64,000 nt of DNA. It comes from Lactiplantibacillus paraplantarum (GTDB lineage Bacteria; Bacillota; Bacilli; Lactobacillales; Lactobacillaceae). The translations under genes and the position numbers were made by a program. The stretch's first letter is position 1, and each line of letters begins with the position of its first letter. The stretch covers positions 248,001-312,000 of the forward strand of contig NZ_CP032744.1 in the NCBI RefSeq assembly GCF_003641145.1, read 5' to 3'. The notes beneath the pieces were generated by a model that saw only the letters and a program-made list of their open reading frames with translations, was not told where the DNA came from and made no database searches. Positions 1 through 64,000 of this stretch are shown here, piece by piece.

Positions 1-1
1 A

Positions 2-1294
2 TATGAACAATACTTTATCGATAATCAGATTCCTCATCTAACAAGATTCAGCTTTAGGAGCATTTGGAAACAGGCTCGAGCAAAGTACTGGTTTACAAAT
101 ACTCGGCGTCCGTTCCGATGGTATAAACCTAAGGATACAGTTGTTGTTCAAACTTGGCATGGGACACCATTAAAGACGATTGGTACGGATGTTCAACAGG
201 TGACTATGCCTGGTGTAACGAGGATGAAGTACCATAAGCAAGTGGTTCGAGATTCTTCTCGATGGGATTACTTGCTGACGCCTAACCCATACTCGTATGA
301 GATCATGCATCATGCCTTCCGAAAAAACTATTCACAACTATTACCGACAGGGTATCCACGTAATGATCGATTGAGTACTGCGACGCCAGAAGCTATTATC
401 AATATTAAGCATAAACTTAATATTGATAAGAATGCTAGAGTTGTTTTATATGCACCTACCTGGCGAGATAATGACTTTGTACGCGCTGATCATTTTCGTG
501 CTGAATTACATTTGGACTTAAACAAGTTCATTCAAAAGACACCTAAAAATACGATTATTCTTATTCGAACGCATTACATGATTGCTAATAGCTTAGATCT
601 ATCAAGCTATGGTAACCGGGTTATTAATGTCAGTGATTATGAAGATATCTCAGATCTTTATTTGATTAGTGATCTTTTAATTACGGATTATTCCAGTGTG
701 TTTTTCGATTATTCAATTCTGAAACGGCCTATGATTTTTTACGCCTACGATTTGGCGGCCTATGCGGATGATATCCGAGGCTTTTATGTAGACTATGATT
801 CAACCGTTCCGGGTCCAATCGTCGAGAATAATGATGAGTTGATGCCACTGATTAATGAAGCCTTAACTGAACCGGCGCGTTTTATCGATAATGAGAAGTA
901 TCGTCAATTCTTGAAAAAGTTTGCCGGATGGGAAGATGGCCAGGCTACAAAACGGTTGTTAGATATTGTACTTGACGGACAACCAGCCTATCAGCGACGC
1001 GAAGTTGAAACGGCTGAAGGATACGCGGTTAATGATCAAGTTACAATTTCACCAGCTAGTCTTCTCTGGAAAAACATCCCTGGATTACCAGGAGATCAGT
1101 TTGTTGGAAACTTCGATGAGATTAACAACGATGGTTTGATTACTATCAAAAAAATTGCGAGTTTAGTTCCAACCAATTTTAGTGCCGATGAATTATATAC
1201 CGGTGGTTATTGGATAAATGCGCAGGTACAAGGACAAGATATCTGGCTCATGATGGCGGATATTTCTAAAAAGTCGAGAGCCGACAGCTATTAG
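2..1294 (+). CDS. CDP-glycerol glycerophosphotransferase (TagF/TarL-like), 5' end outside window
   Basis: The reading frame is open from the window edge, so the true start lies upstream; 430 codons are visible. It fits the Glyphos_transf family, which moves glycerol- or ribitol-phosphate from the CDP-activated donor onto growing wall teichoic acid at the inner membrane face. TWHGTPLK (about nt 152-175) and LIRTH carry the two histidines considered catalytic in TagF. YAPTWRDND and LLITDYSSVFFDY are further family signatures. After about nt 985 a C-terminal extension of roughly 100 residues follows the transferase domain; its function is not recognised. A near-perfect terminator follows. Which polyol is polymerised cannot be decided from the visible part. 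Its neighbour downstream is a decayed member of the same family. Confidence 0.88.
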   Translation, partial: YEQYFIDNQIPHLTRFSFRSIWKQARAKYWFTNTRRPFRWYKPKDTVVVQTWHGTPLKTIGTDVQQVTMPGVTRMKYHKQVVRDSSRWDYLLTPNPYSYEIMHHAFRKNYSQLLPTGYPRNDRLSTATPEAIINIKHKLNIDKNARVVLYAPTWRDNDFVRADHFRAELHLDLNKFIQKTPKNTIILIRTHYMIANSLDLSSYGNRVINVSDYEDISDLYLISDLLITDYSSVFFDYSILKRPMIFYAYDLAAYADDIRGFYVDYDSTVPGPIVENNDELMPLINEALTEPARFIDNEKYRQFLKKFAGWEDGQATKRLLDIVLDGQPAYQRREVETAEGYAVNDQVTISPASLLWKNIPGLPGDQFVGNFDEINNDGLITIKKIASLVPTNFSADELYTGGYWINAQVQGQDIWLMMADISKKSRADSY

Positions 1295-1352
1295 TAATTG
1301 CATACTCAGTGGGTTGTTAAGTCAGTTCACTGGTAGACAACCGCATAATAAT

Positions 1353-1400
1353 AAAGGCAATATATTCTTGAACGTTCAGGAATATATTGCCTTTATATTA
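1353..1400 (+). terminator. Rho-independent terminator after the teichoic-acid transferase
   Basis: Arms AAAGGCAATATATTC and GAATATATTGCCTTT (1353-1367, 1380-1394) are perfectly complementary. The loop itself contains the palindrome TGAACGTTCA, so the structure is nearly one continuous palindrome. An AT-rich tract follows. Confidence 0.85.
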
Positions 1401-1682
1401 TTAATACATGTCATTATCTGCATAGTTAAAGATGAGTCAGCATTACTTTGTAGACCAACCAATACGAGCTCATGAAGCATGAATAACGCTCAGAAAGATA
1501 ACGTTTGCACGATATAATAATACTTATAGTAAATTTTAATCATAATAATAGATTTTAAAAATCTTTATTATAAATTTAATGGATCACTTTAGAAAGTTAT
1601 GAAAGGGTTTGGGGCTAATTGTTGAAACAACGTTTTAATATCACGGTGGTAAAGTAGTGATGGAAATTTGGAGGAGAACTAT

Positions 1683-4600
1683 TTGAAAAAGATAGTGGCA
1701 ATGATTAGTTCTGGTAAGTTAGTGATTGAAGTGTCTCAGAATAGTAAATTTGAGAACTTACAATCGATTCTCACTAATCATGTTCAATCATACTATCTGA
1801 ATAAAAAAGTTTTGAGTATTGAAGAAGATGCGGTTAACTATCGGTTTACATTGGATTTAACTCAAATCTTAAGCGCGCTGGTTGAACATGATGATGCGCC
1901 GTATACCTATACCGATGAGATGATCGGGGAAGTCCGTGAATATGATCGTTCACTCAGAATCTCGGTTCGGAGTGAATGGCAGTTGGCACATATTGAGCGA
2001 TTTTGGAACACTGAGCGCAGTCACTATTTGCAACCGTATGTAACAAAAAAGAATGCCCTGGCATTCCTGCTCGACCGTGAACTCAGCTTGAAACATTATG
2101 TGAACTATAAAGTTGTTCGGAAGATTAGGCTTCATACGGATTGCGTCGCATTTGAAGACTTTTTTGACACACTATTCTTTCCACTAGCAGACTGTCATCT
2201 GGTAATTGTTGAACGAAGTGGTAAAAAGACGTTTCAACGGGACTTTGACTATCATCTAATCGAGACCAAATATGCGCGTGTTTATCGTTATGCATACAAG
2301 ATCGAGCTGACCATGGCAGAGCTGAGTGACTATCTTAAACAGTTGGACCAATCCAACGAATTGGGTCTGGATTTATTCTTCATCGGTCATTTAGCGGGTA
2401 CGGATGTCCCATTAAAATTCCGAATCGGTAATTCACGCTTTATTACCAAATATACGATGCGAGGCGAACTGGCACTCAAAGATCCAGCCAAGAAGCAGTG
2501 GCTATCATTGTACCTGTACTTTACAATCAAAGGGTTGAATTTATCGTTCACGTTCAATGCTTATCAGGAAGACGCTTATGCGTACTTTAGGGCGCACCGA
2601 CATCGCTGGCGAGCGGTTGCCAAGCAGGCAGCTGGTCGTGATATCTGGATTATTGGTGAGCGTTCTTTAAGGCCCAAGATAATGGGTTCCGGTTCTTCAA
2701 ATATTTACGTGAATAACATCCAGAAGTTGAAGTGTACTATGTAATCCGCAAAGCTTCAATCGAGCGTAAGAATGTTGGCTTGCTAGGAAATGTGATTGAC
2801 TTTGGATCAGCTGAACATTTTGAGAAGGTTATTCAAGCTAAGTATATTTGTGGAACACATCACTCAGATTTTCTATATCCAATTCGAAGTAAGTCCTATG
2901 AACAAGCACATCCATGCCAAACGAATCTTTTTATAGCACGGGGGTTTGGTACGAAGAATATTACCCTATTCTATGGTAAGTCCATCGTGAATGGGTTTTA
3001 CACAGATTTATTTATTACGAGTTCGCAAAAGGAGAAGTAAATTGCGGTATCTGATTTAGGCTATGCTGGCAATGAAGTTGCGGTGACGAGCATAGCACGC
3101 TTTGATAGCTTGTTCAAAGATGACTGGCCATTAAAACGCCAGTTATTGGTTATTCCAACGTGGTACGATTGGATCACTAATGACGAAATTTTTAAGAAGA
3201 GTGAGTATCTTGAACGCTATCGAGAACTATTATTTGATTTCCGCCTTAGAAAATTTGCGGAATGCTACCAGATGAAAATTGTTTTCTGTTTGCATCCCAA
3301 CATGGAGTCCTGTGTCGATTATTTTAAAGATGCTCCGGTGACAATCATTCATCAAGGCAAGGCTGATGTTCAGATATTGATCAAAGAGAGCACCATGATG
3401 CTGACAGACTACTCCAGCGTTGCTTTTGACTTTAGCTTTTTGCATCGTCCGGTACTCTATTATCAGGTTGATCAGACTCAATTTATTGGTAAGTACACGT
3501 CCCATATCGACTTGGATAAAGAATTACCAGGGTCAATTGCGGATTCGCTGGATCAAGTTTTTGACCAGTTATTTCAATACGGTACGCAAGACTTTGCGAT
3601 GTGACCACAAGATATTAAAAAGGCTGATTGCAAGATTGCGTATCCGGGTACGCAATCTTGCAATCGCTTCTTTAATGCTGTTACCCAGCTACAAGATAAG
3701 TCTGTCAAAGAAAAAATACGTAGTGACGTGTTCTATCTGAAGCTTCAACGACGTTTCCGGTACACACGTAAGTTATATTTTCCAACCATGAAGTTCTTGT
3801 ATTGGTTCTGGTCACATTTTAGTCCCGTTGAGCCCAATCGAATTATGTTTGAAAGTAGTGTTGGGCAACGCTATGAAGATTCGCCACGGGTTATTTATGG
3901 GGCAATGGTAAGTACGTATCCGGACTTAGAATATATTTGGGTGTCAAGAAATGATCAGCCCTTGCAAGCCAATCCCAATACAAAGATTTTTCGGCGATTG
4001 TCATTTGATTATTATCGCTATCTTGTGACAAGTCGGTATTGGATCAATAATCAAAATTTTCCAACTTATTTGACGAAGCGCAGGGGAACCGCCTATTTGC
4101 AGACTTGGCATGGGCAGCCAATAAGAAAATGTAGCATGATCAGGAAGTTATATCAAGGGCGTAAATCAGGCTATCTGAAGTGGGTGACACACGCTAAAAA
4201 AAGTGGATAGCTTTGGTGTCGCCATCGTCGTATGCGACTAAGGCCTTACGCTCGGATTTTCAATATGCGGGACCAGTTATTGAAAAGGGCTATCCCCGGA
4301 ATGATTTGTTTTTTTGCCAATGACGTGGAAATGACGCGATAAAAAATTCGTAAACAGTTAGATATTGCGTCGGATAAAAAGGTGATTTTGTACGCACCAA
4401 CTTTCCGAGACTACGAAAAGTCGCATAGGCGGTTTGTACTAGATAATCAACTAGACTTTGGTGAATTCGAACACCAGTTAGATGACGATTATGTCTTGTT
4501 GATGCGTGAACACGTGGTGGTGGACTCTAAATTACAAATTTCAGAAGCTGTGTCACATAATATTATTAATGCTTCCAGTTATCCAAGTGTCCAGGAGCTT

Positions 4601-4927
4601 ATGATTGCAAGTGATAGGCTGATTGCTGATTAATCGCTCATTATGCTTGATTACTTAGATACCAACAAACCAATCTACTTTTTCTGCTATGACTTGGAAA
4701 AGTACTTAACTTTGCGAGGGGGCTACTTCGATTCTACAAAAGAGGTCCCCAGGCCAGTGGTCGAAAGCGCGGTAGCCTTGTTTAATGAAATCGGCTAAGA
4801 TGACCAGTATTGGCAGACATGTGGTGAGAAATATCAAGTGTTCAAACAGAAGTTTGCGCCTCATGATGGTAAGCATACAGTCGACATTGTGTATTAGATA
4901 TTTTTCTCAATGGTGAACAAGAACTAA
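1683..4927 (+). pseudogene. Decayed multidomain CDP-glycerol glycerophosphotransferase
   Basis: Remnant of a gene of about 1,070 codons. The likely start is TTG 1683 behind GGAGGAG. Readable parts in order: an N-terminal region of about 320 residues without a recognised motif, a first transferase domain (DIWIIGER near 2640, MMLTDYSSVAFDFS near 3400), and a second transferase domain from about 3,730 (TWHGQPIRK near 4,100, YAPTFRDYEKS near 4,390). Lesions seen: a -1 shift in a T run near 2,667-2,672; in-frame stops TAA 2714-2716, TAA 3038-3040, TGA 3602-3604, TAA 4340-4342, TAA 4631-4633 and TAA 4797-4799; +1 insertions in an A run (4194-4202), a G pair (4215-4216) and a T run (4309-4315); and a further shift near 4,880-4,891. 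Conceptual repair gives continuous family-like sequence across every lesion. The 3' limit is approximate. Sequencing error could explain one homopolymer shift, but not six stop codons. Confidence 0.85.
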
Positions 4928-4938
4928 CAAGGTCAACT

Positions 4939-4980
4939 AACAACGATTTTCGAGAAACTATCTTGAAAGTCGTTGTTTTT
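4939..4980 (+). terminator. Terminator after the decayed transferase gene
   Basis: AACAACGA (4939-4946) pairs with TCGTTGTT (4970-4977), with partly paired inner arms, and runs into a T tract. It was probably the terminator of the pseudogene when intact. Confidence 0.7.
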
Positions 4981-5413
4981 GATTGGTTAAGCGGGGCAGC
5001 ATGCTGACTGATTTTTACATACTGCCTAAACTGATGGACGTATGTCCCGAGTTGCTCAGTGATTGCTGATATGGATGAAGAAGCTTGTGCTGGTTGTGTG
5101 ACTGTAACTAGCGTCAGAGCTAGTCAGAATCTTAATATGAATAATTTGAAATACTTCAATAGAATGTTCTCCGTGGAAGCTGCAAATGTAACCAAAAAAT
5201 AATTTATATCAAGATAATTAACATGTGCATTACAATATAATACTGGTAACTATACACTAACTGTTTGTCGAATTTGATCCGGTAAGCTTCAATATTCGAA
5301 AATGGAATATTAGCCAGTCGAAACAGGATTTGTTTGCGAATCTAGCACAGGTTATGATAAAGGTGAGGATTGACGAGAAAGACTAATTAAACGATTGAAA
5401 CGAGGGTGTCAGA
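4981..5413. other. Gene-free 433-nt stretch upstream of lpdB
   Basis: I see no plausible coding frame. A TATAAT hexamer lies near 5,237, but no convincing -35 element sits at normal spacing. An imperfect CGAGGGTG ribosome-binding site precedes the lpdB ATG. Any regulator site for phenolic compounds could not be identified. Confidence 0.4.
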
Positions 5414-5977
5414 ATGAAACGAATTGTTGTGGGAATTACGGGAGCGTCCGGTACGATTTACGCGGTCGACTTATTAGAAAAGTTACATCAACTTCCAGAT
5501 GTTGAAGTTCACCTGGTAATGAGTGCGTGGGCTAAGAAAAACTTGGAGTTAGAGACTGATTACTCGCTCGCGCAGTTGACGGCGCTAGCGGATGCTACCT
5601 ATCGGGCTAATGATCAAGGAGCAACGATTGCCAGCGGTTCGTTTTTGAATGACGGCATGGTCATTGTCCCAGCTAGTATGAAGACAGTAGCGGGGATTGC
5701 GTATGGCTTCGGCGATAATTTAATATCGCGGGCTGCTGATGTCACGATTAAAGAACAACGTAAACTTGTGATTGTTCCACGTGAAACACCGTTAAGTGTG
5801 ATTCATTTAGAAAATCTAACGAAGTTGGCAAAACTCGGTGCCCAAATTATTCCACCGATTCCCGCTTTTTATAACCATCCTCAGTCTATTCAGGATTTGG
5901 TCAATCATCAAACAATGAAGATCTTGGATGCGTTTCATATTCATAATGAAACTGATCGCCGTTGGGAGGGGGATTAA
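5414..5977 (+). CDS. lpdB: UbiX-family flavin prenyltransferase, gallate decarboxylase subunit B
   Basis: The 187-residue protein starts with the UbiX nucleotide-binding pattern GITGASGTIYAVDLL and ends with the typical PPIPAFYNHPQSIQDLV segment. The family attaches a dimethylallyl group to FMN, making the prenylated flavin used by UbiD-type decarboxylases. In L. plantarum the lpdB and lpdD genes are known to lie together and far from the catalytic lpdC gene. The immediate downstream partner here fits lpdD, and no UbiD/LpdC gene is in this window. Stop and next start are 2 nt apart, so the two are co-transcribed. The length is normal for UbiX. The name rests on gene arrangement plus family signature. 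Confidence 0.88.
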   Translation: MKRIVVGITGASGTIYAVDLLEKLHQLPDVEVHLVMSAWAKKNLELETDYSLAQLTALADATYRANDQGATIASGSFLNDGMVIVPASMKTVAGIAYGFGDNLISRAADVTIKEQRKLVIVPRETPLSVIHLENLTKLAKLGAQIIPPIPAFYNHPQSIQDLVNHQTMKILDAFHIHNETDRRWEGD

Positions 5978-5979
5978 GT

Positions 5980-6390
5980 ATGGCAACTTTTACGACTGAG
6001 CAGGCCGGGTATCAAATGCAAGCGACACTCCAAGTGATTGGATATGACTTGTTGATTGTCGTTACTGGTGGGACTAATCCCCATATTGGTGACGTGACCA
6101 CATTGACTGCCAGCACGGTGCCCGAAACGGTTAAGTTTCCCAGCCATGATGGTCGCTTCCATAAAGATAATTTCATTTCGGAACGAATGGCCAAGCGGAT
6201 TCAGCCCTATCTAGATGGAAGCTGTACAATTACTGCGGGAATTCATGTCAACCAAATTACTAAAGCACAAATAGCAGCTGCGGCACCAATGACTGATGAA
6301 CTTAGTCGTCAGATTATTAGCTGGTTGCAGGTCCATCCCGTCCATGCTGAGAAGCCGGAATATTATGGACAGGATGAGCAACCGCGGTAG
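5980..6390 (+). CDS. lpdD: Gallate decarboxylase subunit D
   Basis: Protein of 136 residues, start ATG 5980 behind GGAGGGGG (5964-5971). An upstream in-frame TTG at 5962 would place the start inside lpdB and is not preferred. The LpdD/VdcD-type small subunit accompanies UbiX- and UbiD-like proteins in non-oxidative hydroxyarylic acid decarboxylases; its exact role is uncertain. The identification rests mainly on the position directly after lpdB and the small size. The motif LLIVVTGGTNPHIGDVT is the most ordered stretch. It acts in the cytoplasm on gallate or protocatechuate, provided LpdC is encoded elsewhere in the genome. Confidence 0.8.
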   Translation: MATFTTEQAGYQMQATLQVIGYDLLIVVTGGTNPHIGDVTTLTASTVPETVKFPSHDGRFHKDNFISERMAKRIQPYLDGSCTITAGIHVNQITKAQIAAAAPMTDELSRQIISWLQVHPVHAEKPEYYGQDEQPR

Positions 6391-6580
6391 ACTCATGACG
6401 TATGGGTATAGAGAACGTTGTAAGTGTCCCTGACTATTAGTAAAAGGATTCACTAATTGGATGATTTTTGTTAATTATTAATTTTTTAGTGATAGTTATA
6501 TAAATAATATAGATTAACACCCTCTTACATGTTACCGTATTCACAATAAGGTGATTTAATTAGTAAATACAGGGGGAAGA

Positions 6581-8026
6581 ATGATGAAAACGTCATTTAT
6601 TATAGGTGTGTCTTTGTTAAGTGCTATGTGTATTTTTTCTCAAGCATCAGCTAATGAACAGAGGACGTATACGAGCCAAGAGAGTGTAGCTACGTACGAA
6701 ACATCCTCATCTTCAAATAGCTTACAATTATCGAATGTGGAGACAGCGTCAATAAACTTAAGCAACTACTATACTACTAACCCTGGTAAAGTAGTTATGC
6801 TAGTAGACGCACACACGTATACTGATAATGAGCTGAAAAACCCAATTAAAAAGGTAACTAAGGGTTCAGTAGTTAACGTGTATGGTGTTGAAATTGCCCC
6901 AAGCGGTTATCCGCGGCTGAAGGTTGATGGAGGGTATCTAACTGCAAACAAAAAGAATGTTGTTAAGGCAACTGAAAAAATAAATAATTATTATACTGTT
7001 AATCCCGGTCAAGTTGCGTTACTAATTAATGATTATGTATACTCGGATGTGGATTTTACAAACAAAGTTCGCTCTATTTCAAAAGGTTCATTGATCACAG
7101 TTCAAGGAATTGAGTATACTTCAAGTGGTTATCCAAGATTGAAAGTTGATGGAGGATATTTGACAGCGAATAAGTCTCTTGTAACCAAGCCAACTGATAA
7201 GATAGCTAATTACTATACTTCAAATCCCGGTCAAGTTGCACTTTTAGTTGATGATTATATTTATTCCGATTTAGATTTTACGACCAAAGTTCGAGCTGTC
7301 TCAAAAGGTACACTAGTGAGTGTACAAGGAATTGAATATACTTCAGATGGTTATCCAAGACTAAAAGTTAGCGGAGGGTACTTAACGGCGAATAATTCCC
7401 GTGTTACAAGGCCAGTTTCAACGCTCTCCAATTATTATGTTACAAATCCAGGCAAAATTATCATGTTAGTTAATGCGCATATTTATGGGGATGTAAATCT
7501 TCAGAATCGAGGCAGTGCTGTAACAAAAGGAACGGTGGTTAATGTACAAGGAATTGAGTTTGCACCTAATGGGTATCCCCGCTTAAAGGTGAGTGGTGGC
7601 TATCTTACAGCAAATAAGGCTAATGTTGCTCAATACAAAGAAACTGCTAACAACGAGAAAATTCAACAAGTTATTAAACTTGCCAAAACCAAGCTGGGTG
7701 ACCCTTACACTCAATCTCAGGCGGGACGACTCGGACCAAATTCATTTGACTGCTCGGGCTTTGTTTATTATTTGTATAAGACTGCGGCAGGTGTCACTTT
7801 GAACGGAACAGTTACAACAACTGAGGAGAAATCCGGGTATGAAGTTTCATTAAATTCATTAAAACCAGGTGATTTATTATTTTATGGTACTAGGGGTAGT
7901 ACTTATCATGTTGGGCTATATGAGGGCAATGGGGTAATGATTCATGCTTCAACACCTGAGGATGGGGTCAAAGAGACCCAGATTCAGTATTATATGCCTA
8001 GCTTTGCTCGAAGAATTTTAGATTGA
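6581..8026 (+). CDS. Secreted NlpC/P60 peptidoglycan endopeptidase with four wall-binding-type repeats
   Basis: The 481-residue protein begins with a signal peptide (hydrophobic stretch ending near SQASA). Four tandem units of about 70 residues follow (about residues 65-345), each with the pattern NYYTxNPGxV, a YxD core, YPRLKVxGGYLTAN. They look like the SH3-like DUF5776 repeats of lactobacillar surface proteins. The C-terminal NlpC/P60 domain carries Cys391 (FDCSGF), His443 (TYHVGLY) and His455 (IHAS) as a plausible catalytic triad. It should cut stem-peptide bonds in peptidoglycan and act outside the membrane. AGGGGG precedes two consecutive ATGs (6581, 6584); the second has better spacing. 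It is a single-gene unit with its own terminator. Confidence 0.85.
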   Translation: MMKTSFIIGVSLLSAMCIFSQASANEQRTYTSQESVATYETSSSSNSLQLSNVETASINLSNYYTTNPGKVVMLVDAHTYTDNELKNPIKKVTKGSVVNVYGVEIAPSGYPRLKVDGGYLTANKKNVVKATEKINNYYTVNPGQVALLINDYVYSDVDFTNKVRSISKGSLITVQGIEYTSSGYPRLKVDGGYLTANKSLVTKPTDKIANYYTSNPGQVALLVDDYIYSDLDFTTKVRAVSKGTLVSVQGIEYTSDGYPRLKVSGGYLTANNSRVTRPVSTLSNYYVTNPGKIIMLVNAHIYGDVNLQNRGSAVTKGTVVNVQGIEFAPNGYPRLKVSGGYLTANKANVAQYKETANNEKIQQVIKLAKTKLGDPYTQSQAGRLGPNSFDCSGFVYYLYKTAAGVTLNGTVTTTEEKSGYEVSLNSLKPGDLLFYGTRGSTYHVGLYEGNGVMIHASTPEDGVKETQIQYYMPSFARRILD

Positions 8027-8079
8027 TTAGCATAGACCATTAGTGAGAGCCTATGTGATTTTCCTTAAAACAGCACTAC

Positions 8080-8133
8080 AGAAGGACAATCGGTAACAAG
8101 CCTAGGCTTAGTACTGATTGTCCTTCTTTGATT
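8080..8133 (+). terminator. Terminator after the NlpC/P60 gene
   Basis: AGAAGGACAATC (8080-8091) pairs with GATTGTCCTTCT (8116-8127), with a loop of about 24 nt that can pair further internally, and a T-rich tail follows. It lies between convergent genes. Confidence 0.7.
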
Positions 8134-8204
8134 TTAAAATGGTTCTATAATATCTGTTGTTGATAATTAAGTAAAAATTTGATTACTGGTAGCACACTGT
8201 CAGC

Positions 8205-8645
8205 TTATTTACCAGCATCTTTCTTTGCTTGTTCCACCAAGATATTATCGACCACGTCTTGCAAGCTAGTCTTAGCTAACCGTGCTTCCGCCGCTGTTTG
8301 CGCGTCTTGATAGTATTGTTTCAGGACGGTTTGAATATTACCACCAACAATGCAATCCGGGTTGGTCTTAGGATCGACAGCGAGTAGCGGCTTATCGCCT
8401 TCAATTGCATAAAAGACACTGAGTAATGAGATTTGACTCAATGGTTTAGCCAACGTTGGTTGAGCGGTACCGGGCGTTGTAGTAATTAGTCCGGCTTGTC
8501 GAAGCTTGCTCATTAATCGGCGAACAACGACTGGACTAGTCTCAATGCTGCGGGCGATGGCGTCACTTGTTAATTTAGTATCGGCGTAGATTTTAATGTA
8601 GGCTAATAAATGGGTTGAGTCGCTAAAACGAGTTGAAACACGCAT
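8205..8645 (-). CDS. Rrf2-family transcriptional regulator (YwnA-like)
   Basis: The 146-residue protein has the Rrf2 layout: an N-terminal winged helix (STHLLAYIKIYAD, then SIETSPVVVRRLMSKLRQAGLI as recognition region), a dimer helix, and a C-terminal helix rich in Ala/Gln. Classical Fe-S Rrf2 proteins such as IscR and NsrR have three clustered cysteines. Here only one, in NPDCIVGG, is visible, so an Fe-S sensor is unlikely; a thiol or ligand sensor is possible. AGGAAGTGAT lies at normal spacing before ATG 8645. An inverted repeat just upstream may be its own operator. It is divergent from a TetR gene. Its target is unknown. Confidence 0.85.
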   Translation of the reverse strand: MRVSTRFSDSTHLLAYIKIYADTKLTSDAIARSIETSPVVVRRLMSKLRQAGLITTTPGTAQPTLAKPLSQISLLSVFYAIEGDKPLLAVDPKTNPDCIVGGNIQTVLKQYYQDAQTAAEARLAKTSLQDVVDNILVEQAKKDAGK

Positions 8646-8658
8646 GTCATCACTTCCT

Positions 8659-8675
8659 GTAACTTAATTGGTTAC
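8659..8675. promoter_or_regulatory. Inverted repeat, candidate operator of the Rrf2 regulator
   Basis: GTAAC (8659-8663) and GTTAC (8671-8675) are perfect complements around a 7-nt centre, 14-30 bp before the Rrf2 start codon. Position and symmetry suit autoregulation by a dimeric regulator; this is inference. Confidence 0.4.
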
Positions 8676-8828
8676 TATGATTATAAATAAATCCGCTTAT
8701 AAAAGCAATTAACAAGTTTATTAGCCATAATGATGTAACTTTTATAAAGAAGGTTGTTTCGGGTGACCGAATCAGTTATGATATAAGTGCCAAAATTGAG
8801 CAGTTACTGCAAAAAGGAGCTTATTAGC

Positions 8829-9518
8829 ATGAGTGAAATTGAAACCATCCAGGCATACTATGCCGCCTCATTGGGGAAGGATGGTCGTATTACCCGGACC
8901 CAGCGACAGATTTTAGCCGCGGCCCTCGATTTATTTGCAGAAAAAGGCTATGAAGAGGTCGGAACACGTGAGATTGCCGAGCGGGCTGGTGTCGCGGAAG
9001 GAACGCTTTTTCATAATTTTGTTAATAAAAATGGTATTTTGGATGCGATTATGCAACCAATCGTACAAAATATCTTACCAACCATGTTGAACACTTTGGA
9101 TCAAGCCGTTTTAGATCGCCCTAATCAGACGCTACAAGCATTTGTTGTGGCACTAGTACGGGATCGAGTTGCCTTTGTCTCACGCAACCGAGCATCTTTG
9201 GCGGTTATTTTGTCACAATTTTTCAACAATGCCCAAGACCGAGCCGCTGTATTGGGAATGGTCTCACCGACTATTTTGGCACAGGCGAATGAAGCGATGG
9301 ACCGGTTGAAAGCTGCACGGGAACTCGTTGATTGGCCGAATCGAATGGTTTTACAACTTGTGTTTTCAACTATTGGGGGCTATTTAGTAGAACAGGTGCT
9401 ATATCCGCAATTAACGGATTTGAGTGATGATCAGTTAATTCGTTATCTCAGTGATTTTTTAGTTAATGGTTTAAGCCCACGGCGAATCCCCTTACAAGAT
9501 GATAGTAACGCGATATAA
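8829..9518 (+). CDS. TetR/AcrR-family transcriptional regulator
   Basis: Protein of 229 residues. ATG 8829 is chosen because AAGGAG sits at 8814-8819, whereas an earlier GTG at 8787 has no such site. The N-terminal helix-turn-helix is clear: ALDLFAEKGYEEVGTREIAERAGVAEGTLFHNFVNKNGIL. The C-terminal ligand-binding half is variable and gives no hint of the effector. The downstream mntH-like gene has its own promoter 38 bp after this stop codon, so co-regulation is not evident from layout. No terminator is seen between them. Confidence 0.85.
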   Translation: MSEIETIQAYYAASLGKDGRITRTQRQILAAALDLFAEKGYEEVGTREIAERAGVAEGTLFHNFVNKNGILDAIMQPIVQNILPTMLNTLDQAVLDRPNQTLQAFVVALVRDRVAFVSRNRASLAVILSQFFNNAQDRAAVLGMVSPTILAQANEAMDRLKAARELVDWPNRMVLQLVFSTIGGYLVEQVLYPQLTDLSDDQLIRYLSDFLVNGLSPRRIPLQDDSNAI

Positions 9519-9555
9519 CAAACTTTAGGGGTGCCAAATTAATAATTAATAATAG

Positions 9556-9583
9556 TTGACTAATAGGTTAATGGTGCTATACT
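9556..9583 (+). promoter_or_regulatory. Sigma-A-type promoter of the Nramp gene
   Basis: TTGACT (9556-9561) and TATACT (9578-9583) are separated by 16 bp. About 100 nt of 5' leader follow before ATG 9689. I looked for the manganese riboswitch consensus in the leader and did not find it. Confidence 0.7.
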
Positions 9584-9688
9584 ACCAAGTGGAATTAAAG
9601 TGAGTGCTCAATTACGGGGCCGCACTGTTGAGGATCACATAGTAGTCCACAACCTGAATTCTAAACCAATAGAAGAGAGGGTTTCATA

Positions 9689-11083
9689 ATGAAATCAGCA
9701 AAAACGAAGGATCACGCTAAGATGAAAGCCGCCGAAGAAAAGGCGATTCATTCAACGGGTGCCGATAGTAAGAGCTTGGACGAAGTCAATGGGAGTGTCC
9801 GGGTCCCTAAGGATGCCAATTTCTGGCGAACCTTAATTGCCTACACTGGACCGGGCGCACTAGTAGCAGTTGGTTACATGGATCCAGGGAACTGGATCAC
9901 ATCAATTGCCGGTGGCTCACAATATAAATATGCGTTACTTTCTGTGATTCTGTTATCAAGTTTAATTGCCATGTTGTTACAAGCAATGGCGGCTCGTCTG
10001 GGGATTGTGACGGGTAAAGATTTAGCACAACTGACACGGGAACGAACGTCAAAGGGAATGGGTATTTTTCTGTGGGTCGTCACTGAATTGGCGATTATGG
10101 CCACGGATGTTGCTGAAATTATCGGTTCTGGGATTGCTTTGAAGTTATTATTCGGATTTCCACTAATTGTTGGTATTTTAATTACCACGGCCGATGTTTT
10201 GATTCTGTTATTATTAATGAAGCTTGGTTTTCGGAAAATTGAGGCAATCGTGGCAACTTTAGTCGCGGTGATCCTCTTCGTCTTCTTATATGAAGTGATT
10301 ATTTCACAGCCTAACGTTCCTGAAATGTTAAAGGGCTATGTCCCAACGAGTCGGATTGTCAGCAACCGTTCCATGTTATTCTTAGCACTGGGGATTGTTG
10401 GTGCAACGGTTATGCCACATAACTTGTACTTGGGTTCGTCGATTTCACAAACCCGCCAAGTTGATCGCAGTGATGAAAAAGAAGTTGCTAAGGCCGTTAA
10501 GTTCACGACGATTGATTCTAATATTCAATTAACGGTGGCGTTTGTTGTCAATAGTTTGCTGTTGATCTTAGGTGCAGCGTTGTTCTTCGGTACTAAGGGC
10601 GACCTTGGCCGGTTCGTTGACTTATACAACGCTCTTGGCAATAGCAAAGTGGTCGGCTCGATTGCGAGTCCGCTACTCAGTATGTTGTTTGCGATTGCAC
10701 TATTATCTTCTGGTCAAAGTTCAACAATTACGGGAACCTTGTCAGGCCAAATCATCATGGAAGGTTTTATCCGGTTGAAGATGCCACTCTGGGCACAACG
10801 GTTATTAACTCGGTTGATTTCGGTCACACCAGTGTTAGCCTTTGCTATTTATTACCATGGTAACGAAGCGAAGATTGAAGATTTACTGACAATGTCACAA
10901 GTCTTCCTAAGTATTGCATTGCCATTTGCTATGATTCCGTTGGTAATGTATACAAGTAACCGGGCGCTGATGGGGAATTTCACCAATCGCGTTTGGGTTA
11001 AATGGACGGCTTGGATTGTGACGGTCATTTTAATTATTTTAAACATTTATCTTATTTTACAGACAGTTGGTCTAGTCAAGTAA
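9689..11083 (+). CDS. mntH: Nramp-family Mn2+/divalent metal transporter (MntH)
   Basis: The 464-residue polytopic membrane protein has both Nramp metal-site signatures: DPGNW in the first transmembrane helix and [10 protein letters not shown] in the sixth. The family imports Mn2+ (and Fe2+, Cd2+) with protons across the cytoplasmic membrane. L. plantarum accumulates millimolar manganese in place of superoxide dismutase and has several mntH paralogues; which one this is cannot be told here. The N-terminal ~45 residues are charged and cytoplasmic. RBS AGAGAGG precedes ATG 9689. It is transcribed alone between its own promoter and a bidirectional terminator. Confidence 0.92.
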
Positions 11084-11099
11084 GTCGAAAACGAAAAAA

Positions 11100-11133
11100 C
11101 GCGTTGCTACTAATTCGGTAGGAACGCGGTTTT
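11100..11133. terminator. Bidirectional terminator between mntH and a convergent gene
   Basis: CGCGTTGCTAC (11100-11110) pairs with GTAGGAACGCG (11118-11128), flanked by A and T runs, so it can act in both directions. It overlaps the last codons of the reverse-strand gene. Confidence 0.75.
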
Positions 11134-11751
11134 TGTTGGCTGGATGGTGAAGGGGGTAGCAGTTATTAAATTTGTTAAACAGGGCAATAAACCAGTTTCG
11201 AGGTCATATAAGTCGTGGACACATTCACGCGGTTGGTCATGTTCAGCCATTTTAAGTAGTTGAGACTGGGTGAATTGGCACTGATTGGCTGGGAGAATTA
11301 GGTCCGGATGACTATGCCGGGCTAGGGGCTGTGCATGGTCGTGAACCAAGTAAGCAAAGTTGGGAGCGGTGTTGAGAATTAGCGTTAAAACACTAATTTC
11401 GCTTGGATCTAACTGATTGGCCAATTGGTTGGTTTGGCTCGAGGAGTAGACCATCGCAGCGTATACTTGCGGAGCAATCTCAGGTAGTTGGTGGCTGGGC
11501 GGTGTCAGAGTGACCGTCAAGCCTAACTGCCAGCTAGCGAGTAATAAGCTGGGAATGGTAACGACTTGGGCTGGGCTTAGCAAGATTGCTTGACCTGCGT
11601 GAACATTTTGTTGTTGTAAACTGGTTTCACATAGGGCCAAATCTTCGAGCATATCGGCCCCGGTATACCAGTTACCATTTAAGTCTTTCAGGACTGGTTC
11701 GGCGTATTGGCGTTGCAATTGACGGGTGATTGCCTTAGTAAGTTGACTCAT
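11110..11751 (-). CDS. AMP-binding-like protein, N-terminal portion only
   Basis: The 213-residue protein resembles the N-terminal subdomain of adenylate-forming enzymes: WYTGADMLEDLALCETSLQQ followed by GQAILLSPAQVVTIPSLLLA, as in acyl-CoA ligases that scan for an unoccupied substrate. The P-loop motif (YTSGTTGxPK type) and the C-terminal lid are absent, so catalysis as a normal ligase is not expected. No decayed continuation is visible downstream, where the gene ends in a terminator. It could be a stand-alone derivative or old truncation. RBS-like AGGAGG precedes ATG 11751. It is the last gene of a reverse-strand group with two small genes upstream. Confidence 0.5.
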   Translation of the reverse strand: MSQLTKAITRQLQRQYAEPVLKDLNGNWYTGADMLEDLALCETSLQQQNVHAGQAILLSPAQVVTIPSLLLASWQLGLTVTLTPPSHQLPEIAPQVYAAMVYSSSQTNQLANQLDPSEISVLTLILNTAPNFAYLVHDHAQPLARHSHPDLILPANQCQFTQSQLLKMAEHDQPRECVHDLYDLETGLLPCLTNLITATPFTIQPTKTAFLPN

Positions 11752-11786
11752 CGCGGGGCCTCCTTTTGTAATTGTCAGAGTGGGGG

Positions 11787-12092
11787 TTACTTAGCGTTAG
11801 TTAGATACTTCATTTTGGTGATACTTTGACTGCTGGCGTCGATCGTAGCTAGAACTTGATTTTGAGACGATTTAACAATGAGTTTAGTTGGTTGAGGAGT
11901 TAAATTATGCTTAGGTTGGTGCGTGCTGGCACCGGTGGCTAGGTTAGTATCACGAGTGACTTTGTTAACTAGAGTGGATGAAGTTGGTTCAGAATTAGTA
12001 ACGGTCGTATCAGCAGAGGCAGAGACTGAAGTGGCAAATAAGGTTCCGGCGGCCATCAAAGTAATCGTTAGTTTTTTTAACATGTTATTCAT
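11787..12092 (-). CDS. Small secreted protein of unknown function
   Basis: Protein of 101 residues from ATG 12092 (AAAGGAG upstream); an alternative TTG lies 9 nt earlier. MNNMLKKLTITLMAAGTLFATSVSASA is a standard signal peptide with an Ala-x-Ala cleavage region. The mature part is about 70 residues, Ser/Thr/Asn-rich, with no Cys, no LPxTG and no recognised domain. It is probably released or loosely wall-bound. It lies between two other reverse-strand genes, spacing 35 nt to the next and 57 nt from the previous, so possibly one transcript. Confidence 0.65.
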   Translation of the reverse strand: MNNMLKKLTITLMAAGTLFATSVSASADTTVTNSEPTSSTLVNKVTRDTNLATGASTHQPKHNLTPQPTKLIVKSSQNQVLATIDASSQSITKMKYLTNAK

Positions 12093-12149
12093 AATAATCA
12101 AACTCCTTTTAGTTGTTATTATTTAGTTACGAGCGCAGTGGGATGACAA

Positions 12150-12401
12150 TTATTGTGCGGTTGGCATTAGCCAGTCGTTGGAAAGTAGCTGATGAAAGTG
12201 GCGGCCAAGTGGTACCCATAATTGGGACTTGCGAATATTCTTTAATGTATCCCAAAATAGTGGATCTTGTAGTTGGTCATCGCTAAGTTTAACTTTGACG
12301 AACTCACCGTCTTCCGTTTTGGCGATGACGAGTGGGTACGTAACTTTGACTAGTTGGACAGCAGTGATATTTTTAATTTTTGGATCAGTATCTAATAACA
12401 T
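12150..12401 (-). CDS. Small hypothetical cytoplasmic protein
   Basis: Protein of 83 residues, with AAGGAG properly spaced before ATG 12401. No membrane segment, signal peptide or recognised motif; mixed charged and hydrophobic pattern (VTYPLVIAKTEDGEFVKVKL) suggests a small beta-rich fold. It is first of the three-gene reverse group 12401-11110. Function unknown. Confidence 0.6.
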   Translation of the reverse strand: MLLDTDPKIKNITAVQLVKVTYPLVIAKTEDGEFVKVKLSDDQLQDPLFWDTLKNIRKSQLWVPLGRHFHQLLSNDWLMPTAQ

Positions 12402-12781
12402 ATTTATAGCTCCTTAGTTGGTATGAGTCAGTTTTTGTTTTTGAAATTAATTTTTAAGTTGGTTGGTTTGATTGAATGACTATAGTTTACCGACAATTTG
12501 GCAAGGTAACTATCGACTTTCCATAAACTTTATCTAAGAAATTCTTAGATTCGAGCTTAGATTGCGTGATTAGGGCCGTTACGTTGCGATTGACGGTATT
12601 ATAAAAGCTAGTTTTAGACGTTAAAAAGCGTCAAAAACTAGCTTGATATTGATAAAGGGTATTGTACTAGTTAATTTGTCATGAATCATGATTAAAAATG
12701 GCCATTTATAAGTTTAAAAGCTACCAGCTGAGACACAGTGAAAAGCGTGCAATTTAACGAAAAATCACTTGATTAGCGCGT
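12402..12781. other. Gene-free stretch with a long hairpin
   Basis: No coding frame is supported. It holds an inverted repeat: AAGCTAGTTTTAGACG (12605-12620) against CGTCAAAAACTAGCTT (12629-12644), one mismatch, loop about 8 nt. A short T run follows only on the reverse strand, so if it terminates anything it is reverse transcription arriving from the two-component operon about 1 kb away. Confidence 0.5.
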
Positions 12782-13060
12782 TCTACACCGGCTTCCAGGC
12801 ATTCCTGCCAATTGCTGGAACGTGGTGGACACAGATTTGAGCCGAAGCCCACGTCTCAAATACTGGTCTTCCACGCCCTAATGCCATATTGACGAAACGT
12901 GTTCGGGTCAGACCAGGACTTCCGGTTAGCTACGCTATGACGCCAAGCGGAAGCCCGCCGCTTAACGCCCTAGCTAGGCTAATCCTCAGTCCCAACCCGT
13001 CTGAACCGCACACTCTTAAATCACTGAGCATTGTCAGAAATACCTTCCAGCCGGGATCGT
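12782..13060 (+). repeat. Dispersed repeat family A, copy 1
   Basis: About 280 bp closely matching 43487-43770: both contain GCCAATTGCTGG, ACTGGTCTT, GAAACGTGTTCGG, ACGCTATGACG, CCTAGCT and TCCTCAGTCCCAACCCGTCT in the same order and orientation. It is more GC-rich than its surroundings and has no conserved reading frame. Confidence 0.8.
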
Positions 13061-13319
13061 GTTTGAATGCAGTTATTGATGGGCTCAACTTTAATTAAAC
13101 TAGTCGTTGTTTCATATACAGCAACAGCTTAAACTGTAATTGTTTGGGGTTGGCAATAACTGCAATCAGCTATTCGTTTTTTAGTTACCATGCTAATATT
13201 TAAGCGTTTCAAACCAGTAGATTCAGACTAATGCCATGGTTAGCTAAAAGTTCCACACAACAAATATTCCACAATCAATTGTATCAAGGCGCGTGATTGT
13301 TTATCAGCCATTCGAGCGG

Positions 13320-13600
13320 CCCGCTGAAACGTGCTCGTTTTCAACCCGTGGCCCCTCACAGGCTTTCAGACTGGAGGGGCTGGGTGACAATGCTCAGTAG
13401 CCAAATTATTCTTAGTTGGAAGTGGGTTGCTTCCGGCTTAGAATAAGACTCGTATTTGAGATGACGTGGGTTGGGCGTTAGCTCAAATCGACGTCGGCTA
13501 CGTTCCAGCAATTGGCACCCAGCCCCGGAGGTCGGCATAGGGCGCGCATACGCTGAGGAATAGTAAGCCAACTAACTGGCACGTTTTAATCATGATTTGT
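13320..13600 (-). repeat. Dispersed repeat family A, inverted mosaic copy
   Basis: Read on the reverse strand, 13370-13525 repeats the first half of copy 1: GCCAATTGCTGGAACGT, then GATTTGAG, CTCAAATAC, and CTGAGCATTGTC. The flanks 13326-13360 (GAAACGTGCTCG, CCCTCACA) match the 53.6-kb repeats. The stretch 13530-13590 matches the tail of the 43.8-kb copy in forward orientation. It therefore looks rearranged from several family segments. Confidence 0.65.
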
Positions 13601-13632
13601 ACCAAATAATAACTAGCACAATGCATAAAGAG

Positions 13633-15015
13633 TTATTTAGTTATTGGCCAGCTGATTGTAAAGATACTACCAGTTGGCTGGTTATTGGTAATCTTAATGG
13701 TAGCCTGATTTAAGGTTACCAATTGCTGAACAATTGCTAGCCCCAGGCCACTTCCTTCAACTGTCTGTGATCGTGATTGGTCAACTCGATAGAAGCGTTG
13801 AAAGACGGCTTGTTTTTGATCATCTGGAATGCCCTCACCATGATCAGCCACGGCTAGTTCGACCGCTTGACTAGTTTGTTGCAAGCTTAACCTGATTGGT
13901 TGATCATGCGGTGAATACTTATGGGCATTGTCGAGTAGTGCCACAACGATTTGTTGGATCATCTCAGCATTGCCTTGAACGCAAATATCGGGTTCAATTG
14001 CGAGCTCTAGAGGCTGGTCAATTGATGGTTGATAGTGTTCGCCCAATGTCAATATTAAGTGGGATAAATCCTGATTAGTTAAAACTAATTTGGCGCGGTC
14101 AGCTCGTGACAAATGAAGTAGATTTTCAATCAAATGCTGCATTCGTAAAGATTCTTCGTCGATGAATTGCAGTGATTCGGGAATTACTTCTGGATGAGCG
14201 TCACCGCGCCGCCGAATTAAGCTAAGGTTACCCCGAATTGCTGCAATTGGGGTTCGCAATTCGTGGGAGGCGTCTGAAATGAATTGACGTTCATGCTGTA
14301 AACGTTGATTTTGTGTGACTAATAATTCGTTGAAAGCTTGTCCTAAATCATTGATTTCGCGGGGGCTGGCCGGCACATCTAAGGTGGGCTGATCACTGTC
14401 GGGATTGTTCGAAGTATACCTGGTTGCATGCAGTAACTTGATTGTTGGGTCACTCAAGCGAAGTGCTAGTCGGTGAGCCCACCACGTTCCTAGGGCTAGT
14501 GCTACACAGGTAACAGCGATCATTAATAAAATCAAGATAAAGAGACTATTCATCAAACGCCGCAAACTGACCCACAGTTGGTAAGTATTATGGCCGTCTT
14601 TTTCGCTATAGGATAGGAAAAAACCAAATCCTCGTACATAAACGAGTGGACCAAGCAGTTTAGTCTGTTGTTTGGCAAAGAATGCTTTAGATGAGGGCGT
14701 CGTAATAATCGTCCGTTTGGTTTTAGTAGCCGTAGTCAAAGTCGCTTTTTTGGTTGTTACTCGAATAAAAGCCGGTTGTTTCGTATTCCGGGTCGTTGTA
14801 TTGTTCCATTGAATAAAACTGGGGACGTCTTTGATATTAGCCTGATTGAGACTAGTCATCAGGTCACGAGCTTCCCGGGTTGTATTAACGGTTTGTTGGG
14901 TTCCAACCATAATTAGTGTAATCAGGCTTATGAGCAAAGTAATTGTTAGCATTAGCCGTCGAATAGCCTTGTTAATGAGCTGCTCATAGGTGGGGATGGT
15001 TTTAATTTTGGACAT
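13633..15015 (-). CDS. Sensor histidine kinase of a two-component system
   Basis: The 460-residue protein has transmembrane helices at about residues 20-42 and 155-178 enclosing an extracytoplasmic sensor of about 110 residues rich in Thr/Lys. A HAMP-like linker follows, then H-box FISDASHELRTPIAAIRG, N-box LLDNAHKYSPHD, G1 DHGEGIPDD and G2 GSGLGLAIV. It autophosphorylates on His and passes phosphate to the adjacent regulator, with which it overlaps by 14 nt. The layout matches OmpR/PhoR-type pairs. The stimulus cannot be deduced; the sensor domain is not a recognised type. Confidence 0.93.
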   Translation of the reverse strand: MSKIKTIPTYEQLINKAIRRLMLTITLLISLITLIMVGTQQTVNTTREARDLMTSLNQANIKDVPSFIQWNNTTTRNTKQPAFIRVTTKKATLTTATKTKRTIITTPSSKAFFAKQQTKLLGPLVYVRGFGFFLSYSEKDGHNTYQLWVSLRRLMNSLFILILLMIAVTCVALALGTWWAHRLALRLSDPTIKLLHATRYTSNNPDSDQPTLDVPASPREINDLGQAFNELLVTQNQRLQHERQFISDASHELRTPIAAIRGNLSLIRRRGDAHPEVIPESLQFIDEESLRMQHLIENLLHLSRADRAKLVLTNQDLSHLILTLGEHYQPSIDQPLELAIEPDICVQGNAEMIQQIVVALLDNAHKYSPHDQPIRLSLQQTSQAVELAVADHGEGIPDDQKQAVFQRFYRVDQSRSQTVEGSGLGLAIVQQLVTLNQATIKITNNQPTGSIFTISWPITK

Positions 15016-15706
15016 CAGACATCGGCTCCCTTAGTTTGTACCCGACGCCTCGTACGGTCTGAATTAACGGGGCTGCACCGGGGGATGTGATTTTATTGCG
15101 TAAATAGCCGACATAAACATCAACGACATTTTGTTGGCCAAGAAAGTCAGCACCCCAGACTTGGTCGAGCAAGTCATCACGCGTAAAAACTTCGTCGGGG
15201 TGAGCCAAGAAGAATTGAAGCAGATCGTATTCGCGATGCGTCAAGGTAATCTCTGAGTCAGCATTCGTGACTCGGTGCGCTTTAGTGTCTAATTGAATAT
15301 CGTCAAGCTGGTAGACTTGATTAGGTTCGACTTGATTTTCAATCCGTCGTTGAATGACGCGGATTCGCGCCAACAATTCTTCAATTTCAAATGGCTTGGT
15401 AATGTAGTCGTCGGCTCCGTTATCTAGTCCAGCGACCTTATCGCCGACGTAATCGCGTGCAGTCATAATGATTACCGGTACCTGATCATGCTTGCGAATG
15501 CGGCGAAGAACTTCCATGCCGTCAAGTTTTGGTAACATCCAGTCCAGCAGGATGAGCAGTAATTCATTTTGATGCGCCTGGTAGGTTGCCATCGCAGCTA
15601 GTCCATCAGCTGCTACTAAAACGTTAAAATCTTCAAATTGAAGTTCTTTAGTGAGGTACCCAGATAGTCCGTCTTCATCTTCAACAATTAAAATCGTGTT
15701 TTTCAA
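15002..15706 (-). CDS. OmpR-family response regulator
   Basis: Protein of 234 residues. TTG 15706 is preferred because AGGAGGAGT lies directly before it; a further ATG 24 nt upstream overlaps that site. Receiver domain: acidic pocket VEDED, phospho-acceptor Asp in LLDWMLPKLDG, switch Thr in IIMTARD, and Lys in YITKPFE. The C-terminal winged helix contains LTHREYDLLQFFLAHP and the recognition segment QNVVDVYVGYLRNKI. It acts as a DNA-binding transcription factor when phosphorylated by the kinase encoded just downstream. First gene of a two-gene operon. Confidence 0.94.
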   Translation of the reverse strand: MKNTILIVEDEDGLSGYLTKELQFEDFNVLVAADGLAAMATYQAHQNELLLILLDWMLPKLDGMEVLRRIRKHDQVPVIIMTARDYVGDKVAGLDNGADDYITKPFEIEELLARIRVIQRRIENQVEPNQVYQLDDIQLDTKAHRVTNADSEITLTHREYDLLQFFLAHPDEVFTRDDLLDQVWGADFLGQQNVVDVYVGYLRNKITSPGAAPLIQTVRGVGYKLREPMSDVQN

Positions 15707-15873
15707 TGTCGTACTCCTCCTAATAACCATAGTTTGTGTTTAATTATAGCGAATAATTATGACGGTTTTCCGATATTTTGACTTATTTTTGTGGATTTAT
15801 GTGAACTGAATGAAAGCGATGTGGGACTTATGCTAAAATTGGACTATGAAAAATGGAAGGTAAGTGAGCAAAA

Positions 15874-16161
15874 ATGGGACTTTTTCGTGACGCCATGCAA
15901 GCGCTCTATCACAGTGGTCATTATGGTTATAACATCAATGTAAAAAAGACGGCGCCGGCCGTTGATCCTAAGGAAGTACCAGCGATTGCAGCGTTAGGTC
16001 GTATTAATCGGACCCCTAATTTTAAGACATGGTCGGTTGATTCGCCTTATAAGACAGCCGAATTTACGACTAAGTTAACCGCAGCAGTGGCAACTTGCGA
16101 TTTAGAAATGCAGGATATTGAAATTAAGCCTCAGATTGATGGTCGCTGGGGTGATCAATAA
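15874..16161 (+). CDS. Hypothetical protein, 95 residues
   Basis: Start ATG 15874 has GGAAGGTAAGTG upstream, and an extended -10 (TGCTAAAAT near 15,830) lies about 40 bp before. The sequence is soluble, with one Cys and aromatic residues near the N-terminus (YHSGHYGYNINV), no signal peptide and no membrane helix. I do not recognise a family. It directly precedes the rpiR gene (80 nt) across a candidate operator, so it is probably a separate unit. Confidence 0.6.
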   Translation: MGLFRDAMQALYHSGHYGYNINVKKTAPAVDPKEVPAIAALGRINRTPNFKTWSVDSPYKTAEFTTKLTAAVATCDLEMQDIEIKPQIDGRWGDQ

Positions 16162-16178
16162 GTGGAATTTGTTCCCAC
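16162..16178. promoter_or_regulatory. Palindrome, candidate RpiR operator upstream of the regulator
   Basis: GTGGAATTTGTTCCCAC is an imperfect inverted repeat. Its core GGAATTTGTTC recurs in inverted orientation at 17014-17024 before the PTS gene. It lies 64 bp before the rpiR start, a position suited to autoregulation. Confidence 0.55.
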
Positions 16179-16241
16179 GAATTCTAATCGTTGTATTAAT
16201 TTAGTTTTAGACCAATTAATCAATTGTAACGGGGTGAGTCG

Positions 16242-16973
16242 ATGTTTTCGTACGATCAAGTCCAGCAGTTAAATCGCTTGGAAATTGAAATTTATAAATA
16301 TATTGTGGGTCATCCTGTTGAAGTTAGCACCATGACGATTCGGCAGTTAGCAGAACATAGTCACGTGTCAGCAACGACGATTTTGCGTTTTTTGAAACAC
16401 ATGGGTTACGACGGCTACGCAGAATTCAAGTTCACCTTAAAAGAACAGTTGCGGCAAGATGCGACGCAACCATTAGCACAGACAGTCGTTCCAATGCGGA
16501 CGTTCTTTGATCGCATGAACCTTCCTGATATCACGGCTAAGCTTCACCAGGTAGCAGCGTTTGTTCATCAGGCGCGGATGGTGGTGTTAATTGGATCAGG
16601 AACGAGTGCGGGTTTAGCCGCGTATGGAAGTCATTTGTTGGCCAACTTTGGCTTATATAGTTTGATAATCAGTGATACGAGTCAGCCACATCCAGTTCAG
16701 CAGCAAGATTTGTCGGACACCGTTTTCTTGGCCCTATCGGTATCTGGTGAGTCTGAAGATATTATTGAACAAAGTATTTATTACCGACAAAATGGTGCTA
16801 AAGTGGTTGCCATTACAGCTAGTAGCCATTCAACGTTGGCGGGAATCGCGGATGTGGTATTAACTTACGACACGCCGGAAGTTCAGGCAATCAGTGGCGG
16901 TAGCACGTTGTCACAGTTGCCGGTGATTTATTATTTGGAACAATTAGCGATGATTGTCCAGCCGTTAACATAA
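16242..16973 (+). CDS. MurR/RpiR-family transcriptional regulator
   Basis: The 243-residue protein has the family's two domains: N-terminal HTH_6 (TIRQLAEHSHVSATTILRFLKHMGYDGYAEFKFTLKE, about residues 25-70) and a SIS phosphosugar-binding domain (about 105-235) with VLIGSGTSAGLAAYGSHLLA and LSVSGESEDIIEQ. The family senses phosphosugars and controls sugar uptake or amino-sugar genes. A PTS permease follows 302 nt downstream, and similar palindromes stand before both genes, which suggests local control. RBS GGGGTGAG before ATG 16242. Confidence 0.9.
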   Translation: MFSYDQVQQLNRLEIEIYKYIVGHPVEVSTMTIRQLAEHSHVSATTILRFLKHMGYDGYAEFKFTLKEQLRQDATQPLAQTVVPMRTFFDRMNLPDITAKLHQVAAFVHQARMVVLIGSGTSAGLAAYGSHLLANFGLYSLIISDTSQPHPVQQQDLSDTVFLALSVSGESEDIIEQSIYYRQNGAKVVAITASSHSTLAGIADVVLTYDTPEVQAISGGSTLSQLPVIYYLEQLAMIVQPLT

Positions 16974-16991
16974 ATGAATGCCAAACCAATC

Positions 16992-17024
16992 TATGGAATA
17001 TGTTCCATAATTAGAACAAATTCC
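16992..17024. promoter_or_regulatory. Paired palindromic sites upstream of the PTS gene
   Basis: TATGGAATATGTTCCATA (16992-17009) is a near-perfect 18-bp palindrome. GAACAAATTCC (17014-17024) is the exact reverse complement of the core found before rpiR. Likely binding sites for the upstream RpiR regulator; this is inference from location and recurrence. Confidence 0.55.
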
Positions 17025-17165
17025 GATAAAAGGAACACCAACCATTTTATCGTGAAAGGGTATACATTTCGGCGATGACAGGTATAATGAATTTTGTAGG
17101 AAACGTATTCATGGGTACAAATGTCAGATGACTGGACTACTTTGTAACGGACTAACTCAATTTTA

Positions 17166-17179
17166 TGTAAACGGTTAAC
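17166..17179 (+). promoter_or_regulatory. Weak cre-like sequence before the PTS gene
   Basis: TGTAAACGGTTAAC matches the catabolite-responsive element consensus TGWAANCGNTNWCA except for its last two bases. It lies 97 bp before the start codon. CcpA control is common for PTS genes, but the match is imperfect. Confidence 0.3.
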
Positions 17180-17275
17180 TGTTAGTTAATCGTTGGCTTA
17201 CTTAAATTATTTTGATTATCCGGGGACGTTCGTTGCACGAATACGTGAGATTAAATTATTCTAGGGGGTCACGAC

Positions 17276-18598
17276 ATGAGCGAAAACAATAAGTCGAGCT
17301 TTGTTAATGACCGACTTGTCCCTTTCTTTGGTAAGATTGCTGGATCTCGTCACCTAATTGCCTTACGTGATGGGATGACATTAGCGGTACCAATGATTAT
17401 TATCGGGTCGGTCTTCATGATTATTGCGCAATTCCCTATCAAGGGTTATCAGACCTTTATGGCCAACACCTTTGGTTCGAATTGGGCAACGATCGTTCAA
17501 TATCCAACTAACGCATCGTTCCATATTATGGGACTGATTGCAGTTATTGGGATTTCTTATAACTTGGCCAAGAGTTATAAAGTTGATCCAATTTCTGCTT
17601 CCATTGTTTCGTTAGGTGCTTGGTTCTTAACGATTCCACTAAACACCGACAAGGCCGGTGCGTTATGGGTACCGTTAACCCAACTTGATTCAGCTGGGTT
17701 ATTCACGGCACTACTGATTGGATTGTTTATTACTGATTTTTACGTCTTCATGGTTCACCGTAACTGGACGATCAAGATGCCTGATAGTGTGCCACCGGCT
17801 GTCAGCAACTCGTTTGCTGCCTTAGTTCCTGGGTTTGTTATCTTGTTCTTGATGTGGTTACTTCGGTTAGCCGTTGAAGCATCACCAATGCAAAGTATTC
17901 CAAATGTGATTTCATTCGTCTTGGCAAAACCGTTGGGCCTGTTAAGTAACACGTTACCAGGAGCCTTGGTTGCTGAATTCGTCGTATGTATTCTTTGGAT
18001 TTTCGGGATCCACGGTGCTAACGTGGTTTCTGGGGTTATGCAACCAATCTGGCTAGCTGCGATGTCACAAAATGCGGCAGCTTTAAAGGCCGGTAAGGCT
18101 TTACCAAACGTTGTCACGCAACAATTCTTTGATAACTTTGTCCACATGGGTGGTTCTGGTGCGACGCTTGGGTTAGCCTTTATGATTGCTTTTGTTTCAC
18201 GGAGTGCTGAATTCAAGACATTAGGTAAGTTGATTATTGGTCCTGCCATTTTCAACATCAATGAACCGATCGTCTTTGGGTTACCAATCGTTATGAACTA
18301 TCGGATGGCCATTCCATTTATTGCGGCACCGTTAGTTAACGTTACGACGACGTACTTTGCAATGTCGACTGGCTTAGTTGCTAAGACTGTTGGGGTCATG
18401 GTTCCTTGGACCACGCCGCCAATTATCTCTGGTTACTTGGCAACCATGCATATTTCTGGTGCTGTATTACAAATCGTTAATATTGTACTTGATGGTGCGA
18501 TTTACTACTTCTTCTTCAAGGCCCTAGATCGTGATAAGGTTAAAGAAGAAAAGACCTTCGCTGCCAAGGAAGCTGCTGGTGAAACAGTTAAAGCTTAA
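17276..18598 (+). CDS. PTS EIIC permease, cellobiose/lactose (Lac) family
   Basis: The 440-residue polytopic protein has the CelB/LicC hallmarks: N-terminal LRDGMTLAVPMIIIGSVFMI, the central FGIHGANVVSGVMQPI, and the substrate-site segment FNINEPIVFGLPIVMN with the conserved NEP. It translocates and helps phosphorylate a beta-glucoside or aryl-glucoside-type sugar. No EIIA, EIIB or phospho-glycosidase gene is next to it, so it must borrow these parts from another locus. RBS AGGGGG precedes ATG 17276. A long leader carries two palindromes and a -10-like TATAAT (17083-17088). It ends at a strong terminator. Confidence 0.92.
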   Translation: MSENNKSSFVNDRLVPFFGKIAGSRHLIALRDGMTLAVPMIIIGSVFMIIAQFPIKGYQTFMANTFGSNWATIVQYPTNASFHIMGLIAVIGISYNLAKSYKVDPISASIVSLGAWFLTIPLNTDKAGALWVPLTQLDSAGLFTALLIGLFITDFYVFMVHRNWTIKMPDSVPPAVSNSFAALVPGFVILFLMWLLRLAVEASPMQSIPNVISFVLAKPLGLLSNTLPGALVAEFVVCILWIFGIHGANVVSGVMQPIWLAAMSQNAAALKAGKALPNVVTQQFFDNFVHMGGSGATLGLAFMIAFVSRSAEFKTLGKLIIGPAIFNINEPIVFGLPIVMNYRMAIPFIAAPLVNVTTTYFAMSTGLVAKTVGVMVPWTTPPIISGYLATMHISGAVLQIVNIVLDGAIYYFFFKALDRDKVKEEKTFAAKEAAGETVKA

Positions 18599-18620
18599 TT
18601 TATGATTGTGTAGTGATGAA

Positions 18621-18668
18621 TACCACACTTAGCAGATTGTTCTCAAATCTGCTAAGCGTGGTATTTTT
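18621..18668 (+). terminator. Terminator after the PTS gene
   Basis: TACCAC-ACTTAGCAGATT and its complement ending in GCGTGGTA form a long stem with a short loop, followed by TTTTTG. Confidence 0.85.
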
Positions 18669-18876
18669 GTTAGTGATTAGATGAAGCTGGTAGCTAAAAT
18701 AATAGGCCTTCGATGGAAGCTTTGAAAAGAAGTTAATGCTTGGCGTGCTATTTAGCGTCAAGCATAGCACATGCTAGGCAACTTGATTATGTGGATGGTG
18801 TGAATAAGCTTTAAAATGCGGCATAGCGAATTAAAAAGAACTAAACAGTCGTCGAGCACTGTTTAGTTCCTAATTA

Positions 18877-19188
18877 TTAGTGGGTATGGAACTGTGGGTG
18901 TAGCATCCGTGGATGGCCGTGGTCAGTTCCCTTATACTGCAATAACCAGTAGGCGTTTTGCGGTAAAGCGCTACGGGCAATGATGTGTGCAACAGTGTAG
19001 CGAATGGTGTCAGCATTAGCGTTGGTCCACAGGCGCCAAGTCGGTAATTTGGCAGCGTGCACGCGTTCCCAATCACCCAGCACCTGTTCGCTGGCCGTTA
19101 AGGCATTGAGCAATTCGGGTCGTTCGGTACCAGTTAGTTCAATATAGTAGCAGTAGGCCTGCGAATGCAGGGAGGCGGACTGACTCAT
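18877..19188 (-). CDS. Hypothetical protein, 103 residues
   Basis: ATG 19188 is preferred over an earlier start at 19236 because AAAGGAG lies at normal spacing before it. Soluble, Trp- and Tyr-containing protein (AYCYYIELTGTERPELL, AYWLLQYKGTDHG) ending in a His-rich tail (HPRMLHPQFHTH) that could bind metal. No family recognised. It is transcribed alone and reads toward the PTS terminator. The 278 nt between them hold nothing I can support. Confidence 0.6.
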   Translation of the reverse strand: MSQSASLHSQAYCYYIELTGTERPELLNALTASEQVLGDWERVHAAKLPTWRLWTNANADTIRYTVAHIIARSALPQNAYWLLQYKGTDHGHPRMLHPQFHTH

Positions 19189-19413
19189 GGCGGGATGCTC
19201 CTTTAAGATGGATTTGTAAGTTACCGTTGAAATCAATAACCCTATTTACCACAATGGTACAACCGTTTGACTATTTTGACTAGCTTTTTCACTTACTGTT
19301 ATTAAAATGTAATATTTAAACTTTCAGTTAAAAATAATCAAGTGTCAACCCTTGACCTGGAACGGGTTTCAGCGCTTATATTTAATGATGAAAATGTCAA
19401 GGGGAGGGTTACG

Positions 19414-19671
19414 ATGATGGAGACGGGGATTTTAAAGCAAATTGACTTAACAACGACAACCGAACGGTATTTTTTTGTACAGGCGCAGCGACTCGCAGGT
19501 TATATCTGGATCCGTTCAATTCAAAATTTTAAACCATTGGAATTAACGTTTCGAATTAGTGACTTACGGGTAACCCAGCACCAAGCAGTCGCTGATCGTG
19601 GTGATATTAAGTATGAATTTAATGATGATACGAATGGATTAGTGAGCCAGCTGGCGGTTTGGGTGCACTAA
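19414..19671 (+). CDS. Hypothetical protein, 85 residues
   Basis: ATG 19414 (or 19417) follows GGGGAGGG (19401-19408). A longer version from GTG 19342 lacks a ribosome-binding site. The soluble protein contains RYFFVQAQRLAGYIWIRSI and FRISDLRVTQHQAV; no family recognised. It ends before a 50-bp perfect palindrome that probably terminates it together with the convergent LCP gene. Confidence 0.55.
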   Translation: MMETGILKQIDLTTTTERYFFVQAQRLAGYIWIRSIQNFKPLELTFRISDLRVTQHQAVADRGDIKYEFNDDTNGLVSQLAVWVH

Positions 19672-19750
19672 AAACGTAACTGTCTGAAAATATTGAGTCG
19701 AATCAGTGCCTATTAATTCATGACTAAGTAAAGCAATAACTAACGTAGCC

Positions 19751-19800
19751 AAAACGGGTCCTAACTTGAAAATGATCATTTTCAAGTTAGGACCCGTTTT
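19751..19800. terminator. 50-bp perfect palindrome, bidirectional terminator
   Basis: Two perfectly complementary 25-bp arms (19751-19775 and 19776-19800) meet without a spacer. The outer ends are AAAACGGG and CCCGTTTT, so either strand ends in a T run. It sits between convergent genes and ends 16 bp from the 3' end of the LCP gene. Confidence 0.85.
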
Positions 19801-19816
19801 AATGATGGCTTTAATG

Positions 19817-20848
19817 TTACTTGGTGTTATCGGTATAAGTGATCTTGTCTAAGCCTTGTGTATCGTAGTTAAGATTCGTTTTACCATCGTAACTAGTATT
19901 TTTAGCATTCAACTTAGTCTCCATATTGCTGAGCGTTTCCGTACTTAGTCCTAACTGAGTGCGTAAGTGGTCAGAAGTTTGTTGTAAGGTCTTAGTGCTA
20001 AGAATCTGATAGGAACTAGTATTGATCCAAGCCGGTAAGCCGACGACTTGTGTTGAGTGGATATGTTTCATGTTGGCATGGTCATGGGTCGCTAGGCCGA
20101 CGAGGTCGTCAAAACTTAAATCGGTCTGTAAGTTACCCTTTAGTGAAGATAATAATTGATTATAGCGACTATACGTTTTAGTATCAGCAAGTTTGGTCAA
20201 TACGGCACGCATGACTTGTTGTTGACGCAATTGGCGTCCATAGTCGCCTCGTGGATCTTGATAACGCATCCGAGTATAGGCGAGCGCCTGAGTCCCGTTT
20301 AAGTGATGGCGACCCTTAGTTACCGTAACGTGGTCAAATGAGACGTTCATGGGACTAGTAATTGTAACGCCACCGACAGCATTGACAATCTGTTTGAGCC
20401 CACCCATATTGATTGTCGCGTAATAATTGATTGGGACGTTGAAAAGTTTGCTGACACTTGCTTTGGCCATCTTAGAACCACCAATATTGTAAGCGGCATT
20501 GAGTTTTTGAACATTGGTATCTTGGTCACCAGCCATTTCAGCGAGTGTGTCGCGCGGAATGCTGGTAATCACCGTTTTTTTAGTTTGGGGATTAATCGTC
20601 ACAACCATAATGGTGTCAGAATTCCCTTTATCAATACGACCGTCCGCCCCGGTATCGACACCTAGTAATAAGATGCTGAGTGGCTTGGTTGTGTCAATCT
20701 TGGCACTACTATTGCCAGTGTAAATGGTTGACTGGTAACGGGCCTGTGCTTGACGAATAATTAAACCAATCGCAATCACTGCAATCACAATAATGATACT
20801 GACCGCAATAAGCACTGGCCGTAATTTTGAAGATGCTGAATGTCGCAT
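19817..20848 (-). CDS. LytR-CpsA-Psr (LCP) family wall-polymer ligase
   Basis: Protein of 343 residues from ATG 20848 (GGGAGG upstream). A short cytoplasmic N-terminus and one transmembrane helix (VLIAVSIIIVIAVIAIGLII) place the LCP domain outside. Signatures: ILLLGVDTG, GNSDTIMVVTINP, TSIPRDTL with the conserved Arg-Asp, and YTRMRYQDPRGDYGRQLRQQQV near the end of the domain. The family transfers teichoic acid or capsule from undecaprenyl-phosphate to peptidoglycan. This is consistent with the teichoic-acid genes at the start of the window, although they are 15 kb away. Monocistronic between a terminator and the oxidase promoter region. Confidence 0.92.
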   Translation of the reverse strand: MRHSASSKLRPVLIAVSIIIVIAVIAIGLIIRQAQARYQSTIYTGNSSAKIDTTKPLSILLLGVDTGADGRIDKGNSDTIMVVTINPQTKKTVITSIPRDTLAEMAGDQDTNVQKLNAAYNIGGSKMAKASVSKLFNVPINYYATINMGGLKQIVNAVGGVTITSPMNVSFDHVTVTKGRHHLNGTQALAYTRMRYQDPRGDYGRQLRQQQVMRAVLTKLADTKTYSRYNQLLSSLKGNLQTDLSFDDLVGLATHDHANMKHIHSTQVVGLPAWINTSSYQILSTKTLQQTSDHLRTQLGLSTETLSNMETKLNAKNTSYDGKTNLNYDTQGLDKITYTDNTK

Positions 20849-21124
20849 ATTCAAATCCTCCCTTAGTTGAAGTCGTTGTGGCGTTCCCCGTGTTAGCGAC
20901 TTCTTGTAATCTTGAAAACACTGTTTCTAGCATACCCGGTTAGTACGATCCCGGAAAATACTTATTTTGAGTGTACTTAATTTAAAAAATAGATACCAGT
21001 CACTCGAATTGGATTGGAAACTTAGCAAATCAGATTAAAAGCTTGCGGACAGGATTACGGCAGAAACGTGGTTGTTGGCTTATACTGACATTGAACTTAA
21101 ATATTCAAAGTGAGGTCTTATAAT

Positions 21125-22519
21125 TTGACAGTCTTTCGTGCGTTTTCTAACCAAGAAGTTTTAGATTATTTAGCGGCCCAAGTCACTGACGGGCGCGTTT
21201 TAACTGACGAAACAACGCTTAACAAGTATTCCTTTAGTCCCCGCTTAACAGATGATGATAGTGGCCTGGCCTTAGCATATATCGAAGCCCAGTCGGCTAA
21301 AGATATTCAGGGGACGCTTAAAACGGCCCGTAAATACCATTTAGCGGTGATCCCACAAGATCAAACGACTAGTACAGTCATTGGTGCCGATGGATTAAAA
21401 GATAGCCTGATTCTATCGACAGCTAAGATGAATCACATCCTTGAAATTAGTAAGGCCGACTCGGTAGCCGTTGTTGAGCCTGGTGTTATCAATGGTGATT
21501 TGGATCAGGCCGCTCGCAAGCAAGGGATGTTCTACGCACCAGATCCTGGTTCTAAACCAATCTCTGGGATTGGTGGTAACGTGGCGACCAATGCTGGTGG
21601 TATGAGCACGGTCAAGTATGGGGCTACAAAGGACAACGTATTAGGTGTGAAGGTTATCTTAGCAGATGGCCGTGAAGTGAAGTTAGGTGGCCGAACATTG
21701 AAGCAGGCCTTTGGTTATGATTTAACACAATTGATGGTAGGCTCGGAAGGGACACTTGGGATCATTACTGAAGTGACCGTTAAATTATTACCAATTCCAC
21801 TAGGAACACCAGTAATGGGGGTTGCTTTCTTTGATAATATGACGGCATTGGCGAAGGCTGTTACGGCGATTCGTATCTCAGGTGTTTATCCGACGATGCT
21901 AGAAGCTCTTGATGGCAATACGGTCGCAGCCCTTGATCGTTATGAGAAGACGCACTACGCCAAGGATAGTGCGGCCATGTTGATTTTTAAATTGGATAAT
22001 GGTGGTCAAGCTAGCATGGCCGTCGTCGAAAAGTTGTTGACGGAGCAACGGGCTAGCAATGTGACAATCACAACTAAGCCTGAAGAACAGGCTGAACTTG
22101 AGCAGTTACGGCGGGACATGTTACCCGCGGTCTTTGCTGGGCAGAACCATATTATGGAAGACATGGCAGTGCCGCTATCACAATTGGCACCTTTAATGGA
22201 CTATATTCAAGATCTGTCGCAGCGATTGGATGTTGAAATTTATACGGCTGGTCACGCTGGTGATGGTAATGTTCACCCGACCTTGGTCTGGCCAACGACA
22301 GAAACCAAAGTCCCTGAGAAAGTGGTTATCGCATTGCAAGAGATGTTCAAGAAAACCTTGGCGCTGGGTGGCACGATTTCGGGGGAACACGCGGTTGGTA
22401 TGTTGAAAAATCAATGGAACAATGCTGAATTAGGTGAAGATGTCGATATGTTACAACATCAAATTAAGGCGCTCTTTGATCCGATGAATATTTTAAATCC
22501 AAAACGAAAAATTAACTAA
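21125..22519 (+). CDS. FAD-linked oxidase, GlcD/D-lactate dehydrogenase type
   Basis: Protein of 464 residues. TTG 21125 has GTGAGG at suitable spacing, while the upstream GTG 21110 overlaps that site. N-terminal PCMH-type FAD-binding domain: VIPQDQTTSTVIGADG, VEPGVINGDLDQAA, PDPGSKPISGIGGNVATNAGG and LMVGSEGTLGIITE. C-terminal FAD-oxidase domain with GHAGDGNVHP and GTISGEHAVGMLK, the usual flavin and substrate residues. It should oxidise a 2-hydroxy acid such as D-lactate or glycolate; the acceptor is not evident. A stand-alone gene without the iron-sulfur subunit (GlcF) found in three-part glycolate oxidases. Confidence 0.9.
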   Translation: MTVFRAFSNQEVLDYLAAQVTDGRVLTDETTLNKYSFSPRLTDDDSGLALAYIEAQSAKDIQGTLKTARKYHLAVIPQDQTTSTVIGADGLKDSLILSTAKMNHILEISKADSVAVVEPGVINGDLDQAARKQGMFYAPDPGSKPISGIGGNVATNAGGMSTVKYGATKDNVLGVKVILADGREVKLGGRTLKQAFGYDLTQLMVGSEGTLGIITEVTVKLLPIPLGTPVMGVAFFDNMTALAKAVTAIRISGVYPTMLEALDGNTVAALDRYEKTHYAKDSAAMLIFKLDNGGQASMAVVEKLLTEQRASNVTITTKPEEQAELEQLRRDMLPAVFAGQNHIMEDMAVPLSQLAPLMDYIQDLSQRLDVEIYTAGHAGDGNVHPTLVWPTTETKVPEKVVIALQEMFKKTLALGGTISGEHAVGMLKNQWNNAELGEDVDMLQHQIKALFDPMNILNPKRKIN

Positions 22520-22686
22520 TGACATCGTTAACAAAGCGGTTAAGTTTTAGTAGCAGTTGCTGGGCAGACATTGCATAACTTAGCGTAATTGCCTTATTAT
22601 TAAGGTAGTATCATAAAATGAGTTGTTGGTTAATGAGTCACTAAGATGCAGGCAGTGTGGGTTAACCGATATGAAGGAGGACCCCA

Positions 22687-22974
22687 GTGATACCTAAAAG
22701 TGCACGAATCCGGCTTGAATTTGACGCTGAAGTGTTGCGCAATGAGATTTTTGATGTGCACGACTTTGGCAGCTTTCAAAATTTTTGGCATCGATTTGAA
22801 AATTTCTTGGCGGATCGGATGGTCGTTGGTCATTTGAATGTTTTAGAAGGTCGCGGCTTAATTCCTAGTGATTTTGCGGATGATGATGGTCAATTAGCTT
22901 ATCAAGTCGGTGAGACTAATTACCGGATTGCTTATGATCAGATTGCACGTGAGTGGACAGTTACCATCCGTTAA
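22687..22974 (+). CDS. Hypothetical protein, 95 residues
   Basis: GTG 22687 follows AAGGAGG with 8-nt spacing. Small acidic soluble protein with an aromatic segment FGSFQNFWHRFENFLADR; no family recognised. It ends 45 nt before the small alarmone synthetase gene and could be co-transcribed with it. Nothing in the sequence indicates a role. Confidence 0.6.
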   Translation: MIPKSARIRLEFDAEVLRNEIFDVHDFGSFQNFWHRFENFLADRMVVGHLNVLEGRGLIPSDFADDDGQLAYQVGETNYRIAYDQIAREWTVTIR

Positions 22975-23019
22975 GATAGATTTAAGAGAGAATAGAGTCT
23001 TATATTGGAGCGATATTGA

Positions 23020-23712
23020 TTGAGCACAACAAATTCCCAACCAGGTGCAGATAATGACCAGCTTTTACCAGCACCACCGGAACTTTTGCAAGCCGTTGAT
23101 CAGCTGAAGGCTTATTCATTGCGCTATGAAGTGGCAATGAAGCTGGTCTTGGATAAATTGGATTATATTAGTCGTGAATACGAATTGCGCTACGGCTATG
23201 CCCTAATTGACAGTAAGCAATCACGAATTAAGTCACCCGAGAGTATTGTCGGCAAGATGCAACGTAAACATTTACCACTAACGTTGAATGCCGTTTTTAA
23301 TAATTTACATGATATTGCGGGTATTCGGTTAATTGTCCGCTTTTTAAGTGATGTGAAGACGGTTGAAGATTTATTGGCAACGCAGGCAGACATCAAGGTG
23401 CTACGGGTGAAGGACTATATCCATCATCCGAAAATGAATGGGTATCAAAGCTTACATTTAATTCTTGGTGTGCCAGTCTACACTGTTGATGGGCCCAATA
23501 TTATTGAAGTTGAATTACAAATTCGGACCATTGCGATGAACTTTTGGGCATCGTTGGAACATGAACTAAATTATAAGAAGAATGTTCCGCATCAAGACGC
23601 GTTAAGATTATCATTGACCAAGAAAGCCCAGCTGATTACTGAGTTAGATCAGGAAATGGATGATATCAAACGACGGATGTATGAACCCAAAACACCACCT
23701 AAAGAAGTATAA
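23020..23712 (+). CDS. Small alarmone synthetase, (p)ppGpp synthase (RelP/RelQ type)
   Basis: The 230-residue protein consists of a RelA/SpoT synthetase domain only. RIKSPESIVGKMQRK is the ATP-binding region, HDIAGIRLIVRF carries the metal-binding Asp, and YIHHPKMNGYQSLHLIL with VELQIRTIAMNFWASLEHE completes the GDP/GTP site. No HD hydrolase or regulatory domains, as expected for a ~25-kDa synthetase. It makes ppGpp from ATP and GDP/GTP in the stringent response. Start TTG 23020 has TTGGAG upstream. RelQ genes usually adjoin an NAD kinase gene; none is here, so a RelP-type assignment is possible but unproven. A strong terminator follows. Confidence 0.92.
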   Translation: MSTTNSQPGADNDQLLPAPPELLQAVDQLKAYSLRYEVAMKLVLDKLDYISREYELRYGYALIDSKQSRIKSPESIVGKMQRKHLPLTLNAVFNNLHDIAGIRLIVRFLSDVKTVEDLLATQADIKVLRVKDYIHHPKMNGYQSLHLILGVPVYTVDGPNIIEVELQIRTIAMNFWASLEHELNYKKNVPHQDALRLSLTKKAQLITELDQEMDDIKRRMYEPKTPPKEV

Positions 23713-23715
23713 ATG

Positions 23716-23764
23716 ATCCCAGACCACCTTAGTTGTAAGCAACTAAGGTGGTCTGGGATTTTTT
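23716..23764 (+). terminator. Terminator after the alarmone synthetase gene
   Basis: ATCCCAGACCACCTTAGTTG and its exact reverse complement flank a 4-nt loop (TAAG) and run into six T. The stem is perfect over 20 bp. The following 266 nt to 24030 hold no supported feature. Confidence 0.9.
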
Positions 23765-24030
23765 AGTGTGGCTTGATGTAGGTCAAGTTCCAAGCGTCGT
23801 GCAATTAGTATCCTAATATTGAGCAGGCACGTTGTGCGAGTTAACCATGATTTATGATCAATTAGCTAACACAAGCTGGCGCATCAAGTTTGAAGTTGGA
23901 TTACTTTCGCTATTGTAGGTACCATGTTACTTTTAATACGCGAGATAATTTTTAATGGTTTAAAGCATAACTAATTTAATAGCGACGATTGGTTCGGCTA
24001 GTTAACAATTAAAACATGACACGTTCTCAG

Positions 24031-24603
24031 CTAGTGATCAGCCAGCTCCTTGACTGGCTTGCCGCGATACCACCAGTCATTGATGAAGCGTGCCAATTCC
24101 TCTGGTGATTCGTGGAGTCCAGTCTTCAACCAATAACGCACGACGCCCACGATACCGTTAAGGTAATATTCAAACATGTATTCTTTTTCGCGATTACCGA
24201 TACCATCGACTGGGGCTTGATTATGCGCTAATATCTCGCGTTTAGTCGTTGCGATAAAGCTCATTAAGAAGTCTTGATCGGTTGTCAGAATGAAAGAAGT
24301 TACGGCATGCCGTTTTTTTACGACTTCGAAGATGCCGGTTAGGATAGCTTGCAAAGAGTCGGGATTGAGATGCTTGTCGATGACCGCCAGTAATTCCTCG
24401 GTGGCGTCTTGTTCCATCTTTTCCATGCAATCCTTAACGTCTTCGTAGTGGGCGTAAAAGGTGCCCCGATTAATGTCGGCGGCTTTACAAACAGCAGTCA
24501 CGGTAATTTCGTCCAGTGACTGGCGTTGAAGTAAATTGATTAAACTGTCTTGAATGAGACGTTCGGTCATTTGCGAACGACGGTTGTTTTTTGTACCTAC
24601 CAC
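24031..24603 (-). CDS. TetR-family regulator, divergent to the MMPL gene
   Basis: The 190-residue protein has an N-terminal helix-turn-helix: LINLLQRQSLDEITVTAVCKAADINRGTFYAHYEDVKDCME. The C-terminal half ends in YYLNGIVGVVRYWLKTGLHESPEELARFI, as in the YezE-like TetR subgroup. Start GTG 24603 has GAGGTGA before it. It is divergent from the large MMPL gene with 180 nt between, an arrangement typical for a local repressor; the shared region includes paired CATTTAA / TTAAATG elements (24696-24702, 24733-24739). Confidence 0.88.
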   Translation of the reverse strand: MVGTKNNRRSQMTERLIQDSLINLLQRQSLDEITVTAVCKAADINRGTFYAHYEDVKDCMEKMEQDATEELLAVIDKHLNPDSLQAILTGIFEVVKKRHAVTSFILTTDQDFLMSFIATTKREILAHNQAPVDGIGNREKEYMFEYYLNGIVGVVRYWLKTGLHESPEELARFINDWWYRGKPVKELADH

Positions 24604-24783
24604 TGAAGTTCACCTCATTATTTGAACAATATAGTATAGTTTGTTTATTTAATGACGCTTTTATGAAAATTGTTGGTTGAAATTATAACTGTTTTCATTT
24701 AACATGTTGTTATTATTTAAACACATTGTTGATTAAATGTCACGATGTCGTTTTAAGAATCTGAATTAGGGAAGGGATATAAC

Positions 24784-27700
24784 GTGAAAGGGAGCCGTAG
24801 ACGTTTTACAATCCAAGCGATTGTTTGGCTGGTTGTGATGGTAGCGGCCATCATCTTCCTGCCAAATATCAGCAGTCTGGTACGTGATAAGGGCCAGACC
24901 AAATTACCAAGTAGTGCGAAGAGTCAAGTTGCACAAGTTATCCAAAATCATTGGGGGCGTAATCAGAATAATACGCGTCAAGTGGTAGTGGTCTTCAACA
25001 ATGGTGATTCGAAATTAACCAGTGATCAGAAGCAAGCAATCGATGGGACGATTCAGCGCTTCAAAGATCAAAAGTCCAAGTATCATGTGAAATCAATGAC
25101 GGCCGCTAGCGACAATGCTGCTGCCAAGAAACAATTGATTTCAAAGGATAAATCAACTGAATTATTACAATTAATGGTTGGTAAGAATCAGACCGTTGCG
25201 AACATGACGAAAAATATCACCGCCGGAGCTAAAACGACTGGTGTTAAGACGTACGTGACGGGGAGTGATATCTTAAATGATGATTTCACTCAAGAAACGG
25301 AAGCTGGCATTCAGAAGACGGAAATTATTACCGTGATTTTCATCTTCATTGTGCTAACGTTAGTTTTCCGGTCACCAATTGCACCATTAGTGTCGTTGTT
25401 GTCAGTTGGGGTGTCATTTATCATTTCGCTAAGCGTTGTGATGAACCTTGTTGATAAATTTAACTTTCCATTATCGAACTTTACCCAGGTCTTCATGGTC
25501 GTGGTCCTGTTCGGGATTGGGACCGACTACAACATCTTACTGTTCGATCAATTCAAAGAAGAACTCAGTCATGGCGATAGTCCGGTCGCCGCGACTGGTC
25601 GCGCGTTAAAGATTGCCGGACGAACGATCCTATACAGTGGATCGTCACTATTGATTGGGTTTAGTGCCCTGGGGCTAGCGAACTTCTCAATTTACAAGTC
25701 AGCGGTTGGGGTTGCCATTGCGGTTGCAATCTTACTGGTCGTCTTGTTAACGTTAAACCCATTCTTCATGGCTATTTTAGGACCACGGTTGTTCTGGCCA
25801 ACGAAGAAATTTGCGGGTGGTAGTACGAGTAAGATGTGGCACGGCATTGCGGCTTCATCTGTTCGTTACCCAATCATTGCCTTAGTCGTTGTCTTAGGAG
25901 TTTCGTTGCCATTTATTTTAACGTATAACAATGAGTTGAACTATGATACGTTGGCTGAATTAAACGACACGATTCCAGCAAAGAAGGGCTTCCAAGTTGT
26001 TCAGGATCACTTCTCCAAAGGGACGGCGGAACCGTCAACCTTGTATATTAAGACAGACCATGCCTTAAATAATGAAAAAGATTTAAAAGTCATCGACAGC
26101 TTAACGAAACAGTTACAAAAAGTTAAGGGTGTCAAAACGGTGGCGTCCGTCACCCAACCAGGTGGCTCACAAATCGACCAATTATATGTTAGTGATCAAT
26201 TAGGTACTGTCACTAGTGGGATGAAGTCTGCTAGCAAGGGGCTAACTAAGATCGGTAGCGGGTTAGATAGTGCCAATAGTAAATTGAAGAGTGCCGATAT
26301 GGATGGTAGCGCGAAGTCGGCTAAGAAGTTAGCGGATGGAGCGGATGAAGTATCATCAGGACTCAATACTTTAAATGGTAAGACTGGGACCCTTTCAAGT
26401 GGGGCTAGTCAGTTAGCAAGTGGTTCGAGCTCGTTAGCGAGTGGATTAGTTACTTATACTAATGGTGTTTACACGGTCAATAATGGTTTAAACCAGTTGA
26501 ATAGTAAGACTGGGACGTTGGCTAGTGGAGTTAATCAGTTGACTACAGGTGCTAATAGTCTGTTTAGTGGGACGAATACTTTGAGTTCTGGATTAGATAC
26601 CTTGAATGGGTACAAAACCAAAATCTCTAGTGGAACTGGAACTTTAACTTCTGGAGTTTCACAATTGCAAACTGGTGCAACTGCACTAACAGCGGGTCTT
26701 CAAAAAATGCAGACCAGTGTTAACTCTAGTGTCTCAGATGCGACAAGTACTGCTAATACACAAAAATTAAATGATTTACAAAAAGGTCTAGAGCAATTAA
26801 ATGAGGCAATGAAACCGTTGCTGTCTACGAGCTCGACTTCGCTACCAGATATTAGTGGAATGACAACAACTGCTTCGACTCTGGCGGACAACAGTAAGGC
26901 TGTTCAAAACGATACAGCTAATTTACAAGAGGCGCTAACTGCTTTGGAAAAAGTGGCCTCAAGTTCTGGAGATGTTAGTTTAAGTGACGATGATATTCAG
27001 ACGGTGGTAAATGCTGTTAATAAGAACGGTGGAACTGCATTAACTACTCAACAGACTGCTGCATTAACTGCTGCGTTAACTGCCGTCGGAAAACAAATTA
27101 CTCAAAAAGTTAATAGCGCAAGTTCCTCAATGTCATCAAGCATTACCTCAACTCAGACCAGCGCACAGAAGTTGCAAACAGACTTAGCAGCAATGGGTAA
27201 GACAGGTGAAACCTTAACCAAGGAGTTGGATACACTCTCGACATTGAGTAGTGAATTGAAGCAACTATCTAACTTGCAACAATTAGCTAAAAAATCAACG
27301 GAGGCCAATAATGGTTCTTTGGAAGTTATCTCAAAGCTGCAATCTGCGATTAGTGGGATGCAACAGATTCAATCTGGCTTAAACGGTACCAATGGATTGG
27401 TAGATGGATCTCAACAAATTACTACTGGCTTGAACCAGCTTCAAAGTGGGGCAAGTTCCTTAGCATCACAATTAAATACGTATACCAATGGCGTCTCAAC
27501 AGCTGCGACTGGTGCAACCAAAGTCAATAGCGGTGCATCACAAGTGTCAACTGGTTTGACAAGCTTACAAGGGCAAATTCCAACGTTAACGAGTGCCATC
27601 AGTGCACTTGATTCTGGGACTAACCAATTAGCTGCCAACTCTTCAACGTTAAACAGTGGTGCTTCACAATTGGCTAGTGGGACTGCAAACTTAAATTCAC

Positions 27701-28737
27701 AAGTACCTACCTTGGTAAGTGGTGTAAGTAAGCTTAACAGTGGTGCCTCGCAAGTGGCCTCTGGTAACGAACAGATGTACACCAGTATTCAAAGTTTAGT
27801 TGGTCAGATGAAGACGCTCCAAGATGGGTTGAAGACCGCCAGTGACGGGACAACAACGATCAACAAGGGTGTTGGATCAGCTAATAGTTACTTGACTGGT
27901 TTGAAGGACTCAGCGGCTGCTAAGACTTACTACGTACCAAAGAGTACTTTAAAGGGTAAGACTTACAAGTCTGCTTTGAAGGCTTACATGTCTGGCAATA
28001 ACCATGCAACGAAGTTAACGATCGTCTTGAATGAAAATCCAAGTTCGAAGTCAGCGATGGATAAAGTAACGGCAATTCAAAAGCAAGCAACGAACAGCTT
28101 GAAGGGAACCGCGTTAGATGGTGCCACCATTGCGATTGGTGGTCAAACGTCTGAAACGAATGATACCCAAGCAATTGCTTCGAGTGACTTTATTCGGACT
28201 GCTGCGATTATGTTAGTCGGAATCTTGATTGCCTTAATGGTTATTACGCGTTCGGTCTTACAACCGTTCTACATCTTAGGGACGTTGTTATTGGCTTACA
28301 TTATGTCCTTGAGTATTACCCGTATCTTGAGCAACTGGTTCTTGGGTCAAAGCATGTTAACTTGGAACACACCGTTCTTCGGGTTCATCATGTTGATTGC
28401 CTTAGGGGTCGATTACAGTATCTTCTTGATGATGAAGTATCGTGAATTTGATAATTCGGCTGCCACACCAAGTACTCGAATTGTCAGAGCTTCCGCCGTC
28501 ATTGGGGCCGTGGTCTTATCCGCTGCCTTGATCTTGAGTGGGACGTTCGCCGCCTTGATGCCATCCGGTGTCTTGACGTTGATCCAAGTGGCAATGGTTG
28601 TGATTATCGGCTTGATTATCCTGGTATTCGCCATTCCAACGATTATTCCAAGTTTGATTCGCTTAACTTATCCGTTGACGGATCGGATGGAAGACGAAAC
28701 AACTGCTGACAAGCAGACGAAACGAAATCGCCAATAA
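24784..28737 (+). CDS. Giant MMPL/RND-family membrane protein with Ser/Gly-rich helical insert
   Basis: The 1,317-residue protein contains two MMPL halves. The first has a transmembrane helix at about 10-27, an external domain, and five helices at about 175-335 with LFGIGTDYNILLFDQFKEE. The last five helices span about 1,125-1,295 with LIALGVDYSIFLMMKYREF. The GxGxDYxxxLxxxxxE signatures mark the proton-relay helices. Between about residues 475 and 1,060 lies a very long extracytoplasmic insert of repeating SG-L-x-x-G units, as in YhgE/Pip proteins, likely a coiled coil spanning the wall. It may export lipids, peptides or toxic compounds. GTG start with GAAGGGAT. A divergent TetR gene is the likely regulator. 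Confidence 0.88.
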   Translation: MKGSRRRFTIQAIVWLVVMVAAIIFLPNISSLVRDKGQTKLPSSAKSQVAQVIQNHWGRNQNNTRQVVVVFNNGDSKLTSDQKQAIDGTIQRFKDQKSKYHVKSMTAASDNAAAKKQLISKDKSTELLQLMVGKNQTVANMTKNITAGAKTTGVKTYVTGSDILNDDFTQETEAGIQKTEIITVIFIFIVLTLVFRSPIAPLVSLLSVGVSFIISLSVVMNLVDKFNFPLSNFTQVFMVVVLFGIGTDYNILLFDQFKEELSHGDSPVAATGRALKIAGRTILYSGSSLLIGFSALGLANFSIYKSAVGVAIAVAILLVVLLTLNPFFMAILGPRLFWPTKKFAGGSTSKMWHGIAASSVRYPIIALVVVLGVSLPFILTYNNELNYDTLAELNDTIPAKKGFQVVQDHFSKGTAEPSTLYIKTDHALNNEKDLKVIDSLTKQLQKVKGVKTVASVTQPGGSQIDQLYVSDQLGTVTSGMKSASKGLTKIGSGLDSANSKLKSADMDGSAKSAKKLADGADEVSSGLNTLNGKTGTLSSGASQLASGSSSLASGLVTYTNGVYTVNNGLNQLNSKTGTLASGVNQLTTGANSLFSGTNTLSSGLDTLNGYKTKISSGTGTLTSGVSQLQTGATALTAGLQKMQTSVNSSVSDATSTANTQKLNDLQKGLEQLNEAMKPLLSTSSTSLPDISGMTTTASTLADNSKAVQNDTANLQEALTALEKVASSSGDVSLSDDDIQTVVNAVNKNGGTALTTQQTAALTAALTAVGKQITQKVNSASSSMSSSITSTQTSAQKLQTDLAAMGKTGETLTKELDTLSTLSSELKQLSNLQQLAKKSTEANNGSLEVISKLQSAISGMQQIQSGLNGTNGLVDGSQQITTGLNQLQSGASSLASQLNTYTNGVSTAATGATKVNSGASQVSTGLTSLQGQIPTLTSAISALDSGTNQLAANSSTLNSGASQLASGTANLNSQVPTLVSGVSKLNSGASQVASGNEQMYTSIQSLVGQMKTLQDGLKTASDGTTTINKGVGSANSYLTGLKDSAAAKTYYVPKSTLKGKTYKSALKAYMSGNNHATKLTIVLNENPSSKSAMDKVTAIQKQATNSLKGTALDGATIAIGGQTSETNDTQAIASSDFIRTAAIMLVGILIALMVITRSVLQPFYILGTLLLAYIMSLSITRILSNWFLGQSMLTWNTPFFGFIMLIALGVDYSIFLMMKYREFDNSAATPSTRIVRASAVIGAVVLSAALILSGTFAALMPSGVLTLIQVAMVVIIGLIILVFAIPTIIPSLIRLTYPLTDRMEDETTADKQTKRNRQ

Positions 28738-28773
28738 AATAGTTAAGTTATGCGATAATGAAGTATAACCAAC

Positions 28774-28812
28774 GGGCGCCGTTCAACCAATAGGTTGGGC
28801 GGCGTCTTTTTT
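28774..28812 (+). terminator. Terminator between the MMPL and DNA glycosylase genes
   Basis: GCGCCGTTCAACC (28778-28790 approx.) pairs with GGTTGGGCGGCGT, then six T. It separates MMPL from the next gene, whose ribosome-binding site begins immediately afterwards. Confidence 0.75.
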
Positions 28813-28826
28813 AGGAGATGAGGTTA

Positions 28827-29390
28827 ATGGAACGATGTGCATGGGCTAATTCGTCACTAGCAATGCAAGCGTATCATGATAATGAATGGGGTCACCCGCA
28901 GCATGATTCCCAACGGCTTTTCGAGTTACTGTGTTTGGAAACTTACCAAGCGGGGTTAAGCTGGCAAACGGTGTTAAATAAACGTGCTGCTTTCGATGAA
29001 GACTTTGCGGACTACAATATCGAGCGGGTGGCAGCAATGACGTCTGCAGATGTCGACCGCTTATTAACGGACGCTCGGATTATTCGTCACCGTCAGAAGC
29101 TAATGGCGACGATTAACAACGCGCGTGTGATTCGGGACTGGCCGGATGGTGATAACTTTGCTGATTGGTTGTGGTCATTTGTTGATGGGCATCCAATTCG
29201 ACAGGCCTGGTCGTCGATTGATGAAGTCCCAGCAACGAATGCGCTTGCACAGCGTGTGTCTAAGGAAATGAAACGTCGGGGCTTCAAGTTTGTGGGGCCG
29301 ACGACAATTTATTCTTATTTGCAAGCGACCGGTATTATTAATGATCATGTCATTGATTGCCCTTGGGCGCCTGAAAATAGGAGTGTATAA
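28827..29390 (+). CDS. tag: DNA-3-methyladenine glycosylase I
   Basis: Protein of 187 residues. ATG 28827 is chosen because it places Cys4 and His17 exactly as in E. coli TAG, where they bind zinc with the C-terminal HVIDC His and Cys; an earlier ATG at 28818 overlaps the AGGAG site. YHDNEWG and LETYQAGLSWQTVLNKR are the family signatures, the latter with the base-pocket Glu. It removes N3-methyladenine from alkylated DNA in base-excision repair. Monocistronic between two terminators. Confidence 0.94.
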   Translation: MERCAWANSSLAMQAYHDNEWGHPQHDSQRLFELLCLETYQAGLSWQTVLNKRAAFDEDFADYNIERVAAMTSADVDRLLTDARIIRHRQKLMATINNARVIRDWPDGDNFADWLWSFVDGHPIRQAWSSIDEVPATNALAQRVSKEMKRRGFKFVGPTTIYSYLQATGIINDHVIDCPWAPENRSV

Positions 29391-29398
29391 AATGAGTT

Positions 29399-29440
29399 AA
29401 AGCCATACTCGGTTATTACAATTGAGTATGGCTTTTTATT
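29399..29440 (+). terminator. Terminator after tag
   Basis: AAAGCCATACTC (29399-29410) pairs perfectly with GAGTATGGCTTT (29424-29435), followed by TTATT. Confidence 0.85.
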
Positions 29441-29600
29441 AACGGAAAATAACTTAAGTATTAACTTAGCTATTAATTACCATTTATAAATAAATACTTA
29501 TTGATACTATAAAAAATAATTGACAAACAGTGTTGGAATTTGCTAAGATACGGCGTATGATTCAACGGAAGAATTAATATATCAATAGGGGTGTGCTGAG

Positions 29601-31655
29601 GTGGGAAAGTTAAAGTATTGGGGATTTTTGCTGGGACTATTAGTTTGGGGAATGAGTGTGGCGACAACGACTGTCCGAGCCGATGCACTGGATGAAGTGC
29701 CTGCCAAAGCATTGAATCTGGATGGCCTATTTGAAGTTGGACAATTCGATAAAAACAGCGCGTCTAAGATAGCGGTTACAAAGTTGAACGGTGAACAAGC
29801 CCACGTTTTTGAACTGAATCATGACAATAATCAGGTTGGTGCCATCTGGTCAACACCAGTCAATCGCTTTAATATGAACGTGGATAATAAAATAACGATG
29901 TGGGTCAATCTAGCGGCCAGTGAAGGATTAGCATTAGTTTTGCAAAATGATCCACGTAAGACAGCGGCAATCAGCCGTTTTGGAACTAAGAATATTATTG
30001 GTGAAAACTTGGGTGTTTATGGAACGGATACTTATCATCGTAAGACCGCACCGGCGACAATTGCCAAGACAGCTATTCAGAAAAGTTGGGCACTGGAAAT
30101 TGATACTAAGGTCAATAACGGGGGATTCTTAGGACTTTATCAACGTGGTAATTCATTTGATGAGAAGATGCATAAGAATCACCTAGCATCAATCTATCCA
30201 GCTGCCCCTGAAACGTATACTCAACGTGGAGGGCTAACCACAGCCTATCATTTTGAGCAGAACCATCAGGCAGCTCAAGAACGACTTAAAGTTAATAGTG
30301 GTCAATGGTATCCAGTAAAACTGACGTGGTCAGCTAAAAACAAAACGATGAGCTATTCGTTCGATGGTGGGCCCGTCAAGATTTTCCAAATTGACACGCA
30401 AGTTTTTGGAAAGAGCTTTCGAAACTTGACTTGGGGTGTAACTAGTACGGCTACGGCGAATAATACGCGCGCACTAGTTGCTTTTGAGACATTACCACAC
30501 CCGATTGAAGTTGAATCGGACTTGAATGTTAGAAATCTAACGCAAGCACTTCCCGTTTATGAAGGCAGCTGGGTCCGCGGTGGCGATGAGCTTGAGTATG
30601 AGTATGTCCTTAGTTACTTGGGTGGTGACAATGATTGGCAACGGGTCGAGGCAAACTTAGCCTTGCCGGCACACGTGGTTTTTAGTGAGGCCAATATCCG
30701 TTATGAGGACGGTCATGAAGAAGTAGTTGGGTTGCCTGAAGATGATAAAAAGGCAGTGGAACGAATTCAACATTCACTCAGCCAGGCGCTCTCCGCGAAT
30801 AATCGGCATGCATACATCACACTTAAGGGAGAGGCCGAACGAGTAACACAAGATACTAAAGTGGCGGATGATATCAGTTATTTTGTTGGTCATGAAAAGC
30901 AATCTGATACGCCAACGCCGCACTTTACAATTACGACGGGTAAATCAGTCGGATTGATGGTCGAACCAATTAAACCAGTAAAAAAAGGTGAAGGTGCGAC
31001 GGTTAAGGGCCAAATTAGGCTCAATGATGAAAGTGACTTTGACAACGAAGGTATGCGCGTTGAAGTTAAGCTGAATGGTGAACGGCTCGAAGATTATTTG
31101 TTGGATCCTGACGAAGCAGCCGGCTACGTAGAGTTGGACTTTGATCCAGAAGAGTTAAATGAAGGTGAAAATGAATTAGTGTTACGCGCACGCAGCAAGG
31201 ATAATGCGGTATCTGATCCAGTGACAGTTACGGTGTTAGTGCTCAATGGTGAATTACGGATTAAATCTTATAGTGAAAACAGTACGTTTGAAACAGTTAA
31301 GTTATCGGGAGCAACTCAAATCAGTCGGCCACAGGACATGCAACTCGTTATTGTTGATGAGACTGGGAGTAATAACAAATGGCGGTTGGATGTTGCGGCA
31401 ACTGAGTTCAAAACGGCACAGGGAGCAAAGTTAGCTGGTGGACTATACTATCATGATGGTGAGCAGATGAAGCCAGTTACTGAGAACAATGCGCAAGTAG
31501 TCGTCGAAAAGCGGACTAATGTGGGGGAGGATTATCATGTCACAAAGGACTGGTCTACACAGCAAGGGCTAATGATTCAAACTAGCCCAGAGGCAATACC
31601 TGGCCAGTATCAAAGTACCATTAAGTGGACGTTAAATTCAGTCCCAGGGAAGTAA
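29601..31655 (+). CDS. Secreted surface protein with L-type lectin-like and WxL domains
   Basis: The 684-residue protein has a signal peptide ending near TTTVRA-DA. Residues about 35-300 resemble a bacterial L-type lectin-like beta-sandwich (MWVNLAASEGLALVLQND, VNNGGFLGLYQRG, WYPVKLTWSAKNKTMSYSFDGG). A middle region of beta-rich repeats follows. The C-terminal WxL domain shows both motifs, KWRLDV and IKWTL close to the end. WxL domains bind peptidoglycan non-covalently, so the protein should sit on the cell surface, perhaps in adhesion or glycan binding. WxL genes usually cluster with other WxL and DUF916 genes; here it stands alone. GTG start with weak AGGGG. Confidence 0.82.
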   Translation: MGKLKYWGFLLGLLVWGMSVATTTVRADALDEVPAKALNLDGLFEVGQFDKNSASKIAVTKLNGEQAHVFELNHDNNQVGAIWSTPVNRFNMNVDNKITMWVNLAASEGLALVLQNDPRKTAAISRFGTKNIIGENLGVYGTDTYHRKTAPATIAKTAIQKSWALEIDTKVNNGGFLGLYQRGNSFDEKMHKNHLASIYPAAPETYTQRGGLTTAYHFEQNHQAAQERLKVNSGQWYPVKLTWSAKNKTMSYSFDGGPVKIFQIDTQVFGKSFRNLTWGVTSTATANNTRALVAFETLPHPIEVESDLNVRNLTQALPVYEGSWVRGGDELEYEYVLSYLGGDNDWQRVEANLALPAHVVFSEANIRYEDGHEEVVGLPEDDKKAVERIQHSLSQALSANNRHAYITLKGEAERVTQDTKVADDISYFVGHEKQSDTPTPHFTITTGKSVGLMVEPIKPVKKGEGATVKGQIRLNDESDFDNEGMRVEVKLNGERLEDYLLDPDEAAGYVELDFDPEELNEGENELVLRARSKDNAVSDPVTVTVLVLNGELRIKSYSENSTFETVKLSGATQISRPQDMQLVIVDETGSNNKWRLDVAATEFKTAQGAKLAGGLYYHDGEQMKPVTENNAQVVVEKRTNVGEDYHVTKDWSTQQGLMIQTSPEAIPGQYQSTIKWTLNSVPGK

Positions 31656-32013
31656 TACGTGGTGGTACCATGCAATAATTACCAGTTAGCTAAGGTGGCA
31701 GATTAAGCGACCAGCAAAATTTTTGCGACAGTATTTCAGATATAATGCTGAGATGCAGATTCGCCTCAACTGAGTTTCAGTTTATGGAGCTGAGTGGCCA
31801 AATTGGTCCTCAGTTCTTTTTTTATCAGTTAGTAGCGTCGCTGGATGGCGCTACCCATCGCTTTAGAGCAATCGTATAACTGAATTAAAAATATTCGGTA
31901 ACAAGCCCATAAATAACCTAATCGTGTTCACAAATTAGTCAGATTTCGCGTGTACTTTAAAAGTTGTGAACGCAATTGTCATACCAATACTTTATCTGAA
32001 GGAGGGTTTAAGC
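31656..32013. other. Intergenic region with a short terminated unit and a long inverted repeat
   Basis: TATAAT (31741-31746) precedes by about 40 nt a good terminator (31787-31823), so a roughly 70-nt transcript is conceivable. The -35 region is poor. Inside it, CTCAACTGAG and CTGAGTTTCAG could form structures alternative to the terminator. Downstream, GTTCACAA (31926-31933) and TTGTGAAC (31964-31971) form perfect arms 30 bp apart before the ABC operon. Confidence 0.4.
31787..31823 (+). terminator. Terminator in the intergenic region
   Basis: GAGCTGAGTGGCCA pairs with TGGTCCTCAGTTC (G-U pairs included) around AAT, followed by seven T. It is 132 nt after the WxL stop and may end that transcript or a small RNA. 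Confidence 0.65.
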
Positions 32014-33489
32014 GTGAATTTCTTTAAACGCGCATGGCTCAATTTAACGGCAAAAAAAGGCCGTTCAATTCTATTAGTACTCGTCACATCGGCAATTATG
32101 CTGTTTGTGTTAGCGGGATTATTAATCAGGAATGCTGCCGATACGGCAACTAGTAATGCCAAGAAGAGTGTCGGGGCAACCGTCACTTTATCTGCTAACC
32201 GGGAGGCGGCTTTTAAGAAGATGCGCAGCTCGACGTCTACGAGTAAGAGCAGTCGACCTAAGCTAACCACATCACCCGTTAAGTTGAGCGATGCTAAGAA
32301 GATTGCTAAACTCAGCAATGTTGCAAGCTATAATGCAACGGTTTCAACTTCCGCCAATGCGAAGGGTTTTGATACGATTTCAACATCTAATAGCAGTACT
32401 GGCGGTGGAATGAAAGGTATGGGTGGTTCAAGTAGTAGTGGTACTGGTGATATCTCAATTACTGGTGTTACTAATACTAGCAGTGTTTCGACCTTTGAAA
32501 GTAGCTCAAGTAAGATTACTAAGGGTCGTGGGATCACGGCTAGCGATGAAGGCACTAATAATGTCGTCATTGAAAGCGAATTGGCTAAAGAAGATAGCCT
32601 GAGCGTCGGTGATACGATCAAGTTAAAGTCAACAACTGGTGATAAGAAGACCTACACCATGAAGATCGTTGGGGTCTATAAGGCGTCATCTAGTGCCAGC
32701 ACGCAACAGGGCCCTGGTAGTACCGATGTCAGCAATAGTGTCTACACGTCATACACGTTCGCTAACACGGTCAAGGGTTCTAAGTATAAAAACACGGCTG
32801 ATTCGGTTACGTTCGATATTTCGGACCCAGCTAAAGTTAGCAGTGTTAAAACGTCTGGTAAACAGTTGATCAATACGTCGAAGTATTCATTGTCAACGGA
32901 TGACAGCAGTTACCAAACGGTTAAGAGCTCGATGAACAACGTCAAATCATTTGCCGATAAGATTGTTTGGCTTGTCGCTATTGCTGGGACCATTATCCTA
33001 GCCTTGATTGTCATTTTGATGATTCGTGAACGTCGCTACGAAATTGGGGTCTTGCTCTCATTAGGTGAGAGTCGTTGGAAGATTGTAGCCCAATTCTTTG
33101 CTGAAATGGTGATGGTCTTGATCGTCTCGGTTGTCTTGGCCGGTTTTGGTGGTAAGTTTGTGGGTAATAAACTGGGGGACCAGTTAGTCTCGCAACAAAC
33201 AACGACCGCAACGACTACGACTAGTTCAACTAGTCAGCAAGGTCAACCTGGAGGCGGTGGTGCCCCTAGTGGTAATGCTGGTGGTAGCAAGCCTAGTGGT
33301 AATATGCCAGGCGGTGGCCAGAATGGCGGTACGGCTAGTGCAACAGCCAAGACGGACCTGGACATTAATGTCACAGTGATGGACCTAGTTGAACTTGGTG
33401 GTTTTGGTTTAGCGATTATGTTCTTGTCGATTATGCTAGCTTCGGGCGGCATACTACGACTACAGCCGAAGAAAGTCTTAATTGATTAG
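32014..33489 (+). CDS. ABC transporter permease, MacB/FtsX type with Gly-rich insert
   Basis: Protein of 491 residues from GTG 32014, which has GAAGGAGG at ideal spacing; an upstream GTG at 31966 does not. One N-terminal helix (about 19-40), a Ser/Thr-rich external domain of about 270 residues, then an FtsX domain with IVWLVAIAGTIILALIVILM, RERRYEIGVLLSLGESRWKI and two more helices. The loop between the last helices (about residues 405-460) is low-complexity Gly/Pro/Ser/Thr with GQPGGGGAPSG. Such permeases act in peptide or lipoprotein export or extraction, not import. It pairs with the ATPase 11 nt downstream. Unusual base composition in the loop suggests repeat expansion. Confidence 0.88.
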   Translation: MNFFKRAWLNLTAKKGRSILLVLVTSAIMLFVLAGLLIRNAADTATSNAKKSVGATVTLSANREAAFKKMRSSTSTSKSSRPKLTTSPVKLSDAKKIAKLSNVASYNATVSTSANAKGFDTISTSNSSTGGGMKGMGGSSSSGTGDISITGVTNTSSVSTFESSSSKITKGRGITASDEGTNNVVIESELAKEDSLSVGDTIKLKSTTGDKKTYTMKIVGVYKASSSASTQQGPGSTDVSNSVYTSYTFANTVKGSKYKNTADSVTFDISDPAKVSSVKTSGKQLINTSKYSLSTDDSSYQTVKSSMNNVKSFADKIVWLVAIAGTIILALIVILMIRERRYEIGVLLSLGESRWKIVAQFFAEMVMVLIVSVVLAGFGGKFVGNKLGDQLVSQQTTTATTTTSSTSQQGQPGGGGAPSGNAGGSKPSGNMPGGGQNGGTASATAKTDLDINVTVMDLVELGGFGLAIMFLSIMLASGGILRLQPKKVLID

Positions 33490-33500
33490 GAGGGGCGGCA

Positions 33501-34160
33501 ATGTTAAAAGTAAATGATCTTGGTTACTGGTATGACCGCCAAGAAAATAGCCTGTTTGAGCACGTCGACTTGGAGTTTAAATCTGGAACATCATACGCAA
33601 TTGTTGGTCAAAGTGGGTCTGGAAAGACAACTTTTCTCTCACTACTAGCAGGGTTAGATAAACCACGCGCTGGCCAGATTGAACTCAATGGTGAGCCAAT
33701 TAATAAAATTGGATTGACTAATTACCGAAAGTCGAAAGTTGCCATTGTCTTTCAATCGTATAATTTGTTGACGTACATGTCACCATTGAATAATCTCATG
33801 ACTGCCATGGCAATTACGAATTCAGAACACCGTGGTGATAAGGATTATGCGATGAAGATGTTACGGCGGCTAGGAATTACGGATGACCAGATGAAGAAAA
33901 ATGTGCAGCGTTTGTCTGGTGGTCAGCAACAACGAGTTGCCATCGCCCGCACGATGGTGTGCGATGCTAAGCTAGTGGTTGCCGATGAACCAACGGGTAA
34001 TTTAGATGAGGAAAATACGAAATATGTGATTGACCAATTCCAAAAGATTGCCCATGAACAAAAGAAATGCGTGATTATTGTGACGCATGAACCGGACGTC
34101 GCGGATGTTTGCGACCATTCATTCCGGTTAGAAAAGCATCAATTTGTTGCTGAAACCTAG
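33501..34160 (+). CDS. ABC transporter ATP-binding protein (LolD/MacB-like)
   Basis: The 219-residue ATPase has Walker A GQSGSGKTT, Q-loop VFQSYNLLTY, signature [13 protein letters not shown], Walker B LVVADEPTGNLD and H-loop VTHEP. The length and the SYNLL Q-loop fit the MacB/LolD subfamily, which pairs with FtsX-type permeases like the one upstream. AGGAGGGG before ATG 33501. Last gene of the operon, followed by a strong terminator. Confidence 0.94.
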   Translation: MLKVNDLGYWYDRQENSLFEHVDLEFKSGTSYAIVGQSGSGKTTFLSLLAGLDKPRAGQIELNGEPINKIGLTNYRKSKVAIVFQSYNLLTYMSPLNNLMTAMAITNSEHRGDKDYAMKMLRRLGITDDQMKKNVQRLSGGQQQRVAIARTMVCDAKLVVADEPTGNLDEENTKYVIDQFQKIAHEQKKCVIIVTHEPDVADVCDHSFRLEKHQFVAET

Positions 34161-34246
34161 TATGATATTGGTAAATCAATGTTGAGCTAGTCATTAGGTG
34201 GCGAGAATTGTTTGGCTTTTGCCATTTGACACAATGAATAACCAAA

Positions 34247-34288
34247 AATAGGTCCCCAGAATTGTTTGATTCTGGGGACCTATTTTTC
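34247..34288. terminator. Terminator between the ABC operon and convergent CPBP gene
   Basis: AATAGGTCCCCAGAAT (34247-34262) pairs perfectly with ATTCTGGGGACCTATT (34269-34284) around a TGTTTG loop, with T and A runs on the outer sides, so it works in both directions. Confidence 0.9.
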
Positions 34289-34303
34289 ATTCGCGGTGAA
34301 TCA

Positions 34304-35065
34304 TTACTGGGATAGAGCTGATTTTTTAGGACGAACTTGCCAGCGAATAATAAAGGCGACGATAATAAATAGAACAAGGTAAAGTACTGAAATACCAATC
34401 GCGTAAGCAGTGGGGATGCTTAATTTGGCAGCAGTGTGAGTGTGAGTGGCTAAACTAACAATGACGGATACGTCTGATAATGTGTGGAGCATCATCGACC
34501 AGACTAAGTTATTAGTTCGCAGATAAAGGCCGCAGAAAACGAGCCCTCCCATTGCGGCGTAAAAGACTTGGGGAATGACGTAGCTAAGAGTCAGTTGACT
34601 ACTGTTAATGAGTAGGTGGGTAAAACCAAATAATAAACTGTCAATGCAGATGGCTAGCATTATCCGATTGGGAAAACAGTCTCGCAGTAATGGTAGGAGC
34701 ATACCCCGGTAAAGGTATTCTTCAGTAATGCCAATTAATAACGTATAGCCGATATAGAAACCCAATATTGGGGTCCGAGCCAACTGAAATAATTTAATGT
34801 AATTACTGGTCATAGGTAACAATAAAATAATGATACCAGGAATGAGCTGCAGGCTTTGATGAGCGAGTGACTGTGAGTGCCACCACTTAATCGGTATTTT
34901 AAACCAAAAATGGTTTAATAATAGAAATAGTAAAAGTATCAGTAAGTCTTGGGTTAGACCACTGTACAATGTTGGTACTGGTAATAATGCGCTTAATTTA
35001 AAAAGAATCGGAACCAAAATAAAAATACTAATAACGGCACCCCAACCGTGTTTAGTTAGTTGCAT
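34304..35065 (-). CDS. CPBP-family intramembrane metalloprotease (CAAX-type)
   Basis: The 253-residue membrane protein has about eight hydrophobic helices. The CPBP (Abi) active-site motifs are all present: EEYLYRG (EExxxR), FTHLL and a third motif MLHTLSD. In Gram-positive bacteria such proteases give self-immunity to bacteriocins, process peptides or act in signalling. No bacteriocin precursor is visible next to it. RBS TGGAGGAG before ATG 35065. A second, divergent CPBP gene lies immediately upstream in the same orientation. Confidence 0.9.
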   Translation of the reverse strand: MQLTKHGWGAVISIFILVPILFKLSALLPVPTLYSGLTQDLLILLLFLLLNHFWFKIPIKWWHSQSLAHQSLQLIPGIIILLLPMTSNYIKLFQLARTPILGFYIGYTLLIGITEEYLYRGMLLPLLRDCFPNRIMLAICIDSLLFGFTHLLINSSQLTLSYVIPQVFYAAMGGLVFCGLYLRTNNLVWSMMLHTLSDVSVIVSLATHTHTAAKLSIPTAYAIGISVLYLVLFIIVAFIIRWQVRPKKSALSQ

Positions 35066-35159
35066 TTAAATCTCCTCCACAAGCTAATATTAACTCTAGT
35101 ATAGACCAATTTGAAATGTTGGGTGCTTTAATAACTAAACAGTCGCTTGTCAGTGGTCA

Positions 35160-35882
35160 TTATGGTAGCCATGCCCGATTTTGGCGCAGAATGGGTACCA
35201 TTAATAACACGACAATGACAACTTCTACAATTTGAAAACTAGCAGTGGAATGAATTCCTGGTAAATTGATTGGTGGTTGCATCAAGCTAAAGAAATCATT
35301 AGTGGCATGGATAATCAGTGGCCAAAATAACGATGCTGTCTGCGCAGTAATTAGGCACAAAAGTAAGCCGAATACAAACGTAAATACTAGTTGTAATAAG
35401 GTTAGACTGAGGGCTTGGTGACTAAGGTTAATCAGGTGCGTTAGACTAAAGAGGAGGCTACTAAAGATTGCAGCTTTGATCACGCCTAGTGTTTGACGGC
35501 TTGCTTGAAACAGCATGCCTCGAAAAAAAGTCTCTTCAAATAAGCTGATGAGTATGGCGATAAATAGGATCGTTAACGTGGTATTCAGACGATGCGCGGT
35601 CATCAACGTGTAACCACCCATTAAGCCAGTTACAATTAAAGTTGGTTCGAGGGGGTGCAAACGTTGTCTCCAAGTGGCAGTTAGACTATAGGTGAGAGGT
35701 TGTTGTAGCCAGTCACGATTTAATATGAGGGCGATTGCAATAAAAATCATTTCCTCAAGGCCAGTTGTTAATGATGAGGAAAGATGGCTTAAGAGGGGAA
35801 ACTGGAAGATCAGGCCAATTAATAGCATACTTCCTAACATGCAGCCCCATAGTGCACTGATTAATTTAATTTGACGGCGCAT
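35160..35882 (-). CDS. CPBP-family intramembrane metalloprotease, second copy
   Basis: The 240-residue polytopic membrane protein has the same motif set: FEETFFRG, LTHLINL and IIHATNDF. Overall similarity to its neighbour is low outside the motifs, so this is an old duplication or independent acquisition. The gap to the next gene is 94 nt, and both could share a transcript. The ribosome-binding site (GGAAAGG) is mediocre. Substrate unknown. Confidence 0.88.
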   Translation of the reverse strand: MRRQIKLISALWGCMLGSMLLIGLIFQFPLLSHLSSSLTTGLEEMIFIAIALILNRDWLQQPLTYSLTATWRQRLHPLEPTLIVTGLMGGYTLMTAHRLNTTLTILFIAILISLFEETFFRGMLFQASRQTLGVIKAAIFSSLLFSLTHLINLSHQALSLTLLQLVFTFVFGLLLCLITAQTASLFWPLIIHATNDFFSLMQPPINLPGIHSTASFQIVEVVIVVLLMVPILRQNRAWLP

Positions 35883-35951
35883 TTAATCAGGCCTTTCCAT
35901 AATGTCTTTAGTATCAAGCATACGCCTTTTAACTACTGATAACGAAAAAAA

Positions 35952-35985
35952 ACGTAACGACAATTAATGTCGTTACGCTGTTTTT
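35952..35985. terminator. Terminator downstream of the first LysM gene
   Basis: CGTAACGAC (35953-35961) pairs with GTCGTTACG (35969-35977) around an AATTAAT loop. Long A run on the left gives the T tract for reverse-strand transcription from the LysM gene. Confidence 0.8.
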
Positions 35986-36000
35986 GTTATCAGTTATATT

Positions 36001-36777
36001 TTATAAAGCCCAAGCAGACATGCCTTGTGCATTGTATAAGTTAACGGCAGCGTTAACTTGGTCTTGAACAGAGCCACTGCTGATATGCATGTTTTGGAAT
36101 AAACCGTAGGCACCAGAAGTACTGTTCTTAACAGATGATTGCCAGTTTGATTCACGCGTAATGATGGTATTCCAAGTTGAAGCTGAAACGCCAGTCCGTG
36201 ATGCCATTTGGCTTAAAACATAGCTTTGCATGTTGCTACCATTGTAGCTTGAAGTCGTTGAGCTAGTTGATGATGCAGCTGAGCTAGTGGCATTTGATGA
36301 AGCCTGGCTAGTGGTTGCAGCGGAACTAGAAGCTTGGCTAGCAGCTGATTGTGTTGAGCTTGCTGAAGAAGCGGCACTCGTTGCAACACTTGAAGTAGCT
36401 TGGCTAGTTGCTGAAGAAGTAGCAGCAGAACTAGAAGCTTGGCTAGCAACTGATTGTGAAGCAGCACTAGTAGCACTGGCACTAGTTGCAGTTGAAGTAG
36501 CAGCTTGACTAGTTGCTGATTGTGGTGCAGTACTTGTAGCAGAAGTCGTAGTAGTAGTACCGTTGACTTCAAGCTTATCACCAACGAAGATTAAGTTAAC
36601 ATTAGCCAACTTGTTTGCCTTTTCGATAGTTGATACTGAAGTGTTGTGTGCTTTGGCAATGGCTGAAACAGTATCGCCGGCCTTAACAGTATAAGTATCA
36701 GCGTTGGCAACCGTTGTTGAGATAGCGAATAAAGCTAATGCAGCAGTTGATGATAATACAAGGTTTTTGATCTTCAT
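36001..36777 (-). CDS. Secreted LysM transglycosylase-like protein with Ala/Ser/Thr linker
   Basis: The 258-residue protein has a signal peptide ending at TVANA. One LysM domain follows ([29 protein letters not shown], about 29-72), which binds peptidoglycan. Next comes a ~100-residue linker of almost only Ala, Ser, Thr and Gln. The C-terminal lysozyme-like domain contains TRESNWQSS, whose Glu is the likely catalytic acid, and SGAYGLFQ. It should act on glycan strands outside the cell. The linker is the type O-glycosylated in other L. plantarum wall hydrolases; that is inference. GGAGAG upstream, long spacing. The promoter resembles that of the second LysM gene. Confidence 0.9.
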
Positions 36778-36877
36778 AATAATTAATACACTCTCCTATA
36801 ATTTGCGTGTGTTCGATTATTTACATGTGATTTACTATTGGTCAAGCAGTTGATGTCTCAACCAATCAACAGTGACT

Positions 36878-36971
36878 AGTATAACTAGTGAGTGTTGCAG
36901 TGCAATAATCAGAACATTACGTTTTTAGGGGGTGCTTGTAATATAAGGCCGTTTTTGTAATGAATTGTAAT
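36878..36971 (-). promoter_or_regulatory. Promoter and triple TGTAAT boxes of the first LysM gene
   Basis: Reverse-strand -10 TATACT at 36878-36883 with a TTGCAC-like -35 at 16-bp spacing. Further upstream, TGTAAT occurs on the forward strand at 36937-36942, 36956-36961 and 36966-36971, the last two separated by 4 bp. Offsets from the -10 are 59, 78 and 88 bp, identical to those before the other LysM gene. Confidence 0.65.
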
Positions 36972-36983
36972 ATTTGAGCTGGA

Positions 36984-37779
36984 TTTCATGTAAAATAGCG
37001 CTGTCAATACCGATTAATTAGTTAGAACATCAATAATACCAATGGTTAAACGGGAAAACTAATAATGAAAACAGTTGGCTTTGTTCTAGAAAACTAGTGA
37101 ATTCAGATTGATTTATGAAAAGTAAACGTGATTGTCGACAATTTTAAAGATTTAAGTAGTGGATTTATAGTTATTGATTCATCCTTAGATTCAGTTAAAG
37201 TAACGATTGAACAGTAATTTTTTACTAACTAATTGGCTTTTTCGATTAAGTTGACCATTTGTTGAATTAGGCTGATGACCTGGCCGATTTATGAAAGGGG
37301 CCGTTAATTAATTACTATTATAGTAGGTTTGTATCCAAAATAGTCTGCGATGATTATTGCGGCATCATGGTTTTAAGTGATAATAACTGAACTAATCCTA
37401 GTTGCTGTTGAGTGTTTGTTGTTGAGCAGTAAGTAATTACTCTTCCGTAGTGGGCTAATGAATGAAGCAGGCGTATCATTAGACGGCCAGTCTGGCAATT
37501 AACGTCGTTTTCTGAAGTCTCTCGATTATGATTGGGCTATTCAGACGATGCTTAACGGTACCTACTTGTTGAGTAACGTTCACTAGTATTGGATGGAGAC
37601 GGCTAGTTGTGTATCGGAATAATGGGTTTATTAAGTTGTGGGTTAGGATTGACCGCTAATCCATGTTAACAATGTTGTCATTACATAGGAGTTTTGAACT
37701 CCAGTGGTGCTTGATGGCAAAAACGAGTACGGAAGAATTGACCTGTGGCACATAGGTAGCGCCAGTAACCTTGGAAAAG
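36984..37779. other. Gene-free stretch of about 800 nt between the LysM genes
   Basis: Stops are frequent in all frames and I see no gene remnant, tRNA or repeat from the two families found elsewhere. No obvious hairpins except the terminator at its right end. It may be remnant sequence after gene loss or an unrecognised untranslated region. Confidence 0.4.
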
Positions 37780-37827
37780 CAAAACGCGTAGATTACTCAA
37801 GTTGTTTTGAGTAATCTACGCGTTTTG
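37780..37827. terminator. Terminator after the second LysM gene
   Basis: Two 21-bp arms (37780-37800 and 37807-37827), beginning CAAAACGCG and ending CGCGTTTTG, are perfectly complementary around a 6-nt loop. It is oriented to end the reverse-strand LysM transcript. Confidence 0.9.
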
Positions 37828-37865
37828 GAATTTTATTCAGTTAATTATTAATTTAAAGTAGCTTT

Positions 37866-38495
37866 TTAGTACCAGCCGTTAGCCAACCAGTGACTCTTAG
37901 CATTGCTCCATGAACCGTAACGTGAAGAAACATAACTGTTTGCAACCCGTTCTTGGTTAGCGGCGGAGTAATCACCGTTTAAGTATGAAGCACTTAATTG
38001 GTACTTACCGATGTATTGACCGTTACGAGCGGAGTATGAACCGCCAGATTCTTTACCAGCAATCCAAGCCTTAGCAGCACTATCAGAACCACTGTTACTG
38101 TAGTTAGATGTTGAACTAGTCGTTTGCGTCGTAGTCTTAGCAGCAGGTGTGCTGGTTTGGGCTTGACTTGATTGCGTCTGGCTAGCTTGGTTTGTTTGGG
38201 CTTGGCTAGTTTGGGTTGAAGCTTGCGTCGTGGTCGTTTGTTGCGTCGTTTGCGTTGAAGTGGTCGTGGTGCTATCACCATTAACTTCAAGTTGTTGACC
38301 AACTAAAATTAAGTTAACGTCTTTTAAGTGGTTAGCTTGTTGGATTGCAGCAATCGTCGTATTGTTTTCAGCAGCGATAGCAGAAACCGTATCGCCAGAT
38401 TTAACAGTTACCGTAGCGGCTTGGGCAGTAGCACCAATGGCAAAGAGACTAGCAGTAGCGGCAGCAGTTGATAATAAAGCATTCTTAATCTTCAT
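37866..38495 (-). CDS. Secreted LysM protein with resuscitation-factor-like transglycosylase domain
   Basis: The 209-residue protein has a signal peptide ending near TAQA, one LysM domain ([29 protein letters not shown]), a Gln/Thr/Ser linker and a C-terminal ~70-residue transglycosylase-like domain. The latter has AWIAGKESGGSYSARNGQY, in which Glu is the probable catalytic residue, IGKYQLS, and ends in WLANGWY, as in IsaA/Rpf-type lysozyme folds. It acts on peptidoglycan outside the cell. Signal peptide and LysM are close to those of the 36-kb gene, but the catalytic ends differ, so they share an N-terminal module with exchanged C-termini. AGGAGTG before ATG. Confidence 0.9.
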   Translation of the reverse strand: MKIKNALLSTAAATASLFAIGATAQAATVTVKSGDTVSAIAAENNTTIAAIQQANHLKDVNLILVGQQLEVNGDSTTTTSTQTTQQTTTTQASTQTSQAQTNQASQTQSSQAQTSTPAAKTTTQTTSSTSNYSNSGSDSAAKAWIAGKESGGSYSARNGQYIGKYQLSASYLNGDYSAANQERVANSYVSSRYGSWSNAKSHWLANGWY

Positions 38496-38570
38496 TTATA
38501 ATGTACACTCCTATTTTTTAGTCCGAATTTGGCTTGGCCCCGTGAATCTTCCAAGCGCTCAATGGTACCT

Positions 38571-38664
38571 AGTATAACTGGTGATTGTAACAGGAAAATA
38601 GCAGGAGTTTTACGAATTACATCGATTATTGTAATAAATGGGGTGTTTTGTAATCTTTTGTAAT
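38571..38664 (-). promoter_or_regulatory. Promoter and triple TGTAAT boxes of the second LysM gene
   Basis: Reverse-strand -10 TATACT at 38571-38576. TGTAAT boxes at 38630-38635, 38649-38654 and 38659-38664 lie 59, 78 and 88 bp upstream, the same offsets as before the other LysM gene, while the sequence between boxes differs. The remaining 235 nt up to the GcvH-like gene's end hold nothing I can support. Confidence 0.65.
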
Positions 38665-38899
38665 ATAACGTGCCAGGTACTAATTTTTGAATCCGCTAAT
38701 TAATGATATTTGAAGACAAAGAATGAGTCTGTTGGTCAACCTAACTAAACGTATCCTTTGCGAATAAAAGCCCATTATAAGTAGGATTGGTGGTCATTGC
38801 TTTAATCACTAGACTTAGTTTAGTCAATTTATAAGTCGATTTAATGGTAATGTAAGCGTTTGTTTATTCGCCAGACAACTTACTTTTGGTAACTTGAAA

Positions 38900-39274
38900 C
38901 TAGTCAGCCTTTAATTGGACTAACCAATTATCCGTTTGCTTGTTACTAACGATCAGTTGTGGGGTAGCTTGTAAAGCAACATTAGTCTTCTGAACGGTAC
39001 CACTAAAGGGCGTTGGCAGTGTGTGCACACCATGGTCGTCTGTGAGAGTTGCCAAAGTGTCCCCTGCCATGAGATGCTCGCCATTAGTTGGCAAGCTAAT
39101 TTGACTAACTAGGCCTAAGTTTTGCTGGCCTTGAGTGCTTAGCCCTAGCAGTAGCCGTTGGTGTGATTTGGTCTTTAACCATACGTCACCGTATAACATC
39201 GGCGCGTGTTGTTCCTCATAGTCATGACGATAGAAATGGATCATTTGTTTCCAAGCCGATTCTTGTTTTGCCAT
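38900..39274 (-). CDS. GcvH-like (lipoyl-domain-type) protein lacking the modifiable lysine
   Basis: The 124-residue protein resembles glycine-cleavage H protein: YGDVWLKTKSHQRLLLGLSTQGQQNLGLVSQISLP (start of the sandwich), HLMAGDTLATL and a PFSGTV segment. In canonical H proteins a hairpin ESVKA carries the lipoyl-lysine; the aligned residues here are TDDHG, with His in place of Lys. Lipoylation at the usual site is therefore not possible. No other glycine-cleavage gene is nearby. It is the last cistron of a four-gene operon, 11 nt after the preceding stop with GAGGAG upstream. Possible roles are a scaffold or partner-binding domain; unproven. Confidence 0.65.
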   Translation of the reverse strand: MAKQESAWKQMIHFYRHDYEEQHAPMLYGDVWLKTKSHQRLLLGLSTQGQQNLGLVSQISLPTNGEHLMAGDTLATLTDDHGVHTLPTPFSGTVQKTNVALQATPQLIVSNKQTDNWLVQLKAD

Positions 39275-39285
39275 CGTATTCTCCT

Positions 39286-40203
39286 CTAATTCAGTGCCAG
39301 TAGTTGGTGCATTAATTGAAAGTGGTGCATGATTGCTAGTTTTTTGATTGTTCCTAATCCTGGAAATTTGGTGCCTTCAGCATAGGCTAGTAGGGCGGCC
39401 AAAGCTGGGGTGCGATTTAATCCCGTTAAGTGGGTGGGCGCCCAAGCTGTTAGCTTCGTGAGTGCTTCGAAAAATTTCTTCTTTTGACCACGCATATTGG
39501 TATTACTATCTGAGACAAAATGATGGATGCGGAGGTCACCATTAACCGTAACATAAATAATATGTAACGCAATTGCGCGTGACGGCATCCCGTGATCAAA
39601 GTACGGACGGCCCATTAATGAATAATCGCCAAAGCCATCAAAGCCAACTGGTGATAGGTGCCAGTTGGCTGGTGCAAAATAAGCGTCGACTAATTCCTGG
39701 TAATCCGCAACGTGCGCTGGTGTTGGCACGGGATCGGTCAATAAGATAGCACGGGTTGGGAGTAGTTCGTGTAGTCGCGCCTCATCAGGAATCAGAATAT
39801 GCCCGGTCTGACGCAAAGTGTTAGTGTGTTGGTAAGTCTTAAGCAACGGATAGTTAGGTGCTACTAGCAAGCTCGTCTGACCAAGACCAGTCGTCAGAAA
39901 ATCGTGACTAAAGTCAGCTGCAAGAATCGCTCCCGGATGGTAAAACGGATAGGGACGCAGGTCTGGCAGTGGATGGAGTTTAACGGTATTGAGTCCGTAG
40001 ACGCTTACTTGGGGATTGGCAATGATGCTAAACGGTTGTTGTGCTTCAATGAAAGTCCGAACGGTCTGTTGTAATTCCTTAGAATCACGGACTGGTTCAA
40101 TAACTGGGATGATGTCGGGACCTAATTGATTTTGCTCGCACAAGGCTTTTAAGGCCAATAGATCATACATTCGGCCACGTAAGTAAGGGTAGTAGGTACT
40201 CAT
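39286..40203 (-). CDS. sce7725-like protein (T4 beta-protein relative), function unknown
   Basis: The 305-residue protein opens with YYPYLRGRMYDLLALKAL and IIPVIEPVRDSKELQQTV, the pattern I associate with the sce7725 family and related phage 'beta protein' proteins. Another motif is PSRAIALHIIYV near residue 215, then HHFVSDSNTN. No catalytic motif is recognised; the fold may be a TIM-barrel-like scaffold. In other genomes this family is often next to a small nuclease-like partner, and here a PD-(D/E)XK-like gene precedes it with a 4-nt ATGA overlap. Such tight coupling suggests a stoichiometric complex. The family assignment is from memory. Confidence 0.6.
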   Translation of the reverse strand: MSTYYPYLRGRMYDLLALKALCEQNQLGPDIIPVIEPVRDSKELQQTVRTFIEAQQPFSIIANPQVSVYGLNTVKLHPLPDLRPYPFYHPGAILAADFSHDFLTTGLGQTSLLVAPNYPLLKTYQHTNTLRQTGHILIPDEARLHELLPTRAILLTDPVPTPAHVADYQELVDAYFAPANWHLSPVGFDGFGDYSLMGRPYFDHGMPSRAIALHIIYVTVNGDLRIHHFVSDSNTNMRGQKKKFFEALTKLTAWAPTHLTGLNRTPALAALLAYAEGTKFPGLGTIKKLAIMHHFQLMHQLLALN

Positions 40204-40916
40204 AATTGGTCACGCAAATCTGGCGCTGTCAATGCCTGGTATTTTAGTTTGAGCGCTTGATATTCTGCGTTACGGGCATCCAGTTCTGTTTGCAAGGCCG
40301 TTATGGCGTCACTTTGGGTATCATCAATAAAGCGATCATATAAGTTTTGTTCCGGATCATAGACATCATAGCCAGTCCGACTTCGCTTGCGTAATTCTTT
40401 GAAGAGTTGGTCATCAGAATAAAGTTGTAATCCTTTTTTGACGCGTTTGGCTTTATCAACTTCGCGAAATAACGAGGCGATGAAGTGACTGATCAGGGGC
40501 GCCTGTTCGACTTGTAAATCCTGCCGCTGCGCTTTTTTAGCGACTGTCAAGAAGCCCGGTGTTCGTAACGGCCGAGGGGCGAGTTCCAGTGCCCGTTGAT
40601 CGAAGGCACGGTAAATCAATACGCCTACGTGATCTGGGATTTCAGCTTGGACTTCTTGATAAAGTTGTTGCGGCAAGACAAAGTAATTGTAATGACCGAT
40701 AAAGGAAAGCTTGGCTTTAGAATGAAAGTCAGCTTTAGTGACTTTTAATTCATAGCAGCGCCATTCAATCTGGCCATCCGGGAGTTGTTGGTAGCTTAAC
40801 GTATCAACAATCCCCTTATCAGCGGGCATTGCAACTTCTTCAACCACGTAAGCGCCCTGTTCCAGACAGTACTGGTAGAGCGTGCTTTCAAGTTGCTTAG
40901 TTAATTTAGTCTTCAT
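40200..40916 (-). CDS. MmcB-like PD-(D/E)XK nuclease-fold protein with C-terminal coiled coil
   Basis: Protein of 238 residues. ATG 40916 is preferred over 40943 because GGAGGTGA stands at proper spacing. The stretch Asp38 (GIVDTL) followed by Glu56-x-Lys58 (CYELKVTKADF) fits a PD-(D/E)XK active site, and FIGHYNYFVLP with VGVLIYRAF continues as in MmcB/sce7726-type proteins. Residues 200-235 (ITALQTELDARNAEYQALKLKY) form a coiled coil. It may cut or bind branched or damaged DNA. Start and stop share one base with the helicase upstream (TAATG) and four bases with the sce7725-like gene downstream, so translation is coupled. Confidence 0.7.
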   Translation of the reverse strand: MKTKLTKQLESTLYQYCLEQGAYVVEEVAMPADKGIVDTLSYQQLPDGQIEWRCYELKVTKADFHSKAKLSFIGHYNYFVLPQQLYQEVQAEIPDHVGVLIYRAFDQRALELAPRPLRTPGFLTVAKKAQRQDLQVEQAPLISHFIASLFREVDKAKRVKKGLQLYSDDQLFKELRKRSRTGYDVYDPEQNLYDRFIDDTQSDAITALQTELDARNAEYQALKLKYQALTAPDLRDQL

Positions 40917-43285
40917 TAATGAGTCACCTCCGTTTGGTGCCAAAAGTTGGTAATGGTCGCTTCGAGCTGCGGCACTGATTGGATCGTCTGATAGTATTGC
41001 CAGTGTGCTGGGAATAACTCAGTGTAGCGTCGGCTGGCAAAACGTTGGTCTAATAACAGCACGATTCCGGTATCCTTGGCGCTACGAATTAGGCGACCAG
41101 CTGCCTGTAGGACGTTGTTCATCCCTGGTAGCTGATAAGCGTAGGCAAATCCCAGGCCATTTTGATGGTCGTAGTAGTCCCGAATCAAGTTGGTTTCGGG
41201 ATTGATCCCTGGCAAACCAACGCTAACGATGGCAACTCCGATTAAACGATCGCCACGTAAATCAATACCTTCAGAGAAGATGCCACCCAGTACGCAGAAA
41301 CCGAGTAAGGTTTGCGCTGGGGCTGACTGAAACTGGTTCAAAAAGGTCTGCCGGGCTGTTGCATCCATCGTCGAGGCTTGCGCAGTAGTTGCGACATCGG
41401 GATAGGCGGCTTCAAAGGCTGTCTTAATCTGCAGCAGATAGCCATACGATGGGAAGAACACGAGGTAGTTGCCGCGTTTAGCTGTCAACATGGCGTGTAA
41501 ACTAGCAATGATCCGGGGCACGTTATGTTCCCGCTCGTGATACGTCGTTTGAACGTACTGAGTGACGAGGATGGCCTGATGTTTTGGTGGAAATGGCGAT
41601 GGCAGTTGGTAGGCCAAACTATTGGCTTCACCACCGAGCACCCGCTGGTAATATGCCATGGGGGTTAGTGTTGCAGAGAAAAGGACGGCACCACTACCCA
41701 GTTCTAGGGAACGGTTAAGAAAGTCACTTGGATCAAGGCAGAGTTCCTTGATCGTCAAGTGATGGCCATCAAGGACGAAGCGTGTCTGATAGCTGCCATC
41801 GTACAGATCGCCAATCTTAACAAAAGTCAGACAGGCGAAGAAATAGTCACGGACGGCGTCAAGCAGCGGTCCCGGCTTTTGCTGCGCTAACCAGTCGATC
41901 ACAAATTCGTTAAAAGTTCTTAGGGTGCGTAATAATTTGTCCGGGGGATCAGGTAATACTTGTTCGGTGACTTGATCGTCAAGCAAGGTCTTACTGATCC
42001 GTGTAAAACTGCGCCGAACCTTTTTGAGTTCGCGTTGCAAGTCATCACTAGGTTGACTTTTATCGGGTTTGGCAAGCTTTAGTAACGCACTAATCGGTTG
42101 ATTGCTAATCGCTGCTGAGTACATATCACGAGATCGACTAACTAGGTTGTGAACTTCATCGACAAGAAAGAAGTTGTCGTCATCACTTTCGCTAAAGAAT
42201 CGTTGTAAATAGACTAACGGATCAAAGAGGTAATTGTAATCGCAAATAATCACATCACAGAAAAGCGATGTATCGAGGGAGAATTCAAATGGATCGATAG
42301 TATGCTTGCGAGCATACTGTTCAATAATGGGACGAGTAATCTGGTCTTCATGAGTCAATAAATCCTTGAGTGCCGGCTTAAGCCGGTCGTAGTAGCCAAT
42401 CATATAAGGATTATCTTCGGGAAGCATATCTTGTTCTTCAGGAAAGCGAATCTGATCCTTGGCGGTTAACGTAATGCTTTTAAGTTTGAGACCGTCATGA
42501 CTCATTAATGTAACGGCCTCTTCAGCGACGTGGCGCGTACTTTGCTTAGCAGTCAGGTAAAAGAGGCGTTCAATCACGTCTTCGCCCATTGCTTTGATGG
42601 CCGGAAATAGTGTTGAGATCGTTTTCCCCGTCCCAGTTGGTGCTTCGACAAATAATCGTTTTTGTAATCGAATGGTCTTATAAACAGCGCCAGCTAATTC
42701 GTGCTGGCCCGGTCGAAAAGCTGGAAATGGAAATGGGAGCTCTTTAATGGAAGTATTTCGTTGCTGACGCAAATCAGCCCGTAGTGTTAGCCAATATTCA
42801 TATTCTGTAATTAAGTCCTGAAAGAAGGCGTCTAGTTCGGCGCGGTGAAGAACTTGCTGAGTTTTAGTGATTTTTTCATTGATAACTTGAAAATAAGTCA
42901 GCTGTAAAGTAACTTGATCGAGGTCAGGGTGCTCTTGTAGTAAAAGGTAACCGTAGACTTTAATTTGGCCCCAGTAAAGAGTCTGTGTATTGGTACTTAA
43001 GTCTTCAAAGGCTTGATCAGAAGTTTTGATTTCTTCGATCAAAGCGCCGTCATCGTTTAATTGAATACCATCTGCCCGACCAGCAATAATATAATCGGTG
43101 GCATTCATCGTGACGACTTTTTTAAGGTAAACTTCGCTATCATAGTCTTCGCCACGACTACTCTGGAGCTGCCGGTGAATCTTGGCACCATTTAACGCAG
43201 TGTTCTGACTATTTTTCACTTCATTTAAGTCGCCTTGTCGCAAGACGAATTCTACCAGTTGTCGAATCCCAATCTTAGTTGCCAT
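40916..43285 (-). CDS. Fused RecB/Cas4-type nuclease and XPD/DinG-type helicase
   Basis: The 789-residue protein has an N-terminal nuclease domain (residues 1-170) with His37, Asp72 (GRADG), Glu84/85-x-Lys87 (EEIKT) and Gln107xxxTyr111, the RecB/Cas4 pattern. The helicase part has Walker A EAPTGTGKT (214-222), DEVHNL box (about 376-381), GAVLFSATLTP and a final GRLIRSAKDTG motif, as in XPD/DinG superfamily 2. In this family four cysteines binding a 4Fe-4S cluster lie between Walker A and motif II. Residues 223-342 contain no Cys; the region reads KDQIRFPEEQDMLPEDN and HTIDPFEF. It should unwind DNA and perhaps cleave it. First gene of a four-gene operon. Confidence 0.82.
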   Translation of the reverse strand: MATKIGIRQLVEFVLRQGDLNEVKNSQNTALNGAKIHRQLQSSRGEDYDSEVYLKKVVTMNATDYIIAGRADGIQLNDDGALIEEIKTSDQAFEDLSTNTQTLYWGQIKVYGYLLLQEHPDLDQVTLQLTYFQVINEKITKTQQVLHRAELDAFFQDLITEYEYWLTLRADLRQQRNTSIKELPFPFPAFRPGQHELAGAVYKTIRLQKRLFVEAPTGTGKTISTLFPAIKAMGEDVIERLFYLTAKQSTRHVAEEAVTLMSHDGLKLKSITLTAKDQIRFPEEQDMLPEDNPYMIGYYDRLKPALKDLLTHEDQITRPIIEQYARKHTIDPFEFSLDTSLFCDVIICDYNYLFDPLVYLQRFFSESDDDNFFLVDEVHNLVSRSRDMYSAAISNQPISALLKLAKPDKSQPSDDLQRELKKVRRSFTRISKTLLDDQVTEQVLPDPPDKLLRTLRTFNEFVIDWLAQQKPGPLLDAVRDYFFACLTFVKIGDLYDGSYQTRFVLDGHHLTIKELCLDPSDFLNRSLELGSGAVLFSATLTPMAYYQRVLGGEANSLAYQLPSPFPPKHQAILVTQYVQTTYHEREHNVPRIIASLHAMLTAKRGNYLVFFPSYGYLLQIKTAFEAAYPDVATTAQASTMDATARQTFLNQFQSAPAQTLLGFCVLGGIFSEGIDLRGDRLIGVAIVSVGLPGINPETNLIRDYYDHQNGLGFAYAYQLPGMNNVLQAAGRLIRSAKDTGIVLLLDQRFASRRYTELFPAHWQYYQTIQSVPQLEATITNFWHQTEVTH

Positions 43286-43486
43286 CGGAGCATCCCTTCT
43301 GAATTTAGTCGTTTCCTATTATAAAACATCTGTTCGGGTTTGTCTGCTGTTGATTGGTGAAGCTGGGTCAGACCTTGTGATACGGTCCTGAAAGATTGTT
43401 AAATCGTGTCAGTTTTCAAAGTCAAAAGCAACTAGCTGAGATTCGCTGGAAATAATTCGGATTTAGCGTAAACATACCTAATTGGT

Positions 43487-43830
43487 TCGTCCTGTGACGA
43501 CTTCCAGGTGTTTCTGCCAATTGCTGGGACGTGGTGGACAAATTTAAGCCGAAGCTCACGTCTTAAATACTGGTCTTTCACGGTTCATACAATATTGTTG
43601 AAACGTGTTCGGTCAGACAGGAGCTTCCGGTTAAGGACGCTATGACGTCAAGCTCACCGTTTAACGTCCTAGCTGGGTTAATCCTCAGTCCCAACCCGTC
43701 TGAATCTCACACTCTGGAAACGATGAGCATTGGTGGAAATGCCTTCCGGTTGGGATGGTATGCGAATGGCGAGGGTCGGAATCGGACGCGCACATGCGGA
43801 CGAGCAGGAATCTAACCAAGCTGGCACGGC
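43487..43830 (+). repeat. Dispersed repeat family A, copy 2
   Basis: Closely similar to 12782-13060 over about 280 bp and, in its tail (43775-43830: GACGCGCACATGCGG, CTGGCACGGC), to 13530-13590. It contains CAATATTGTTGAAACGTG, the core shared with repeat family B. It lies in a 660-nt gene-free region after the helicase start; the rest of that region shows nothing I can support. Confidence 0.8.
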
Positions 43831-43945
43831 TTAACAATATGGATTGAAAGTTAAATAAAAAAGCATCGCGACAAAGGCCACGATGCCGGTTGCGATGTTT
43901 AGATTAATGATTTTGATTTAGAAGAAAGTCTATCAGACTGGAAAG

Positions 43946-44311
43946 TTAATCGTACCAGTGACTGTGATGTTGGCGAATCGTCTTACGGAGACTGAAACCA
44001 TAACTGACGATACTGGCGGTGATGATGGCTGCGAGGACTGCTAGTAACCATGAACCAGCCGTGCTGAAGTAGGTGGCATAACCAAGGCTGAGACTGGCTA
44101 ATACGATTACTGGAATCAAGATCTTAGCAGGTGCTGGATGTAAGAAGACGACACCAGCAAGCCAGAGGGCCGCGGCCGTGACCATTGCATCAACACTAAT
44201 TGGTGAACCGAAGCTAATACTGAGGGTGACGATGGCAAGGACAGTCCCCACGGTTAGGAGGAGAGTGGCAAACCCGTTACTTAGGGACCAAGTAAATGCT
44301 TTTTTCATCAT
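43946..44311 (-). CDS. Small four-helix membrane protein, unknown function
   Basis: The 121-residue protein has four hydrophobic segments (about 13-33, 40-58, 65-80, 88-107) and a basic, His-containing C-terminus (RKTIRQHHSHWYD) on the cytoplasmic side. Two consecutive ATGs are possible starts (44311, 44308) behind GAGGCGATC. No recognised family. It stands alone, divergent from ackA with about 185 nt between. Its TM layout would fit a small transporter-like or stress-related protein, but no function can be claimed. Confidence 0.65.
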   Translation of the reverse strand: MMKKAFTWSLSNGFATLLLTVGTVLAIVTLSISFGSPISVDAMVTAAALWLAGVVFLHPAPAKILIPVIVLASLSLGYATYFSTAGSWLLAVLAAIITASIVSYGFSLRKTIRQHHSHWYD

Positions 44312-44427
44312 GATCGCCTCGCTTTCTATTACCTATATTATAGGACAATTCACGCTTATGAAAGAAATGATATGCTAATAATTAAGTTTGCAATGTTATG
44401 AAAATTGAAAGTTTGTGAATAAATCCT

Positions 44428-44441
44428 TGAAAGCGTATCCA
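44428..44441 (+). promoter_or_regulatory. Candidate cre (CcpA site) upstream of ackA
   Basis: TGAAAGCGTATCCA matches TGWAANCGNTNWCA at all fixed positions but two. It lies 56 bp before the ackA ATG. In Bacillus, CcpA activates ackA through an upstream cre, which makes this site plausible. Confidence 0.5.
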
Positions 44442-44496
44442 CGATTAGTTAAACTGACATTAGGCACACTTGATGATGGATGGAGGAAAAATAGTC

Positions 44497-45693
44497 ATGG
44501 CAAAAATATTAGCAATTAATGCCGGCAGTTCAACTTTAAAATGGAAGCTTTTCAGTGTTCCCGAAGAAACGGTAATCGCATCGGGAATGGTTGATCGGCT
44601 GGGATTGTCAGATTCCGTTTTTACAATTAAGAAAGCGGACGGTAGTAAGTATTCTGAAACAAAGGACAAAATTGACGCAAAAGAAGCAGCCGCGATGGTT
44701 CTAACACGGTTGAAGAGCGATAACATTGTGACCCACCTTAGTGAAATCACCGGGGTTGGCCATCGGGTCGTTGCGGGTGGCGAAGATTTTAAAGATTCCG
44801 TCATTATTACGCCACAAACTTTGAAAAAAATCAAAGATTTATCTGAGTATGCGCCGCTACATAATCCAACGCAGGCTTATTATATTGAAGTATTCCGTGA
44901 TTTATTACCAAAAGCGACTCAAGTAGCCGTGTTCGACACTTCGCTGTATGCGGATATGCCTAAAGTTAATTACCTATATAGTATTCCTTACGATTATTAT
45001 GAGAAGTTTGGCGCGCGGAAGTATGGGGCACATGGTACAAGTCACCGTTACGTTGCCAACCGAACGGCCCAATTATTAGGCAAACCGCTTGACTCACTTA
45101 AATTAGTGACGCTGCACTTAGGATCAGGAGCTTCAATCACTGCCTTTGATCATGGTAAAGCGGTTGATACGTCAATGGGGTTCACACCACTGGCTGGGAT
45201 TACAATGAGCACACGTTCGGGCGATATTGACGCGTCAATTATTCCATTTTTAATGCGCCACTTAGGAATTTCTGATGTCGAGGACTTCGTGGATATTTTG
45301 AATCACAAGTCCGGTTTGCTGGGTATTTCCGGGCTATCACCTGACATGCGTGATCTTGATAAAACGCAAGATACGCGTGAACGCTCGAAACTCGCCATTG
45401 ATATCTTTGTTAATCGGGTTGTGAAGTACGTTGGTAGTTATATTGCCGAGATGAACGGTATTGATGCCCTTGTCTTCACAGCAGGTGTGGGTGAAAACTC
45501 GTGGATGATTCGTGAACGTGTTACTAACGCATTGGGTTACTTTGGTGTAACCGTTGACGATGAAAAGAATCATATGCACGGCAAGGAGCAAATTATTAGT
45601 AAGGATGACGAACCGGTAACGGTCATGGTCGTCCCAACTAACGAAGAGTTGATGATTGTACGCGACGTTGAGCGACTATCTAAAGCTGAATAA
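44497..45693 (+). CDS. ackA: Acetate kinase
   Basis: Protein of 398 residues from ATG 44497 with GGAGG at 44481-44486; an upstream TTG would include the site itself. ILAINAGSSTLKWKLF is the first acetate-kinase signature. GHRVVAGGE, FDTSLYADMP, YGAHGTSHRYVA, LHLGSGAS and DTSMGFTPLAGITMSTRSGDID complete the substrate and phosphate sites. It converts acetyl phosphate and ADP to acetate and ATP, the last ATP-yielding step of heterolactic and pyruvate-derived fermentation. L. plantarum has more than one ackA. Transcribed alone, with a cre-like site before it and a terminator behind. Confidence 0.96.
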   Translation: MAKILAINAGSSTLKWKLFSVPEETVIASGMVDRLGLSDSVFTIKKADGSKYSETKDKIDAKEAAAMVLTRLKSDNIVTHLSEITGVGHRVVAGGEDFKDSVIITPQTLKKIKDLSEYAPLHNPTQAYYIEVFRDLLPKATQVAVFDTSLYADMPKVNYLYSIPYDYYEKFGARKYGAHGTSHRYVANRTAQLLGKPLDSLKLVTLHLGSGASITAFDHGKAVDTSMGFTPLAGITMSTRSGDIDASIIPFLMRHLGISDVEDFVDILNHKSGLLGISGLSPDMRDLDKTQDTRERSKLAIDIFVNRVVKYVGSYIAEMNGIDALVFTAGVGENSWMIRERVTNALGYFGVTVDDEKNHMHGKEQIISKDDEPVTVMVVPTNEELMIVRDVERLSKAE

Positions 45694-45704
45694 TTAAGTA
45701 TCTA

Positions 45705-45748
45705 AAAACGCGTGGTCCAGATGATTGGTAATCTGGGTCACGCGTTTT
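45705..45748 (+). terminator. Terminator after ackA
   Basis: AAAACGCGTGGTCCAGAT and ATCTGGGTCACGCGTTTT form a stem with a central mismatch pair and an 8-nt loop. Confidence 0.85.
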
Positions 45749-45833
45749 AGTTACTATAAGCCTAATAATTGGTGCAACCCATTGTGCAAGCAATGTTAGG
45801 AGTAGCTAACTAATAACATCAATTTTGCGCACA

Positions 45834-46277
45834 CTACTGGACTTGTAATGCTGGTTTGGTCATCTTGATGTGGGGTGTATGGTTGAATAGGAATGGTGCG
45901 CCGCTCGAAGTGAAGCCAAAATGCTGGTAAAAACCTTGTACTGGCACTTGGGCTTCAATTTGAATTGGCAAGTTGGAATAGTGGTCTTGAACGACTTGCT
46001 CGATGTGACTCATTAGATCGGTTCCTAGATGCTGACCACGTTGTTTTTGGTCAACCACTACCCGACCAAAAGAAAGGTGAGCGGCCTCTTTGAAGATTCG
46101 TGCGTATGCAACAATTTTGTGATTAACGGTTTTAAAGACATGATAAGCTGCCAAATCGATAGCGTCGACTTCTTGATAGATACGTTGTTGTTCAACGACA
46201 AACGTTTTGACGCGCAATTCATAAATAGCGTATAATTCAGTTGTTGTTAATTCTGAGAATGTTTTGATTGACCACAT
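45834..46277 (-). CDS. ElaA-type GNAT N-acetyltransferase
   Basis: The 147-residue protein matches the ElaA subgroup: ELYAIYELRVKTFVVEQQRIYQEVDAIDLAAYHV at the N-terminus, then FGRVVVDQKQRGQHLGTDLM, where QRGQHLG is the acetyl-CoA pyrophosphate loop, and VQGFYQHFGF near the end. It transfers an acetyl group from acetyl-CoA to an unknown amine. AGGAGG lies before ATG 46277. It is divergent from a MarR gene, with a 14-bp palindrome between them. Confidence 0.88.
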   Translation of the reverse strand: MWSIKTFSELTTTELYAIYELRVKTFVVEQQRIYQEVDAIDLAAYHVFKTVNHKIVAYARIFKEAAHLSFGRVVVDQKQRGQHLGTDLMSHIEQVVQDHYSNLPIQIEAQVPVQGFYQHFGFTSSGAPFLFNHTPHIKMTKPALQVQ

Positions 46278-46319
46278 GGTAATGCCTCCTTAGCATGCCG
46301 TTAAGTTTATCACCGAATG

Positions 46320-46333
46320 ATTGCATATGCAAT
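46320..46333. promoter_or_regulatory. Palindromic operator between the elaA-like and marR genes
   Basis: ATTGCATATGCAAT is a perfect 14-bp palindrome, 43-56 bp before elaA and 18-31 bp before the MarR start. MarR proteins bind such palindromes in divergent promoters. Confidence 0.6.
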
Positions 46334-46350
46334 AATAAAAAGGAGCTTTT

Positions 46351-46773
46351 ATGATACCAACATTAAGATTGATGGGAACTTTGTCGCGAATTGTCATGAA
46401 TGAGGGCAATCAGCGTTTTGCAAAATACGGTCTCAATAATAATCAGTTTATTTATTTAATTCGGATTTGCGAGCAACCCGGGTTATTTTTCAGTCAACTA
46501 GCTGATCAAATGAAGATGGATCGAACCACTAACTATCGGGCTGTTCAGAATTTAATAAAAAAAGGCTATGTGTCTAAGCAAACTCATCCAGAGAATAAAA
46601 AAGTGCGTTGCTTGTATCCCACTAATGCTGGTCAAGCGCTGTATCCGGAATTACATGCTTATGAACAATGGTGTGCTGACTTAGTCGGCGAACAATTAAC
46701 GGCCGGACAACAACAAGTCTTGTTTGAAAGTTTGTCACTAGTAACTGCTAATGTGACTAAGCATATTGAGTAA
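46351..46773 (+). CDS. MarR-family transcriptional regulator
   Basis: The 140-residue protein has the typical winged helix: FIYLIRICEQPGLFFSQLADQMKMDRTTNYRAVQNLIKKGYVSKQTHPENKKVRCLYPT. The wing Asp-Arg pattern is replaced by Glu-Asn-Lys-Lys. AAGGAG precedes ATG 46351. It probably controls itself and the divergent acetyltransferase through the palindrome between them. Ligand unknown. Confidence 0.88.
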   Translation: MIPTLRLMGTLSRIVMNEGNQRFAKYGLNNNQFIYLIRICEQPGLFFSQLADQMKMDRTTNYRAVQNLIKKGYVSKQTHPENKKVRCLYPTNAGQALYPELHAYEQWCADLVGEQLTAGQQQVLFESLSLVTANVTKHIE

Positions 46774-46953
46774 GTTTATTCACTAAACTAGATGAATTGT
46801 GAACAATTAAAATAGCGTGGCGTTTTAGCTGAATTTTAAACGTGAAGAGTGTACCATGTAGTTATCAAGTTATAACTGGATTAATGTATGTGGAGGCAAT
46901 TGCCTCAGCAAGTCGCATTAGTCGACAGTGATAATGAAAGGGGTTAATAAATC

Positions 46954-48156
46954 ATGGCAACAACTTTGGTGTTAGGTGGGGGCTATGCAGGGATGCGGGC
47001 CGTCAAATTTTTACAGAAGAGTCTACCGACTGAGGACGAAATCATCCTTGTTGATCAGACACCAACTCACACGGAAAAGACCAATTTACACGAGGTCGCA
47101 GCGGGGACGATTGCTCCTGATCGGATTACTTATCAGATTCCAGATATTATCGGTAAGCGTGTTCAGTTCGTGCAAGCAACGGTCAAAAACGTGGATGTCG
47201 AACATAAGCAAGTAACTTTTGAAGATCATCCTGAAATGACCTATGACTACTTAGTATTAGCATTAGGCTTCCAGTCAGAAACATTTGGGGTGGCTGGTGC
47301 CGATGAAAATGCGTTGCCAATGGACGATTTGGCCACTTCACAGGCCGTTTATGAACATCTGGAAGAACGTTTTAAAGCTTATCGAACCACTAAAGACAAA
47401 AATGATTTAAAAATTGCGGTATGTGGAGCTGGTTTCACTGGAATTGAATTATTAGGTGAATTGACGCAGACATTACCGAAACTGCAAGCGAAGTATCAAA
47501 CCCCCGCTGCCAAACTAGTTTGTTTGGAACGGATGCCATCAATTTTACCAATGTTTACACAGGAATTACGCGACTATGCCTTGAAGTTTATGGAAAAAAA
47601 TAACGTTGAAATGCGGTTGGGAGCCGTTATTGAAGCCATTAAGCCAGGGGCGGTCGTCTACAGTGATGCTGATAAGAATGAGCATGAATTTACAGCCAAT
47701 ACCATTATTTGGACGGTTGGTGTCAGTGGGTCACACGTGATTGCTGATTCAGGCTTTGATCAACGTCGTAACCGAGTCGTGGTTAAACCCGATTTGTCAC
47801 TAGAAGATCATCCCGAAGTATTTATTGTTGGTGACGTGGCAGCAGTGATGGATCCTGAAAGTAATCGGCCATACCCGACTACGGCGCAAATTGCCTTGGC
47901 GGCGGGCGAACAGGCTGCTAAGAATATTGGCGCGTTACGTCATAATCAATCAACCGCACCGTTCCACTATGAATCTAGTGGAACCGTTGCTTCATTGAGT
48001 GATCGTGATGGTATTGGTGAAATCTTTAGTAGTAATAAACCGGTCCACGGTTATGCCGCATCGGCTTTGAAGAAAATTATTACTGACCGTTCGCTATTGG
48101 AAAGTGCCCATTTAGGAACCGTCTTCAGTAAAGGGCGCTTTGACTTATATCATTAA
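46954..48156 (+). CDS. ndh: Type II NADH dehydrogenase
   Basis: The 400-residue flavoprotein has FAD motif LVLGGGYAGMRAVKFL at the N-terminus, second nucleotide motif IAVCGAGFTGIELLGEL for NADH (about 155-171), ATG-like YLVLALGFQSE and the C-terminal FAD-binding VFIVGDVAAVMD. It oxidises NADH and passes electrons to quinone without proton pumping. In L. plantarum it feeds the haem- and menaquinone-dependent respiratory chain. No membrane helix; the C-terminus is expected to dock at the membrane. RBS GAAAGGGG before ATG 46954. The transcript probably ends at the repeat with a hairpin at 48177-48308. Confidence 0.93.
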   Translation: MATTLVLGGGYAGMRAVKFLQKSLPTEDEIILVDQTPTHTEKTNLHEVAAGTIAPDRITYQIPDIIGKRVQFVQATVKNVDVEHKQVTFEDHPEMTYDYLVLALGFQSETFGVAGADENALPMDDLATSQAVYEHLEERFKAYRTTKDKNDLKIAVCGAGFTGIELLGELTQTLPKLQAKYQTPAAKLVCLERMPSILPMFTQELRDYALKFMEKNNVEMRLGAVIEAIKPGAVVYSDADKNEHEFTANTIIWTVGVSGSHVIADSGFDQRRNRVVVKPDLSLEDHPEVFIVGDVAAVMDPESNRPYPTTAQIALAAGEQAAKNIGALRHNQSTAPFHYESSGTVASLSDRDGIGEIFSSNKPVHGYAASALKKIITDRSLLESAHLGTVFSKGRFDLYH

Positions 48157-48176
48157 TCATTAAATTAATTCCAGCA

Positions 48177-48308
48177 GAGTGGGACAAAAGGTGGTCTGCT
48201 TGCAAGCAACCTCTTGACGCACGTTTCGACAATATTGACAGAAAAATTGTGTTCGGTTTCTTGAGAAGAAGTCTTCCCTTAAGAGACTGAACACTTTTAG
48301 TTTTGTTC
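48177..48308 (+). repeat. Dispersed repeat family B, forward copy with terminator-like hairpin
   Basis: 132 bp starting GAGTGGGACAAAAGGTGG, with GACGCACGTTTCGACAATA, then a long inverted repeat (GTTCGGTTTCTTGAG with CTTAAGAGACTGAAC) and ending TTTTAGTTTTGTT. An inverted near-copy is at 61953-62087. Located directly after ndh, it can serve as its terminator. Confidence 0.8.
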
Positions 48309-48443
48309 GAATTTCTGTGGACTAGTTAACAGTCGAAGTACCCGGCTTGTTGATGATTCGGGCAATTAAGTAACCAGCTGTTGGGACTAACGATACGTGA
48401 CGGCGGCCCTTACAATTAAAGCACGATAAGGGGGGCGGTCAAA

Positions 48444-48713
48444 ATGACGACTAAATCAATACGAACACCAATTCAACCGTGGTTTGCCCTAGTGGTAGCA
48501 GGTAGCTTACTAACGACCTTGTTTTCTAACGCACTTTGGTGGTTGGCCAGCAGTGCGTTTTGTTCGTTACTCGTTTTGAACTTACAATTTATTGTTTTTC
48601 CAACTACGGCAGATCGGTCTTGGTTAAACCGGTTAAGTTTAGGATTAGTACTAGCGTTAGTAGTGATAGCGAATATTAAATTTTTAATCATTAGTGGTCT
48701 GATATGGCGATAA
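48444..48713 (+). CDS. Small three-helix membrane protein, unknown function
   Basis: The 89-residue protein has hydrophobic segments at about 14-33, 35-53 and 66-84, ends in a Trp-Arg pair, and carries no recognised motif. AAGGGGGGCGG precedes ATG 48444. It is followed by a strong terminator and has no obvious operon partner. Function not assignable. Confidence 0.6.
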   Translation: MTTKSIRTPIQPWFALVVAGSLLTTLFSNALWWLASSAFCSLLVLNLQFIVFPTTADRSWLNRLSLGLVLALVVIANIKFLIISGLIWR

Positions 48714-48727
48714 AGCGCGCAGACATT

Positions 48728-48772
48728 AAAGGGCCTGACTTGAAGCACTTTGTTTCAAGTCAGGCCCTTTTA
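48728..48772. terminator. Terminator between the small membrane gene and potD
   Basis: AAAGGGCCTGACTTGAA pairs perfectly with TTCAAGTCAGGCCCTTT around a 9-nt loop, with T and A flanks, so it can serve the convergent pot operon as well. Confidence 0.88.
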
Positions 48773-48853
48773 CTTTATAATCAGTTGTTTCTTAATGCCA
48801 CTTATCCTGTGGTACTGGTTAGAACTGATGTCAATGCTAACACGGCAAGTCAA

Positions 48854-49924
48854 TCAGTGATGCATCTTAAATTCCAAGTAACGATCATTGTACAGGCCAA
48901 CTTTAGCTGGTGATAAGTCTTGGTAGATTTGGAGATGCTTAATGGTATTGTTGTCTGGATAAAATTGGCGGTCATTTCGAATTGACTTAGGTAGCAGCGC
49001 CTTAGCTTTCCGATTAGGTGTTGCATAGCCAATGTACTCTGCATTTTGCGCGGCATTCTTAGGTTCACTCATAAAGTTCAAGAAGGCGTAAATTGCCTTG
49101 AAATGTTTGGCCGTTTTTGGAATGACTAAGTTGTCGAACCATAAGTTACTTCCTTCAGAGGGGACAACGTAATGCAAGTGCGAATTGCCAGCCAACATTT
49201 CACTGGCTTCACCAGACCAGTCGACCGCGATCGCTGCCTCATTTTGGATCATGTACATCTTGATTTCATCAGCAACAACGGCCTTAACGTTGGGCGATAG
49301 TCGGTTTAACTTGTTACGAGCAGCGAGCAAGGTAGCGGGGTTGGTTGTGTTCATAGACTGGTTCATTGATGCGAGCGCAAAACCCATCACGTCGCGGGCG
49401 CTATCAATTAGCATGATCTTGTTGTGGTACTTTTGTTGCCACAAGTTATTCCAATGCTGAATACGCCCCGGTTGAACGTACTTGTCGTTGTAAATGATCC
49501 CCAGGGTACCCCAGAAATAAGGAACTGAATAGCGATTATGCCGATCGAAGTCTAAATTCATGAAGCGTGAGTCATAGTTCTGCATCCCGGTCAGCTTACT
49601 TTTATCAAGTGGTAAGAGCAGGTGGGCTTTTTTCATTTTTTCAATCATGTAATCACTAGGAACCGTTAAGTCATAGCTCGTACCGCCCTGTTTGATCTTG
49701 GTATACATGGCTTCGTTGCTATCAAAGGTCTCCACGTTAACGTGGTAGCCCGTCTGCTTCTGAAACTTGGTCAGTAAACTTGGATCGATATAATCTCCCC
49801 AAGTATATAAATTCAAGACCTTTTTGCCAGTACTACCAGAGCTTGTCTGTAAGCGTTGGGCGCCGAATGCTAGTAAGCCACAAACTGCTAGCAGGCTAAC
49901 GATGATGCTCAATAATTTTTTCAT
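48854..49924 (-). CDS. potD: Spermidine/putrescine-binding protein
   Basis: The 356-residue protein has the PotD start of the mature domain LNLYTWGDYIDPSLLTKF and Trp/Asp-rich polyamine-site segments (YFWGTLGIIYNDK, AVDWSGEASEM, GSNLWFDNLVIPK). The N-terminus is a hydrophobic anchor; the only Cys in LLAVCGLL has Val before it, so a lipobox is not clear and membrane-helix anchoring is possible. It captures polyamines outside for PotBC. Start ATG 49924 overlaps the potC stop by 4 nt. Last gene of the pot operon. Confidence 0.92.
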   Translation of the reverse strand: MKKLLSIIVSLLAVCGLLAFGAQRLQTSSGSTGKKVLNLYTWGDYIDPSLLTKFQKQTGYHVNVETFDSNEAMYTKIKQGGTSYDLTVPSDYMIEKMKKAHLLLPLDKSKLTGMQNYDSRFMNLDFDRHNRYSVPYFWGTLGIIYNDKYVQPGRIQHWNNLWQQKYHNKIMLIDSARDVMGFALASMNQSMNTTNPATLLAARNKLNRLSPNVKAVVADEIKMYMIQNEAAIAVDWSGEASEMLAGNSHLHYVVPSEGSNLWFDNLVIPKTAKHFKAIYAFLNFMSEPKNAAQNAEYIGYATPNRKAKALLPKSIRNDRQFYPDNNTIKHLQIYQDLSPAKVGLYNDRYLEFKMHH

Positions 49925-50736
49925 TTCCGCCGCCCCCTGACTGCTGGCCGCCGGTGCCGTCGGCTATATTGATTGATGAAGTAGTAGCCAATTACTAACA
50001 CTAGGGCCATCAAGAACATTAGGCCTGATAGGGCGTTGATTTCCAAGTTGATACCTTGGCGAGCCCGCGAATAGATTTCAACGGATAAGGTACTAAAACC
50101 GTTCCCGGTAACGAAGAAGGTAACAGCAAAGTCATCCAGGGAGTAGGTCAGCGCCATAAAGAAGCCAGAAAAAATTCCGGGCATGATGTATGGCACAATG
50201 ATCTGACTGAGTAGTTGCCAATTGTTAGCACCTAAATCAGCCGCTGCGTCTAGTAAACTACTACTCATTTCTTGAATCTTGGGTAAGACCATTAACACCA
50301 CGATTGGAATTGAAAAGGCAATGTGACTCAGTAAGACCGAGCCAAAGCCTAGCGGAATTTTAAGCGCGGTGAAGAAAATCAAAAAACTGGCCCCAATAAT
50401 AACGTCGGGGGAAACCATTAGGATGTTATTTAACGATAATAAAGTATTGCGAGTTATCGGTTTGGTCGTACTATTGATACCGAGTGCTCCCAGAGTCCCG
50501 ATGATAGTAGCTAACAATGACGATAAGAGTGCAATCAAGATAGTGTCGAGAAAAATGGCAATTAAGCGACTATCGGCAAATAAGTCCTGGTAGTGTTGCC
50601 AGGTAAAACCATGAAAGTTATTCATGGTCGTACCTTGGCTAAAGGAGTAGACGACCAAAAAAATAATCGGCGCGTATAGCACAATAAAGACGAGCCACAG
50701 GTATAAGTTGCGCCACTTAAAGTTACGTAAGGTCAT
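49921..50736 (-). CDS. potC: Polyamine ABC transporter permease
   Basis: The 271-residue protein has six hydrophobic helices. The inner-membrane EAA loop reads LLDAAADLGANNWQLLSQIIVPYIMPG, which docks to the ATPase. The order and the RPAVRGRR tail fit PotC. It begins with ATG sharing one base with the potB stop and overlaps potD by 4 nt. It imports spermidine/putrescine with PotA, PotB and PotD. Confidence 0.93.
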   Translation of the reverse strand: MTLRNFKWRNLYLWLVFIVLYAPIIFLVVYSFSQGTTMNNFHGFTWQHYQDLFADSRLIAIFLDTILIALLSSLLATIIGTLGALGINSTTKPITRNTLLSLNNILMVSPDVIIGASFLIFFTALKIPLGFGSVLLSHIAFSIPIVVLMVLPKIQEMSSSLLDAAADLGANNWQLLSQIIVPYIMPGIFSGFFMALTYSLDDFAVTFFVTGNGFSTLSVEIYSRARQGINLEINALSGLMFLMALVLVIGYYFINQYSRRHRRPAVRGRRK

Positions 50737-51569
50737 TATTTCGTTAACCCCTTTCGTGTGCGCTTTTTACTGCCACCAGTTAGCCACATAATGATAACCA
50801 TTGCGATAATCAAGACGACACCAATCGTGGAACCCATGCCCCAGTTCATCGTCGTCAAGAAGTGTTCTTCAATCGCAGTTCCCAGCGTGATTACTTTGTT
50901 ACCCCCGATTAGACGAGTCAACATGAAGAGCGATAGTGAGGGAATGAAGACAGCTTGAATTCCCGCTTTAACACCGGGAAGTGTCAGTGGAAAAATCACG
51001 CGACTAAAAGTTTGCCAATTCGTTGCGCCTAAGTCACGACTAGCATTAACGTAGGACGGATTCAGTTCACTAATAGAGTTATAGATGGGTAAGACCATAA
51101 ATGGAATCTGAATATAGGCTGCGACAAAAATAAAGCTAAAATTAGTGAAGAGTAGCTGCTTAGGACCAATGCCGATGAAGCTTAGAAACTGGTTAGCAAT
51201 CCCCGCCTGACTGAAGATGCCAATGAACGCATAGGCCTTGAGTAATAAGTTGATCCACGTTGGCATAATGATCAGGAGTAGCCACAGTTGCGGATGCTTT
51301 GTCTCGTTGAGTAGGTAAGCTGTGGGATAGCTGATTAACAATGTTGCGAGTGTGATCAAGAAGGCATACCAAACAGAGTTGAGTGTCATCATCAAGTAAG
51401 TGTTGGATGAAAAATAGGTTTGGTAATTACTCAGTGTAAATTGCCCGTTAATGTTAAAAAATGATTGATAAATTAATAGTAATACTGGCGCAATGACGAA
51501 GAGGATGATCCACAACATGTACGGAATAAAATAGGCCGTGTTACGACTCAGCCGTTGTTTTTGCTGCAT
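50736..51569 (-). CDS. potB: Polyamine ABC transporter permease
   Basis: Protein of 277 residues. ATG 51569 is preferred because AGGAGG lies 8 nt before it; an earlier GTG overlaps that site. Six helices and EAA loop YVNASRDLGATNWQTFSRVIFPLTLPG. It forms the PotB half of the translocation channel. The gene begins 12 nt after potA and ends with TAATG overlap into potC. Confidence 0.93.
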   Translation of the reverse strand: MQQKQRLSRNTAYFIPYMLWIILFVIAPVLLLIYQSFFNINGQFTLSNYQTYFSSNTYLMMTLNSVWYAFLITLATLLISYPTAYLLNETKHPQLWLLLIIMPTWINLLLKAYAFIGIFSQAGIANQFLSFIGIGPKQLLFTNFSFIFVAAYIQIPFMVLPIYNSISELNPSYVNASRDLGATNWQTFSRVIFPLTLPGVKAGIQAVFIPSLSLFMLTRLIGGNKVITLGTAIEEHFLTTMNWGMGSTIGVVLIIAMVIIMWLTGGSKKRTRKGLTK

Positions 51570-51581
51570 AATTGCCACCTC

Positions 51582-52679
51582 CTAGTCATCTTCGTATTGT
51601 TCAAGGCGGGCATCGAAGGCCGCTTCGCTTTCATTGAGCCGCATGACGTGAATGTCTTGCGGGTCAAAGGTTAAGCCAATTGGTTCACCTTCCGCTGCTG
51701 GATTAGTTGAGTGAACCAGCCACTCATTATGATCGGTATCGTAAGCGACGATTTCAAAATAGTTACCCCGGAATAGTTGGGAGTCGACAGTAACGACCAG
51801 CTTACCTTGATCAGCAGCGACGATATCGAGATCTTCTGGTCGGAGTACGACTTCGACCGGTTCATTGGGTTGCATTCCAGCATCGGCACACTCAAATTGC
51901 TTGCCAACAAATTCCACTTCAAAATCTTTGAGCATTTTGCCCGGAATGATGTTACTTTCACCAATGAAGTTAGCCACGAAATGGTTAATGGGTTCGTCGT
52001 AAATATCGACTGGCGAACCGCCTTGTAAAATTTCACCAGCGTTCATGACGAAGATTTCATCGCTCATTGCCAGAGCTTCCTCCTGGTCATGAGTAACGAA
52101 GAGAAAGGTAATGCCTAGCCGTTGTTGTAAGTCGCGTAGTTCATACTGCATATCTTTGCGAAGCTTAGCATCGAGGGCCGATAATGGCTCATCAAGTAAG
52201 AGCACCTTAGGCTGCATAACTAGTGCGCGCGCAATCGCGACTCGTTGTTGTTGACCGCCAGAAATCTCACTAATTTCGCGGTCACCCAAGTCGGCTAATT
52301 GAACCATCGCAAGTGCTTTTTGGACGCGCGTTTCAATCTCATCCTTAGCGACCTTGTGTAGTTTAAGGCCGAAAGCGACATTTTCCGCTACGTTCAGGTG
52401 TGGAAAAAGGGCGTAGTCTTGAAAGACTGTGTTGACTTGGCGTTGATTGGCCGGCAGGGTGTTGATGACTTGACCGTCAAAATAAACTTGACCAGAAGTA
52501 GCATCGGTAAAGCCTGCAATGGTGCGCAAAATGGTTGTTTTACCACAGCCAGAAGGGCCGAGTAAGGTATAGAACTTACCAGCTTCGAGATCTAAGTCGA
52601 TATTTTTTAAAACTTGATGTTCCCCGTAACTTTTGGTTACGTTGGTTAACCGAATAATAGGTTGTGTATTAACCCCCAA
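51582..52679 (-). CDS. potA: Polyamine ABC transporter ATP-binding protein
   Basis: The 365-residue protein starts at TTG 52679 behind GGAGG. Walker [11 protein letters not shown], signature [16 protein letters not shown], Walker [13 protein letters not shown] and H-loop [15 protein letters not shown]. The C-terminal ~120 residues form a TOBE-like beta domain typical of PotA. It energises polyamine uptake. The order A-B-C-D and tight overlaps indicate one operon preceded by the cupin regulator gene. Confidence 0.95.
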
Positions 52680-52749
52680 AGTAAAGACCTCCTTAAAACG
52701 TGTACCGAGCCATTGTAACTTAAAATGGGCTCGATAGGGTGTGACATGA

Positions 52750-53292
52750 TTATAGGTAGGACGCGGTCGTAACCAAGGTGAACGTGCAGGATGTGGTCCC
52801 TAGGTTGCGGATCTGATGCGTCTTAGTCGCGTGAAAGTATAGCGTATCACCTGCATTGGCAGTGTATTGCTGTGTGCCGAGCTGTAAGCTTAAAGTGCCG
52901 GTTTGGACCATAATGAAGGTCTCTGCCGGCGACGGCTCAAAAGATTTGAAGCGACCATTAGGAGATAGTGTAATGGTGACCGGTTCTAATTGATTGTCGT
53001 TAGAGGCTGGTACAAGCCATTTTACACGGTATCCTAAGGCTTCGTCGTCATACGTGGTCTGATCTGCAGGATGGTAGACCAATTTATGAGGAGGTTGTTC
53101 CGCCGCAAAAAAATCGCTGGGCGCACAACCAAGCACTTCAAGAATCGCAAAGAAAGTTTCCATTGAGGGTGATGATTGATTATGCTCTAACTGTGATATG
53201 TAGCCTTTGCTGAGGTCAGTTCGTTCACCGAGTTCTTCTTGTGTAAGCTGTTTTTGAATCCGTAAGTTGCGGATACGTTGACCAATGTCCAT
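52750..53292 (-). CDS. XRE-cupin transcriptional regulator of the pot operon
   Basis: Protein of 180 residues from ATG 53292 (GAGGTGAATGTC upstream). N-terminal helix-turn-helix: [53 protein letters not shown]. The C-terminal cupin beta-barrel ([47 protein letters not shown]) carries the conserved Glu and His residues. PuuR-like proteins of this layout respond to polyamines. It lies 70 nt before potA and is co-oriented, so it probably regulates or leads the pot operon. Confidence 0.9.
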
Positions 53293-53517
53293 GACATTCA
53301 CCTCGAATCGTTTTTGTTTTGTTAAACTAAACAATAAGTTTAGTACGAGCTTTAATTATAATGAAAAATGACGTGGTGACAAGTACTTTTTGCAATCATC
53401 GATCAGTTATTTTGCGCTTCGCGTATTGGCCCGCCGAATCACACGTGGATTAAGGGTTGGGGCAATAATGACGGTGTTTGGTTAGTGAATAAATTAGTTA
53501 GGCAGATGCGGCTGTCA

Positions 53518-53736
53518 CTGAAGCCTGTGCTTGCTACGATAAGGAAACAATGCCAAACCCGCATTAATCCCTTATCTAGGCAATGCTCAGCTTCAACCCG
53601 CGCGCCCTCACACTCTATTGAAACGTGCTCGGTGGCGCTGAAGCCTGCGCTTGCTACGATAAGAAATCAATGCCAAACCCGCATTAATCCCTTATCTAGG
53701 CAATGCTCAGCTTCAACCCGCGCCCCCTCACACTCT
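53518..53736 (+). repeat. Tandem repeat, family A related, period 120 bp
   Basis: 53518-53616 and 53638-53736 agree over about 99 bp with only about four differences, at exactly 120-bp period. Each has CTTGCTACGATAAG, TGCCAAACCCGCATTAATCC, CTTATCTAGGCAATGCTCAG and CCCTCACACTCT. GAAACGTGCTCGG lies between the units. The pattern of shared words links them to 12.9 and 43.7 kb. It ends at the ASCH terminator. Confidence 0.85.
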
Positions 53737-53740
53737 AATA

Positions 53741-53769
53741 AAAAAGCCCAAGACATCCGTCTTAGGCCG
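53741..53769 (-). terminator. Terminator after the ASCH gene
   Basis: On the reverse strand GCCTAAGACGGATGTCTTGG is followed by GCTTTTTTATT; the stem pairs AAGAC with GTCTT and GCC with GGC around GGAT. Confidence 0.75.
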
Positions 53770-53782
53770 TTAACGTTGTTGA

Positions 53783-54250
53783 TTAATCTGCGCGGTAAAC
53801 GACTTCAAAAACTTCGCTGACCATTGGAGTATCCGATGAGAGATTTTTACCGTGTTCTTCTAACGTTGGCGTAAATTCTTCCGTCTTGCGCTTACGCCAA
53901 TCACCGATGGTACGGTCACCGTCACCTTCGTGATAGGCGTGTTCTGCCGAGATTCGATAAAATGGAATAAGTTCGGACACGACCGTCTTGAGTACTGCAA
54001 CGGGTTTCATTTCGCCATTCAAAAGAATGTTATAGTCCCCAACTTGGGGAATCGCAACTTGTTCTGCCGTATAGCTGTCCAATGGCGTGGTCGTAGCTGT
54101 CTTCGTACCGGCCAGAATAGCCTCGGCAAGGGCCTGCACTTCGGCGGGATTGTTTTGTTGACCGAACCAACGTGTTTGATAAGAAGCGCCGTGAGTATCG
54201 GTGGTTTCATTATAAGCGTTCCATAATTGTTCTGCTGATTGTGCTGGCAT
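53783..54250 (-). CDS. ASCH-domain protein (YqfB/ProFAR-like)
   Basis: Protein of 155 residues from ATG 54250 (AGGTGA). Motifs TRWFGQQNNPAEVQALAEAILAGTKTATTTPLDSY, VGDYNILLNGEMKPVAVLKT and YHEGDGDRTIGDWRKRKTEEF are those of the ASCH superfamily, with the usual GxKxAT motif and the acidic and aromatic residues of the substrate cleft. Members are RNA-related or hydrolyse modified nucleosides such as N4-acetylcytidine; which applies here is unknown. Confidence 0.85.
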   Translation of the reverse strand: MPAQSAEQLWNAYNETTDTHGASYQTRWFGQQNNPAEVQALAEAILAGTKTATTTPLDSYTAEQVAIPQVGDYNILLNGEMKPVAVLKTVVSELIPFYRISAEHAYHEGDGDRTIGDWRKRKTEEFTPTLEEHGKNLSSDTPMVSEVFEVVYRAD

Positions 54251-54434
54251 AAGCTTCACCTAATTTCGATAAGAATAGTGAATTGTTGGATATGTAACCG
54301 AATTCACAATTCAAGTATAGCATGTCACTTCTGAAAACGACATGCTCGACACTGGTTTTTCAAGGAAAATTAAGTCAGTCAACAATTCAACAACATTTGT
54401 TATAATAAATATACGAATTGGAGGGCGAAAATTA

Positions 54435-54923
54435 ATGGAAATTACACCAGTTAAAATGACGGATCTACCACAAATTATGGCAATTGAGAAGTCTGGCTTT
54501 TCGAGAGCAGAAGCCGGTAGCGAAGCTGCTTATCGTGAACGCATTGAAAAGTTGGCTGATACCTTCCTAGTTGCCCGTGATGGTGCAGTTGTACTTGGCT
54601 TTATTGTGGGACCAGCATTAGGGGCCCGCTACATTGAAGACGCCATGTTTGCAACGACTCCGACTAATTTACCGCGAGGTGGGCATCAGCTTGTATTCAC
54701 ATTGGCGGTCTCACCGTTAGCACGTCACCAACAAATCGGTAGCCAGTTGTTAACGGCCTTGGCTGAAAATGCACAAGCACATGGGCGTACTAGTATGGCA
54801 CTGACTTGCTTGGAGCGACTAATTCCATTCTATGAGCGCAATGGGTTTGTTAATCAGGGCATTGCAGCGTCTGAACATGCGGGTGAAACTTGGTATAATT
54901 TAGAGAAAGTCTGGACTGATTGA
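54435..54923 (+). CDS. GNAT N-acetyltransferase
   Basis: Protein of 162 residues. ATG 54435 follows GGAGGGCG; an earlier ATG at 54342 has none. Acetyl-CoA loop is LARHQQIGSQLLTALAENAQ, with core FTLAVSP and the late helix FYERNGFVNQGI. The substrate is unknown. The last base of its stop codon is the first base of the next gene, so the two acetyltransferases are translationally coupled. Confidence 0.88.
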   Translation: MEITPVKMTDLPQIMAIEKSGFSRAEAGSEAAYRERIEKLADTFLVARDGAVVLGFIVGPALGARYIEDAMFATTPTNLPRGGHQLVFTLAVSPLARHQQIGSQLLTALAENAQAHGRTSMALTCLERLIPFYERNGFVNQGIAASEHAGETWYNLEKVWTD

Positions 54924-55450
54924 TGAAACTAGCAACTTTACAAGCACAGCTACCGAATTTTAAAATTCGATTATTAACCTTGGCTGATCAAGAGGCACTG
55001 TTAGCCTTGGAACAAAGTAATCCACGTTACCATCAGTATTTTTCACCAGAACCGTTAACAATGACCGAAATTCGACATGATTTAACTGCCCACCCAGATG
55101 AAATTGCGGCCGCACAAAAGCAGGTTTTTGGATTCTATCTCGCTAATCGGCTAGTGGCCGTCTTAGATCTTTTAAATCAGTATCCTCAAGAACAATTACT
55201 GTTTGTTGGATTGTTAATGGTTAATCAAACTTATCAACGTAAGTCAGTGGGCCAAGTGATAATGACGGGGCTTATGCAGGCTGCATTACAAAGCAATATC
55301 ACGGCCATTCAATTAACGCGTGTTACCGCTGATGATGGGGTGGCTCGATTCTGGCACCGTTTGGGTTTTGAAGATGGTAATCAGTTGTTTTTACCATTGA
55401 AAGCAGGCGGCCGGTTAGCAGTGACGACAATGACACGGATGCTCCAATAG
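54923..55450 (+). CDS. GNAT N-acetyltransferase, second gene
   Basis: Protein of 175 residues from ATG 54923 overlapping the upstream stop (TGATG). FKIRLLTLADQEALLALEQSNP, FVGLLMVNQTYQRKSVGQVIM (acetyl-CoA loop with QRKSVG) and VARFWHRLGFEDGN are the GNAT landmarks. It is not closely related to its partner. The operon ends here; no terminator obvious. Confidence 0.85.
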   Translation: MKLATLQAQLPNFKIRLLTLADQEALLALEQSNPRYHQYFSPEPLTMTEIRHDLTAHPDEIAAAQKQVFGFYLANRLVAVLDLLNQYPQEQLLFVGLLMVNQTYQRKSVGQVIMTGLMQAALQSNITAIQLTRVTADDGVARFWHRLGFEDGNQLFLPLKAGGRLAVTTMTRMLQ

Positions 55451-55543
55451 AATTCTCATGAAACTCTTAGTGATAAGGACTAGTAAGCAATATCAGGCAT
55501 GTTAAACTCATGGTGACTAATAAATAGAAATGAGGTTAACACG

Positions 55544-55729
55544 ATGATTAAGCGTTGGGGAAAGGCTGAGACCGGTATGTTGATTACAGCAATTGTGCTG
55601 TTGATGGTGATTTTTACATTCTTTGAGATCACGGCTAGTTTGACAGTCAGTGTCATTGCCTTTCCGATTAGTTTGATTGTGTTGATGGCGATTATGGAAT
55701 ATGCCGCAACGGAATTACGGCGAAAATAG
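55544..55729 (+). CDS. Small two-helix membrane protein
   Basis: The 61-residue protein has two hydrophobic segments (about 11-30 and 33-51) and a basic tail ATELRRK. TGAGGT stands before ATG 55544 at slightly long spacing, and a terminator follows shortly. Size and position suggest a genuine small membrane protein; no family recognised. Confidence 0.55.
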   Translation: MIKRWGKAETGMLITAIVLLMVIFTFFEITASLTVSVIAFPISLIVLMAIMEYAATELRRK

Positions 55730-55757
55730 TCGCCTTATTGACGAATGAAGTAGTAGC

Positions 55758-55798
55758 AGTCCGCATTTGTAGGTCCTACCTGCAGATGCGGACTTTTA
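55758..55798 (+). terminator. Terminator after the small membrane gene
   Basis: AGTCCGCAT (55758-55766) pairs with ATGCGGACT (55786-55794), with inner pairing of TAGG and CCTA, followed by TTTA. Confidence 0.75.
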
Positions 55799-55927
55799 TA
55801 TTGTCATGTTAAAGACCGGGTGCCTTAACAATTGGTAGTAGGTATGCTCGTGATGGTTTGATTAGTAATAGTAACCTACTAACTTTACCGCGATAGTTAT
55901 TTTAACTTTTTCTTACCTTGTTAGTTA

Positions 55928-55946
55928 CTGTACTATGCTGTACTAT
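55928..55946 (+). promoter_or_regulatory. Direct repeat upstream of the GntR-ABC operon
   Basis: CTGTACTAT occurs at 55928-55936 and 55938-55946, period 10 bp, about one helical turn. It lies 42-60 bp before the gntR start in the expected promoter area and may be the YtrA-like operator. Confidence 0.4.
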
Positions 55947-55987
55947 TTGGTTTAAGTAAATTACTATACGTTTATGGAGGTGTGGCT

Positions 55988-56344
55988 ATGCAGATTGATC
56001 ATAGTAGTGGCTATCCATACTATGCGCAGTTAGTAGCGGGAATTAAGCAAGATATTGCGCACGGCGTGTTAGGTAGTGGTGAACAATTACCGTCAGTGCG
56101 CGCAATGGCTCGCCGACACTTGCTCAATCCGAATACGGTCAGCAAAGCTTACAAGCAACTAGAAGCGCAACACGTTATTCAAACCGTACCCGGTAAAGGG
56201 ACCTATGTGAACGTGAGTGACTCGACGGTGCTACGGCAAGAAGTCCATGAAAAGTTAGCACAAATTGTCAAGTTAGCCTACCAAAGTGGCGTGAGTATCA
56301 CTGAATTGCATGGATGGCTTGATCAAATGGGGGAACCAGTATGA
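55988..56344 (+). CDS. GntR-family regulator, YtrA subgroup
   Basis: Protein of 118 residues from ATG 55988 (GGAGGTG upstream; an earlier GTG overlaps the site). IDHSSGYPYYAQLVAGIKQDIAHGVLGSGEQLPSVRAMARRHLLNPNTVSKAYKQLEAQHVIQTVPGKGTYV is a typical GntR winged helix. The effector part is only a short helical tail, as in YtrA. YtrA regulators repress the ABC operon they head. Here the ABC genes follow with a 4-nt overlap (ATGA). Confidence 0.92.
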   Translation: MQIDHSSGYPYYAQLVAGIKQDIAHGVLGSGEQLPSVRAMARRHLLNPNTVSKAYKQLEAQHVIQTVPGKGTYVNVSDSTVLRQEVHEKLAQIVKLAYQSGVSITELHGWLDQMGEPV

Positions 56345-57234
56345 GTTTAGTAATTAATCAGTTAAGTAAACAAATTGACCACCGGACGACTTTAAATCAG
56401 ATTAGTTTTACAATTGAACCAGGACAAATCGTAGGCGTTGTAGGGCGTAATGGGGTCGGTAAAACAACGCTTTTTCGAACGATCAATGGTCAATATCTAG
56501 CTGACAGTGGAGATGTCAGTATTGATGGCCAAGTTATTGCGACCAAGCCCCAATTGCGTACGCAACTGTGTTTTATTGATCCGTTAGCGAATTTTTTTAA
56601 AGGCGCAACGATTAAACAAATTCAGTGGTATTACCAGACTGCCTATCCAAATTTTAATAATGCTAAGTTTGAACAGCTATTAAATCGGTATCATTTGACG
56701 TCTAAGCAGAAGCTGCGTCATTTTTCTAAGGGGACTTTTGGCCTGTTCACAATTATTTTGAGTGTGGCAACTGAGGCACCTTACTTGTTCTTAGATGAGC
56801 CGTTGGATGGCTTGGATGTACTGATTCGCAAAAATATTCTCGGTATCTTGATTGACGAAGTGGCGACTGGTGAGCGTTCAATTGTCATTGCCTCTCATAA
56901 CTTAGTTGAGCTAGAAGGTGTTATTGATCGAGCCCTGATGTTGAAAAATGGGCAAATTGTGAATGACTATCAACTGGAAACAATGCGTAGTAATGCACGT
57001 AAAGTACAACTGGTGTATCGTGACAAACAAATTCCAGCTGTTGTTAAGCAGTTAGGACGCATCGTCCACGTTTCTGGACGGGTAATAGTTGTAGTATTTG
57101 AGGACTTTAACGCCACGGTGCAGGCCAAGCTAGCGGCGACTAAGCCAGTGTTCCAAGAGGAGTTACCACTTTCGTTGGCTGATTTGTTTATGGCTAATCT
57201 AACGGATGAAGCGGATTTTGAATTGTTATCTTAG
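56341..57234 (+). CDS. ABC transporter ATP-binding protein (YtrB-like)
   Basis: The 297-residue ATPase has Walker A VGRNGVGKTT and Walker B YLFLDEPLDGLDVLI. The LSGGQ signature is strongly altered (RHFSKGTFGLF), as happens in this subgroup, so hydrolysis efficiency is uncertain. A C-terminal ~90-residue extension follows. Its start overlaps gntR and it precedes a membrane protein by 13 nt. The exporter's substrate is unknown; related systems respond to cell-wall antibiotics. Confidence 0.9.
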   Translation: MSLVINQLSKQIDHRTTLNQISFTIEPGQIVGVVGRNGVGKTTLFRTINGQYLADSGDVSIDGQVIATKPQLRTQLCFIDPLANFFKGATIKQIQWYYQTAYPNFNNAKFEQLLNRYHLTSKQKLRHFSKGTFGLFTIILSVATEAPYLFLDEPLDGLDVLIRKNILGILIDEVATGERSIVIASHNLVELEGVIDRALMLKNGQIVNDYQLETMRSNARKVQLVYRDKQIPAVVKQLGRIVHVSGRVIVVVFEDFNATVQAKLAATKPVFQEELPLSLADLFMANLTDEADFELLS

Positions 57235-57247
57235 GGGGGGCGTTGAA

Positions 57248-58255
57248 ATGACTAAACGGAAATTGTGGCAGTTATTATGGCGCCACTATCGGACTTTATT
57301 ATTAACGGCAGGGGTTATCCTGCTTTTAGCTGGGATAAAAGAAGGATACAGTGTTACCCATAATCCTTCCCTGTATATTGCGGCCCATGCGACCAACTTT
57401 ACGTTAACGAGCGTAACGGGGGTGCGGACGATTGCCAGTTTGGGTGTTAGTTTTGTATTAGGAATCTTGCTATTCTTAACCGATAATTTTACGAACTTTG
57501 ACCAATATCTATTTAGTTTACCGGTAACGCGCCGACGAATCTATCGACGTAAAATCGGCTTGCTGATAGGGACACTGATCAGCGGTTATGTCGTGATGGA
57601 AGTTAGTTTTGGATTAATTGCTTGGCGGGCAATAGTTAATAGACACGTACAGATTAACTGGAATGCAACCTTGTATGAAGACCTTGAAACATTGGCAGCA
57701 ATCTTAACACTTAGCTTATTGGCAGCTACGTTTGGTTTATGGGTCGGGCACGTCTTTGCGAGTGTGTTGGCGGCTTTTGTCTTCACCTGCAGTCTTGTTT
57801 TTGCGTATGATGGCTTGATTAATGTCGTTGCTGGATTAACTGGTCTGAAATATCGGCAAGTGGACGTGCTAGGACGATTACAAGGGCATCAGTTAAGTGG
57901 GGTATTGACGATCCTGGCACTGTGCCTAGTCATTAGCGGTTGTCTGTATTGGCTAGATCAGTGGGCCTTTGAGCATCTATCATTAGAAAGTAGCCAAGAT
58001 TTTTTCCGCTTTCCACAGTGGCGGGGCACGGTGCTAGGATTCTCGATCGGTTACTTGATTGTGGCAATTAGTTGTTCGCAATTTGGAACGGGAATTTTGG
58101 GTATGGTGACTGATAACTACCGGGCACAAATGCCGTTGTTAGCAGGGATTATTATGGCCTTAGTTGTTGCCTACTTGACTTGGAGTTTGGGACGGTGGTT
58201 TCTATACCGGCCAGACAAATTCCGGGATGTGTGGACGTTTAAAAAATTGGCTTAG
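57248..58255 (+). CDS. ABC transporter permease of the GntR operon
   Basis: Protein of 335 residues from ATG 57248 (GGGGGGCG upstream; an earlier TTG lies within the ATPase gene). About seven hydrophobic helices, no ABC-2 consensus residues beyond the general pattern. The N-terminus is basic (TKRKLWQLLWRHYR). It should form the membrane part with the ATPase. A perfect long terminator follows. Confidence 0.85.
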   Translation: MTKRKLWQLLWRHYRTLLLTAGVILLLAGIKEGYSVTHNPSLYIAAHATNFTLTSVTGVRTIASLGVSFVLGILLFLTDNFTNFDQYLFSLPVTRRRIYRRKIGLLIGTLISGYVVMEVSFGLIAWRAIVNRHVQINWNATLYEDLETLAAILTLSLLAATFGLWVGHVFASVLAAFVFTCSLVFAYDGLINVVAGLTGLKYRQVDVLGRLQGHQLSGVLTILALCLVISGCLYWLDQWAFEHLSLESSQDFFRFPQWRGTVLGFSIGYLIVAISCSQFGTGILGMVTDNYRAQMPLLAGIIMALVVAYLTWSLGRWFLYRPDKFRDVWTFKKLA

Positions 58256-58272
58256 GTAACGAGATCATAACT

Positions 58273-58323
58273 AAAACGTGCCCGCTAGTGTCAGATTAAA
58301 CTGACATTAGCGGGCACGTTTTT
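58273..58323. terminator. Terminator between the ABC operon and convergent aldehyde dehydrogenase
   Basis: AAAACGTGCCCGCTA plus TGTCAG pairs with CTGACA plus TAGCGGGCACGTTTT, one unpaired base pair inside, 6-nt loop, T and A runs at both ends. Confidence 0.9.
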
Positions 58324-58375
58324 TAGCGGCAAATGGATTATTTTAAATTTATAACCTGATTATTTTGACAAATCG

Positions 58376-59746
58376 TTAACGAATTTGGTGTAAGCGCTTG
58401 GCAACAGTCTTGATATTAAGCAAGTCCCAATCCTCTAAATTATGAGAAATTGAGTTGTGTCCCCATGTTCCGCAGCCGAGTGTTAAAGAAGGGGCAACAT
58501 TATCGTACTTGTAGCCAATGGCCCCCTGAGATGACGGTACGTTGATCAGCGCGCGACAAGCAGTCATTTCTAAGGCAAACTTTGTCATGACTGTCTCATC
58601 AGTGGTGTGCAAAGCGGCAGTATGACCTAAGCCACCAAGTGCCAGACTGCGCTTCATCAGATTGAAGCCTGTCGCAGTATCTTTGGCATGAACAACAGCG
58701 AGGACTGGTGATAATTTTTCACGTGATAAGACTTGGTCGCCGCCGATGCTAGGTAATTCAACAGCGAGGACTTTAGTGTCAGTTGGAACGTCGAAACCAG
58801 CCCACTGGGCAATCTGCCATGGTGTTTGTCCGGCGACTTTAGGGTCTACCGCTTGTTTATCAAGGTTCATGACGGTTGCTTCTAAGGCCTTGAAGTTGTC
58901 GGGACCGACAAAGTAAACACCGTTGTGACTTAATTCACTTTTAACTTGATCGTAAATTTGATCGGCAACGATTAGATTAGATTCAGACGCACAGATCATC
59001 CCATTGTCAAACGACTTGGAGGTAATAACGTCACTGACCGCTTGCTGAATGTTCGCCGTTTTCTCAATAAAACAAGGGACATTACCGGGACCAACACCTA
59101 AGGCTGGTTTGCCAGTCGAGTAAGCTGTTTTGACCATGCCAGCACCACCCGTGGCGATAATTGTGGCGACACCTGAATGATTCATAAGCGTGTTAGTTGC
59201 TTCTAAACTAGGTGCTTTAATCCATTGAATCCAATCTTTAGGTGCACCAGCCGCCATTGCTGCGTCACGGATAATACGACCAGTTTCGACACAAACCTTT
59301 TGAGCAAAGGGATGGAAACCAAAGATGATGGGATTACGTGTTTTGAGTGCCAACATGGCGTTGAAAATAACGGTTGATGTTGGATTCGTAACGGGGGTAA
59401 CACCGGCAATGATACCGACTGGTTCGGCGACTTTCATCACGCCACTAACGGGATCATCATTAATGATACCGACAGTTTTGTCATCCTTGATGTAGTCGTA
59501 AACGTTGCGAGCAGCAAAGTCATTTTTAGCGACTTTATCACGATAATTACCGCGACCAGTTTCTTCGACAGCCATTGCTGCTAACATACCCCGGGCAGCG
59601 TGAGCAGCACGTGCCAGAGCAGCTACGGCCTTATCAACTTGTGTTTGATCCATGACTTCTAGCCGGTTAGCGGCTAATGAGGCGTTTAGAACTAACCGAT
59701 CAATCGAACGCACGATATTGGTGTGTTCATCAATTTCTTTCAACAT
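58376..59746 (-). CDS. acdH: Acetaldehyde dehydrogenase (CoA-acylating), single-domain
   Basis: The 456-residue protein corresponds to the N-terminal half of bifunctional AdhE. TPVTNPTSTVIFNAM, ATGGAGMVKTAYSTGKPALGVGPGNVP and the catalytic Cys in SFDNGMICASES are diagnostic. HTAALHTTDE and LGCGTWGHNSISHN are near the C-terminus. It interconverts acetyl-CoA and acetaldehyde with NAD(H). No iron alcohol-dehydrogenase half is fused, so ethanol formation needs a separate dehydrogenase. The 29-46 bp before its start hold a Rex-like palindrome, which fits redox control. AGGAACC precedes ATG 59746. Confidence 0.93.
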   Translation of the reverse strand: MLKEIDEHTNIVRSIDRLVLNASLAANRLEVMDQTQVDKAVAALARAAHAARGMLAAMAVEETGRGNYRDKVAKNDFAARNVYDYIKDDKTVGIINDDPVSGVMKVAEPVGIIAGVTPVTNPTSTVIFNAMLALKTRNPIIFGFHPFAQKVCVETGRIIRDAAMAAGAPKDWIQWIKAPSLEATNTLMNHSGVATIIATGGAGMVKTAYSTGKPALGVGPGNVPCFIEKTANIQQAVSDVITSKSFDNGMICASESNLIVADQIYDQVKSELSHNGVYFVGPDNFKALEATVMNLDKQAVDPKVAGQTPWQIAQWAGFDVPTDTKVLAVELPSIGGDQVLSREKLSPVLAVVHAKDTATGFNLMKRSLALGGLGHTAALHTTDETVMTKFALEMTACRALINVPSSQGAIGYKYDNVAPSLTLGCGTWGHNSISHNLEDWDLLNIKTVAKRLHQIR

Positions 59747-59774
59747 TAACGGTTCCTCCCATGCAAAAAATAAC

Positions 59775-59792
59775 TTGTTGTTTATTTCACAA
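59775..59792. promoter_or_regulatory. Candidate Rex (redox repressor) site
   Basis: TTGTTGTTTATTTCACAA has the 18-bp geometry of TTGTGA-N6-TCACAA: 4 of 6 matches on the left and 6 of 6 on the right. A second TTTCACAA is at 59811-59818. AdhE-type genes are classical Rex targets in Firmicutes. The rest of the 435-nt intergenic region shows no other supported feature except the fba promoter. Confidence 0.45.
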
Positions 59793-60101
59793 TCACTATT
59801 ATAAATACTTTTTCACAAATGTAAATAGTTGATTTTTGATTTCATTATTTTGCGATGCTTTAGCTTAATTGCTGATATATAGGCAATTAAAAATGTAATT
59901 AAAACTAGTGCTTACATTTTAATTTTGCCAATGGTTGTTATAACACTCACAAATGAATAACTATTGAATTTCCGGCACACCATTTTGAAAAAGGCGGTTA
60001 GAAAAATGATTTTAATAAACGTGGAAGGGCTTACAACGTGACGACTGTCCAAAAAATAGCGATTGACCGGTAATCGTTGGTTAATAAATATGACAAATCG
60101 G

Positions 60102-60131
60102 TTATCACTCCCATGTAAAATGTGCTAAAAT
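60102..60131 (+). promoter_or_regulatory. Probable fba promoter
   Basis: TTATCA (60102-60107) and TAAAAT (60126-60131) with 18-bp spacing, about 50 bp before the fba ATG. Moderate match only; fba is expected to be very highly expressed. Confidence 0.35.
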
Positions 60132-60181
60132 GAATGTGATTCAAAAATCGTATCTCTTAATTAACCTAGGAGGGTTATTTT

Positions 60182-61045
60182 ATGTCATTTGTAAATGCTG
60201 TTGATATGACACAAGACGCATACAAGAACCATTATGCTATTGGTGCGTTCAACACAAACAACCTTGAATGGACTCGTTGCATCTTGAAGGGTGCTCAAGA
60301 CACTAACACCCCAGTTATTATCCAAGTTTCAATGGGTGCTGCTAAGTATATGGGCGGTTACAAGCTCGTTATGGACTTAGTTGCTGATACCATGGAAAGC
60401 ATGAACATCACTGTTCCTGTTGTTATGCACTTAGACCACGGTAACTACGAAGCTGCCAAGGAATGTATCGAAGTTGGTTACTCATCAGTTATGTTTGATG
60501 GCCATGACCTACCATTTGCCGAAAACTTAGAAAAGACTAAGGAAATCGTCAAATTAGCTCATGCTAAGGGCATCTCTGTTGAAGCCGAAGTTGGTTCAAT
60601 TGGTGGTGAAGAAGACGGTATCATCGGTGAAGGTGAATTAGCTGATGTTGAAGAAGCTAAGACTTTAGCTGCTACTGGTATCGACATCTTAGCCGCTGGG
60701 ATTGGTAACATCCACGGCAAGTACCCAGAAAACTGGACTGGCTTACACTTCGATCGTCTTCAAGAAATCTCAGAAGCCGTTAAGATGCCATTGGTACTTC
60801 ACGGTGGTTCTGGTATTCCTAAGGACCAAATCGTTAAGGCTGTTGAATTGGGAATTAGCAAGGTTAACGTTAACACCGAAAACCAAGTTGCTTTTGCCAA
60901 CGCAACTCGTGCTTACATCGAATCTGGCGCAGACCAAATCGGTAAGGGCTACGACCCTCGTAAGTTATTGGCACCTGGTAAGAAAGCCATCGTTGATGTT
61001 GTTACATCACGGATTGGCTGGTTCAAGACTCCAGCTGTTAAATAA
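60182..61045 (+). CDS. fba: Class II fructose-1,6-bisphosphate aldolase
   Basis: The 287-residue protein has the two zinc-binding His segments VVMHLDHGNY and IHGKYPENWTG, the catalytic Asp in LDHG, EAEVGSIGGEEDG and LVLHGGSGIPKDQI. It cleaves fructose-1,6-bisphosphate to DHAP and glyceraldehyde-3-phosphate in glycolysis. Codons are strongly biased to a few preferred triplets (GGT, GCT, AAC, GAA), unlike most neighbours, as expected for a highly expressed gene. AGGAGGG before ATG 60182. Monocistronic with a terminator. Confidence 0.96.
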   Translation: MSFVNAVDMTQDAYKNHYAIGAFNTNNLEWTRCILKGAQDTNTPVIIQVSMGAAKYMGGYKLVMDLVADTMESMNITVPVVMHLDHGNYEAAKECIEVGYSSVMFDGHDLPFAENLEKTKEIVKLAHAKGISVEAEVGSIGGEEDGIIGEGELADVEEAKTLAATGIDILAAGIGNIHGKYPENWTGLHFDRLQEISEAVKMPLVLHGGSGIPKDQIVKAVELGISKVNVNTENQVAFANATRAYIESGADQIGKGYDPRKLLAPGKKAIVDVVTSRIGWFKTPAVK

Positions 61046-61061
61046 TTGGATTTTTGATTCA

Positions 61062-61095
61062 GAAAAAGTCGACTCCTCGGGGTCGGCTTTTTTCA
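61062..61095 (+). terminator. Terminator after fba
   Basis: AAAAAGTCGACTCC and GGGGTCGGCTTTTTT pair around TC. The following 280 nt up to the XRE gene hold a TATACT-like -10 (61325-61330) and nothing else that I can support. Confidence 0.75.
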
Positions 61096-61375
61096 TGCGC
61101 TTTTTTAGTTAGTCTTAGTAACAACCGAGCAAATTTTCGATAAATTATGACGCCAATTGGATTTTAAGTTGTAATTGATGGACATTCTTGTGGGTCACCA
61201 TTCTTAAGATTGCTAAGTGCCGCTGTTAAATCGACTTAATGATTGTGATGATCGTAGTTTTAAGCCATGAACATGGTCAAGCGGTGTTACTTTAAAAATG
61301 GATAGTCAAAAGAATGATAGATTGTTATACTAATAATGTAAATAAAACCTTACTTTTTGTAAAGATGGTGTTACC

Positions 61376-61570
61376 TTGATTCACAATAAAATTAAAGTGT
61401 TACGAGCAGAACGCGACTGGACTCAAGCGGAGCTCGCGCAACGGTTAGGAATTTCACGACAAGCGGTTATTTCGATTGAGAAGTCTAAATATTATCCATC
61501 ATTAGATTTGGCGTTCAAGATTGCGACAGTTTTTGCTTGTACTATTGAGGATATCTTTTATCGGGGGTGA
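61376..61570 (+). CDS. Small XRE-family regulator
   Basis: The 64-residue protein is a single helix-turn-helix of the type MIHNKIKVLRAERDWTQAELAQRLGISRQAVISIEKSKYYPSLDLAFKIA. TTG start with only weak AAGATGG. The next gene, a membrane protein, starts 5 nt after its stop. Such pairs of tiny XRE regulator and small membrane protein are common in Firmicutes and resemble toxin-antitoxin-like or stress-sensing modules. Confidence 0.88.
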   Translation: MIHNKIKVLRAERDWTQAELAQRLGISRQAVISIEKSKYYPSLDLAFKIATVFACTIEDIFYRG

Positions 61571-61574
61571 AATA

Positions 61575-61898
61575 ATGATTGAACAGGTCGGATTAGTAAT
61601 AATCTTATTGACTATCATGGGAAGCTATTTGTATGCGACTCATAGAATAGCAAAGTTACAAAAGAATTATCATAATGATGAGCGGTGGCAACTGCTTAAG
61701 TTAAGGGCAGGAAACGTTACTAAAATATACTATGAGTCATTAATTATAATTATTGCTGTGCTAACGGTAATTTTATTGTGGGTTCCAACGCCAATAATGA
61801 TACCACTGGATCGCATGTTGGTCATTGGAATGGTGATTATTATGGGAGGACAAGTTGTAGAATGTTTTGTCATTGCACGATTAGATAAAACGATGTGA
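61575..61898 (+). CDS. Small membrane protein paired with the XRE regulator
   Basis: Protein of 107 residues from ATG 61575 (GGGGGTGA upstream). Three hydrophobic segments (about 4-22, 52-72, 78-98) with a basic loop between the first two. It probably senses or mediates with the XRE protein, as in other regulator-membrane pairs; this is inference. No catalytic motif. Confidence 0.75.
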   Translation: MIEQVGLVIILLTIMGSYLYATHRIAKLQKNYHNDERWQLLKLRAGNVTKIYYESLIIIIAVLTVILLWVPTPIMIPLDRMLVIGMVIIMGGQVVECFVIARLDKTM

Positions 61899-61952
61899 TT
61901 TTGTTGTACGTTATTGGGATGAATCTAGATGTAGAAAAATGAGGTGGGTCTG

Positions 61953-62087
61953 GAACAAAACTAAAAGTGTTCGGTTTCTTAAGAAAAGACTTCTTCTCAA
62001 GAAATCGAACACAATTTTTCTGTCAATATTGTCGAAACGTGCGTCAAAAGTTTGCTCGCAAGCAGCCCACCTTTAGTCCCACTCTCA
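61953..62087 (-). repeat. Dispersed repeat family B, inverted copy
   Basis: Reverse complement of the 48177-48308 sequence with few differences. Its hairpin GTGTTCGGTTTC with GAAATCGAACAC is followed by TTTTTC on the forward strand. It sits between two convergent genes (61898 and 62122) where it can end both transcripts. Confidence 0.82.
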
Positions 62088-62121
62088 TCGCATTTTAGTG
62101 ATCAGAATTAAAGATTAATAA

Positions 62122-63438
62122 CTAAATATCAATCGCATCCTGCAATTGCCGTTCGTTATAAAAAATCAGTACGATAAACATGACGATGTAGAGCAGTAAC
62201 GGCAACCAAGCATAGTTTAAGGTAATCATATGCTGAGTGGCAATGTTCTGCGCATGATTGGCGGTGTAGCCGCTTAAATGGAAGAGTCCGGCGGTGACTA
62301 AGCCACCAAGTCCTAAGCCGACATTAACGCCGAAGTCATCGGTAGAAGCTAAAATACCTTCTGCTTGAATTCCCAGTGCCGTACCGTAACGAATCGTGTC
62401 GGCAATCATAATTGAGACTAAGCCAATGATGAGGCCGTTACCAACGGCGTTAATCAGTGTGCCGCCAAAAACGAGGGAGAGCTGATTGATAGCCGTACCA
62501 AAGCCTAGAATTAATTGCCCCACGGCTGCAATGGTGATACCCGCCAACATGGTATTCTTCTTACCGTGGTGGTTGGCTAACCGAACAATTAAGATGACCC
62601 CAATCAGCGAGGCAAACGTAAAGCCGTTAACGACTGGAACTAAGTCTTCGCGTTGAATTAAATATTTGAAATAGTAGATGGTCGTTTGATTCTTGATAGC
62701 CGTCGTTAGCCAATATAATAGAATTACCGTGGATAAGATAAACCAAGGTTGATTCTGCTTGAGCATGCCCCACACCGCATTTAGCGATTGATGGGGCCGT
62801 TCAGGTTGGCTAAAGCGTTCCTTAACTTGGAAAAAAGTATTCAGAATTAGCACTAGTGAGATCAGACCAAATAAGACAATCGTTAATAAAAAGCCCCGTT
62901 GCTGGTTGCCCTGACCGAATAGCGCAACTAGTGGCAAGGTGAAGACAGCAACAATAATTTGCACACTACTACCGAAGAATTGACGAATCACGCCCAGTAA
63001 CGTTAATTCACGTTCATTTTGGGAAAGCGCCGGTAAGATTGATGTAATTGGTAAGTTAACGGCTGTATAAAAGAAACCTAATCCTAAGTAGGTCACGTAA
63101 GCCCAGATGAGCTTGCCAGTCGCGCCAAAGTCCGGTGTGACGAAGGTTAGAACTGCGAACAAGACGTAAGGTAACGCGTACCATAAGAAAAACGGCCGGC
63201 TCTTACCGAAGCGCGAATGAGTGTGGTCGATCATGACGCCAATAATCAGGCTTTCAACGACATCGGCGAGACGCGCAACCACGAATAAAATTGCGGCGGC
63301 ACTCGTCGATAAACCGTAAACGTCGGTATAAAAGAATAATAAGTACGTGGTCATCATCTGAAAGACTAAGTTATCCGCGGCATCACTGAGTCCATAACTG
63401 ATTCTCTCTGGCCAAGCTGTTTGCCAAGGTTGTTTCAA
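62122..63438 (-). CDS. GPH-family sugar/cation symporter (MFS)
   Basis: Protein of 438 residues. TTG 63438 is preferred because AGAGGTG lies before it. Twelve hydrophobic helices. SYGLSDAADNLVFQMMTTYLLFFYTDVYGLS and RLADVVESLIIGVMIDHTHSRFGKSRPFFLW are the GPH (LacS/MelB type) signatures. There is no C-terminal EIIA-like domain. It moves a glycoside or other sugar with H+ or Na+. No glycosidase or regulator is adjacent, so the substrate is open. Confidence 0.88.
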   Translation of the reverse strand: MKQPWQTAWPERISYGLSDAADNLVFQMMTTYLLFFYTDVYGLSTSAAAILFVVARLADVVESLIIGVMIDHTHSRFGKSRPFFLWYALPYVLFAVLTFVTPDFGATGKLIWAYVTYLGLGFFYTAVNLPITSILPALSQNERELTLLGVIRQFFGSSVQIIVAVFTLPLVALFGQGNQQRGFLLTIVLFGLISLVLILNTFFQVKERFSQPERPHQSLNAVWGMLKQNQPWFILSTVILLYWLTTAIKNQTTIYYFKYLIQREDLVPVVNGFTFASLIGVILIVRLANHHGKKNTMLAGITIAAVGQLILGFGTAINQLSLVFGGTLINAVGNGLIIGLVSIMIADTIRYGTALGIQAEGILASTDDFGVNVGLGLGGLVTAGLFHLSGYTANHAQNIATQHMITLNYAWLPLLLYIVMFIVLIFYNERQLQDAIDI

Positions 63439-63553
63439 TATTAACACCTCTAAGTATGGTTTTGCACAATCTAATTCTAACCTAGTTGAGTGGGGAAACC
63501 TAACGTAAAGGTTTATAAAATTGAATGATCGTCAGCGTATTGATAACAGTACC

Positions 63554-63594
63554 AAAAATCCTTCAGTGGACTTAACCAACCTGAAGGATTTTTT
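63554..63594. terminator. Terminator between the GPH symporter and SPFH genes
   Basis: AAAAATCCTTCAG (63554-63566) and CTGAAGGATTTTTT (63581-63594) form the stem. A and T runs on both sides. It ends the SPFH transcript read on the reverse strand. Confidence 0.85.
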
Positions 63595-63617
63595 GAGCGC
63601 TTATGATCATTTGTGAG

Positions 63618-63998
63618 TTACTTAGTAGTTAATTGACCGACCTTTGTGAGTGCGGGAATTAAGCCTAAACTATCTAACGTCTGGTTCGGTAAGACGACCG
63701 TATTGGCAGTGCCATCAGCTAGGGCTTTGACGGCTTCCGTGTTTTGGAAGATGAAGTAGTTCTCGGACGATTGTGCCAAGGCTTCATTTAAAATCCGCGT
63801 CCGGTAAGCGTCAGCGTCAGCTTCGGTTTGAATTGCCGTTGCTTTAGCTGTCGCACTATTCACTAGCGCTTCGTTTTGAGCTTTGTTGGTAGCTAGCAAG
63901 GCGCGGTTATTGGCTTCGTTTTCCAACGTTATCGACTTGCTCTTACCTTCAGCAGTGGCAATCGTGGCATCCCGTTCCCGAGTTGCCTGTAATAGTTT
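63618..63998 (-). CDS. SPFH/stomatin-like protein, C-terminal part only
   Basis: The frame is open to the right window edge, so the N-terminus lies outside; about 126 codons are visible. LQATRERDATIATAEGKSKSITLENEANNRALL, then ALVNSATAKATAIQTEADADAYRTRILNEAL, is the Ala/Glu-rich helical region of Band-7 (SPFH) proteins. It ends with YFIFQNTEAVKALADGTANTVVLP, as in flotillin/stomatin relatives. They form oligomeric rafts and often work with a NfeD-like protease partner. Confidence 0.8.
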   Translation of the reverse strand, partial: KLLQATRERDATIATAEGKSKSITLENEANNRALLATNKAQNEALVNSATAKATAIQTEADADAYRTRILNEALAQSSENYFIFQNTEAVKALADGTANTVVLPNQTLDSLGLIPALTKVGQLTTK

Positions 63999-64000
63999 AT

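Follow-up and report, generated by a model that had tools for sequence, protein, structure and literature searches.

A conserved nuclease-helicase, MmcB-like and sce7725 gene cluster in Lactiplantibacillus paraplantarum, a candidate SOS-controlled DNA-processing cassette

Organization of the locus

What could couple a DNA helicase, a putative nuclease, an sce7725 family protein and a GcvH-like protein in one operon? Such a set of four minus-strand genes lies in tandem at positions 38900..43285 of the window, the 64,000-nucleotide stretch of Lactiplantibacillus paraplantarum DNA analysed here. The close coupling described in the earlier note is confirmed, with the junctions, in order, being TAATG, ATGA and an 11-nt gap. 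The genes are as follows.

40916..43285, minus strand: EndoDinG-type nuclease-helicase, 789 aa, lacking the four cysteines of the Fe-S cluster
40200..40916, minus strand: MmcB-like PD-(D/E)XK protein, 238 aa
39286..40203, minus strand: sce7725 family protein (NF033831), 305 aa, TIM-barrel-like model, remote P4 beta relative
38900..39274, minus strand: GcvH-like protein, 124 aa, with His in place of the lipoyl lysine, a genus-specific neighbour outside the conserved core

The conserved core consists of the first three genes, those for the nuclease-helicase, the MmcB-like protein (mmcB) and the sce7725 protein. The order and overlaps of the genes, their conservation, their intact catalytic residues and a recurring SOS-type box were seen directly. 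The operon seems best explained as a vertically inherited, SOS-induced DNA-processing cassette that is related to a defence module.

Conservation of the core genes in Lactobacillaceae

Across 301 Lactobacillaceae genomes, one per species, there are 81 strong cases of mmcB, and in every one of them sce7725 comes next. The helicase gene precedes this pair within 400 bp in 66 of the 81 genomes, across many genera, and adjoins it in 61 of 77 named loci in a sample of the nearest relatives. All 21 Lactiplantibacillus species examined carry mmcB, as do 35 of 36 in Companilactobacillus. The core proteins are mostly monophyletic by genus, and the protein distances of the three correlate with each other (r 0.957-0.965, 58 loci). 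The mmcB-sce7725 pair was also found on an Enterococcus faecium plasmid.

The helicase occurs in 164 of the 301 genomes (E<=1e-60) and the pair in 81; many helicases stand alone, and six genomes carry both helicase and pair, apart from each other. From these counts it could be argued that the helicase and the pair are functionally unrelated and came to share a promoter by chance. We regard this as very improbable, since their adjacency recurs over so many genera and since each half has an SOS-type box in two of the genomes in which they are split, as described below.

Properties of the three core proteins

The nuclease-helicase fusion proposed in the earlier note is borne out by the motifs of both parts. 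The protein has the Pfam domains Helicase_C_2 and DEAD_2, and in 86 of 86 aligned helicases the N-terminal PD-(D/E)XK residues (H, E, D, E-x-K), the Walker A Lys and the DE of the DEAH-type box are invariant. A subgroup of DinG-like helicases with an N-terminal PD-(D/E)XK nuclease has been described as EndoDinG, with a CCCC motif for a 4Fe-4S cluster (PMC11981726; PDB 9kqh). The window helicase shares with EndoDinG the fusion of this nuclease domain to an XPD/DinG helicase, whereas the four Fe-S cysteines, which EndoDinG keeps, are replaced by R, M, N and D. No Fe-S Cys is left in 84 of the 86 aligned helicases, and three or more are present only in locus L070. Since the CCCC motif is lacking, the helicase is called EndoDinG-type here and not a full EndoDinG member. 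Its strong match in PADLOC is typeIV_DinG, a broad DinG model (3.1e-118); by score it does not qualify as the CasDinG of type IV CRISPR, with 19 bits for Csf4 against a cut-off of 400.

The second protein was proposed to be an MmcB-like nuclease, and this assignment holds as far as the putative active site can tell: D37, E55 and K57 of the PD-(D/E)XK motif are invariant in an alignment of 40 sequences. No Pfam or NCBIfam family is above cut-off for this protein, the match to a PHROG 'DNA repair protein' is weak (3.8e-4), and the name MmcB appears in some database entries. Caulobacter MmcB is reported to be an SOS-regulated PD-(D/E)XK endonuclease that protects against mitomycin C (PMC9578287). 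The window protein has the PD-(D/E)XK residues, a model that looks MmcB-like and an SOS-type box ahead of its operon; it differs in an extra C-terminal helical part and a fixed partner, sce7725.

This partner matches NF033831 with 280.5 bits (cut-off 60), and its structure model is TIM-barrel-like with a mean pLDDT of 93.1. No PADLOC model and no Pfam family matched it at E<=1. Its profile matched that of the beta family of P4 (P 4e-6, prob 87), within 63 N-terminal columns only. In line with the earlier suggestion, sce7725 is probably a remote relative of P4 beta, a remote tie to an anti-phage module. In the parts of the open-access literature consulted, the name sce7725 is merely listed and no functional study of the family was found.

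A candidate LexA/SOS-type box ahead of the operon

A consensus scan of the region upstream of the helicase gene gave a promoter-like site with an SOS-type box inside it.

43341..43346, minus strand: -35-like hexamer CAGACA (consensus scan)
43323..43336, minus strand: candidate LexA/SOS-type box CGAACAGATGTTTT, which differs from CGAACRNRYGTTYG at one position
43318..43323, minus strand: -10-like hexamer TATAAT (consensus scan)

The two hexamers together match the consensus at 10 of 12 positions with a spacer of 17; the scanned region has six promoter-like sites, fewer than its shuffles (mean 9.2). The box is placed between -35 and -10, 51 bp ahead of the helicase start. It is the sole match with at most one mismatch in the window, and at least one such match is also present in 66 of 100 shuffles. 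The LexA-type consensus CGAACRNRYGTTYG is also found upstream of genes of this genome that read, by eye, as lexA, recA, dinB, uvrB and parE. Genome-wide, the motif is not enriched: it has 51 matches and the reversed pattern has 62 (palindromic sites being counted on both strands), and no SOS gene lies downstream of many of the sites inspected; the count was therefore rejected as stand-alone evidence.

The box recurs in relatives. Of 87 helicase loci, 62 have a match with at most two mismatches in the 200 bp upstream, and in each of these no more than 9% of random windows from that locus score as well. Where no helicase is adjacent, a box lies upstream of mmcB in 21 of 27 loci (both sets partly redundant). 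Among five split genomes examined, in which the helicase is apart from mmcB-sce7725, the box is on both halves in two: in G175 (L064/L063) and G288 (L086/L087), helicase and pair are on different contigs with a box at each. G209 has a box at mmcB only, G191 lacks one at mmcB but has one 200 bp ahead of the helicase, and G123 has none. Helicases without a box are those of the Secundilactobacillus loci, of Levilactobacillus L145 and L147, and several solitary ones; two Lactiplantibacillus (L067/L102, L131) have just 3-mismatch sites there. mmcB is without a box in Lapidilactobacillus, in genus-level group g34 (L061, L082) and on a plasmid (L048).

These observations make it reasonably likely that LexA represses the three core genes as a single transcription unit and that DNA damage turns them on. 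The helicase gene would correspond to lp_0308 of L. plantarum WCFS1. In a published study, lp_0308, a 'putative DNA helicase', is listed as induced by peroxide together with recA, lexA, dinP and umuC (PMC2174512). Cleavage of LexA would allow the core genes to be made. The nuclease-helicase would then unwind and cut DNA, and the MmcB-like nuclease may incise damaged, for example crosslinked, DNA, with the TIM-barrel sce7725 protein as its constant partner, acting as regulator or sensor. The mmcB-sce7725 pair would be the constant part of the cassette and the helicase a co-regulated processor.

Relation to phage-defence modules

The earlier note had left the choice between DNA repair and anti-phage function open. 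Comparative data, namely the LexA-type box and the presence of mmcB in nearly all species of two genera, favour a role in DNA damage, and the tie to anti-phage systems appears remote. In satellite P4, gop-beta-cII is reported to protect against lambda and P1 (PMC9122126). By profile, sce7725 resembles beta, and each of the two has a protein of PD-(D/E)XK type as partner; in contrast to gop-beta-cII, the window operon has an added helicase, an SOS-type box and an MmcB-like protein that is only weakly like cII. The MmcB-like profile gave P 4.8e-4 to sce7726 and 0.0092 to cII, compared with 0.31 for the control against beta. In PADLOC, the gop models match none of the four window proteins, and the MmcB-like protein has no match to the cII (sce7726) component. 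The mmcB-sce7725 pair may be distantly related to beta/cII, with no toxin and under SOS control.

Two other arrangements include proteins of this kind. The sce7726-sce7725-RES cassette, found on mobile elements and some chromosomes, likewise has an sce7725 family gene with a partner of PD-(D/E)XK type ahead of it, but it ends with a RES-domain gene and has the SOS box in 0 of 16 loci (partly redundant). A helicase of the window type is absent from the 12 loci of this cassette that were mapped. A RES toxin elsewhere in the present genome was considered and rejected, as no match was found. In PD-lambda-2, the third component, PD-lambda-2C, is described as beta-like and required for defence, whereas the first two, HigB-like and HigA-peptidase-like, set this system apart from the window operon (PMC9519451). 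The PADLOC model PD-Lambda-2_C matches 10 of 64 sce7725 relatives weakly (best 1.8e-4) and the window protein not at all at E<=0.01.

Could the core itself be an anti-phage system? Triggered by infection or phage DNA, the sce7725/MmcB-like pair would recognise an invader and the nuclease-helicase would destroy its DNA, an effector swap of gop-beta-cII in which DNA degradation replaces the toxin. The profile match to beta, the defence functions of gop-beta-cII and PD-lambda-2C, the PD-Lambda-2_C-like relatives and the plasmid-borne pair of E. faecium all point in this direction. We nevertheless consider it unlikely. A typical defence gene is patchy, unlike the distribution of mmcB and the mostly genus-wise monophyly described above; the MmcB-like, sce7725 and GcvH-like proteins have no PADLOC match at E<=1, and the strong match of the helicase is to a DinG model.

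The constant two-gene pairing with its 4-base overlap would also suit a toxin-antitoxin-like pair, in which a harmful MmcB-like nuclease is restrained by sce7725 and released by damage or infection. Indeed, Gop is reported to be toxic without P4 beta (PMC9122126). We think this reading improbable. Toxin-antitoxin genes are usually arranged with the antitoxin first and the toxin second, and the order here is the opposite. Moreover, PD-lambda-2C, a beta relative, is described as dispensable for neutralising its toxin (PMC9519451).

Returning to an SOS-induced cassette, a wider scheme can be offered tentatively, as a possibility that we hold to be rather less than even. Beta-superfamily TIM-barrel proteins (P4 beta, PD-lambda-2C, sce7725) may be a common sensing or control module with a PD-(D/E)XK partner, plugged to Gop, to a RES-domain (NAD+-consuming) toxin or, in lactobacilli, to an SOS-controlled nuclease-helicase. 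On this view the operon might descend from a phage-defence module, domesticated into the core genome, and have taken up the repair of DNA damage in place of defence or alongside it. Its place in an SOS-type unit with two putative nucleases and its tie to P4 beta give the sce7725 family a testable role in a harmless, genetically tractable food bacterium, and would link DNA repair to the origins of an anti-phage system.

The GcvH-like gene

The conservation of the neighbourhood in related genomes holds for three genes; the fourth, which the earlier note had counted as part of the unit, adjoins the operon only in Lactiplantibacillus, and four genes as one conserved unit were rejected for this reason. 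Its product has a GCV_H domain (Pfam, 53.2 bits against a cut-off of 22.2) in common with GcvH and is below the NCBIfam GcvH cut-offs. The lipoyl lysine of GcvH is replaced by His in the window protein, so that a role as lipoyl carrier was rejected, and this Lys is absent in 9 of 13 aligned Lactiplantibacillus copies and in 9 of 14 GcvH-like sequences. The protein is probably either a passenger or a lineage-specific addition. In G234 (genus g16), a relative is encoded about 78 kb from the operon.

Layout and Conservation of the Operon

The earlier note had described four ORFs joined through TAATG, ATGA and an 11-nt gap, and the window sequence confirms these coordinates and junctions and shows all four to be on the minus strand. 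In order of transcription, the features are:

43323..43336, minus strand, LexA/SOS-type box, 51 bp before the helicase start
40916..43285, minus strand, EndoDinG-type nuclease-helicase
40200..40916, minus strand, mmcB, MmcB-like PD-(D/E)XK protein
39286..40203, minus strand, sce7725
38900..39274, minus strand, GcvH-like protein

Since its start codon is the ATG at 40916, mmcB is placed at 40200-40916. The ribosome-binding sequence GGAGGTGA precedes mmcB within the end of the helicase gene, and AGGAG precedes the GcvH-like gene within the 11-nt gap. By a consensus scan, the top promoter-like site (10/12) lies upstream of the helicase; the scanned region has six such sites, fewer than the shuffle mean of 9.2.

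The favoured reading of the helicase, mmcB and sce7725 is a DNA-processing cassette induced by the SOS response. Their order, their coupling, the recurring box and the intact catalytic residues are directly observed. LexA would bind at the box, DNA damage would induce the unit, the MmcB-like protein may incise DNA, and sce7725 is a putative partner protein. Each part of the unit is a member of a known family or resembles one. No paper on this gene combination was found in the open-access literature, nor one on sce7725 function in the portions of text available there.

Among 301 Lactobacillaceae genomes, sce7725 was detected in 85, the MmcB-like gene in 83 (two by weak matches), the helicase in 164 (E<=1e-60) and the GcvH-like gene in 32 (E<=1e-12). 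sce7725 is directly downstream of the MmcB-like gene in all 81 genomes with a strong MmcB-like match, and in 66 of these the helicase lies <=400 bp upstream. For the remaining 15, the helicase is elsewhere in six, about 0.9 kb upstream of the MmcB-like gene in two, and absent from the matches listed in seven; one of the seven, G003, carries it as two ORFs adjoining mmcB. At L061 7247-8335 of genome G123, a 123-aa ORF and a gene for a methylpurine-DNA glycosylase come after the mmcB-sce7725 pair, which there stands without the helicase. Named genomes yielded 566 sce7725 relatives on scanning, and in the nearest 80, a selection that favours the window's type, the MmcB-like gene is upstream in 77. 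These 77 also include the helicase in 61 and the GcvH-like gene in 13, of which 12 are named Lactiplantibacillus and the last is an uncultured Lactobacillus. The constant part of the unit is the MmcB-like gene with sce7725; the nuclease-helicase is usually linked, and the same box type is kept in two genomes where it is split from the pair. The GcvH-like protein is dispensable for explaining the unit.

The MmcB-like gene occurs in 21/21 Lactiplantibacillus and 35/36 Companilactobacillus species, the sole species lacking it having a 1.5-Mb genome. In trees where the genus of four loci was assigned by guess and fragments were left out (MmcB-like 2/77, sce7725 2/77, helicase 0/61), each of six genera forms a single clade for the MmcB-like protein, five of six do so for sce7725 (exception, Lactiplantibacillus) and three of four for the helicase (exception, Companilactobacillus). 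Pairwise protein distances of the three correlate (r 0.957-0.965, 58 loci). This pattern is read as that of a core unit inherited largely vertically. The main rival explanation is an anti-phage role of the three-gene unit; presence throughout two genera argues against a typical defence gene, yet it is compatible with core immunity.

The SOS-type Box

The box has one mismatch to CGAACRNRYGTTYG, the Bacillus-type SOS consensus, and lies on the minus strand between -35 and -10, having one base in common with -10. No second match with at most one mismatch is found within the window, yet 66 of 100 shuffles contain at least one. Genome-wide, the motif is not enriched (51 matches vs 62 for a reversed-pattern control). 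Some matches are upstream of genes reading as lexA, recA, dinB, uvrB and parE (named by eye); in the subset inspected, many have no SOS gene downstream. It is position and conservation that give the box its weight.

A match with <=2 mismatches is present in the 200 bp preceding the helicase start in 62/87 loci, several being one region under two names and the relatives being non-independent. These matches lie mostly 46-68 bp before the start, and each was equalled in <=9% of 100 random windows from the same locus. Where no helicase is nearby, a match precedes the MmcB-like gene in 21 of 27 loci, 20 of them at 22-61 bp. Of five split genomes, G175 (L064, L063) and G288 (L086, L087) carry the box on both halves, G209 at mmcB alone (L084; none at L085) and G123 on neither half (L061, L062); in G191, mmcB (L082) has none and the helicase (L081) is preceded by one at 200 bp. 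No match was found at helicases of Secundilactobacillus, Levilactobacillus L145 and L147 and several solitary ones, at mmcB of Lapidilactobacillus, L061, L082 and L048, or at any of 16 sce7726 starts; the Lactiplantibacillus helicase loci L067/L102 and L131 have three mismatches at best. The window's helicase gene presumably corresponds to lp_0308 (WCFS1 tag). The available part of a transcriptome report lists lp_0308, a putative DNA helicase, as peroxide-induced alongside recA, lexA, dinP and umuC (PMC2174512).

Kinship with Anti-phage Systems

The cII record of satellite P4 is annotated as a sce7726 family protein, the sce7726 and cII profiles agree (P 4.6e-24), and the PADLOC cII model is matched by both sce7726 proteins compared (1.1e-14 and 5.3e-20). 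The sce7725 profile matches one built from P4 beta and beta proteins of Bacillota (P 4e-6); the aligned part spans 63 N-terminal columns. Directly, 1/64 sce7725 relatives matches the PADLOC beta model and 10/64 the PD-Lambda-2_C model, all weakly; the window protein matches neither. The MmcB-like profile weakly matches sce7726 (P 4.8e-4) and cII (P 0.0092), against 0.31 for the beta control. The Pfam beta family occurs in 8/249 Bacillota genomes; a cII-like gene is convergent in 7/8 fetched loci (L175-L182; seven examined), an arrangement like that of P4. According to the accessible portions of the reports, gop-beta-cII protects from lambda and P1, Gop is toxic in the absence of beta (PMC9122126), and the beta-like PD-lambda-2C is required for defence and dispensable for toxin neutralisation (PMC9519451).

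A second arrangement, sce7726-sce7725-RES, is a candidate toxin-bearing relative of gop-beta-cII. It accounts for 3/80 of the nearest sce7725 relatives (of 566), and for 7/7 loci (L054-L060) comprising all four genomes with sce7725 and no MmcB-like match plus three second copies. Twelve loci (L049-L060) are on plasmids, Lactobacillaceae contigs and a Salmonella contig beside conjugative-element genes; together with L167, L170 and L171, the cassette is seen on plasmids, mobile elements and chromosomes. The RES domain was verified in two proteins, and three RES proteins gave no PADLOC match at E<=0.1. The part of PMC9394441 available names a mobile element of P. aeruginosa that carries the sce7726, sce7725 and RES families.

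MmcB-like relatives, mostly matching the N-terminal two thirds, are also encoded in 54 phage records (43 from Bacillus phages), one annotated 'MmcB-like DNA repair protein'. The unverified contig 'Listeria phage LM 4-14-1' (OR848224.1, L047) seems to be plasmid and not phage DNA, because its ORF-length series around mmcB-sce7725 equals that of E. faecium plasmid p114-2 (L046).

Sequence Changes in the Outer Genes

In the alignment, 84/86 Lactobacillaceae sequences of the EndoDinG-type helicase have lost the Fe-S cysteines, and the nuclease and ATPase residues are invariant; the helicase at L070 retains three or more of the cysteines. Of 13 aligned Lactiplantibacillus copies of the GcvH-like protein (38900-39274 and its relatives), nine have lost the lipoyl lysine and four retain it.
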